A stretch of DNA of 24,306 bases from a virus. Position 1 is the stretch's first letter; each line of letters opens with the position of its first letter. The stretch spans positions 1 to 24,306 of IMG/VR virus record IMGVR_UViG_3300025108_000379. One strand, given 5' to 3'. A model generated the notes under the pieces. The model searched no databases. It worked only from the letters and a program-made list of their open reading frames with translations, and had not been told where the DNA came from. Shown piece after piece: positions 1 through 24,306 of the stretch. The translations under genes and the position numbers were made by a program.

Positions 1-977
1 CCCTTAAAAGATCTGTGTTAAGGGATTTTTTATTTATAAGTAAACAACTTGGTATTTATTGGCTAGGTAAACACAATAAATCTGAAAACACTTTTACATA
101 TAACGGGCATACATTAGAAATGTTTAGTGCTGATGACGCACAAAAAATTAGAGGATCTGCAAGAGATATACTTTGGATCAATGAAGGGAATGAATTATTT
201 TTTGAAGATTATCAACAGTTAGCAATGAGAACTAGAAACGAAATTTTAATTGATTTTAACCCTTCCGATCCAATACATTTTTTATATGATTTATCAGAGC
301 GTGATGACGCTGATCTATTTATAAGCACATACAAGGATAATAAATTTTTACCAAAGGAGTTAATAGATGAGATTGAAAGGATTAGAGAGCGTGACCCTGA
401 TTATTGGCTGGTTTACGGTGAAGGACAAAGAGCCGTATTTAGTAACAGACAAATATTTAAAAACTGGAAATACATACCACATATTGAGTTCCCGGAATTT
501 AACGAAACCGCACTGGGTGTTGATTTCGGCTATTCAAATGATCCCGCAGTGGTTTTACAAGTTGGAAAAGTTGGCGACAAATTATATGTTCACGAGTGGC
601 TATACAAGAAGGGAATGACTAACCGGGATCTAGCAGAATTTTTAAAAAATAATAAATTGAATGATATTTTAATGTATTGTGATAGTGCTGAACCAAAATC
701 AATAGAAGAATTAAGACAGATGGATTGCTTGGCTAAACCATCAATTAAAGGGCAAGGATCTATAAATGCTGGAATTAGTTTAGTTAAAGAATTTGAAGTA
801 ATAATTTCCAATGAGAGTAAAAATATGAAAAAAGAACAATTAACATATTTTTGGGAAGAAATGAAAGATGGAACAATAATAAATAAACCTATATCAAAAA
901 ACGATCATTGTATGGACGCGCTCAGATATTGTGTGTACAGTAGATATAAAAACAGATATGATTTTTTTGTAATATAA
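1..977 (+). CDS. terL: Terminase large subunit, C-terminal part (5' end outside window)
   Basis: This is the motor and nuclease of DNA packaging, which pumps phage DNA through the portal into the prohead and cuts it. The frame is already open at base 3, so the GTG at 15 is only the first possible start codon; the Walker A region lies upstream of the window. Counting from that GTG, a Walker B-like ILWINE is at residues 52-57 and the coupling motif LIDFNPSDP at about 78-86. The RNase H-like nuclease domain follows, with its acidic residues in GVDFGYSNDP (D170), MYCDSAEP (D223) and HCMDALRY (D301). Length and motif order fit the C-terminal two-thirds of a phage TerL. A 41-base AT-rich gap separates it from the portal gene, the normal neighbour. 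The assignment is secure; the packaging strategy cannot be read from this fragment. Confidence 0.95.
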   Translation, partial: LKRSVLRDFLFISKQLGIYWLGKHNKSENTFTYNGHTLEMFSADDAQKIRGSARDILWINEGNELFFEDYQQLAMRTRNEILIDFNPSDPIHFLYDLSERDDADLFISTYKDNKFLPKELIDEIERIRERDPDYWLVYGEGQRAVFSNRQIFKNWKYIPHIEFPEFNETALGVDFGYSNDPAVVLQVGKVGDKLYVHEWLYKKGMTNRDLAEFLKNNKLNDILMYCDSAEPKSIEELRQMDCLAKPSIKGQGSINAGISLVKEFEVIISNESKNMKKEQLTYFWEEMKDGTIINKPISKNDHCMDALRYCVYSRYKNRYDFFVI

Positions 978-1018
978 AAGAATTTAATATTTTGTATTTT
1001 TACATAAAATTTTACTAA

Positions 1019-2929
1019 ATGGCATCAATCCTAGACAGATTCAAAAACCTTATTACTAAAAATTCACAACAAACTGCTAAAGAATATAATCAAGCTATAT
1101 ATAATTGGCTTGGTGAAAGCATAGTTTGGAACCCCGAAAATGACGATACATATGTGAATGAAGGTTACAGAAAAAACGCAACTATATATTCAATCATTAA
1201 TCTAATTACTAAAGCAGCATCAACAATCCCCATATGTGTATATGAAAAAGTAAATGACAGTGAATTAAAAAGATATAATGCGATGACTAGCGGTATGATA
1301 GATGGTACAATCATACATAAATCTAATATGCTTAAGAAAAGTGCCTTAATAGAGTTAAAAGACACTGAATTACACGAAATATTAGAGCGCCCAAACCCTG
1401 CGCAATCATACGCAAGTTTTATTAGCGAATTAATTGCCTTTGGTAAATTAACAGGTAACAGATACGTTTATGGAATAGGTCCTGACACTGGTGATAATAT
1501 AGGAAAATACAAAGAACTTTATGTTATGCCTAGTCAAATAATGGAAATTATATCTGGCGGAATGTTTGAGCCGATTAAAGAATATAAAATACAATACAAT
1601 GGTTCTTATGCTATACCAGCAGAACAAATATGCCATATAAAGGATTTTAACCCGTATTATGACGGCACAGGATCTCATTTATATGGGCAATCTCCACTTA
1701 GGGCCGGTTTAAGATCGTTAACAACAAATAATGAAGCCGTACAAACAGGTGTAAAATATCTACAAAATCAAACTGCTAGAGGTGTTTTAATGAGCGATGA
1801 AGGTGATCTAAATGAAGTACAAGCACAACAATTAAAAGACAAGTTTAGATCTACATATCAAGGATCTAATAATGCTGGTGATATAGTTATTACACCAAAA
1901 AAATTATCTTGGGTTAATTTTGGATTATCAGCAGGTGATATATCATTACTAGAACAATACAACGCTAGTATTAAAGATCTTTGTAACATATATGCTGTTC
2001 CTTCACAATTATTAAATAATGATAAGGCATCAACCTATAATAACATGAAGGAAGCAAAAAAAGCTTTATATCAAAATGCTGTTATACCAGAAATGCTAAA
2101 AATTAGAGATGAACTCAACAGGTGGTTAGCTCCAAAATATGGCGAAAAATATTACATTGATTTTGATTTTTCTGTTATACCAGAATTACAAGAAGAAATG
2201 GACAAAGTGGTTGATCAGATGAGCCGAGCTTGGTGGATTACACCAAACGAAAAAAGAGCGTCAATGAGTTATGCTGAGGAAGAAAACGAAGCTTTAAACG
2301 AATTTTATGTGCCAGCTAATTTAATTCCAATTAATGGTGTTGATATAGATTTACAACCGTTACCAGCTTTACAAGAAGATGAAGAAGAAAAGAATGTCAA
2401 TGATATAAATGTTGTATATAAAAGTGTTGTACCGGGAATGACTGATGTTTACACTACACAAGCAGAAGCAGAAGCAAGAGCAAGAGAGCTTGGCGGATCT
2501 GGTTCACATGTACACGACTTTGACGGGGTTGATGTTTATATGCCATTTAATAACCACGAAGAATATCAGCAAGCTGTTAAAGGTTATAACGAAGAAAAAA
2601 AAAGTAAAGGTTACACTGACTATCCACAATCAGCGTCTAATAACGCAAAAAGAATGATTAATTGGAAGAATAAATATGGCGATGAGGTAAAAGCTGGCAC
2701 AAGCGTCGGTTGGACAAGAGCGGCCCAGTTATCAGCCAGAAAATCGGTTTCAAGAGATGTTATTTCAAGAATGGCACAATTTAACAGACATAGAAAAAAC
2801 TCAACAATAGATCCTAAATACAAAGACACCCCTTGGAAGGACAACGGATATGTAGCTTGGAATTTATGGGGTGGAACAAGTGGAGTTGATTGGGCAATTA
2901 AGAAAATAAAACAAATCGACAAAGAATAA
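1019..2929 (+). CDS. Portal protein with extra C-terminal module (636 aa)
   Basis: Residues 1 to about 450 form an HK97-type portal protein, the dodecameric ring at the capsid vertex through which DNA enters and to which the tail joins. Family-like features include the N-terminal YRKNATIYSIINLI region, GNRYVYGIG at about 147-154, YGQSPLRAG at 222-230 and the YAVPSQLLNN stretch near 325-334. After an acidic linker (about 451-460) comes material that ordinary portals, usually about 400-500 residues, do not have. First is a compact stretch at about 473-520 (YTTQAEAEARA, SHVHDFDG, VYMPFNNHEEY). Then comes a block at 536-628 starting YPQSASNNAKR and containing VGWTRAAQLSAR, MAQFNRHRKN and WKDNGYVAWNLWGGTSGVDW. 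Similar blocks occur, as I recall, in other phage proteins as separate genes or fusions, with no assigned function. The stop overlaps the next start (TAATG), so the two are translationally coupled. Confidence 0.93.
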   Translation: MASILDRFKNLITKNSQQTAKEYNQAIYNWLGESIVWNPENDDTYVNEGYRKNATIYSIINLITKAASTIPICVYEKVNDSELKRYNAMTSGMIDGTIIHKSNMLKKSALIELKDTELHEILERPNPAQSYASFISELIAFGKLTGNRYVYGIGPDTGDNIGKYKELYVMPSQIMEIISGGMFEPIKEYKIQYNGSYAIPAEQICHIKDFNPYYDGTGSHLYGQSPLRAGLRSLTTNNEAVQTGVKYLQNQTARGVLMSDEGDLNEVQAQQLKDKFRSTYQGSNNAGDIVITPKKLSWVNFGLSAGDISLLEQYNASIKDLCNIYAVPSQLLNNDKASTYNNMKEAKKALYQNAVIPEMLKIRDELNRWLAPKYGEKYYIDFDFSVIPELQEEMDKVVDQMSRAWWITPNEKRASMSYAEEENEALNEFYVPANLIPINGVDIDLQPLPALQEDEEEKNVNDINVVYKSVVPGMTDVYTTQAEAEARARELGGSGSHVHDFDGVDVYMPFNNHEEYQQAVKGYNEEKKSKGYTDYPQSASNNAKRMINWKNKYGDEVKAGTSVGWTRAAQLSARKSVSRDVISRMAQFNRHRKNSTIDPKYKDTPWKDNGYVAWNLWGGTSGVDWAIKKIKQIDKE

Positions 2930-3729
2930 TGCCAAAATATGATAAATACAAAAAAGCTTATCAGAGTAAATTAGAGGCATCAGAAAAAAAAATATTGCCA
3001 AAAATTTATAGATTCTATAAGCAAGAATACAACAAAGGCGTTGAAAATTTCATATTAACAAATAACACAAATTATCAAAGCTTATTTCAATATGATTATG
3101 TAAAAAGGTTTTACACTGAACTATATAAGAGCATTGGTGTTGATATGTATAAATGGTATTTAAAAAACTACAAAAAATATATAAAAAAAGAAAATCCATT
3201 TTCAGACGATCTTAATATTTGGAAAAACATATTTTCAGATTACGCAAGTCAAGTGGCAGCAACTAATGTTGTTTTAGTAAGCGGAACAGCACAAAAAACA
3301 TTAATAAAAATTACACAAAGAATATTAAGCGATCCCGAGTTGTCAATGTTAGGTGCAGATGAAAAAGCAAGAATATTACGGAACCAATTTAATAAATACA
3401 GCAAAGTGCAAGCATTACGTCTTGTAAGAACAGAAAGTAACAGAATAGCAAATTATGCTACACAACAAACTGCTTTATCAGTATTTGGGCCGGAAAATCT
3501 TAAAAAAACTTGGTTACATTCCGGTGGTAATAATGAAAGACCTACACATGTCGCTTTAGACGGTAAAACAATACCATACAATGAACCTTTTATTGTAGGG
3601 AATGATCGTATGCAAAGACCGGGTGAAGGATCTGCTGAAAACATTATAAATTGTAGATGTACAATAAATTATGAGCCAGCAGAAGTGCCTGATGCCGATA
3701 TATTAAGAGCGATTGGTGTTGTGATTTAA
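2929..3729 (+). CDS. Mu F-like / SPP1 gp7-like minor head protein
   Basis: Predicted minor head morphogenesis protein, a few copies of which sit near the portal in the prohead. The N-terminal 110 residues are Lys/Tyr-rich and helical. The diagnostic Mu F-type region is in the C-terminal half: ALRLVRTESNRIAN at 162-175, KTWLHSGG at 193-200, ERPTHVALDGKTI at 203-215, and the terminal MQRPGEG...NCRC at about 228-244 ending in CTINY. The length of 266 residues is normal for the family. It stops shortly after the Mu F motif, so it carries none of the effector or toxin extensions that some Mu F proteins have. The start overlaps the portal stop by one base, and the prohead protease follows. That order, portal, Mu F protein, protease, capsid, is classic. 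Confidence 0.9.
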   Translation: MPKYDKYKKAYQSKLEASEKKILPKIYRFYKQEYNKGVENFILTNNTNYQSLFQYDYVKRFYTELYKSIGVDMYKWYLKNYKKYIKKENPFSDDLNIWKNIFSDYASQVAATNVVLVSGTAQKTLIKITQRILSDPELSMLGADEKARILRNQFNKYSKVQALRLVRTESNRIANYATQQTALSVFGPENLKKTWLHSGGNNERPTHVALDGKTIPYNEPFIVGNDRMQRPGEGSAENIINCRCTINYEPAEVPDADILRAIGVVI

Positions 3730-3748
3730 CATTGTTATTTTATTTTAT

Positions 3749-3756
3749 TATTTTTG
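3749..3756 (+). promoter_or_regulatory. TAnnTTTG promoter element upstream of the prohead protease
   Basis: TATTTTTG matches the Bacteroidota -7 consensus TAnnTTTG and is followed by TAAAAAA. It lies in the 41-base gap before the ATG at 3771, leaving 14 bases to the start codon. The same arrangement recurs before other units in this window. The -33 part is poor: the nearest TTG is at 3732, only 14 bases upstream. It would drive protease and capsid expression. Confidence 0.5.
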
Positions 3757-3770
3757 TAAAAAATATTTAT

Positions 3771-4445
3771 ATGAATTTCTTATACAAAGCGTCACCACTA
3801 GGTGAATTAACAGATTACGATGAAAAAAATTCTATTGTAAAAGGTTATGGATCATATTTTAATAATCAAGACAGTGACGGCGATATAATAAGAATGGGCG
3901 CCTACAGAAAAACTATTGAAGAAAACGGAAACCGTGTTAAATACTTGTATCAACATAATATGATGCAACCTATTGGAAAAATGAAAGAATTGTATGAAGA
4001 TGAAAAAGGATTAGTATTTGTTGCGGAAGTGCCAAAAACTTCACTAGGAAAAGACGTCATTGAATTAATGAAAGCCGGTGTAATTACTGAAAATTCTGTT
4101 GGTATTTTACCGATTGTAAAAGAAGACAAAGGACAATACAGAGAACTCAGAGAGGTTAAATTGTTTGAAATATCTGCTGTTACAATGGCTGCTAATGATG
4201 AGGCAAAAATACTAGATGTAAAAGGGAATAAGAATATAAATAATGTGTATCAAAAATACGACAACTTGTGTAAGCTAATTAGAAAAGGCGACATAAGTGA
4301 CGAAATGGGATATGCTATTGAATCTGAAATATACAAGCTAAAATCTTTATTTATTAACGCTACTCAGCCAACAGTTGTTACTGAGCCAGTACAGAAAAAG
4401 GAACAACTTGATGTTTATAAATATTTGTTAAATAATTTAAAATAA
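3771..4445 (+). CDS. HK97-type prohead protease (U35 family)
   Basis: Serine protease that removes the capsid protein's N-terminal domain during prohead maturation. ATG 3771 is preferred over the in-frame TTG at 3732, because the intervening 13 codons encode a hydrophobic stretch overlapping the promoter-like motif and the family normally starts close to the conserved core. From ATG 3771 the protein is 224 aa. The core shows YGSYFNNQDSDGDII (27-40), the putative catalytic His in YQHNMMQPIGK (H62), the catalytic Ser in ITENSVGI (S109), and E133 in LFEISAVTMAAND, all at spacings expected for this family. The C-terminal 70 residues are helical and may act as a scaffold-like tail. No separate scaffold gene is seen. 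The capsid gene follows 11 bases later. Confidence 0.92.
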   Translation: MNFLYKASPLGELTDYDEKNSIVKGYGSYFNNQDSDGDIIRMGAYRKTIEENGNRVKYLYQHNMMQPIGKMKELYEDEKGLVFVAEVPKTSLGKDVIELMKAGVITENSVGILPIVKEDKGQYRELREVKLFEISAVTMAANDEAKILDVKGNKNINNVYQKYDNLCKLIRKGDISDEMGYAIESEIYKLKSLFINATQPTVVTEPVQKKEQLDVYKYLLNNLK

Positions 4446-4456
4446 AAATTACTTCA

Positions 4457-5662
4457 ATGGAAGAAAATGTAAAAAATCAGCTTGATCAGTTAGGAAACTT
4501 GATTGATTCCAAAATTGAAAAAGCTACTGGACAAGCACTAGAAAGTGCTAATGGTAAAGCAGATGAATCACTGAAAGGTGAAATATCAAACTTAACCAAC
4601 AAATTTAATGAGAGAATGGACGCAATGGAAGTTGCGAACAAAAAACACATGGAAGTTTTAGAAGGCAAAAAAGCTGATAAATCTTTCAAAGGTGGTTTAA
4701 TAAAAAGTATCAATGACGGTGCTTTAAGTTCTTTAAGAAACGGAAACGCAAGAAGTGCATCTTTTGAGATAAAAGCTGATATGACTGTTGCTGCTGACTT
4801 TACTGGTGAAGTTATACCAGCACAAAGAGTAAGCGGATACAAGTTTGACCCGGCAAGACCTCAACACGTGAGAGAATTAATCCCACAGGGATCAACTAAC
4901 TCAGACGTAATAAGATTTGTAAAAGAATCTGGTTACAGTGACGGATCTGCTATGAAAGCAGAGGGATCAACACTAGGTCAATCAGATTTCGATATGACTG
5001 CTAGTTCTGTAAATGTAGAAAAATTGGGAGCATATTTAAGAATTTCAGAAGAAATGCTTGCTGACACTCCACAATTAACTAGCTACATATCTAACAGAGT
5101 ACCATCGAAGCTTTTAACTGCTGAAGATGATCAATTATTAAACGGTAATGGAAGTGCGCCAAACTTATCTGGTATTATCACTGACGCTGCTGATTTTGAT
5201 ACTACATCTGGTGGAGCTTTTTATCAATCTGTAAACGGAGCAAATCAATTTGACGTAATTATAGCTGCTTTAAATCAATTATCATTGAGCAACTATACTG
5301 CTGATAAAATTATTATGCACCCGACTGATTTCCACAAAATCTTATTATTAAAAGATTCAAACTTGTCTTATTTAAAAGATCAAGTGTTTAAAGGATTACA
5401 ACCTGTATTTAATGGAGTACCTGTTATTCTTAACACAGCTATTGCTGCTGGATCTTATTTACTAGGAAACTTTGGACAAGGAACTCAACTATGGATTAGA
5501 GATAATGTTTCAGTTGAATTCTTTAGAGAAGATGGAACCAATGTAAGAGATGGATTTGTTACTGTGAGATGTATGGAAAGAATTGCTTTAAGCAACTACT
5601 TGCCAAACGCTTTCGTAAACGGAACATTTGCTGCTGGTATCACTGCTCTAGAAACGCCGTAA
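4457..5662 (+). CDS. Major capsid protein, HK97 fold
   Basis: Main shell protein of the head, 401 aa. Residues 1 to about 100 form a charged, coiled-coil-like N-terminal segment rich in E and K, typical of the delta (scaffolding) domain of HK97-type capsid proteins that the upstream protease removes. The mature part probably begins between residues 95 and 110, near ARSASFEIKAD. The rest has familiar capsid features: an E-loop region around 140-180 (LIPQGSTNSDVIRFVKESG, GSAMKAEGS), the helix with AYLRISEEMLADTPQL near 190-205, IIMHPTDFHKILLLKD near 284-299 and NGVPVILN near 318-325. The order protease then capsid, and a strong terminator 25 bases after the stop, support the assignment. The cleavage site is inferred, not visible. 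Confidence 0.93.
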   Translation: MEENVKNQLDQLGNLIDSKIEKATGQALESANGKADESLKGEISNLTNKFNERMDAMEVANKKHMEVLEGKKADKSFKGGLIKSINDGALSSLRNGNARSASFEIKADMTVAADFTGEVIPAQRVSGYKFDPARPQHVRELIPQGSTNSDVIRFVKESGYSDGSAMKAEGSTLGQSDFDMTASSVNVEKLGAYLRISEEMLADTPQLTSYISNRVPSKLLTAEDDQLLNGNGSAPNLSGIITDAADFDTTSGGAFYQSVNGANQFDVIIAALNQLSLSNYTADKIIMHPTDFHKILLLKDSNLSYLKDQVFKGLQPVFNGVPVILNTAIAAGSYLLGNFGQGTQLWIRDNVSVEFFREDGTNVRDGFVTVRCMERIALSNYLPNAFVNGTFAAGITALETP

Positions 5663-5684
5663 TAATATACTATTATGTTTTTAA

Positions 5685-5713
5685 ATTAAGGGGGTTTTTA
5701 ATCCCCTTTTTTT
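5685..5713 (+). terminator. Rho-independent terminator after the capsid gene
   Basis: AAGGGG (5688-5693) pairs with CCCCTT (5703-5708) around a short T-rich loop, and a run of seven T follows (5707-5713). It lies 25 bases past the capsid stop and closes the packaging/capsid block before the small-gene block begins. Confidence 0.85.
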
Positions 5714-5895
5714 ATGGCTTTTTTTGTCGTTTAAGCAACTTTCCACCCTCTAAGGTATTTATACATTCAAAATTTCTTTTCGTTTATTAGCGTAAAATCC
5801 CCACTGAGCAAAAAAAATAATTAAAAAATAACTTAAAATTTTTTTTAAATATTAAAATATTTTTTTATATATTCGTACTAACTAAAACGATAAAT
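5714..5895. other. AT-rich intergenic spacer with a possible promoter
   Basis: This 182-base stretch has no credible ORF and is the longest non-coding gap in the window. Its right half is almost pure A/T with long T and A runs. TATATTCG at 5868-5875 differs by one base from the Bacteroidota TAnnTTTG element and lies 20 bases before the ATG at 5896, so it is a candidate promoter for the small-gene block. No convincing hairpin or RNA structure was seen by eye. Confidence 0.5.
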
Positions 5896-6390
5896 ATGAA
5901 AAATACTACTACTTACAATGGCTACAATTTATTAGAAAAAAACGTCAAAGGTTGGATCATTGAAGAATCCGTTGATCTTTGGGGCAGTTACCACTATCTT
6001 TATATGGTTAGCGGTTACTCACAAGACAGTTACAGATATTACTGTGTTAACCAAAACGGTATAACAATTAACAAAGAATCCCATTTAATTAAAGAAGAAG
6101 CTAAATTTTCTTTTGACGAAAATCGTAAAGCTGCTGACAACGGATACATAGCTTGTTTAAAAGATCGTAAAATTTACGAATTGGATTTAATGTTTACCGA
6201 ATCCGAATGCGATGCTCAAAAAACTGTAATATTAAACGAATTAAATAAAAAACAATTTATTTACGACTTACAAACATTAACAAATAAATTTATTGATGAG
6301 TACAACACTTCTTCAGATCCTAGTAGGCGTGAAGATCTTAACGAGCAAATCAAGAAAAATATCAAATTTATAAAAACAGGCAAATACTAA
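5896..6390 (+). CDS. Hypothetical protein, 164 aa
   Basis: I do not recognise this protein. It is soluble-looking, with no signal peptide or membrane segment. The N-terminal half is aromatic-rich (WGSYHYLYMVSGYS, SYRYYCVNQNG), suggesting a small beta-rich fold. The C-terminal half (about 100-160) is highly charged and helical, with a KTVILNELNKK segment and a lysine-rich tail. It is the first gene after the capsid terminator and heads a same-strand run of small genes. Its position between capsid and connector genes is not usual for a structural gene, so an accessory early or host-takeover role is possible, but nothing in the sequence establishes this. The ATG at 5896 follows an AT-rich spacer with a candidate promoter. 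Confidence 0.75.
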   Translation: MKNTTTYNGYNLLEKNVKGWIIEESVDLWGSYHYLYMVSGYSQDSYRYYCVNQNGITINKESHLIKEEAKFSFDENRKAADNGYIACLKDRKIYELDLMFTESECDAQKTVILNELNKKQFIYDLQTLTNKFIDEYNTSSDPSRREDLNEQIKKNIKFIKTGKY

Positions 6391-6395
6391 TAATT

Positions 6396-6569
6396 ATGAA
6401 ATTAAACAAAAAAAATCTTGCTGTAATAGGCAACAAAGTATGGAGTTACACAACCTGTGTAGCTACGATCGAGGGTGACAAATTACTTTCTCACGGTTAC
6501 TACTCTAAAACAACAACTAGACACATTAACTACGTTGCTGAGCAACTTAACCTTAAAATTGTAAAATAA
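6396..6569 (+). CDS. Small conserved-looking phage protein, 57 aa
   Basis: ATG at 6396, TAA at 6567-6569. The product begins MKLNKKNLAVIGNKVWSY and includes TTCVATIEGDKL, SHGYYSKTTTRHINYVA and a basic end (LKIVK). The pattern W-S-Y-x-T-x-V-A ... G-Y-x-S-x-T-T-x-H-I-N-Y-V-A is one I associate with a widespread family of tiny phage proteins of unknown function; this is from memory only. It starts six bases after the upstream stop, and its TAA overlaps the next ATG (TAATGG), so it looks translated as part of a run. A 57-residue length is below common gene-calling cut-offs. Function unknown. Confidence 0.75.
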   Translation: MKLNKKNLAVIGNKVWSYTTCVATIEGDKLLSHGYYSKTTTRHINYVAEQLNLKIVK

Positions 6570-6820
6570 TGGCATCAAACGAACAAATACAAATAGATTA
6601 TCCACTAAACGTAACAAAGAGAGCTTACATATATTTAATCGAGCATTTATGCAGAAACGGCTACTACATTGGAGATATGTTAAATCCAGTGTATAAAGAT
6701 TACTGCGCTCAAAAACTTATTGATAAATGTAACAGTTTAGAAGAAGAACACGGCGGCGATGATCACTGGGAATACAACGATAAATTAACTTTAAAAGACG
6801 ACTGTGGCTATGAAGGTTAA
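6569..6820 (+). CDS. Hypothetical protein, 83 aa
   Basis: Small soluble-looking protein of unknown function. The first half has a helical, aromatic stretch (TKRAYIYLIEHLCRNGYY). The second half is strongly acidic with a His/Asp/Glu cluster (EEEHGGDDHWEYND) and cysteines in DYCAQKL, DKCNSL and DDCGYEG. The acidic/His cluster could bind a metal, but no known site is recognised. The ATG overlaps the upstream stop by one base, and the 3' end overlaps the next gene by 11 bases in another frame, so translation is probably coupled on both sides. That tight packing is the main reason to believe it is real. Confidence 0.7.
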   Translation: MASNEQIQIDYPLNVTKRAYIYLIEHLCRNGYYIGDMLNPVYKDYCAQKLIDKCNSLEEEHGGDDHWEYNDKLTLKDDCGYEG

Positions 6821-7106
6821 TAAAAACACTAGAAGCTCTGGACACGGCAAAAAAATATTCTGTCCTAAATGTAATGCTCCATCAAGAGTTTACCACTTTT
6901 CTTGGTCAGCTATACAATGCGGTACTTGTGACAATATGATCGACAAGTACGATTGGAACCTACAATCAGCAGATATACCGACTGAAACAGGTATAATTGA
7001 GGCACATAGAAAATTCTTGGCTCAGGATCCGGGAAACTGGAAATGGTTAATTGCTTTTTACGCAGTGGCCCTTATTATAACAATTTTACTAACTATAAAA
7101 ATTTAA
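6810..7106 (+). CDS. Zinc-ribbon protein with C-terminal membrane segment, 98 aa
   Basis: Two Cys-x2-Cys knuckles, FCPKC (C18, C21) and QCGTC (C37, C40), are spaced as in a small zinc ribbon. The middle is hydrophilic. A single hydrophobic segment (about 77-96, ending ALIITILLTIKI) looks like a transmembrane helix, so the zinc ribbon would be tethered to the inner membrane, presumably on the cytoplasmic side. ATG 6810 is preferred to GTG 6804, which adds two residues. The gene overlaps its upstream neighbour by 11 bases. The function is unknown; a zinc ribbon plus membrane anchor could be a superinfection-exclusion or host-membrane factor, but that is only a suggestion. Confidence 0.75.
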   Translation: MKVNKNTRSSGHGKKIFCPKCNAPSRVYHFSWSAIQCGTCDNMIDKYDWNLQSADIPTETGIIEAHRKFLAQDPGNWKWLIAFYAVALIITILLTIKI

Positions 7107-7108
7107 CA

Positions 7109-7501
7109 ATGATAACTTTTAAAATAAACTTTAAATCGTCTGTGTACGAAAATATATGTGATTTATTAGAAATGGAAATGGATTACTATTTATCAGATTT
7201 TATAACTGAGGAAGAATGGAATGATGATATGCACTTTACTGATGCTGACGAGCTTCAATATTGGTTAGATGATAATCACTGTTTTAGAGTTGATACTATA
7301 TATTACTGGGACGCTATGAAATACTTAAAAGAAAATGACACAAGCTTAAATAAATCAATCGAGCTTGCAAATAATGCCGGCTACGATTTGAGCTCAATCA
7401 ACAGTACGCTATTAGCAGATCTTTTAAGAGAAGACGAAATCAGAGAAGATTTTTATTTGTGTAAAGATCAGATTGACGAAATATTTAAAACTTTACTATG
7501 A
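7109..7501 (+). CDS. Highly acidic hypothetical protein, 130 aa
   Basis: ATG 7109 is chosen over an upstream in-frame non-ATG start at 7043 because it follows the previous stop by two bases; starting at 7043 would overlap that gene by more than 60 bases. The protein has 31 Asp/Glu against 10 Lys/Arg, a net charge near -21, with acidic residues throughout (MEMDYYLSD, TEEEWNDD, DADELQYWLDD, LREDEIREDF). It is mostly helical-looking, without signal peptide or membrane segment. Charge of this kind is seen in DNA-mimic and anti-defence proteins but is not proof. The stop overlaps the next ATG (ATGA). I recall similar sequences from flavobacterial phage data but cannot name a family. Confidence 0.75.
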   Translation: MITFKINFKSSVYENICDLLEMEMDYYLSDFITEEEWNDDMHFTDADELQYWLDDNHCFRVDTIYYWDAMKYLKENDTSLNKSIELANNAGYDLSSINSTLLADLLREDEIREDFYLCKDQIDEIFKTLL

Positions 7502-7656
7502 GTGCTAGATCTAGATTTGAACACAGGTTAAAAGTTTTGAGAAGGATCCGAAAAATGGAATGCCCAAAGAATAAACCCGGATTTAATAATTTAACCGACC
7601 TTGAAAAGCAAAAAGAGATGCTTAAATGGTCAAAATTTGTAAGAGATGTACAATAA
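7498..7656 (+). CDS. Small basic hypothetical protein, 52 aa
   Basis: ATG at 7498 overlaps the upstream TGA in an ATGA junction, and TAA is at 7654-7656. The sequence starts MSARSRFEHRLKVLRRIRK and continues with a short CPKNKPGF turn and a charged helical end (LEKQKEMLKWSKF). The N-terminal basic helix could bind nucleic acid. There is no recognised family. Evidence for reality is the coupled start codon and uninterrupted frame; the small size keeps confidence moderate. Confidence 0.55.
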   Translation: MSARSRFEHRLKVLRRIRKMECPKNKPGFNNLTDLEKQKEMLKWSKFVRDVQ

Positions 7657-7813
7657 CAATAATAATGACCAATCGTTGCTTATATCGTGCTTTATGCTTG
7701 TTTTAGCAATAAGATCCATATTAATACTTAATGACTTTTTAACAACTGCTGTTTTTACTTTTCTAGGATTTTCAGTGTTGTTAAACTGGCATAACAAGAA
7801 TCAGTTACCGTAA
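7646..7813 (+). CDS. Small putative membrane protein, 55 aa
   Basis: ATG 7646 lies inside the end of the preceding ORF (overlap 11 bases) and the frame runs to TAA 7811-7813. After a polar Asn-rich start (MYNNNNNDQS) come two hydrophobic stretches, LLISCFMLVLAIRSILIL and FLTTAVFTFLGFSVLLNW, so a two-helix membrane hairpin is plausible. It fills what would otherwise be a 230-base gap before the nuclease gene and is followed by a terminator. An alternative in-frame start is ATG 7694 (39 aa). The function is unknown; small holin-like or exclusion proteins look like this, but nothing further supports either. Confidence 0.5.
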   Translation: MYNNNNNDQSLLISCFMLVLAIRSILILNDFLTTAVFTFLGFSVLLNWHNKNQLP

Positions 7814-7838
7814 TTTTGTTTGTTTTGTTTTAGTTGTT

Positions 7839-7871
7839 AAAAACCCGGTTAAATTTTAGCTGGGTTTTTTT
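7839..7871 (+). terminator. Rho-independent terminator closing the small-gene run
   Basis: AACCCGG (7842-7848) pairs with CTGGGTT (7860-7866) with one G-T wobble and an 11-base loop. The stem can extend by A-T pairs, and T7 ends at 7871. The nuclease ATG follows only 13 bases later, so the nuclease needs read-through or a promoter in or next to the hairpin. Confidence 0.75.
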
Positions 7872-7884
7872 CTATATTATAGGC

Positions 7885-8259
7885 ATGAATCATAACCAGA
7901 AAGGTTGTTTTGCTGAATATCATTTTGCATCAACGGCAATCACTTTAGGTTATAACGTATCAACACCATTATTGAGCTCAAGTTATTACGATTGTATATT
8001 AGAAAAAAATGGAAAGCTTTTTAAAATACAGGTCAAATACTTAGGTAAGAACAGATTGAGAAGGGGCAACAGTATGCAAATTACATTAAGGCGAACCGGT
8101 TTACCAAACTATGAAAAAAAGTATGTAGATTATTTTGCCTTATATGATGAAGAAAATAAAGGTTTTTTTATTATACCAAATTTAGGGCAAAGCTGTTTAA
8201 AAATAAACATTAATGGTAAGTATAAAGAAAATTTTAATAACTTTGCACTGATTTCATAG
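7885..8259 (+). CDS. PD-(D/E)XK nuclease, group I intron endonuclease-like
   Basis: ATG 7885 is chosen over an in-frame non-ATG start at 7834, which would place codons across the terminator stem. The 124-aa product has the PD-(D/E)XK nuclease plan: Glu in the first helix (KGCFAEYHFAS, E11), the central Asp after a hydrophobic strand (SSYYDCILE, D36), and the catalytic lysine in FKIQVKYLG (Q49-V-K51). Gln replaces the second acidic residue, as in the group I intron-associated endonuclease/resolvase-like subfamily. Roles known in that fold include homing, Holliday-junction cutting and repair; which applies cannot be told here. The gene is isolated between terminators at 7839-7871 and 8272-8307, unlike its neighbours, which suggests a mobile or separately expressed cargo gene. 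Confidence 0.8.
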   Translation: MNHNQKGCFAEYHFASTAITLGYNVSTPLLSSSYYDCILEKNGKLFKIQVKYLGKNRLRRGNSMQITLRRTGLPNYEKKYVDYFALYDEENKGFFIIPNLGQSCLKININGKYKENFNNFALIS

Positions 8260-8271
8260 ATTATCTTTAGA

Positions 8272-8307
8272 GTGTCACTGGTAAAAATACAGTGGCACTT
8301 TTTTTTT
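8272..8307 (+). terminator. Strong Rho-independent terminator after the nuclease
   Basis: GTGTCACTG (8272-8280) pairs over nine positions with CAGTGGCAC (8290-8298), with one G-T wobble, around a nine-base loop, followed by nine T (8299-8307). It is the best hairpin in the window. Confidence 0.9.
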
Positions 8308-8314
8308 ATCTTTA
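8307..8314 (+). promoter_or_regulatory. Possible -7 promoter element before the connector genes
   Basis: TATCTTTA overlaps the end of the terminator T-run and matches TAnnTTTG except for the last base. It lies 16 bases before the ATG at 8331, like the better matches elsewhere. A promoter is needed here because the preceding terminator is strong. Confidence 0.35.
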
Positions 8315-8330
8315 CAGTAAATTAATAATT

Positions 8331-8534
8331 ATGAAAATAAAATTAAAAACGTCAATGATAATCGAAGGCAAAGAAATTGCTGCTGGTGAGATTATAAACA
8401 TTAATAAATCTAACTTAGATAAATGGTTGAAAAAAGGTTGGGGTGAAATAATTAAAAAAGAAGTAAAAATCAAAAAAGAAACTAAAGAATTCAAGATTGA
8501 TAAACAAACTAAAAATGAGACAAATAAAGATTAA
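8331..8534 (+). CDS. Small basic protein upstream of the connector, 67 aa
   Basis: ATG 8331 is preferred to an in-frame upstream start at 8292 that would lie inside the terminator. The first 45 residues (KLKTSMIIEGKEIAAGEI, LDKWLKKGWGEI) follow a pattern common in small phage proteins placed near head-tail connector genes: a short beta region with an I-x-G-K-x-x-x-x-G-E motif, then a helix ending in a K-G-W/Y-G/A-E turn. The last 20 residues are a lysine-rich tail. No function is assigned to this group to my knowledge; a head-completion accessory role is a guess from context. The 3' end overlaps the connector gene by 20 bases. Confidence 0.75.
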   Translation: MKIKLKTSMIIEGKEIAAGEIININKSNLDKWLKKGWGEIIKKEVKIKKETKEFKIDKQTKNETNKD

Positions 8535-9021
8535 TTCCACAACAGGCAGTGAAATAGTTACTACAAGTGAATTTAAGGATTACGCAAGAATAAGTAATAC
8601 ATCAGATGACACTTTAATAGCTAATATCATTGTACAAGCTAGGATCTGGTGCGAAAATTACATATCAAGAGATATTGTTGCAAAAAATAGAACTTATTAC
8701 ATACCGGAAACTAACGGAATTTTTGATTTGCCTTTCGGTCCTGTCGCAAGTATTTCGTCTGTAAGCATTGACAGTGTAGCATATAGCGACTATACAACAC
8801 CCGGTTTAGACAATGAAACCATAGATCTAGACGGCCCTGCTGACGAAGTTAAAGTTGTATATGTTACAACAGGATTATCTGACAAATTATTAGAACAAGC
8901 AATTTTACAGTATGCTACAACTTTATATGATAACAGACACGATTATCAAGTTGGCAATATTAATGAAGTGCCTTCTTCAAGTAAAGCTATTTTAAACAGT
9001 TACAAAAATATGTTTATATAA
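8515..9021 (+). CDS. Head-tail connector protein, gp6-like
   Basis: Predicted adaptor that binds under the portal ring and starts the neck. ATG 8515 is preferred to the in-frame TTG 8497, giving 168 aa. The N-terminal helical part has the hallmark of the gp6/gp15-type connector family: TTSEFKDYARI, then DDTLIANIIVQARIWCENYI, an array of helices ending with a short beta element (NRTYYIPE). A central beta insert follows (FDLPFGPVASISSVSI), and a closing helix LLEQAILQYATTLYDNR. It overlaps the upstream gene by 20 bases and its stop overlaps the next ATG by one base. The next three genes are the usual neck and tail-completion genes, which supports the call. Confidence 0.88.
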   Translation: MRQIKINSTTGSEIVTTSEFKDYARISNTSDDTLIANIIVQARIWCENYISRDIVAKNRTYYIPETNGIFDLPFGPVASISSVSIDSVAYSDYTTPGLDNETIDLDGPADEVKVVYVTTGLSDKLLEQAILQYATTLYDNRHDYQVGNINEVPSSSKAILNSYKNMFI

Positions 9022-9350
9022 TGAATCCGGGTAGATTTAACAATGTTATAAAATTTTATAATCATACGAAAAGCGCAGACGGTTACGGTGGTTACACAAG
9101 TACAACTAGCGCATTATTTGCTACACTGTGGGGAAAATCAAAAGAAATAAGCGGTGACATTGAACAAAGTAACGGCAAAAGAAATAGAAATAAAATTGTT
9201 GAAATAATATTTAGAAAAAAAGATTTTGATTTAATCACATATGTAGAATTTACTTTTACAGTGGACGGTGTAGGAAGGTATAGAGTTAACGATCATTATC
9301 AAGTAGTAGAAAAAGAATATGTTAAATTAATAGGCACATACGAACAATGA
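9021..9350 (+). CDS. Head closure protein, SPP1 gp16-like
   Basis: Predicted head-tail joining (closure) protein, a ring under the connector that seals the DNA channel and accepts the tail. The 109-aa length is typical. The pattern MNPGRFNNVIKFYN, followed by YGGYTSTTSALFATLWGKS, then a beta segment with VEIIFRKKDF and the closing GRYRVNDHYQVVEKEYVKLIGTYE, is the standard layout of this small beta-barrel family. It begins at a TAATG overlap with the connector and ends in an ATGA overlap with the next gene, so all four neck genes are translationally coupled. Confidence 0.88.
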   Translation: MNPGRFNNVIKFYNHTKSADGYGGYTSTTSALFATLWGKSKEISGDIEQSNGKRNRNKIVEIIFRKKDFDLITYVEFTFTVDGVGRYRVNDHYQVVEKEYVKLIGTYEQ

Positions 9351-9703
9351 TAGAAATTAACGTAAATAAAACCGATATCAGTAAATTGCTTAAAAAATTT
9401 AATAATATTAAAAAATTTAGCACAGAAGAAACTGATAAAATATTTGGTTACACCGCTTCACAAATATCAAAACGAGCTAAAAAAGACGCTCCATTTAAAA
9501 CGGGTTTTTTAAGATCTACAATTAATTGGGGTAAAGACAAAAATGACAATAAAATATTTGTAAGAGCAGAAGCAAAATATGCGCCTTATTTAGAATATGG
9601 TACAAAATATCAAAAAGCACAACCTTATTTTTACAGCAACGCTAAACTCGAGATTAAATTGATGACAAATCGCATTTTAAAGCTACTAAGAAAACAATTA
9701 TGA
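9347..9703 (+). CDS. HK97 gp10-like tail completion protein
   Basis: Small neck/tail completion protein, 118 aa. The family signature is visible: an N-terminal beta strand and helix, then SQISKRAKKDAPFKTGFLRSTI (about 43-64), where A-P-x-x-T-G-x-L-R/K-S is the recurrent motif, and AKYAPYLEYGTKYQKAQPYF (about 75-94), where the Y-A-x-Y-x-E-Y-G-T motif and the following A-Q-P-F/Y are conserved. A basic helix ends the protein. It sits between the closure protein and the tail terminator, with four-base ATGA overlaps on both sides. Confidence 0.9.
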   Translation: MIEINVNKTDISKLLKKFNNIKKFSTEETDKIFGYTASQISKRAKKDAPFKTGFLRSTINWGKDKNDNKIFVRAEAKYAPYLEYGTKYQKAQPYFYSNAKLEIKLMTNRILKLLRKQL

Positions 9704-10143
9704 GAGAAGCCATACAATTTATCAGACAAAAAATTTATACTGCTTTAAACGGCAATATTTCAAATATTAGCGGCAATACTGTTTTTGTTTATAATCGTGT
9801 ACCTAGTAACGCCAATACACCTTATGTATGGGTTTACTCTGGTAGCACTAATGAAGTAGATCAAAACGCACAAAATTATTGTTTAGAATGTATCACAAGA
9901 ATAGAATGTGTTACAAGATTTGATGCTGATACGGGCGGGGATCTAGATTGTAATACATTAGTTTCAGAAGTATTAACTTTGCTAAGAACTCGAGCCAGTG
10001 GTTATTTCGATTTGAGCTCAAATAATTTTAATGTGTATATCAATGTAAGTGACGGCGTTACATACGAGCAGATTGATAAAAAAGATCACACATACGTTAT
10101 TGGAGTTATTGAACTTGCAACTAGGGTTGAACAATTAAATTAA
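9700..10143 (+). CDS. Tail terminator / tail completion protein (DUF3168-like)
   Basis: Predicted ring protein that caps the head-proximal end of the tail tube and joins it to the neck. The 147-aa length and order are right: REAIQFIRQKIYTALNG at the N terminus, a VYNRVPSNANTPYVWVYSG strand with the characteristic V-P-x-x-x-x-x-P-Y-V motif, a long central strand region (YCLECITRIECVTRF), a helix LDCNTLVSEVLTLLRTR and a final strand (HTYVIGVIELATRVEQ). This fits the DUF3168/gp17-like group. Position after the gp10-like gene supports it. In most siphoviruses the tail-tube gene follows directly; here lysis and fibre genes intervene. Confidence 0.82.
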   Translation: MREAIQFIRQKIYTALNGNISNISGNTVFVYNRVPSNANTPYVWVYSGSTNEVDQNAQNYCLECITRIECVTRFDADTGGDLDCNTLVSEVLTLLRTRASGYFDLSSNNFNVYINVSDGVTYEQIDKKDHTYVIGVIELATRVEQLN

Positions 10144-10144
10144 T

Positions 10145-10294
10145 ATGGAAACTAATAGCATGAAATTATATATACTAAATACACTGGCACTAGGCATATC
10201 ATTAACAAATATCGAAATATCATTAAGAATTATTTTATTGTTAGCCACTATTGTTTACACAGTACAAAAAATAAAAAAAAATAAAAATGTCTAA
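10145..10294 (+). CDS. Small putative membrane protein, 49 aa
   Basis: ATG 10145 follows the previous stop by one base, and TAA is at 10292-10294, overlapping the next ATG by eight bases. After a polar start (METNSMKLYI) comes a hydrophobic stretch, then ISLRIILLLATIVYTV, and a basic tail (QKIKKNKNV), a positive-inside arrangement suggesting a membrane protein with the C terminus in the cytoplasm. It begins the lysis-type cassette, so a holin-related or accessory lysis role is possible. No family is recognised. Confidence 0.6.
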   Translation: METNSMKLYILNTLALGISLTNIEISLRIILLLATIVYTVQKIKKNKNV

Positions 10295-10568
10295 AGAATT
10301 AAATGAAGATACTAGCTTAAATATTAGTATAAAAACATTAATAGCAATCGGAGCAGGTATGGCATCATTAATTGGTATGTGGTTTGCTTTACAAGCAGAT
10401 ATTGAAGAAGCAAAGTTGTTGCCCGAGCCAGAAATTAGCAGAACAGAATATGATTTAAAAGATCAATTAATTCGCGAAACTATAATGAACACAGGTAAAA
10501 AAGTTGAAGAAAATAGTGATGCTTTAAAAAATATTGATAAGAAGTTGTTTGAAATAATAAGTAAATGA
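10287..10568 (+). CDS. Membrane protein with coiled-coil tail, 93 aa
   Basis: One transmembrane helix at about 15-35 (IKTLIAIGAGMASLIGMWFAL), followed by an acidic segment (ADIEEAKLLPEPE) and a helical C-terminal region of about 40 residues with heptad-like spacing (LIRETIMNT, NIDKKLFEII). Layout and location just before the endolysin recall lysis accessory proteins such as inner-membrane spanins or small holins. In my memory similar short proteins occur beside endolysins in marine flavobacterial phages. There is no clear lipobox-bearing outer partner, so the spanin idea stays weak. Overlaps: eight bases with the previous gene, four (ATGA) with the next. Confidence 0.72.
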   Translation: MSKELNEDTSLNISIKTLIAIGAGMASLIGMWFALQADIEEAKLLPEPEISRTEYDLKDQLIRETIMNTGKKVEENSDALKNIDKKLFEIISK

Positions 10569-10879
10569 AAAAAATATTATGTGCGATATGTGTATTGGTT
10601 GCGGCATCTGTATATAGTCAAGATGTAACTGTTTTGCAAATAAATGCAAAGTGGAATGAACGAAATAATTACGATTTAAGCGGATTAAATGGTGTAGTTG
10701 TAAAATTTAGCTATTTAAAAGACCAGCCAAAAGATATACAAAAAGGTATTAGTGCTGTTCCAGTAATCGTAATAATTGATAAAACTGGCAGAATAAGAAT
10801 GCAATATGTCGCTGATTTGTCTTTTAAAATACAAACAACAAATATGGAGATCCAAAATGTAATAGATAAAATTAAATGA
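10565..10879 (+). CDS. Secreted thioredoxin-like protein lacking the CxxC pair
   Basis: A Sec signal peptide is clear: MKKILCAICVLVAASVYSQD, with likely cleavage after S18. The mature part of about 85 residues follows a shortened thioredoxin-like plan: strand VTVLQINAKW ending at W30 where redox-active members have W-C-x-x-C, here W-N-E-R; strand VVVKFSYL; and the cis-proline region AVPVIVIIDKTGRI (P66) with the usual strand-turn-strand. The two cysteines in the gene (C6, C9) are inside the signal peptide, so the mature protein cannot do disulfide exchange. The periplasm is the expected location. Sitting between a membrane protein and the endolysin (ATGA overlaps on both sides), it may assist lysis or envelope passage; this is inference. 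Confidence 0.72.
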   Translation: MKKILCAICVLVAASVYSQDVTVLQINAKWNERNNYDLSGLNGVVVKFSYLKDQPKDIQKGISAVPVIVIIDKTGRIRMQYVADLSFKIQTTNMEIQNVIDKIK

Positions 10880-11334
10880 TTAGTAAACATATTACATACA
10901 AAGAAGGAACAAGAAGTGTTACCGCTTTGCGTCTAGGCATAGAAAACAAGCCGGGTGAATACGAATTACAAAACATGGAATTGATTGCGGAAAAGGTGTT
11001 TGAACCGCTTAGAATAGCTGTAAACGGCCCAATCAAAATAAACTCATTTTATAGAAGTGAAGAACTTAATGAAAAAATTGGCGGCAGTGGTCGGTCACAA
11101 CATTGTCAAGGACGTGCTATTGATATTGATGATATATATGGTTATGCTACAAATTCTTTTATGTATGATTATATCAAAAATAATCTCGATTTTGATCAGC
11201 TTATTTGGGAGTTTGGAACCAATGAAAATCCTGATTGGGTACATGTGAGTTATGTTGATGGAGATTCTAACAGAAAAAGATGTTTAAAAGCTTATAAAGA
11301 AAACGGAAAAACAAAATACATTGACATTACATAA
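10876..11334 (+). CDS. Peptidase M15-type endolysin
   Basis: Zinc D,D- or L,D-carboxypeptidase-like enzyme that cuts peptide cross-links of peptidoglycan at the end of infection, 152 aa, the normal size for a single-domain phage M15 endolysin. The zinc-site motifs are seen in SQHCQGRAIDIDD (H76 and D83) and PDWVHVSY (H123). SFYRSEELNEKIGG (57-70) is the substrate-pocket region typical of the M15_3 subgroup. There is no signal peptide or SAR helix, so release to the wall would depend on a holin, and a 3TM-type holin gene lies just downstream. No separate cell-wall-binding domain is present, as expected for a Gram-negative host. The start overlaps the upstream stop (ATGA). Confidence 0.92.
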   Translation: MISKHITYKEGTRSVTALRLGIENKPGEYELQNMELIAEKVFEPLRIAVNGPIKINSFYRSEELNEKIGGSGRSQHCQGRAIDIDDIYGYATNSFMYDYIKNNLDFDQLIWEFGTNENPDWVHVSYVDGDSNRKRCLKAYKENGKTKYIDIT

Positions 11335-11481
11335 ATGGAATTTGCTTTAGTATTTAACTTTGACGGTTTTTTGTTAGGTTTTAAATATTATCCAATATTA
11401 AATGAAGATGATTATGCTGAATTTAACATTTATATTTTATTTATAATTCTACATTTTAAATTTTTTAACAATGAGCGATAA
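11335..11481 (+). CDS. Small hypothetical protein in the lysis cassette, 48 aa
   Basis: ATG 11335 directly follows the endolysin stop, and the TAA at 11479-11481 lies inside the start of the holin gene (11-base overlap). The sequence is rich in aromatic and aliphatic residues (MEFALVFNFDGFLLGFKYYP), then an acidic DDYAEF turn and a hydrophobic stretch NIYILFIILHFKFF. It could sit at a membrane. I recall similarly sized sequences with the MEFALVFNFDGFLLGF start in marine phage contigs, from memory only. Function unknown; the perfect packing between two lysis genes is the best evidence that it is real. Confidence 0.65.
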   Translation: MEFALVFNFDGFLLGFKYYPILNEDDYAEFNIYILFIILHFKFFNNER

Positions 11482-11932
11482 AAAGAAATTCAAAGAAACT
11501 ACTGTTGGCAAATTATTATTTGGGGCCGCCTCAATGATAAACCCAACACTTGGAAAAGTTTTAGCCGGTGTAAGTTCTCCACAAGAAGCTTTAGCAGAAA
11601 TTGGTAAATCTAAAATTAGTAATGACGATAAAATCAAGCTACAAAAAATGATTTACGATCAGCAAAACAAAGAAATAGAAGCTGTTACATCAAGATGGAA
11701 AGCTGATTCAATGTCAGATTCTTGGCTTAGTAAAAATGTACGCCCTCTGGTATTAGTATGGTGTATTGTAGTATTTTCTATTGCCGGGATCCTCGACAGT
11801 ATTGAAAGCATACCTTTCCACATAGGCGTTACTTGGAATGATACTTTTGAAAAAGTTATGATGTCTGTTGTGTTAGCTTATTTTGGCGGAAGGACGACTG
11901 AAAAAGCAACTAGCTTATTTAAAGGCAAATAA
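11471..11932 (+). CDS. Holin, 3TM-type (GTA holin-like)
   Basis: Predicted holin that permeabilises the inner membrane and lets the M15 endolysin reach the wall. The 153-aa protein starts with a soluble region with weak hydrophobicity (GKLLFGAASM, GKVLAGVSS), then a helix with KLQKMIYDQQNKE. The family hallmark follows: RWKADSMSDSWLSKNVRPL (75-93), where W-K-A-D and S-W-L-x-K-N-x-R-P are typical of the GTA_holin_3TM group. Hydrophobic helices follow at about 92-108 (VLVWCIVVFSIAGI) and 130-142 (VMMSVVLAYFGGR), and a short polar end EKATSLFKGK. Position in the cassette supports the call. The start lies inside the 3' end of the preceding 48-aa ORF. Confidence 0.85.
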   Translation: MSDKKKFKETTVGKLLFGAASMINPTLGKVLAGVSSPQEALAEIGKSKISNDDKIKLQKMIYDQQNKEIEAVTSRWKADSMSDSWLSKNVRPLVLVWCIVVFSIAGILDSIESIPFHIGVTWNDTFEKVMMSVVLAYFGGRTTEKATSLFKGK

Positions 11933-12064
11933 ATGGCTAATAAAATTTTATCCAATTACGTTTACAATAACAAGCGCAAACGTCCCGGAAAACACTCTAA
12001 AAACGCGTCTAAAGGTCAAACCGGTTATAAAAAAAAGTATAAAGGACAAGGCAAACGTAGATAA
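11933..12064 (+). CDS. Very basic 43-aa protein
   Basis: ATG 11933 follows the holin stop with no gap, and TAA is at 12062-12064. The product has 15 Lys/Arg and no Asp/Glu. Its first 13 residues are ordinary (MANKILSNYVYNN); the rest is a basic, Gly-rich tail with KRKRPGKHSK and GYKKKYKGQGKRR, resembling the basic tails of nucleic-acid-binding or ribosomal proteins. I recall small proteins with an R-P-G-x-H-S/A-K ... K-K-Y-x-G-Q-G-R pattern in marine phage contigs (unverified). Binding to DNA or RNA is an inference from charge. It ends the lysis cassette; the next unit has its own promoter. Confidence 0.65.
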   Translation: MANKILSNYVYNNKRKRPGKHSKNASKGQTGYKKKYKGQGKRR

Positions 12065-12075
12065 TAGAAAAACCT

Positions 12076-12083
12076 TAAATTTG
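12076..12083 (+). promoter_or_regulatory. TAnnTTTG promoter element upstream of the tail fibre
   Basis: TAAATTTG followed by TAAAAAA is a perfect match to the Bacteroidota -7 element, 14 bases before the ATG at 12098, in a 33-base gap. No TTTG or TTG box is visible at the -33 distance. Confidence 0.55.
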
Positions 12084-12097
12084 TAAAAAACAAATAT

Positions 12098-15000
12098 ATG
12101 GGTACTACATTAACAGGCAAGAGAGTTCAGAATACATATGATGCGCTTTTAAAATTAAGCGACAACCAAAATTTAACCGGAACAGCTAAAATAGTTGGTG
12201 ACGGTTATGGTAATGATTCCCCAATATATTTAAGCACATCACAAATAGGAATTGGAATTACACCTTCTTATCAATTTCATACTAGTGGTAATGCTAAAAT
12301 TGGTGGCAATCTTATAATATCTGGTAACCTAACTGTAAATGGTACACTAACATATTTAAATGTACAAGATCTAGCAGTCGAGGATCCGTTAATAAAATTA
12401 GCAAAAGACAATACAGCAAACACATTAGATATTGGATTATTTGGTAAATACGTTGCTACTGGTACAAAGTATAAAGGGTTTTACAATGATGCTAGTGATG
12501 ATAAATTTAAGCTATTTATAGGCACTACTGTTGAGCCAACAACAACTGTTGATACATCAGCAAGTGGATATACTGTTGGAACTCTTGTAGCTAATTTAGA
12601 GGGTAATGTAACTGGCGGCACTATAAGCGGAACCACTGGAAGTTTTAGTGATGATGTAAGTATAGCAGTTTCTAAAAAATTAAAATTTGGTGGTGGTAGC
12701 CATACATATATTAATGAGGATATTGATGATAGATTAAGGTTTTTTACTGGCGGTGCAGAGTTTATGAGGTTTACAGAAGACACCTCTAATACTGTACATT
12801 TATTTGAAAAAACTATTGTTGATAATGATTTACAAGTAAACAATAATATAAGTGGCACAACAGCTACATTTACTGGTTTAGTGACTGGTATTGCTCCGAC
12901 TAGTGATTTAAACTTTGCTACAAAAAAATATGTAGATGATCAAACTATTCCAACACCGACATTAAGCTCTGTTTTAAGTGCTGGTAATTCATCTGGTTCA
13001 AATGATTTAAAAATTATTGATGATCAAAAATTGCTTTTAGGTAATGATGGTGATATGCAGATATATCATAATCAAGTTAATTCTGTATTTTTTAATGATA
13101 CTGGAAATATGGTTTTTAGAAATAATGCCAATGACAAAGACATTAGCTTTCAGACAGATGATGGGCAAGGTTACACTACTGAATATTTAAAATTTGATGG
13201 TGGTTATAGTTTACCTCAAATAAGAATACCAGACAATGTAACAATGAATTTTGGTTCTGATGATGATTTAAAAATATACCATGATGCTACCGATAGTTAT
13301 ATTAAAAATGATACTGGAAATTTCATAATTCAAAATACAAATCCTGATAAAGATATAAATTTCTATGCTACTGTTTCCGATGGTGCTGGTGGCGGAACTG
13401 AGGAGCTTTATTTTCAGTTAGATGGTAGTATTCAAAAAAACGAATTTTATAAACCAGCTTATTTTAAAGATAATATAAAAGCTGAATTTGGATCTGATAG
13501 TGATATTGAATTATTTTTTAGTTCAGCTGATGGTTATTTTAGAAATAAAACTGGAGATTTATATATACAAAATTTAGCAGATGATAAAAGTATTGTATTT
13601 CAATCAGATAACGGTATTGGTGGTGTTACAGAATACTTTAAAATAGATGGCAATATTAACAGAAATGTAATTTTAGTTACAACACAGCTTAATGATAATG
13701 TCCCAATGATTTTTGGTGCTGGAGCTGGTCGACCTAGTATAAAATATGATTCAACTGCAAGCCAATTATTTATTAATGGCGATACTAAATTCTTAAGTGA
13801 TGCTTATATTGTAAATAATTTAAATGTTCAAAAATCAGTTTACCAAACTGCAACTGGTGGTTTTTATATTAACAAACCTTATGGTGGTAGTTTTTACACT
13901 ACTCAAAATGTTTTTACAGGTGCAATACAAATAGCATTACCGACTGGTGGCACTGGTCATGATGATATGATTAAATTTGTTGTTGACATATTTGATTATA
14001 ATACTCAAGAATGTGTTACAGTATTTATTGGTGGTTATACATATCAAAATGTGGGGAGTGGTAACACCACTTGGTACAATGTGTCTGCAACAGTTTTAGG
14101 TCAAAGTTCAGCACAAAATTATACTGTTAGATTTGGTGATAATGGAACTGAGCATTGTGTTTGGATTGGTGATACGACTAGCACTTGGAATCATTTACAA
14201 GTTATAGTCAAAGATTTTTTTGCTGGTTATACTGCTAATATAAATAACTATTTAAGTGATTGGGGCATTAGTGTAGTAACTACACAAACAACTGTTAATA
14301 ATACGTTAACAAATTGTTTTCCAATGTCATCTGACACAATAGCTGATTATTTACCATTAACTGGTGGTACACTAACAGGTAATTTAAACGGCACCTCAGC
14401 ACATTTTACAGGAAATGTTGAAGTTGGTAGTAATGCAAATATATCAATGGATTCATCAGCTAATGGTCAATTAATGATTGATGGCGTAGGTTATCAGGGT
14501 GCTATTGCTTTAGATGATCAAGCTATGCATATATACCATAATAGCAGTGGAAGATCTTTAGTTTTAGGAACTAATGAAACAGCAAGATTAACTATTGGTG
14601 GTTCTGGAAATTCAACTTTTACAGGAAATGTAACAACTGGTCAATCATTATTAGTTAATGGAGTAGGCAATAATTCATCTTTAACTTTAGGAGCAAACAC
14701 TGGGAATTGGGTTTTTACTAATGTACAATCAAGTAGAAATTTAGAAATATCTGATTCAGATGGAACAGGTGTTGTTTTGACAATAGACACAAGTGGTGAT
14801 GCAACTTTTGTTTCAAAATTATCTGCGGCATCAATAGGAGTGTCTGGCAGTAATGGTACAGATGGTAATGGTATTTCTTTATATGGTGGTGCTTTTACTG
14901 GTCAACCTACCTATGGAATGATGTTCCAAAAAACATCAAGTTATAGCACATTTGGATATGTAAGTGGTGATTGGGCAACTTATTTTACAATGGATAGTGG

Positions 15001-17620
15001 AGCTAACAGAGGTTGGATTTTTAGAAATGTATCAACTAGTACCAATGTTGCATCTATAAATAATCAAGGTCATGCACATTTTCAAACACCATCTAAGATT
15101 ACAAGTAATGATACCTCTTTAACATTTGAGGATGCTGGTACAAATGCTATGGTAATAAAAGTTGGTGCTGGTGATGAATTGTATATTGGTAGTAACAACA
15201 CATACCAATTTAGAGGCACTACAACTGGTCAAGCTAGATTAATTTCAAATGGTTACATACATTTGTCTGCTGGTGCATCAACTTATACTGGTTTAGAATT
15301 ACATCAAACCGATGGTTCAAGAGTTGGTTTTTTCTATGGCGATAATGGGCAAACCTCAGAACCTAACGTTGGTATTTTAGATTCTGATGGAAATTGGGCA
15401 GTGAGAGTTAGGAGAGATAATTATACTGAATTAAGAGTTAATAATGTTGTTAAATTTCAAACAACAACAGCCATAAATTATAACTATCAACCAACTTGGA
15501 TTGAGGGTGGCTCTGCTAACTGGAATGAAACTACACCTGGAACAACAACTGGTTCTTTACATCTTGTACCAACTACACCAGATAATTATGGTAGTGCTAT
15601 AACATTTGGTGCATCTGATTCATCTAGTGGAACAAATGCACAAGCTGGTATATATACTAGAACAGATGGTTCTTATGGAACTAAAATGTATTTTGCTACA
15701 AGTGGTAGTTATGCAACTGGTTCTTCAACCAGAATGATGATTGACTACAATGGTCAAATAGGAATGGGTAGTATAGCACCAGAGGGAAAATTAGATGTTA
15801 CTGGTGATATTTGGTTAAATTCAGATAATGCTAATGCAGCATATTACTTGCGAGTTAATAGAGGTCAAAATCAAGATGGCGGCATACTTTTATATGGAAA
15901 TAAGACATTAGATTGGCAAATAGTAAACCAAACAAGTAGAAATTTAAACTGGTATTCGTATGCTGCTGGAGCTAGTGTAATGAGATTAACTACTGGTGGA
16001 CAATTATTAGTTAATGCAACATCCTCTACTTATGGTGCTGCTTATGGTTATAATTTAGGTGTAAAAGGAACTACCGGTCAAGCTTATATATCAATTGCTA
16101 GATCTAATCAAAATTTAGATTCTCAAGGTGTAATTATAGGTTTAGATACAAACTATTCTTATTTTGTTAATAGAGATGCTCTTCCATTAGAATTTCACAC
16201 AAATAATGCTGTAAGAATGCACATACATGGCTCTTTAAATCGTGTTGGTATTGGTGCTGATCCTGTTTCCTCTGCTGGTGTAAATAACTTTTTAATGGTA
16301 AAAGGTTCCTCACATTCTGGTATTGTTTTAAATGCAAATAGCGGTGCTGTACAAGAAATGTGGAATGATGGCGGTACTTTAAATATGTGGGATAGTTCAC
16401 AAGGTTATAGAATGAGATTTTATACAAGTGGTAATGCACAAGTATATAATGGATTAACAGCTGATTCTTTTGGTGTAGCTGGTTCAAATGGTACTGATGG
16501 TAAAGGAATTTCGCTTTATGGTGGCTCCTCTGCTGGTGAGCCAACTTATGGTATGATGTTTATGCAAACAGCAACATTCGGTGGTTACGGATTAGTAAAT
16601 GGTAGTTGGGCAACCTACTTTACTATGAATAGTGACACATCTAGGGGTTGGATTTTTAGAAGAGCTGGCAACAGTAATTGTGCGAGTATTACTGCTGGCG
16701 GCGATTTATCCTTAAAGGGTATAATTAGTTTTACAGATACAAATCAAAGAATATCTGGTTTAAATGGTTCTTATTTAAAAATACAAAGTGGTTCAGCTAG
16801 TGATGGTGGTATAAATTTAACTAATACAAGCGGTACTAATTTAATGTACTTATATGCAAGTGGTTCTGATAAAGGCATGTTAAATGCGGGTGGTTATTGG
16901 ACATTTAAACATTCACAAGGTGGTAACACTAATATATATTCTGGGAATCAAAATTATGTATGGCAATATCAAGGAAGTAATGGTTACGCTTATTTTCCAG
17001 CTTGGATTAATTTAGCTTCTGGTACAGGTTTATTTACAAATTCAAACGGTGGTCATTTTTATGGTAATGAGGGTTCTACTTATGGTGCATGGAGAACATC
17101 TGGTAGCAGAAATGGTTATAGTGGAATTTATGATAATCATTCAGCCACAAATGCAAATATGTTTGATTCTAGCGGTAATGGTGGTAATTATTCATCAACT
17201 GCTGGGTGGCATTTTTATTATCATAAAACAAATCTTTGTTTAGGTATTGGCAATTCAACAACATCATCATCTTATTCTTTATATGTAACAGGTTCGATAT
17301 ATTCAACTCAAGATGTTATTGCTTACTCAGATAAAAGAGCAAAAGAAAATATTATTACTGTTGATAGTGCTATTGAAAAGGTAAATAAATTAAGAGGGGT
17401 TTATTACACACCAAAAGAGGGTAAAGATAAATCAAGAAAAGTTGGTGTTATTGCACAAGAGATTTTAGAGGTATTGCCAGAGGTTGTAACACACGACAAA
17501 GAAAATGATAGATATGGTGTTGATTATGGTAAAATTACTGGTTTATTAATAGAAGCTATCAAAGATCAGCAAAAACAAATAGATAAATTAACTAAATTTG
17601 TAGATAAATTAAATAAATAA
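12098..17620 (+). CDS. Giant tail fibre with C-terminal S74 chaperone, 1840 aa
   Basis: Predicted host-recognition fibre, likely trimeric and beta-rich. N-terminal region: LTGKRVQNTYDALLKL, then SGNLTVNGTLTYLNVQDL and VEDPLIKLAKDN (about 75-110), a head type common in marine phage fibres. Three tandem repeats of about 70-80 residues begin near 306, 377 and 456, each with F/LG-S/N-D-D/G-D-L/M-x-I-Y/F-H...F-x-N-x-T-G-x-x-x...NxxxDKxIxF. A globular domain (about 589-740) is followed by LPLTGGTLTGNL. Two related blocks of about 75 residues start near 917 and 1462 (GSNGTDGxGISLYGG, YGMMF, WATYFTM, RGWIFR). The end is an S74 self-cleaving chaperone, AYSDKRAKENI (Ser1744, base 17327) and VGVIAQEILEVLPEVV, with a coiled-coil tail; cleavage before Ser1744 is expected. 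Thr/Gly/Asn-rich throughout; third codon positions look more T-rich than in the capsid genes. Confidence 0.9.
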   Translation: MGTTLTGKRVQNTYDALLKLSDNQNLTGTAKIVGDGYGNDSPIYLSTSQIGIGITPSYQFHTSGNAKIGGNLIISGNLTVNGTLTYLNVQDLAVEDPLIKLAKDNTANTLDIGLFGKYVATGTKYKGFYNDASDDKFKLFIGTTVEPTTTVDTSASGYTVGTLVANLEGNVTGGTISGTTGSFSDDVSIAVSKKLKFGGGSHTYINEDIDDRLRFFTGGAEFMRFTEDTSNTVHLFEKTIVDNDLQVNNNISGTTATFTGLVTGIAPTSDLNFATKKYVDDQTIPTPTLSSVLSAGNSSGSNDLKIIDDQKLLLGNDGDMQIYHNQVNSVFFNDTGNMVFRNNANDKDISFQTDDGQGYTTEYLKFDGGYSLPQIRIPDNVTMNFGSDDDLKIYHDATDSYIKNDTGNFIIQNTNPDKDINFYATVSDGAGGGTEELYFQLDGSIQKNEFYKPAYFKDNIKAEFGSDSDIELFFSSADGYFRNKTGDLYIQNLADDKSIVFQSDNGIGGVTEYFKIDGNINRNVILVTTQLNDNVPMIFGAGAGRPSIKYDSTASQLFINGDTKFLSDAYIVNNLNVQKSVYQTATGGFYINKPYGGSFYTTQNVFTGAIQIALPTGGTGHDDMIKFVVDIFDYNTQECVTVFIGGYTYQNVGSGNTTWYNVSATVLGQSSAQNYTVRFGDNGTEHCVWIGDTTSTWNHLQVIVKDFFAGYTANINNYLSDWGISVVTTQTTVNNTLTNCFPMSSDTIADYLPLTGGTLTGNLNGTSAHFTGNVEVGSNANISMDSSANGQLMIDGVGYQGAIALDDQAMHIYHNSSGRSLVLGTNETARLTIGGSGNSTFTGNVTTGQSLLVNGVGNNSSLTLGANTGNWVFTNVQSSRNLEISDSDGTGVVLTIDTSGDATFVSKLSAASIGVSGSNGTDGNGISLYGGAFTGQPTYGMMFQKTSSYSTFGYVSGDWATYFTMDSGANRGWIFRNVSTSTNVASINNQGHAHFQTPSKITSNDTSLTFEDAGTNAMVIKVGAGDELYIGSNNTYQFRGTTTGQARLISNGYIHLSAGASTYTGLELHQTDGSRVGFFYGDNGQTSEPNVGILDSDGNWAVRVRRDNYTELRVNNVVKFQTTTAINYNYQPTWIEGGSANWNETTPGTTTGSLHLVPTTPDNYGSAITFGASDSSSGTNAQAGIYTRTDGSYGTKMYFATSGSYATGSSTRMMIDYNGQIGMGSIAPEGKLDVTGDIWLNSDNANAAYYLRVNRGQNQDGGILLYGNKTLDWQIVNQTSRNLNWYSYAAGASVMRLTTGGQLLVNATSSTYGAAYGYNLGVKGTTGQAYISIARSNQNLDSQGVIIGLDTNYSYFVNRDALPLEFHTNNAVRMHIHGSLNRVGIGADPVSSAGVNNFLMVKGSSHSGIVLNANSGAVQEMWNDGGTLNMWDSSQGYRMRFYTSGNAQVYNGLTADSFGVAGSNGTDGKGISLYGGSSAGEPTYGMMFMQTATFGGYGLVNGSWATYFTMNSDTSRGWIFRRAGNSNCASITAGGDLSLKGIISFTDTNQRISGLNGSYLKIQSGSASDGGINLTNTSGTNLMYLYASGSDKGMLNAGGYWTFKHSQGGNTNIYSGNQNYVWQYQGSNGYAYFPAWINLASGTGLFTNSNGGHFYGNEGSTYGAWRTSGSRNGYSGIYDNHSATNANMFDSSGNGGNYSSTAGWHFYYHKTNLCLGIGNSTTSSSYSLYVTGSIYSTQDVIAYSDKRAKENIITVDSAIEKVNKLRGVYYTPKEGKDKSRKVGVIAQEILEVLPEVVTHDKENDRYGVDYGKITGLLIEAIKDQQKQIDKLTKFVDKLNK

Positions 17621-17622
17621 TT

Positions 17623-17976
17623 ATGAATATAGAATACAGTTACAGAATTGATGGTATTGATATTGCACCAAAATTAGATAATCTTGACAAAGTTATAACT
17701 AGAGTTGGATTTTCTTATATTGGAAAAGATATAGAAAGTGGCTTTGAATCAAACTTTTTTGACAGATTAGATTTTTTGAATCCAAACCCAGAAAGTTTTA
17801 CACCTTTTGATAGCGTTACTGAAGATGAATGTATAAAATGGGTTGAGGATAATTGGAAAAATATTGATATGGCTAAAAGATCAATAGAGTTAAATATTAA
17901 AGATAAAATTACACCTATTTTTAAGCCAGTAGATACACCATGGGGTGAGCCAATGAATAATAATCCAACTGAGTAA
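17623..17976 (+). CDS. Fibre-associated hypothetical protein (DUF7936-like), 117 aa
   Basis: Small soluble protein starting two bases after the fibre stop. The N-terminal part is a probable beta sheet (MNIEYSYRIDGIDI, VITRVGFSYIGKD). The C-terminal half has FTPFDSVTEDECIKWVEDNW, then KRSIELNIKDKI and the end ...PVDTPWGEP. The order F-x-P-F/Y-x-x-x-T-E-x-x-x-x-W-V/I-E ... L/T-P-W is one I associate with small proteins next to fibre genes in cyanophages and other marine phages (DUF7936-type). The family has no established biochemical function that I know of; an assembly or accessory fibre role is inferred from position. Confidence 0.65.
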   Translation: MNIEYSYRIDGIDIAPKLDNLDKVITRVGFSYIGKDIESGFESNFFDRLDFLNPNPESFTPFDSVTEDECIKWVEDNWKNIDMAKRSIELNIKDKITPIFKPVDTPWGEPMNNNPTE

Positions 17977-17978
17977 AA

Positions 17979-18503
17979 ATGGCTGGAGTTCCATTATCTG
18001 GCGAAATGTCAATGTTAAAAGTGGCTAGGGAACGAACTGGCTCTGGTTATGAATCGAGCATATCAATAGCACCACCAATTTATTTAGCAGATTTGTCAAG
18101 ATTAACTGGTGGAAATTCAAGTGGCTCTGGTCGAAGCTATCCAGCTGTAAATTTAAATAACGCAGCAGATCAACGACCAGATGGGCAAAATCCATTAAGA
18201 ATGGAAGAATTTAAAGGGTATCAACAAAATTTAACAAGAACACCTTTTTATTATGTATATAGTTCAGTAAATTATCAAAATGCTTGTGCTGCCGCTTTAC
18301 CAGTAGGTCCTTATTATCACACTGATGGAAATAATTTATACCCAGATAATTTGACTGGAATTTATACAGCTTACACCACGTCAACTGGAACAACAGTTGT
18401 TAGCTCTGGTTATTATGCTATATATGATTCTTTTTTCAATTCAACTGGTAAATACATTTATGTTGGTTCAAATGGTTCTATAACTGGTGGTGGTACATGT
18501 TAA
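17979..18503 (+). CDS. Fibre-region structural protein, 174 aa
   Basis: The N-terminal 85 residues follow a pattern seen in tail-associated proteins of marine phages: VPLSGEMSMLKVARER, SISIAPPIYLADLSRL, a Gly/Ser linker (GGNSSGSGRS), then PDGQNPLRMEEFKGYQ. The P-x-S-G-x-I/M-S-M/L start and the final M-x-E-F-x-G-Y box are the recognisable parts. The rest is Tyr/Thr/Gly/Ser-rich and beta-like (YYVYSSVNYQNA, YAIYDSFFNSTGKYIYVGSNG), resembling a small distal binding domain. It may be the tip or a short side fibre that works with the giant fibre. It begins two bases after the preceding stop, in the same T-rich codon style as the fibre. The call is by pattern and context only. Confidence 0.6.
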   Translation: MAGVPLSGEMSMLKVARERTGSGYESSISIAPPIYLADLSRLTGGNSSGSGRSYPAVNLNNAADQRPDGQNPLRMEEFKGYQQNLTRTPFYYVYSSVNYQNACAAALPVGPYYHTDGNNLYPDNLTGIYTAYTTSTGTTVVSSGYYAIYDSFFNSTGKYIYVGSNGSITGGGTC

Positions 18504-18512
18504 AAAAAACAC

Positions 18513-18520
18513 TAAATTTG
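18513..18520 (+). promoter_or_regulatory. TAnnTTTG promoter element upstream of the coiled-coil and tail-tube genes
   Basis: TAAATTTG followed by TATTTAATTAAATAAATAAA in a 38-base gap after the fibre cluster; 21 bases separate it from the ATG at 18542. It is identical to the element before the fibre and tape measure. A clear -33 box is not visible. Confidence 0.5.
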
Positions 18521-18541
18521 TATTTAATTAAATAAATAAAA

Positions 18542-18796
18542 ATGAGCAAATTAGAGGAAAAAGAATTGAAAGATTTACAAGAAAATCAAAACAACTTAAC
18601 AAATAACTTTTTACAGTTAGGTCAAGTTACAAGAGCATTAGAAAAATTACCAGAACAAAAACATTTATTAAATGGTAAAATTGATGAGCTTGAAAAAAAA
18701 CAAGCTGATCTTAAAAAAGAACTTGAGGAAAAGTACGGAAAAATCTCAGTTAATTTAGAATCTGGCGAATACGAAATTATACCAGAAGAAGCATAG
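18542..18796 (+). CDS. Coiled-coil protein, 84 aa
   Basis: Short, highly charged protein, almost entirely helical up to residue 67, with heptad spacing of Leu/Ile/Val (LQENQNNLTNNFLQLGQV, LEKLPEQKHLLNGKIDEL, LKKELEEKYGKI). It ends in a short beta-like tail (SVNLESGEYEIIPEEA). Similar small coiled-coil proteins ending in E-K-Y-G-K-V/I-x-I/V-N-x-x-x-G-x-Y are, as I recall, frequent in phages of Bacteroidota, without assigned function. It directly precedes the tail-tube genes (3 bases to the next ATG), so a tail assembly role is plausible but unproven. Confidence 0.72.
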   Translation: MSKLEEKELKDLQENQNNLTNNFLQLGQVTRALEKLPEQKHLLNGKIDELEKKQADLKKELEEKYGKISVNLESGEYEIIPEEA

Positions 18797-18799
18797 ATC

Positions 18800-19258
18800 A
18801 TGTCAGTGATTAATTCGTCAAGTTTTTTATTATTAAAAGACGATGTCATAATTGGTCACAGTACTGAAACTACATTTGCGCTTGAATTAGATTTACCAGA
18901 AGCTACAACAAAAGACAGTTTAGGTTGGAAGGAATTTATTGCCTGTGTTAGAGGTGGTAATATGTCTGCGGCCGGGTTAACTTGTTACAATGATTCTTTA
19001 AATTTTAATCAATTTTCTGATTATGTAATTGGAAAATCTAAGGTTGTTTTTTATTTTAAACAAACTACGGATCCCGAGTTGATATGTAGAGGTGAAGGAT
19101 TTATCACAAGCGTTGACGAGGTCGGTGATAACGAATCAATCAGCGAGTTTAACGTTGAAATAACTCTCACTGGAACTGTAACGGCCGGAAACGACAAAAA
19201 CTGGGAAAACATATTTGAGTTTTGGGAGGATATTGCTAAAAACTGGGAAAGTGTATAA
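18800..19258 (+). CDS. Tail tube protein paralogue 1 (minor?), 152 aa
   Basis: Related to the tail-tube protein encoded next to it. The shared core is IIGHSTETTFALELDLPEAT followed by TKDSLGW, VRGGNMSAAGLTCY, a SDYVIGKSKVVFYF strand, and GFITSVDEVGDNESISEFNVEITLTGTV. This is the layout of TP901-1-type major tail proteins. Unlike its neighbour it has cysteines (about four) and a C-terminal extension of about 22 aromatic/acidic residues after TGTVTAG (NWENIFEFWEDIAKNWE). It is more diverged from the usual pattern than the next gene, so it may be a minor tube or tail-initiator/terminator ring. It is expressed from the promoter before the coiled-coil gene. Confidence 0.8.
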   Translation: MSVINSSSFLLLKDDVIIGHSTETTFALELDLPEATTKDSLGWKEFIACVRGGNMSAAGLTCYNDSLNFNQFSDYVIGKSKVVFYFKQTTDPELICRGEGFITSVDEVGDNESISEFNVEITLTGTVTAGNDKNWENIFEFWEDIAKNWESV

Positions 19259-19270
19259 ATTATTTATTTG

Positions 19271-19278
19271 TATATTTG
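19271..19278 (+). promoter_or_regulatory. TAnnTTTG promoter element before the second tail-tube gene
   Basis: TATATTTG in the 52-base gap between the two tail-tube genes, 32 bases before the ATG at 19311. A dedicated promoter for the second copy would fit its role as the abundant tube subunit. No -33 box is seen. Confidence 0.5.
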
Positions 19279-19310
19279 TTTAAAATTAATAATTATAAAA
19301 AAAATAACGC

Positions 19311-19736
19311 ATGGCTACTTCTGGAATATTTAACGGAACTAATTTAATTTTAAAATTTCACTCAACTGATGGAAGTGAAGTTGTTGTAGGGCACACAACT
19401 AGTGCAAGTTTAAGCTTGTCTGCTGATTTGCCAGATGCTACAACTAAAGATTCATCAGGTTACAATGAGGTTATTGCTGGAACAAGAACTGGAGAAATAT
19501 CATTTGAAGGTCTTGTTGCTTATGACGATTCTAACAATGCTATTGAAGCTGCTGACTATTTATTAGCAAGAACAAAAGTATATTGGTCATTTGGTACTGC
19601 TGAGTCAGGTGACGACGTATTTAATGGAGCTGGATTTTTAAATTCAGTTGAAATGAGCGCAGAAATGGAATCGCCAGTGTCGTTTAGTGGATCTATCACT
19701 GTTACAGGCGCAATTAGTAAAACTGAAAACCAATAA
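19311..19736 (+). CDS. Major tail tube protein (paralogue 2), 141 aa
   Basis: Likely the main subunit of the tail tube. Length and pattern match TP901-1-type major tail proteins: FNGTNLILKFHSTDGSEVVV, then the recurrent GHTTSASLSLSADLPDATTK, DSSGYNEVIAGTRTGEISFEGL, YLLARTKVYWSFGT and the closing beta strands ESPVSFSGSITVTGAIS. It shares the G-H-T/S-T ... D-L-P-D/E-A-T-T-K-D-S motif with the preceding protein. It has its own candidate promoter upstream and a hairpin just downstream, both consistent with high, separately tuned expression. The chaperone and tape-measure genes follow, the standard order, and no cysteines are present. Confidence 0.88.
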   Translation: MATSGIFNGTNLILKFHSTDGSEVVVGHTTSASLSLSADLPDATTKDSSGYNEVIAGTRTGEISFEGLVAYDDSNNAIEAADYLLARTKVYWSFGTAESGDDVFNGAGFLNSVEMSAEMESPVSFSGSITVTGAISKTENQ

Positions 19737-19748
19737 AAATTAAATAAC

Positions 19749-19780
19749 TAGGCACGGGATATTCTGTGCCTAAATTTTAT
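19749..19780 (+). terminator. Hairpin after the major tail gene, possible attenuating terminator
   Basis: TAGGCAC (19749-19755) and GTGCCTA (19766-19772) form a perfect seven-base stem with a ten-base loop, followed by AAATTTTAT, a weak T tract. It lies 12 bases after the tail-tube stop and 14 before the chaperone start. A partial terminator that favours tail-tube mRNA over downstream genes would fit; mRNA stabilisation is the alternative. Confidence 0.6.
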
Positions 19781-19785
19781 ACATA

Positions 19786-20163
19786 ATGGCAAACAAGAAA
19801 AGAGGATACTACACTGTAGAAATGGGTGGTAAGCAACGTACACTACATTTCTCAATGAATTTTTGGTCAAACTTTACAGACATTTTAAACATACCGCTCG
19901 AAGGTCTTGCAGATGTTTTTTCAGAAGGCATTAAACTTTCCACAATTAGAACTTTAATTTATGCTGGTTTATTAGCATACGATCAAGAAGAAGGAAACGA
20001 AATTGATTACAATGAGTTTAAAGTTGGTATGTGGTTAGAAGATTTTTCATCTGAAAAACTAGAAAACATTGTACAAACTATGATGCAATCAAGAATTTTA
20101 GGCAATGATTTAAATGCTGGATTAAGTAGAAATGTTAAAAAAACTACAAAGCCGGGAAAGTAA
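19786..20163 (+). CDS. Tail assembly chaperone, G-type product
   Basis: Predicted chaperone that coats the tape measure and recruits tail-tube subunits. The 125-aa product begins RGYYTVEMGGKQRTLHFSMNFWSNF and has a helical body (LADVFSEGIKLSTIRTLIYAGLLAYDQEEG, NEFKVGMWLEDFS), the usual layout of the G-like component in siphoviruses. Position between the major tail protein and the tape measure is diagnostic. The frame ends VKKTTKPGK-stop, and within its last codons lies a run of seven A (20137-20143) after which the -1 frame continues for about 118 residues. That arrangement is the classic G/GT frameshift seen in lambda and many other tailed phages. Confidence 0.85.
   Translation: MANKKRGYYTVEMGGKQRTLHFSMNFWSNFTDILNIPLEGLADVFSEGIKLSTIRTLIYAGLLAYDQEEGNEIDYNEFKVGMWLEDFSSEKLENIVQTMMQSRILGNDLNAGLSRNVKKTTKPGK
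20134..20145 (+). other. Probable -1 ribosomal frameshift site in the tail chaperone
   Basis: The zero frame reads GTT AAA AAA ACT, and seven consecutive A occupy 20137-20143. A one-base backward slip here turns AAA ACT into AAA AAC. The -1 frame has a stop at 20136-20138 just upstream, and the zero-frame stop is at 20161-20163, so a shift must occur within about 25 bases, and the A run is the only slippery stretch there. No strong downstream stem-loop was seen by eye. Confidence 0.7.
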
Positions 20164-20498
20164 ACAGCCAGCTTGATTGGGAATCACTGATTGACTTTTA
20201 TATTGGTCAAGTTGGCATTACGCCAGATAGGTTTTGGATCCATACTTGGAAGGAAAATCATCTAATGGGCGAATCATACTTGATAAAACAAAATTTAGAA
20301 TGGGAACGGATCCGGTATTTATCTACAATGGTTTACAATGTAAACTGTCAAAAAAGATCACAGATGCTAAAACCGGAAAAATTATTTCCACTGCCACAAG
20401 ACGCTTTACTTGATACCGGCAAGCCAAAATCTACTGTTGAAGAATACTTAAAATTCAAGAAAAAGCTTGAGAACCGTAAATGGGTTACACTTGATTAA
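20139..20498 (+). CDS. Tail assembly chaperone, T-type extension reached by -1 frameshift
   Basis: This -1 frame is open from just after the stop at 20136-20138 to TAA 20496-20498 and has no start codon before ATG 20265. Its early part encodes conserved-looking protein upstream of that ATG: SQLDWESLIDFYIGQVGI and TPDRFWIHTWKENHL, a pattern typical of T-like chaperone domains (W-x-x-L-x-x-F-x-I-G-x-V/x-G-I/L-x-P-x-x-F-W). The rest (LEWERIRYLSTMVYNVN, LKPEKLFPLPQDALLD) fits the same family, with L-K-P-x-x-L-F-P-L-P at the expected place. A separate gene from ATG 20265 would therefore lose part of the domain, so the frameshift fusion (about 237 aa in total) is preferred. Gene callers are likely to report only the 77-aa fragment. 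Confidence 0.75.
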   Translation, partial: KNYKAGKVNSQLDWESLIDFYIGQVGITPDRFWIHTWKENHLMGESYLIKQNLEWERIRYLSTMVYNVNCQKRSQMLKPEKLFPLPQDALLDTGKPKSTVEEYLKFKKKLENRKWVTLD

Positions 20499-20505
20499 TA
20501 TTTAG

Positions 20506-20513
20506 TAAATTTG
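20506..20513 (+). promoter_or_regulatory. TAnnTTTG promoter element upstream of the tape measure
   Basis: TAAATTTG followed by TAAAAAT sits in the 30-base gap after the chaperone, 15 bases before the ATG at 20529. It is the same element, at almost the same distance, as before the fibre gene. The nearest TTG is only 12 bases upstream (20491-20493). Confidence 0.5.
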
Positions 20514-20528
20514 TAAAAATTAATCTGT

Positions 20529-22946
20529 ATGGCAAAAGAAGAAGTTATCATTGTATTTGGCGCCGACGTCAAAAAATTGGAAGCCGGATTAAAAACGGCC
20601 GGAACTAAAATCAAAAAATTTGGTAGCAAAGTAAGTAAGGTTGGCAAGAGTTTAAGCGTTAAGCTGACTGCTCCGCTTGTTTTAGCGGGTGGCGTGGCTC
20701 TAAAGTCAGCAGCTAAATTCGAGAAGCTTAGAACAACTTTAAATGTCTTAACCGGGTCAGCTGATGAAGGCGGTAAAGCTTTTAAAAGATTAGTTGAATT
20801 TTCAGCAAAAACACCGTTTCAGTTAGATTCGTTAGTACAAGCGAATAATACAATGATGGGTTTTGGTTTAAGTGCTGATGAAGCATACGGATCTTTACAA
20901 CAGTTAGGTGATATTGCGGCAGTAGCAGGCGGTGATTTACAAAGAATCGCAGTTGCTTTCGGTCAATCTGCTGCTGAGGGCCGTGTAATGACTAGAGATA
21001 TTTTACAGTTTATTAATAACGGCGTACCAATGTACGATTTATTAGCTGATGTTACAGGTAAAAGCGCCAGTGAAGTTAGACAGTTAGCTACTGATGGTAA
21101 AATAACTTTTGACGTTTTACAAGCGGCATTTAAAAAAGCTACATCAGAGGGCGGTAAGTTTCATAAAGGTATGGACGTTTTAAGTCAAACTTTAGGCGGC
21201 ATGTTTTCCACTTTACAAGACAATTTAAACATAGCTTTTGCTGAACTTGGACAAGAAATTGCTACGGCATTTAACTTGTCAGAAAACGTACCTAAATTGA
21301 TTGAGTTTATTAAAGAAATGACAGCTAAATTTAAAGCTCTGTCACCTGAGACAAAAAGATTTTTAGTTATAGCAACCGCAATAGCAGCAGCATTACCTCC
21401 ACTGTTAATAGTTTTAGGGCCAATAATTACTAGCATTGGAGCTATTACAACCGGTATAAGTGGAGCAATAGGTGTATTTGTAAAATTAATACCAATTTTA
21501 AAAAGCGGTAGATTAGGCATTTTAGCACTAAATTTAGCAATGAAGGCAAACCCGGCTATATTATTTGCCTCAATTATTTTAGGGGCCGCAGCAGCACTGT
21601 TTAAATTAGGTAGAGCAAGAAAAGCAGCTCAGATGGAAAAGCTTAATGAAGAATTTAATAAATTATCATTAGATGAAGCTGAAACACAATTAAAAAATTT
21701 AACTGTTGTATATGAGGGCAATAATAAAATACTTGAAAAAAATAATGAATTAGCTTTTACAAGAAGAAAACACATACTTAACGATATAAATGGCGACAGG
21801 GTAAAAACAGGTACATTAAAAGCAAAAAACAAAAAAACCGGCGAAGAAATAGAGCTTTTAAAAAAAATAATTGAAGAAAAAAAGAAATTAAATTTACTTG
21901 AAAAAGAAGCTCCAAAAGGTGACGCGCCGATTAACAGTGGCGGAACTATTGACATTGATACAAGCGAAGAAGAAAGGGCAGCAGCAGCATTAAAATTAAA
22001 ACAAGATACAGCAGCAGCATTATTGACTACTGACCAAAAAAGATTTGAAAATGAGGTTAAACAAACAAAAGCACATTACGATAATTTAATAAAATTAAAT
22101 AAAAATAATGCTTCCATTGTAAAACAGCTTGAGGAAAGTAAAGGTGAAAAATTAAAAGAAATATCAGAAAATCATTATAAAACTTTTTTAGACGCTTTCA
22201 AAGAATATGGCGAAAAAAGAAAAGAAATGCAAACTCAAGTTGAGGACGCAAGTGCTGTTACAGATGAGCAAAAAAAGCAATTAGAAATACAAAGAGCTAA
22301 ACAACATTTTACTTTTTTATTAGCAGAAGCAAAAAAATTCAATCTTGACACTGCCGCTCTACAAGAAGCACAAAAATTAAGAATTGCAGAAATTACTGCT
22401 AAATACACAGAATCACAATCTACTTTTGCAACAGCACAAGAAAATATAAATAATGTTTTACAAGGTAGTTTTGCTAACTTAGGGAACTCAATCACAAACG
22501 CATTCGCAGGATCAAAAACAGTTTTAGGCGCTTTTATGGGCGCATTTATACAAACAGCAACAAGTATAATGGCGGCAAATTTAGCAACATCTATGTCTGG
22601 CGCAGTTGATTCTGGTACAAAAACAGCAGCGAGCTTTGGACCCGCAGCAGCATTTGTTTTACCCGGTCTAGTTGCTGGAGCAATGGCGGTTGTAAGTAAA
22701 GCATTTAACAAAGTGCCGAAATTCGCACAGGGTGGTATAGTAAGCACACCAACACTTGGTATGTTCGGTGAATATCCGGGTGCTTCTAGAAATCCAGAGG
22801 TAGTTGCCCCGTTAGATAAGTTAAAAGGTATGCTTGGTAACAGTGGAGGATCTAAAGTACAAGTGGCTGGTGAATTTAGATTAAAAGGTCAGGACCTAGT
22901 TGTAGCATTACAAAGAGCAAATAATAACAGAAATAGAATTTTATAA
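20529..22946 (+). CDS. Tape measure protein, 805 aa
   Basis: Sets tail length and is later ejected to help DNA entry. The N-terminal domain (about 60-250) carries KFEKLRTTLNVLTGS, FKRLVEFSAKTPFQLDSLV, DIAAVAGGDLQRIAVAFGQ, ILQFINNGVPMYDLLADV and FKKATSEGGKFHKGMDVLSQ, the standard phage tape-measure N domain. Hydrophobic helices lie at about 278-325 (IATAIAAALPPLLIVLGPII) and 331-360, and again near 700-722 (FVLPGLVAGAMAVV). A long helical, Lys/Glu-rich coiled-coil region fills about 365-640. The C terminus has the recurrent KFAQGGIVSTPTLGMFGE and NPEVVAPLDKL motif near 733-766. With about 1.5 angstrom per residue, 805 residues predict a tail of roughly 120 nm. Its stop overlaps the next start (TAATG). 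Confidence 0.93.
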   Translation: MAKEEVIIVFGADVKKLEAGLKTAGTKIKKFGSKVSKVGKSLSVKLTAPLVLAGGVALKSAAKFEKLRTTLNVLTGSADEGGKAFKRLVEFSAKTPFQLDSLVQANNTMMGFGLSADEAYGSLQQLGDIAAVAGGDLQRIAVAFGQSAAEGRVMTRDILQFINNGVPMYDLLADVTGKSASEVRQLATDGKITFDVLQAAFKKATSEGGKFHKGMDVLSQTLGGMFSTLQDNLNIAFAELGQEIATAFNLSENVPKLIEFIKEMTAKFKALSPETKRFLVIATAIAAALPPLLIVLGPIITSIGAITTGISGAIGVFVKLIPILKSGRLGILALNLAMKANPAILFASIILGAAAALFKLGRARKAAQMEKLNEEFNKLSLDEAETQLKNLTVVYEGNNKILEKNNELAFTRRKHILNDINGDRVKTGTLKAKNKKTGEEIELLKKIIEEKKKLNLLEKEAPKGDAPINSGGTIDIDTSEEERAAAALKLKQDTAAALLTTDQKRFENEVKQTKAHYDNLIKLNKNNASIVKQLEESKGEKLKEISENHYKTFLDAFKEYGEKRKEMQTQVEDASAVTDEQKKQLEIQRAKQHFTFLLAEAKKFNLDTAALQEAQKLRIAEITAKYTESQSTFATAQENINNVLQGSFANLGNSITNAFAGSKTVLGAFMGAFIQTATSIMAANLATSMSGAVDSGTKTAASFGPAAAFVLPGLVAGAMAVVSKAFNKVPKFAQGGIVSTPTLGMFGEYPGASRNPEVVAPLDKLKGMLGNSGGSKVQVAGEFRLKGQDLVVALQRANNNRNRIL

Positions 22947-24306
22947 TGGCATACGGTGTTAAATATCGTTTAGAATTTTCAGATGACAATTTAAAAGGTA
23001 AAAAAATTGAAATATGGAAAAAAAATTATACGTCATCTACAGTGTACGATATGGTTGGTACAAACGAACCTTGTGTTATATCTTGGGAGGGTGATGACAA
23101 TTTTTATACACCAATAAAAGGATCTGAATGTGAAATAAATTTATTTGTTACAGATGACGTTACTTACGATAATTTTTATGAGTACGATGAACGAGAATAT
23201 CAAGTGAAAGTATTTTATAAAGACACAAGCAATAATTATCAATTATTTTGGATTGGCTGGCTTGTAAACGATCAATTTACAGAAGCTTTGAGAAGCAAGC
23301 CGTTCCCTATATCATTAAAAGCAATAGACGGCTTAGGAACGCTTAAAAACTTCGATATGACACTGTATCAAGACAGTTACGGTCCTTTATCAGCTCGACA
23401 ATGGATAACATCTACATTGGAAAATTTAGATCTAGATCTTGATATATATGTAAGTCAAGATATATATGTAAGAAATCCAAGCAGTACACAGTATTCATTA
23501 TATGATATAATGTCAATTAATCCTTATACATTACAAAAATCAAAACTAGATATAAACAACGCATCTTATGTGTTAGAACAAATTTTAAAAATTACTAACG
23601 CAAGAATTTTTCAATCTTATGGTAAATGGTACATTGTAAATAATTCTAGTTATTCCGATCAAGCAGTAAAAAACGCAAGCGCATCAACAGCACAAGGCGG
23701 TACTGTTCCAACTAATATAATGGCATCTGAAACAACAAGCTTAATTAATAACGGTACTGAATCGCCTAAATTTGTTATTTATAATTATCAAGGAACTTAT
23801 CAATCAACATCTAATATTAATGTGTTAAAACAACTGCCTAGCAATTTATTGCCTTTAGGAAATGATTTGACTAGAGAATTTAAAAGACCTTTAAACGAGT
23901 TTGTAATAACACACGAAACGTCACAATACAATGAAACTAATAATTTTCAAAACTCAGGATTTGAAAACGGATTAACATTTTGGACAACTTATACATCAAC
24001 AAGTACAACTTCACCCGGTACTATATCAACTGATTTCAGTAAACAAGGCAATCAAAGTTTTAAAAACGTACAAACACAAACAAGTTTAAACACAAGAAAA
24101 ACATTATCTAACTCTGTTGGTGGTTATGCTATTAATTCAACCCATTTAGGTCATGTGCTTAAAATAAATACATATTTTGACGTTAACAGTAATTATGGCT
24201 CTGTAAATTTTAGATGGCAATTAAGAGTTGGCCCAGATCCAAGCTCACCGCCACCGCAAGATCCAACTTATTATTGGAATAATACCACTGAAGCTTGGTC
24301 GACTAC
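22946..24306 (+). CDS. Tail-tip/baseplate protein, N-terminal part (3' end outside window)
   Basis: An uninterrupted frame from ATG 22946 to the window edge (453 codons). The N-terminal region resembles tail-tip proteins of Bacteroidota phages: YGVKYRLEFSDDNLKGKKIEIWKKNY, then EPCVISWEGDDNFYTPIKGSE, LFWIGWLVNDQFTEALR and the recurrent SLKAIDGLGTLKNF. The first 300 residues probably form the tube-tip fold. From about residue 330 to the edge is a different, beta-rich, Thr/Ser-rich segment beginning NFQNSGFENGLTFWTTY, like the start of CBM4/9-type carbohydrate-binding domains (N-x-G-F-E-x-G-L-x-x-W). That would give the tip a glycan-binding element. The gene overlaps the tape-measure stop by one base. 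The function is inferred from position and pattern; the missing end could carry more domains. Confidence 0.72.
   Translation, partial: MAYGVKYRLEFSDDNLKGKKIEIWKKNYTSSTVYDMVGTNEPCVISWEGDDNFYTPIKGSECEINLFVTDDVTYDNFYEYDEREYQVKVFYKDTSNNYQLFWIGWLVNDQFTEALRSKPFPISLKAIDGLGTLKNFDMTLYQDSYGPLSARQWITSTLENLDLDLDIYVSQDIYVRNPSSTQYSLYDIMSINPYTLQKSKLDINNASYVLEQILKITNARIFQSYGKWYIVNNSSYSDQAVKNASASTAQGGTVPTNIMASETTSLINNGTESPKFVIYNYQGTYQSTSNINVLKQLPSNLLPLGNDLTREFKRPLNEFVITHETSQYNETNNFQNSGFENGLTFWTTYTSTSTTSPGTISTDFSKQGNQSFKNVQTQTSLNTRKTLSNSVGGYAINSTHLGHVLKINTYFDVNSNYGSVNFRWQLRVGPDPSSPPPQDPTYYWNNTTEAWST
23441..23472 (+). repeat. Short imperfect tandem repeat inside the tail-tip gene
   Basis: GATATATATGTAAG occurs at 23441-23454 and again at 23459-23472, an 18-base period that encodes DIYVSQ followed by DIYVRN. 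It looks like a local in-frame six-codon duplication by strand slippage, with no evident function. Confidence 0.6.

Follow-up and report, generated by a model that had tools for sequence, protein, structure and literature searches.

A variable accessory slot and a fixed homing-family nuclease between the capsid and connector genes of a metagenomic phage lineage

Comparison with metagenomic relatives, uncultured phages of marine origin, suggests that the small genes lying between the capsid and connector genes of the linear virus record IMGVR_UViG_3300025108_000379 (24,306 bases; "the window" hereafter means this whole stretch) very probably form a locus of two parts, a variable hotspot and a fixed core nuclease. 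The first part, from 5896 to ~7640, would be a late-operon accessory hotspot of the 'moron' type that has its own leader and is insulated by terminators, and its cargo probably tunes the interaction between phage and host. The second part consists of the small membrane protein gene b7 and the nuclease gene, the latter placed between two terminators that are each followed by a promoter-like box. By sequence and fold the nuclease belongs to the I-Ssp6803I group, yet it is maintained like a house-keeping gene, and we hypothesize that it is made late and works on the DNA of the phage itself during replication or packaging, where it could, for instance, cut branches or junctions. The explanation as a whole, in which the two-part locus is combined with a late DNA-processing nuclease, is put forward tentatively.

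The head module of the window runs in the order terminase, portal, MuF-like, protease, capsid, block, 67-aa ORF, adaptor, head closure and neck, and the genes downstream of the block match PHROG families for a head-tail adaptor (phrog_40), head closure (phrog_25) and neck (phrog_5). The initial annotation, which was made from the letters of the window, had described a block of small genes at this place, and the block is real: seven small genes, b1-b7 (5896-7813), and the nuclease (7885-8259) stand between the capsid end at 5662 and x67 with the adaptor (8331-9021). The contents that it had named, that is, a zinc-ribbon membrane protein (b4), a very acidic protein (b5), a basic peptide (b6), a nuclease and a tiny membrane ORF (b7), were likewise borne out (Table 1). 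The block appears to be specific to this lineage, since in the nearest annotated cultured capsid relatives (~30% identity, Flavobacterium phage snusmum) a 41-aa ORF alone separates the capsid from the next structural gene.

Table 1. Features of the capsid-connector interval of the window
Feature	Position	Strand	Basis
Major capsid gene, conserved left flank	4457..5662	+	phrog_10, E 3.7e-54
Terminator after capsid	5688..5708	+	hairpin z -2.3, 2/200 shuffles equally good
TATATTCG, TAnnTTTG-like box in leader of cargo operon (putative promoter)	5868..5875	+	sequence
b1, 164 aa, first (variable) slot, without known family	5896..6390	+	
b2, 57 aa, phrog_4264 (unknown function)	6396..6569	+	E 4.5e-8
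b3, 83 aa, acidic, without confident family	6569..6820	+	
b4, zinc-ribbon (CxxC...CxxC) with C-terminal membrane segment	6810..7106	+	phrog_5602, E 4.4e-8; hydropathy
b5, very acidic, pI 4.1, net -21	7109..7501	+	
b6, 52-aa basic peptide, net +9, recurrent family F1	7498..7656	+	
b7, 55-aa membrane protein, family F0	7646..7813	+	
Terminator between cargo and nuclease	7839..7869	+	hairpin z -5.8, 0/200 shuffles as good
Core gene for PD-(D/E)XK nuclease (124 aa; I-Ssp6803I group)	7885..8259	+	
Terminator after nuclease	8269..8301	+	hairpin z -6.5, 0/200 shuffles as good
x67, 67-aa ORF, right flank, conserved in most relatives	8331..8534	+	
Head-tail adaptor, conserved right flank	8515..9021	+	phrog_40, E 2.2e-16

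The block had been described as bracketed by terminators at 5688-5713 and 8272-8307, and hairpins are indeed found at 5688-5708 and 8269-8301; a third, at 7839-7869, had been overlooked. This middle terminator divides the block in two and separates the nuclease from the small genes. Its T-tract continues into TATATTAT (7873-7880), four bases 5' of the nuclease start codon, and the terminator after the nuclease runs on into TATCTTTA (8307-8314), ahead of x67. Among relatives, a hairpin with a T-tract is present at the homologous place after the capsid in 100 of 100, before the nuclease in 94 of 100 and after the nuclease in 92 of 96, where at most 1.8 would be expected from shuffles, and the positions of these hairpins are conserved while their sequences differ. 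The terminator after the nuclease also carries a conserved element, AGTGGCACTTTTTTTTTATCTTTAC, that recurs in ~100 viral contig stretches. Boxes of the form TAnnTT(T/A) lie 3' of the hairpin at 28 loci of the first set, 83 of the second and 92 of the third, all raw counts, and at the position of the leader box the relatives have TATCTTTG or TATATTTG. TAnnTTTG is the promoter consensus of Bacteroidota. Judged by their sequence, these boxes may be promoters, and the cargo, the nuclease and the x67 side may form separate transcription units. The host is putatively a marine flavobacterium. A simple sigma-70 promoter scan of the window, which found 40 candidates where 32 were expected, was not informative.

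The evidence for a variable hotspot comes from relatives, all of them metagenomic, whose loci spanning the interval were collected by capsid, nuclease and adaptor searches. Their 100 distinct cargo segments encode 480 predicted proteins (98 families, 55 singletons), and the cargo interval ranges in length from ~0.7 to 2.2 kb, that of the window being the longest. Gene content thus varies between conserved flanks, which is how a moron or accessory hotspot is recognized, and single small genes of the slot, or a few together, are exchanged as whole cassettes between genomes that are otherwise 94-99% identical. For example, loci L014 and L015 are 98.4% identical until 170 bp past the capsid stop, then differ by ~220 bp of unrelated genes, and are again 99.9% identical over 3.5 kb. 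The same clean replacement is seen in the pairs L109/L110, L110/L111, L126/L127 and L041/L053. We considered whether swapped cassettes could be assembly chimeras and regard this as unlikely, because many samples yielded contigs with this pattern, and the same cargo families reappear in different lineages. The initial annotation had proposed an accessory cargo locus whose alignment among relatives would reveal a variable block between conserved flanks; this was found for the left part, whereas the nuclease, present in every relative sampled, and the near-universal membrane ORF b7 (family F0, in 91 of the 100 distinct segments) were wrongly counted as part of the cargo.

These observations bear directly on the suggestion that the small genes are ordinary, fast-diverging structural or assembly genes of the lineage. 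Such a role would suit their location within the head gene cluster and the conservation of b7, but first-slot genes of genomes that are ~98% identical are unrelated rather than diverged, the nearest cultured relatives do without such genes at this place, and the zinc-ribbon protein b4 also occurs in unrelated cyanophages. We therefore consider a structural role very improbable. Exchange in the slot most likely proceeds by homologous recombination between co-infecting relatives. The swapped gene is often flanked by a shared leader (TATCTTTG or TATATTTG) and by a recurrent hairpin, AATGGGGGTGTAAAAACCCCC, and such shared stretches could supply the homology for exchange, together with the conserved capsid end and the downstream genes. 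Gene-distance correlations point to broad mosaicism, in which the capsid gene takes part, and give the nuclease no special standing as a mobile gene, although they are biased because the sample was picked by capsid and nuclease similarity.

The initial annotation had likened the contents to anti-host or anti-defence cargo, which is at most a candidate role. None of the small genes of the window received a confident function from PADLOC, Pfam or PHROG. PADLOC returned nothing better than E 2e-4 for the window, and this match is the nuclease, labelled as a homing endonuclease; b5 matches AbiI weakly (E 0.0023). The PADLOC screen covers known defence systems, and systems of other kinds would escape it. 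When functions were sought for ten recurrent cargo proteins of the relatives, DUF3310 in one family was the sole result. The proteins b1, b2, b3 and b5 are confined to close relatives of the window, except for an ORF in L020 that resembles the C-terminus of b1, and L118, whose nuclease is 85% identical to that of the window, also carries b2, b3 and b5. The b4 zinc-ribbon protein is 44-53% identical to marine cyanophage proteins, a similarity that points to possible movement between unrelated marine phages.

The variable part fits a published type of late-operon moron region, the 'ant moron' of P22-like phages (PMC2629481). Like that region, it lies within the late operon and differs from phage to phage in its length and its genes while the morphogenetic genes around it stay syntenic; with its conserved hairpins and TAnnTTT boxes it may also be expressed independently. 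Unlike that region, the slot described here occupies the capsid-connector site, holds unknown cargo families and has a fixed nuclease unit at its right edge. The antiviral hotspots of P2 and P4 (PMC9122126) are likewise small, high-turnover loci between two conserved genes, of ~1-5 kb as against ~0.7-2.2 kb here, but the cargo of the window has no recognized defence family and its genes are far smaller. Phage accessory hotspots are productive sources of counter-defence genes, and the fixed address of this one, from the capsid stop to the nuclease, would allow dozens of unknown small-protein families to be harvested from metagenomes. What is unusual is that a fixed homing-family nuclease borders an otherwise known kind of accessory slot.

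The assignment of the nuclease to this family rests on both sequence and predicted structure. The protein most likely begins at the ATG at 7885 rather than at the upstream TTG (7834) given in the mechanical ORF list, and it belongs to Pfam PF11645 (PDDEXK_5; score 50.7 bits, curated cut-off 26.1 bits, E 2.5e-13). Its sole PDB match by sequence is I-Ssp6803I (2OST, E 1.5e-7), which is also the top structural match of the AlphaFold2 model (mean pLDDT 91.7; Foldseek E 1e-7; VIA-align Z 16.2 over 122 residues). Residues E11, D36, Q49 and K51 are invariant across the aligned copies, and the model is thus predicted to combine the I-Ssp6803I fold with a PD-(D/E)XK-type active site that shares the QxK of that enzyme. 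The archaeal Holliday junction resolvase Hjc is similar in its superfamily fold (Z 11.3, 1gef) and in being a small single-domain protein; it is structurally more distant than I-Ssp6803I, however, and no Hjc appears among the PDB sequence-profile matches. An Hjc-type active site has ExK, in place of which the nuclease of the window has QxK.

Other related folds include restriction enzymes and the SPARDA defence nucleases (Z 12.2). These relationships, together with the position of a small, basic endonuclease (pI 9.4) beside accessory-type genes, would agree with a weapon for exclusion or takeover that degrades host or competing-phage DNA late in infection and serves one purpose with the cargo. 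We think this unlikely: the nuclease is late in position and conserved in sequence, whereas arms-race genes are typically variable rather than fixed, and no protective modification gene was identified next to it.

The distribution of the nuclease is that of a core gene. It is present at all 126 loci that have both capsid and adaptor, at 79 of 79 loci that were caught by the DNA element 3' of the nuclease and extend 300 bp or more upstream, and at 66 of 66 loci with more than 700 bp upstream that were caught by the adaptor, so that no empty site occurs in any of these samples, which share contigs and all come from one lineage. The initial annotation had reasoned that genes found at the same place in all relatives and detected in virions would be ordinary structural or assembly genes, and the first half of this description holds for the nuclease. 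All 148 copies of at least 110 aa are intact, with the E and the YD...QxK motif, and a broken tblastn match was seen at one locus (L045). Median dN/dS is lower for the nuclease (0.08) than for the capsid (0.12) and the adaptor (0.22), and of the 15 records that matched, 14 have a single copy of the gene. The locus counts, the intact motifs, the low dN/dS and the frequency of b7 show that the nuclease is a core gene of the lineage and b7 nearly so. The word 'fixed' is valid for the sampled lineage, because sampling started from similarity to that lineage.

Phage homing genes are known by their variable presence and decay (PMC10448857). Since neither was seen here, we favor, with some reserve, a core DNA-processing enzyme over a selfish homing gene. 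Several points weigh against this function. The nearest structure to the predicted model is a homing enzyme and not a resolvase, the nearest cultured capsid relatives do without the nuclease, and the role is weakened because an early VRR-NUC protein, found in 12 of 12 related genomes searched, may already cover junction resolution. RusA had no match in any of the same number of related genomes (12/12), and a search for Endonuclease VII gave no match but is uninformative, its controls being equally without one.

A possible, if rather doubtful, alternative is that the nuclease is a homing endonuclease which has been domesticated and drives exchange. It would then, in mixed infections, cut the same locus of relatives with another allele; the break would be repaired from the genome that encodes the nuclease, whereby nuclease and adjacent cargo would be copied, and on this account that is why the swap slot adjoins the nuclease. 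The sequence and fold of I-Ssp6803I agree with this, as does the position next to a site of rapid exchange, which has been proposed generally for phage homing genes (PMC10448857). Furthermore, some nucleases differ locally between similar flanks, as in L131/L079 (capsid 96%, adaptor 93%, nuclease 65%). However, neither an empty site nor a decayed copy was found in any sample, cassettes change without change in the nuclease (L014 and L015 are 99.9% identical across it), conserved genes separate the slot from the nuclease, and further variable sites occur in these genomes without this nuclease. The stronger proposal that an endonuclease of the homing family has settled permanently at one locus throughout a marine phage lineage and powers slot turnover there, as a domesticated, locus-bound exchange drive without empty sites, seems to us unlikely. 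Whether an endonuclease of homing type can settle into a phage lineage as a fixed core gene becomes testable with this nuclease, as does the question whether such a gene serves DNA processing or drives exchange.

The gene for I-Ssp6803I lies within a group I intron of tRNA-fMet (PMC1995217); the nuclease of the window, in contrast, is free-standing and fixed in all sampled relatives, and an Rfam scan of the window found no RNA at the gathering score, group I introns included, and therefore no recognizable intron. HEG islands are conserved regions of more than 10 kb with nucleases on both flanks (PMC10448857). The present locus shares with them a homing-type nuclease that borders an exchange zone near essential genes, but there is one nuclease here and the region adjoining it is the variable one.

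Beyond the metagenomic relatives, the protein of the window had no match in cultured phages at 1e-5, and a divergent nuclease used as query gave weak matches; the best of them, MT835557, lacks a capsid or adaptor of this kind within its 6 kb flanks. Bacterial and archaeal genome contigs contained one nuclease locus, which has the same phage neighbourhood and lies in a MAG labelled Woesearchaeota; this is probably a mis-binned phage contig.

Among the cargo genes in the window, b4 has a zinc-ribbon half that shares 44-53% identity with small proteins encoded by phages of Synechococcus and Prochlorococcus, and its C-terminal membrane half matches family F3, which is a 37-aa stand-alone ORF in many relatives. 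In the case of b1, the final part is absent from the related loci L083 and L004 and is similar to a 53-aa stand-alone ORF of L020; b1 looks like two cassettes fused into one gene.

Many relatives also carry, inside the hotspot, a candidate structured RNA of ~95 nt, which the window itself lacks. Its outer 8-bp stem covaries, with six pairs changed on both sides (none of 500 shuffles scored as high), its core is nearly invariant, and no Rfam family matches it. Searched with a covariance model, each locus that has the candidate yields a single copy. In other marine phages, the candidate lies near the terminase gene, often near a b4-like gene. Separately, the slot-1 gene of L127 is preceded by a long leader (~300 nt) with stems in a cloverleaf-like arrangement, AAAGGTGG...CCACCTTT around two hairpins, for which Rfam gave only weak matches, all below gathering.

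Coordinates of features in the window and in related loci
Feature	Location	Locus
b1, final part	6257-6390	window
b4	6810-7106	window
1840-aa repetitive protein	12098-17620	window
Structured RNA candidate	10007-10119	L014
	4422-4532	L109
	5355-5465	L110
	1710-1820	L211
		other loci too
Long leader	about 1290-1600	L127
Lengthened MuF-like frame	between MuF-like and protease genes	L099, L103, L139, L156

Some relatives have a MuF-like reading frame of ~1.6 kb, and this length, about twice the usual, suggests an added domain. The contig IMGVR_UViG_3300021959_000167 (G005) carries two capsid-nuclease loci, one at each end (L029 and L062), and is perhaps a chimera of two strains. Finally, the large repetitive protein of the window is probably a tail fibre, and its C-terminus, judged by eye, looks like an S74-type intramolecular chaperone.

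Follow-up and report, generated by a model that had tools for sequence, protein, structure and literature searches.

The window analysed here very probably encodes a lambda-type G/GT pair of tail assembly chaperones, with the second product reached by -1 programmed ribosomal frameshifting at the heptamer G_GGA_AAG. The window is the whole stretch of DNA under study, which is the entire virus record IMGVR_UViG_3300025108_000379 (24,306 bases, 32% G+C) and possibly a fragment of a genome. The two frames, the heptamer, its register and conservation, selection at the protein level and, in one clade, covariation in a downstream stem are seen directly. As the heptamer is a textbook one lying in register, the mechanism would be an ordinary one, for which no special kind of slippage is needed.

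Gene Neighborhood and Overlapping Reading Frames

The window contains genes for terminase, portal, a Mu-F-like protein, prohead protease, capsid, a head-tail connector, head completion, tail tube and tape measure proteins. Here, the order of interest is tail tube, G, T and tape measure (Table 1). A TAA at 20136-20138 immediately precedes the open stretch of T, in which ATG occurs first at 20265. The first-pass annotation, made from the letters of the window alone, had given the G frame (19786-20163), the -1 frame (20139-20498) and this ATG correctly, and the A7 run at 20137-20143 with the codons GTT AAA AAA ACT is present as it described. It had also proposed a G/T-type tail chaperone pair linked via a -1 shift. 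This part of the proposal is supported by our comparison, as all 217 distinct homologous regions listed have T shifted by -1 relative to G, and T is conserved at the protein level upstream of ATG 20265.

The tail tube gene next to G is one of two adjacent paralogues (18800-19258 and 19311-19736), both of which match phrog_1407, the first also matching PF06199 weakly. Positions 12098-17620 code for a fibre-like protein of 1840 amino acids with a Peptidase_S74 chaperone domain at its end; this gene precedes the tail tube genes instead of following the tape measure gene.

Table 1. Features at the G/T junction of the window and in the flanking genes
Feature	Position	Strand	Basis
Major tail (tube) protein gene, directly 5' of G, as in lambda V-G	19311..19736	+	PF06199, E=2e-15
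Predicted G-type tail assembly chaperone reading frame (125 amino acids), zero frame	19786..20163	+	phrog_2115 match, model, gene order
A7 run, rejected as the slip site	20137..20143	+	Not conserved
Predicted T-type frame, -1 relative to G	20139..20498	+	phrog_16333; weak Phage_TAC_6 / Phage_tail_T; pN/pS
Predicted slip site G_GGA_AAG, X_XXY_YYZ, in register with G	20154..20160	+	Conservation; same heptamer in lambda
G stop codon TAA, immediately 3' of the slip site	20161..20163	+	
6-base spacer, slip site to stem	20161..20166	+	
Stem 5' arm (GCCAGCUUGAU)	20167..20177	+	Folding z -2.4; covariation
Stem 3' arm (GUCAAGUUGGC)	20206..20216	+	Folding; covariation
Tape measure protein gene, directly 3' of T, as in lambda G-T-H	20529..22946	+	PF20155, E=8e-32

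Sampling of Relatives

With G and T as queries, relatives were gathered from draft genomes and from the virus collection, each scan of the latter giving its 80 best loci; the phage family is larger than this sampled set. Of 309 sequences (308 loci and the window), 306 contain both genes and yield 217 distinct G-T regions. Left out were L194, where G was not found in the locus, and the distant Cellulophaga phages L227 and L228. Some of the 217 regions may represent one contig cut at two places, and cluster counts are therefore given as well: the distinct regions listed correspond to 120 clusters at 95% identity, 81 at 90% and 64 at 85%. For codon use, folding and Shine-Dalgarno motifs, we analysed 60 clusters of the 213 regions whose heptamer reads GGGAAA-. 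The stem alignment comprises 45 of these 60 clusters, all from clade I, with the window replacing the near-identical L166; outside it are 5 clusters with a 3-nt insertion, which were aligned apart, and 10 that are of clade II or L163. The pN/pS analysis was carried out on 45 ungapped clusters.

The matches in draft genomes are on three contigs, and the drafts into which these were binned are unrelated; we therefore claim no host. A search of phage DNA with the window as query gave no match, and neither did protein searches in which its own G and T were the queries, at E<=0.01. Because these direct searches came back empty, named isolates were reached only via more distant members of the family or via the tape measure protein. 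Our literature searches, with passages from PMC5009743, PMC7618472 and PMC10885494, turned up no account of this G/T family, which does not prove its absence from print.

A Nearly Invariant GGGAAAG Heptamer in Register with G

The final codons of G are AAG CCG GGA AAG TAA, and the -1 reading of the heptamer and the bases following it is GGG AAA GTA, so that both tRNAs are able to pair again one base back. GGGAAAG (20154-20160) is the sole X_XXY_YYZ heptamer open to T in the window, and it lies in register within the overlap of the two frames; the first-pass statement that A7 is the only slippery stretch of this overlap is thus wrong. In-register GGGAAAG with T open from the heptamer onward is found in 211 of the 217 distinct regions listed. 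Counted by clusters of these regions, 75 of 81 retain the heptamer at 90% identity, and at 85% it is shared by all members of 58 of 64. The G stop follows immediately in 94 of 118 distinct regions listed (93 with GGGAAAG and 1 with GGGAAAA).

GGGAAAG is common per se, with two copies in the window compared with 2.26 expected by shuffling. The second copy (19245) does not lie in the register of its gene. From codon use in the 60 clusters, the probability that a Gly-Lys pair is written as G-GGA-AAG is ~0.004. We conclude from these sequence comparisons that the in-register retention of GGGAAAG near the G stop is not a product of chance. In 80 of the 211 listed regions, the T frame has a stop no more than 3 nt before the heptamer, and a -1 slip further upstream would therefore hit it. 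Among these 80, GGGAAAG is the sole pattern heptamer in 72, and the remaining 8 have an overlapping AAAGGGA too. Further in-register X_XXY_YYZ heptamers open to T occur in 67 of the 211 listed regions, so that the slip site used in those regions is not proved; GGGAAAG is the heptamer common to all 211.

The six exceptions are L168/L005 with GGGAAAA, L163 with GGGAAAC, L303 with AAAAAAC, L237 with AAAAAAA, and L296 and L308. GGGAAAA and GGGAAAC differ from GGGAAAG in the final base alone. L237 (~2781-2875) and L303 (~909-979) carry A_AAA_AAA and A_AAA_AAC, respectively, at the place of GGGAAAG, an apparent natural replacement of the slip site. L296 (~2786-2829) and L308 (~2832-2878), both from clade II, have no heptamer and only an in-register A_AAG; T is still in the -1 frame, and the 5' stem arm looks kept by eye, with one change in L308.

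In the sections of two reviews that deal with such sites, G_GGA_AAG is given as the gpG/gpGT slip site of phage lambda (PMC7618472) and as highly shift-prone in Escherichia coli (PMC5009743). Upstream of the heptamer, the Shine-Dalgarno-like motifs that we tried are absent from 60 of 60 clusters, and a stimulator of this type was consequently rejected.

Other Routes into the T Frame

The first-pass annotation had placed the shift at A7, where either a single lysyl-tRNA slipping on the run or RNA polymerase adding an A would give access to the T frame. Indeed, A7 exists in the window with T open right after it, runs of at least 7 A open to T are present in 21 of 144 clade I regions among those listed, and Cellulophaga phages have A8-A9 at comparable junctions. 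The run is not kept in the family, however. L166, with 99.9% identical DNA, also has A7, and among the listed relatives whose proteins differ, the closest (L004/L167, with 94% identity in G) carries A6 together with GGGAAAG. Runs of at least 7 A open to T are found in 0 of the 69 listed clade II regions, and 40 of the first 118 distinct regions listed contain no run of 4 or more A in the open stretch. If the A7 position is located in relatives by its fixed distance from the heptamer, the T frame is closed by a stop further downstream in 58 of the 144 listed clade I regions. The conservation of the A run in register, which the annotation had suggested checking, did not hold: no conserved in-register A run with T open was found among the regions listed, across which the textbook heptamer is nearly invariant. 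Lysine is encoded by 462 AAA and 88 AAG codons in the 60 clusters, and the A run probably just follows from this preference. We thus rejected A7 as the slip site and regard slippage there, by either mechanism, as very unlikely. A slip at A7 would read ...KKNYKAGK-VNSQ..., with the Arg-specific junction peptide NVKKNYKAGKVNSQ..., whereas the junction predicted for the GGGAAAG slip is ...KKTTKPGK-VNSQLDW..., with the Arg-specific junction peptide NVKKTTKPGKVNSQLDWESLIDFYIGQVGITPDR.

Slightly less probable still is the translation of T alone, without frameshifting, from ATG 20265 or from a non-AUG start. The ATG is present, and CTG, ATT and ATC codons lie upstream of it in the T frame. T is conserved as a protein from the slip site onward, however, 35 codons before the ATG: between the slip site and ATG 20265 the mean pN/pS of the T frame is 0.31 in 45 clusters, compared with 1.03 and 1.91 for the two alternative frames, and it is 0.26 after the ATG in the 45 ungapped clusters. 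A lack of protein-level conservation in this stretch had been named beforehand as refuting the first-pass reading of T as a frame entered from G, and the conservation observed instead bears this reading out. ATG occupies the place of 20265 in only 6 of 45 clusters, the codon otherwise mostly encoding leucine, so few homologues could start T there, which favors frameshifting. In addition, 32 of the 45 clusters have no ATG, GTG or TTG in the stretch upstream. T is thus a frame with no conserved start of its own in these 45 clusters, in which protein-level selection begins at the slip site; an independent start at ATG 20265 was rejected on these grounds. A start within T would also leave the heptamer and the stem unexplained. 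A sequencing error or a decayed gene, conceivable for an uncultured-virus record that is maybe a fragment, has practically no probability left and is already refuted by the comparative data, with the same split present in 217 distinct listed regions (120 clusters at 95% identity) and the T frame under purifying selection on both sides of ATG 20265.

Protein Matches and Structural Models of G and T

The window's G matches phrog_2115, annotated as 'tail protein', with E=3.4e-10, and all of 47 aligned homologues match this family as well. T matches phrog_16333, to which no function is assigned, from residue 23 onward (E=2e-6). The first-pass annotation had recommended a profile search of T. Pfam chaperone families were matched at E<=0.5 by some of 47 sequences, 20 of them matching Phage_TAC_6 and 5 matching Phage_tail_T (minor tail protein T), but these matches are below the curated cut-offs, including that of the window's own T (E=0.17), and they stand alongside ten unrelated Pfam families (SAND, DUF6399 and others) matching 1-3 T members as weakly or better.

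AlphaFold models were obtained with pLDDT values of 81 for G and 85 for T. The G model matches viral models, some of them named tail assembly chaperone. Eight matches have E<=0.001, including one with this name (E=5e-4); other matches are unnamed, and some weaker ones are named tail tube protein. For the T model, no viral model matches at E<=0.001, and a protein from Cellulophaga phage phi18:2 matches at E=1.3e-3. A viral model of 247 amino acids, A0A0K1LMC7, matches both the G and the T model, as a fusion would. We rejected its identification as the fusion protein of Caulobacter phage Seuss, as the coordinates in the Seuss record give 228 and not 247 amino acids. Searches of the PDB by sequence returned no usable match for G or T. 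A PDB fold search with the G model likewise gave nothing usable, the VIA-align list topping at Z 2.6, so that a family missing from this list is uninformative. The chaperone label rests equally on gene order, frame arrangement, slip site and protein matches.

A Stem 3' of the Predicted Slip Site in Clade I

In the window, the two arms listed in Table 1 form an 11-bp stem (MFE -19.4, z -2.4). Sequence windows of 60 and 90 nt starting 12 nt past the first base of the heptamer have a mean z of -2.5 in the 60 clusters, compared with a mean z of ~0 for three control windows. A 40-nt window, which is too short to hold the 3' arm, has no excess stability (z -0.07).

We analysed covariation in the 45 clade I representatives. 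Here, 85.7% of the stem cells are paired versus 79.8% in shuffles, 24 cells are changed on both sides versus 7.3, and the covariation score is 0.216 versus 0.128, with 0 of 500 shuffles reaching the observed value in each case. The exchanges include G-C to C-G or A-U (14 cells) and A-U to G-C (9 cells) and are prominent at the first and fifth pairs. The number of pairs changed on both sides (3, reached by 197 of 500 shuffles) and that of further pair types (10, reached by 129 of 500) are not above shuffles in these 45 rows; three of five covariation measures are thus above shuffles and two are not. The inner pairs (columns 21-23) fail in 18-19 of the 45 rows, and the shared part of the stem is therefore its outer 7 bp.

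RNAalifold at default settings returned no consensus pairs for all 45 rows. Three rows, L036, L067 and L073, do not form the stem and are without [GC]CC at columns 14-16. With these three rows removed, RNAalifold reports a 7-bp helix at -9.8 kcal/mol; shuffled columns give -0.4, and none of 100 shuffles reaches the observed energy. RIBOSUM scoring recovers the 7-bp helix with all 45 rows. The stem may stimulate slippage at GGGAAAG.

A Different Helix in Clade II

In clade II, another helix is formed by GCCGUCAAAGA with UUUUUGGCGGC, located 5 nt past the heptamer and comprising 10-12 bp in 69 of 69 listed regions. Covariation is silent for this helix because its arms are nearly invariant. Its one line of support is a control with shuffled arms, in which the fraction reaching 11 bp is 0.000 and that reaching 9 bp is 0.008. 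We see an even chance that the 3' partner of the stem has been re-wired between the clades, the stem forming a local hairpin in clade I but closing a loop of ~60 nt in clade II, with the heptamer, a 5-6-nt spacer and a ~7-12-bp stem kept in both. If so, the slip site and the location of the stem would be constant and the stimulator itself exchanged, providing a natural test of what sets the G:GT ratio. The conserved stem, and the different stem partners in two clades of one family, are mildly new.

Discussion

What we infer from the comparative data is slippage itself, how often it occurs, the stimulatory effect of the stem and the function of the products as chaperones. Most ribosomes would read G and stop at the TAA at 20161-20163. 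In a minority, the glycine and lysine tRNAs on GGA AAG (20155-20160) would slip one base back to GGG AAA (20154-20159), and translation would then continue in the -1 frame from GTA (20160 onward) to yield a GT fusion of 237 amino acids. The 11-bp stem located 6 bases past the slip site may pause the ribosome and raise the slip rate.

For a large family of uncultured tailed phages, our analysis corrects the position of the slip, allows the T chaperone to be annotated within a GT fusion and removes the claim of an unusual slippage mechanism. The natural variants of the conserved stem can serve to study how the G:GT ratio is tuned by phages.

We compared the arrangement in the window to other frameshifting systems. 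A slippery site followed by a 3' stem-loop is also described for E. coli dnaX in the pertinent section of PMC5009743. dnaX in addition has an upstream Shine-Dalgarno stimulator, whereas 60 of 60 clusters of the window family are without such a motif, and dnaX is a different gene with a role other than that of the G/T pair. In Caulobacter phage Seuss (KT001914, annotated with 'ribosomal slippage'), a short chaperone and a fusion are likewise encoded just 5' of the tape measure gene. The short Seuss product is found among the fold matches of G, weakly (rank 49, E 0.14), and the annotated slip occurs at an in-register T_TTT_TTC (L310, 16851-16857), ~140 nt before the G stop.

The Cellulophaga phages phi10:1, phi39:1 and phi18:1 contain G/T-like pairs in the same gene order. 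Their similarity to the window family is weak, with G related to phi10:1 (E 2e-3) and T to phi18:1 (E 0.02), while phi39:1 is linked via the tape measure only; proteins of phi18:2 match both the G and T models. The T frame of the Cellulophaga pairs is +1/-2 relative to G, their junctions carry A8-A9, and there are ATG codons close by, whereas T in the window is in the -1 frame. The runs are A8 in phi10:1 (L227, ~2345-2366), A8 in phi39:1 (L228, ~2098-2121) and A9 in phi18:1 (L311, ~977-1017). Slippage on an A run is better sought in these phages than in the window, and a nearby ATG could also start T there.

Phage lambda has the same order of major tail protein, G, T and tape measure, with genes of similar sizes, and it too carries GGGAAAG in register in G (10109-10115), with the shift likewise in the -1 direction. 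The lambda G stop is found 5 codons after the slip site, whereas that of the window follows directly, and the similarity between the lambda and window proteins is too weak for a Pfam call above cut-off. The window family has a conserved, partly covarying stem 6 nt past the slip site. For lambda, PMC5009743 describes G as binding the tape measure protein, with tail tube subunits being recruited by the T part. By analogy, G of the window may bind its tape measure protein, with the T part of the GT fusion bringing in the tail tube subunits.
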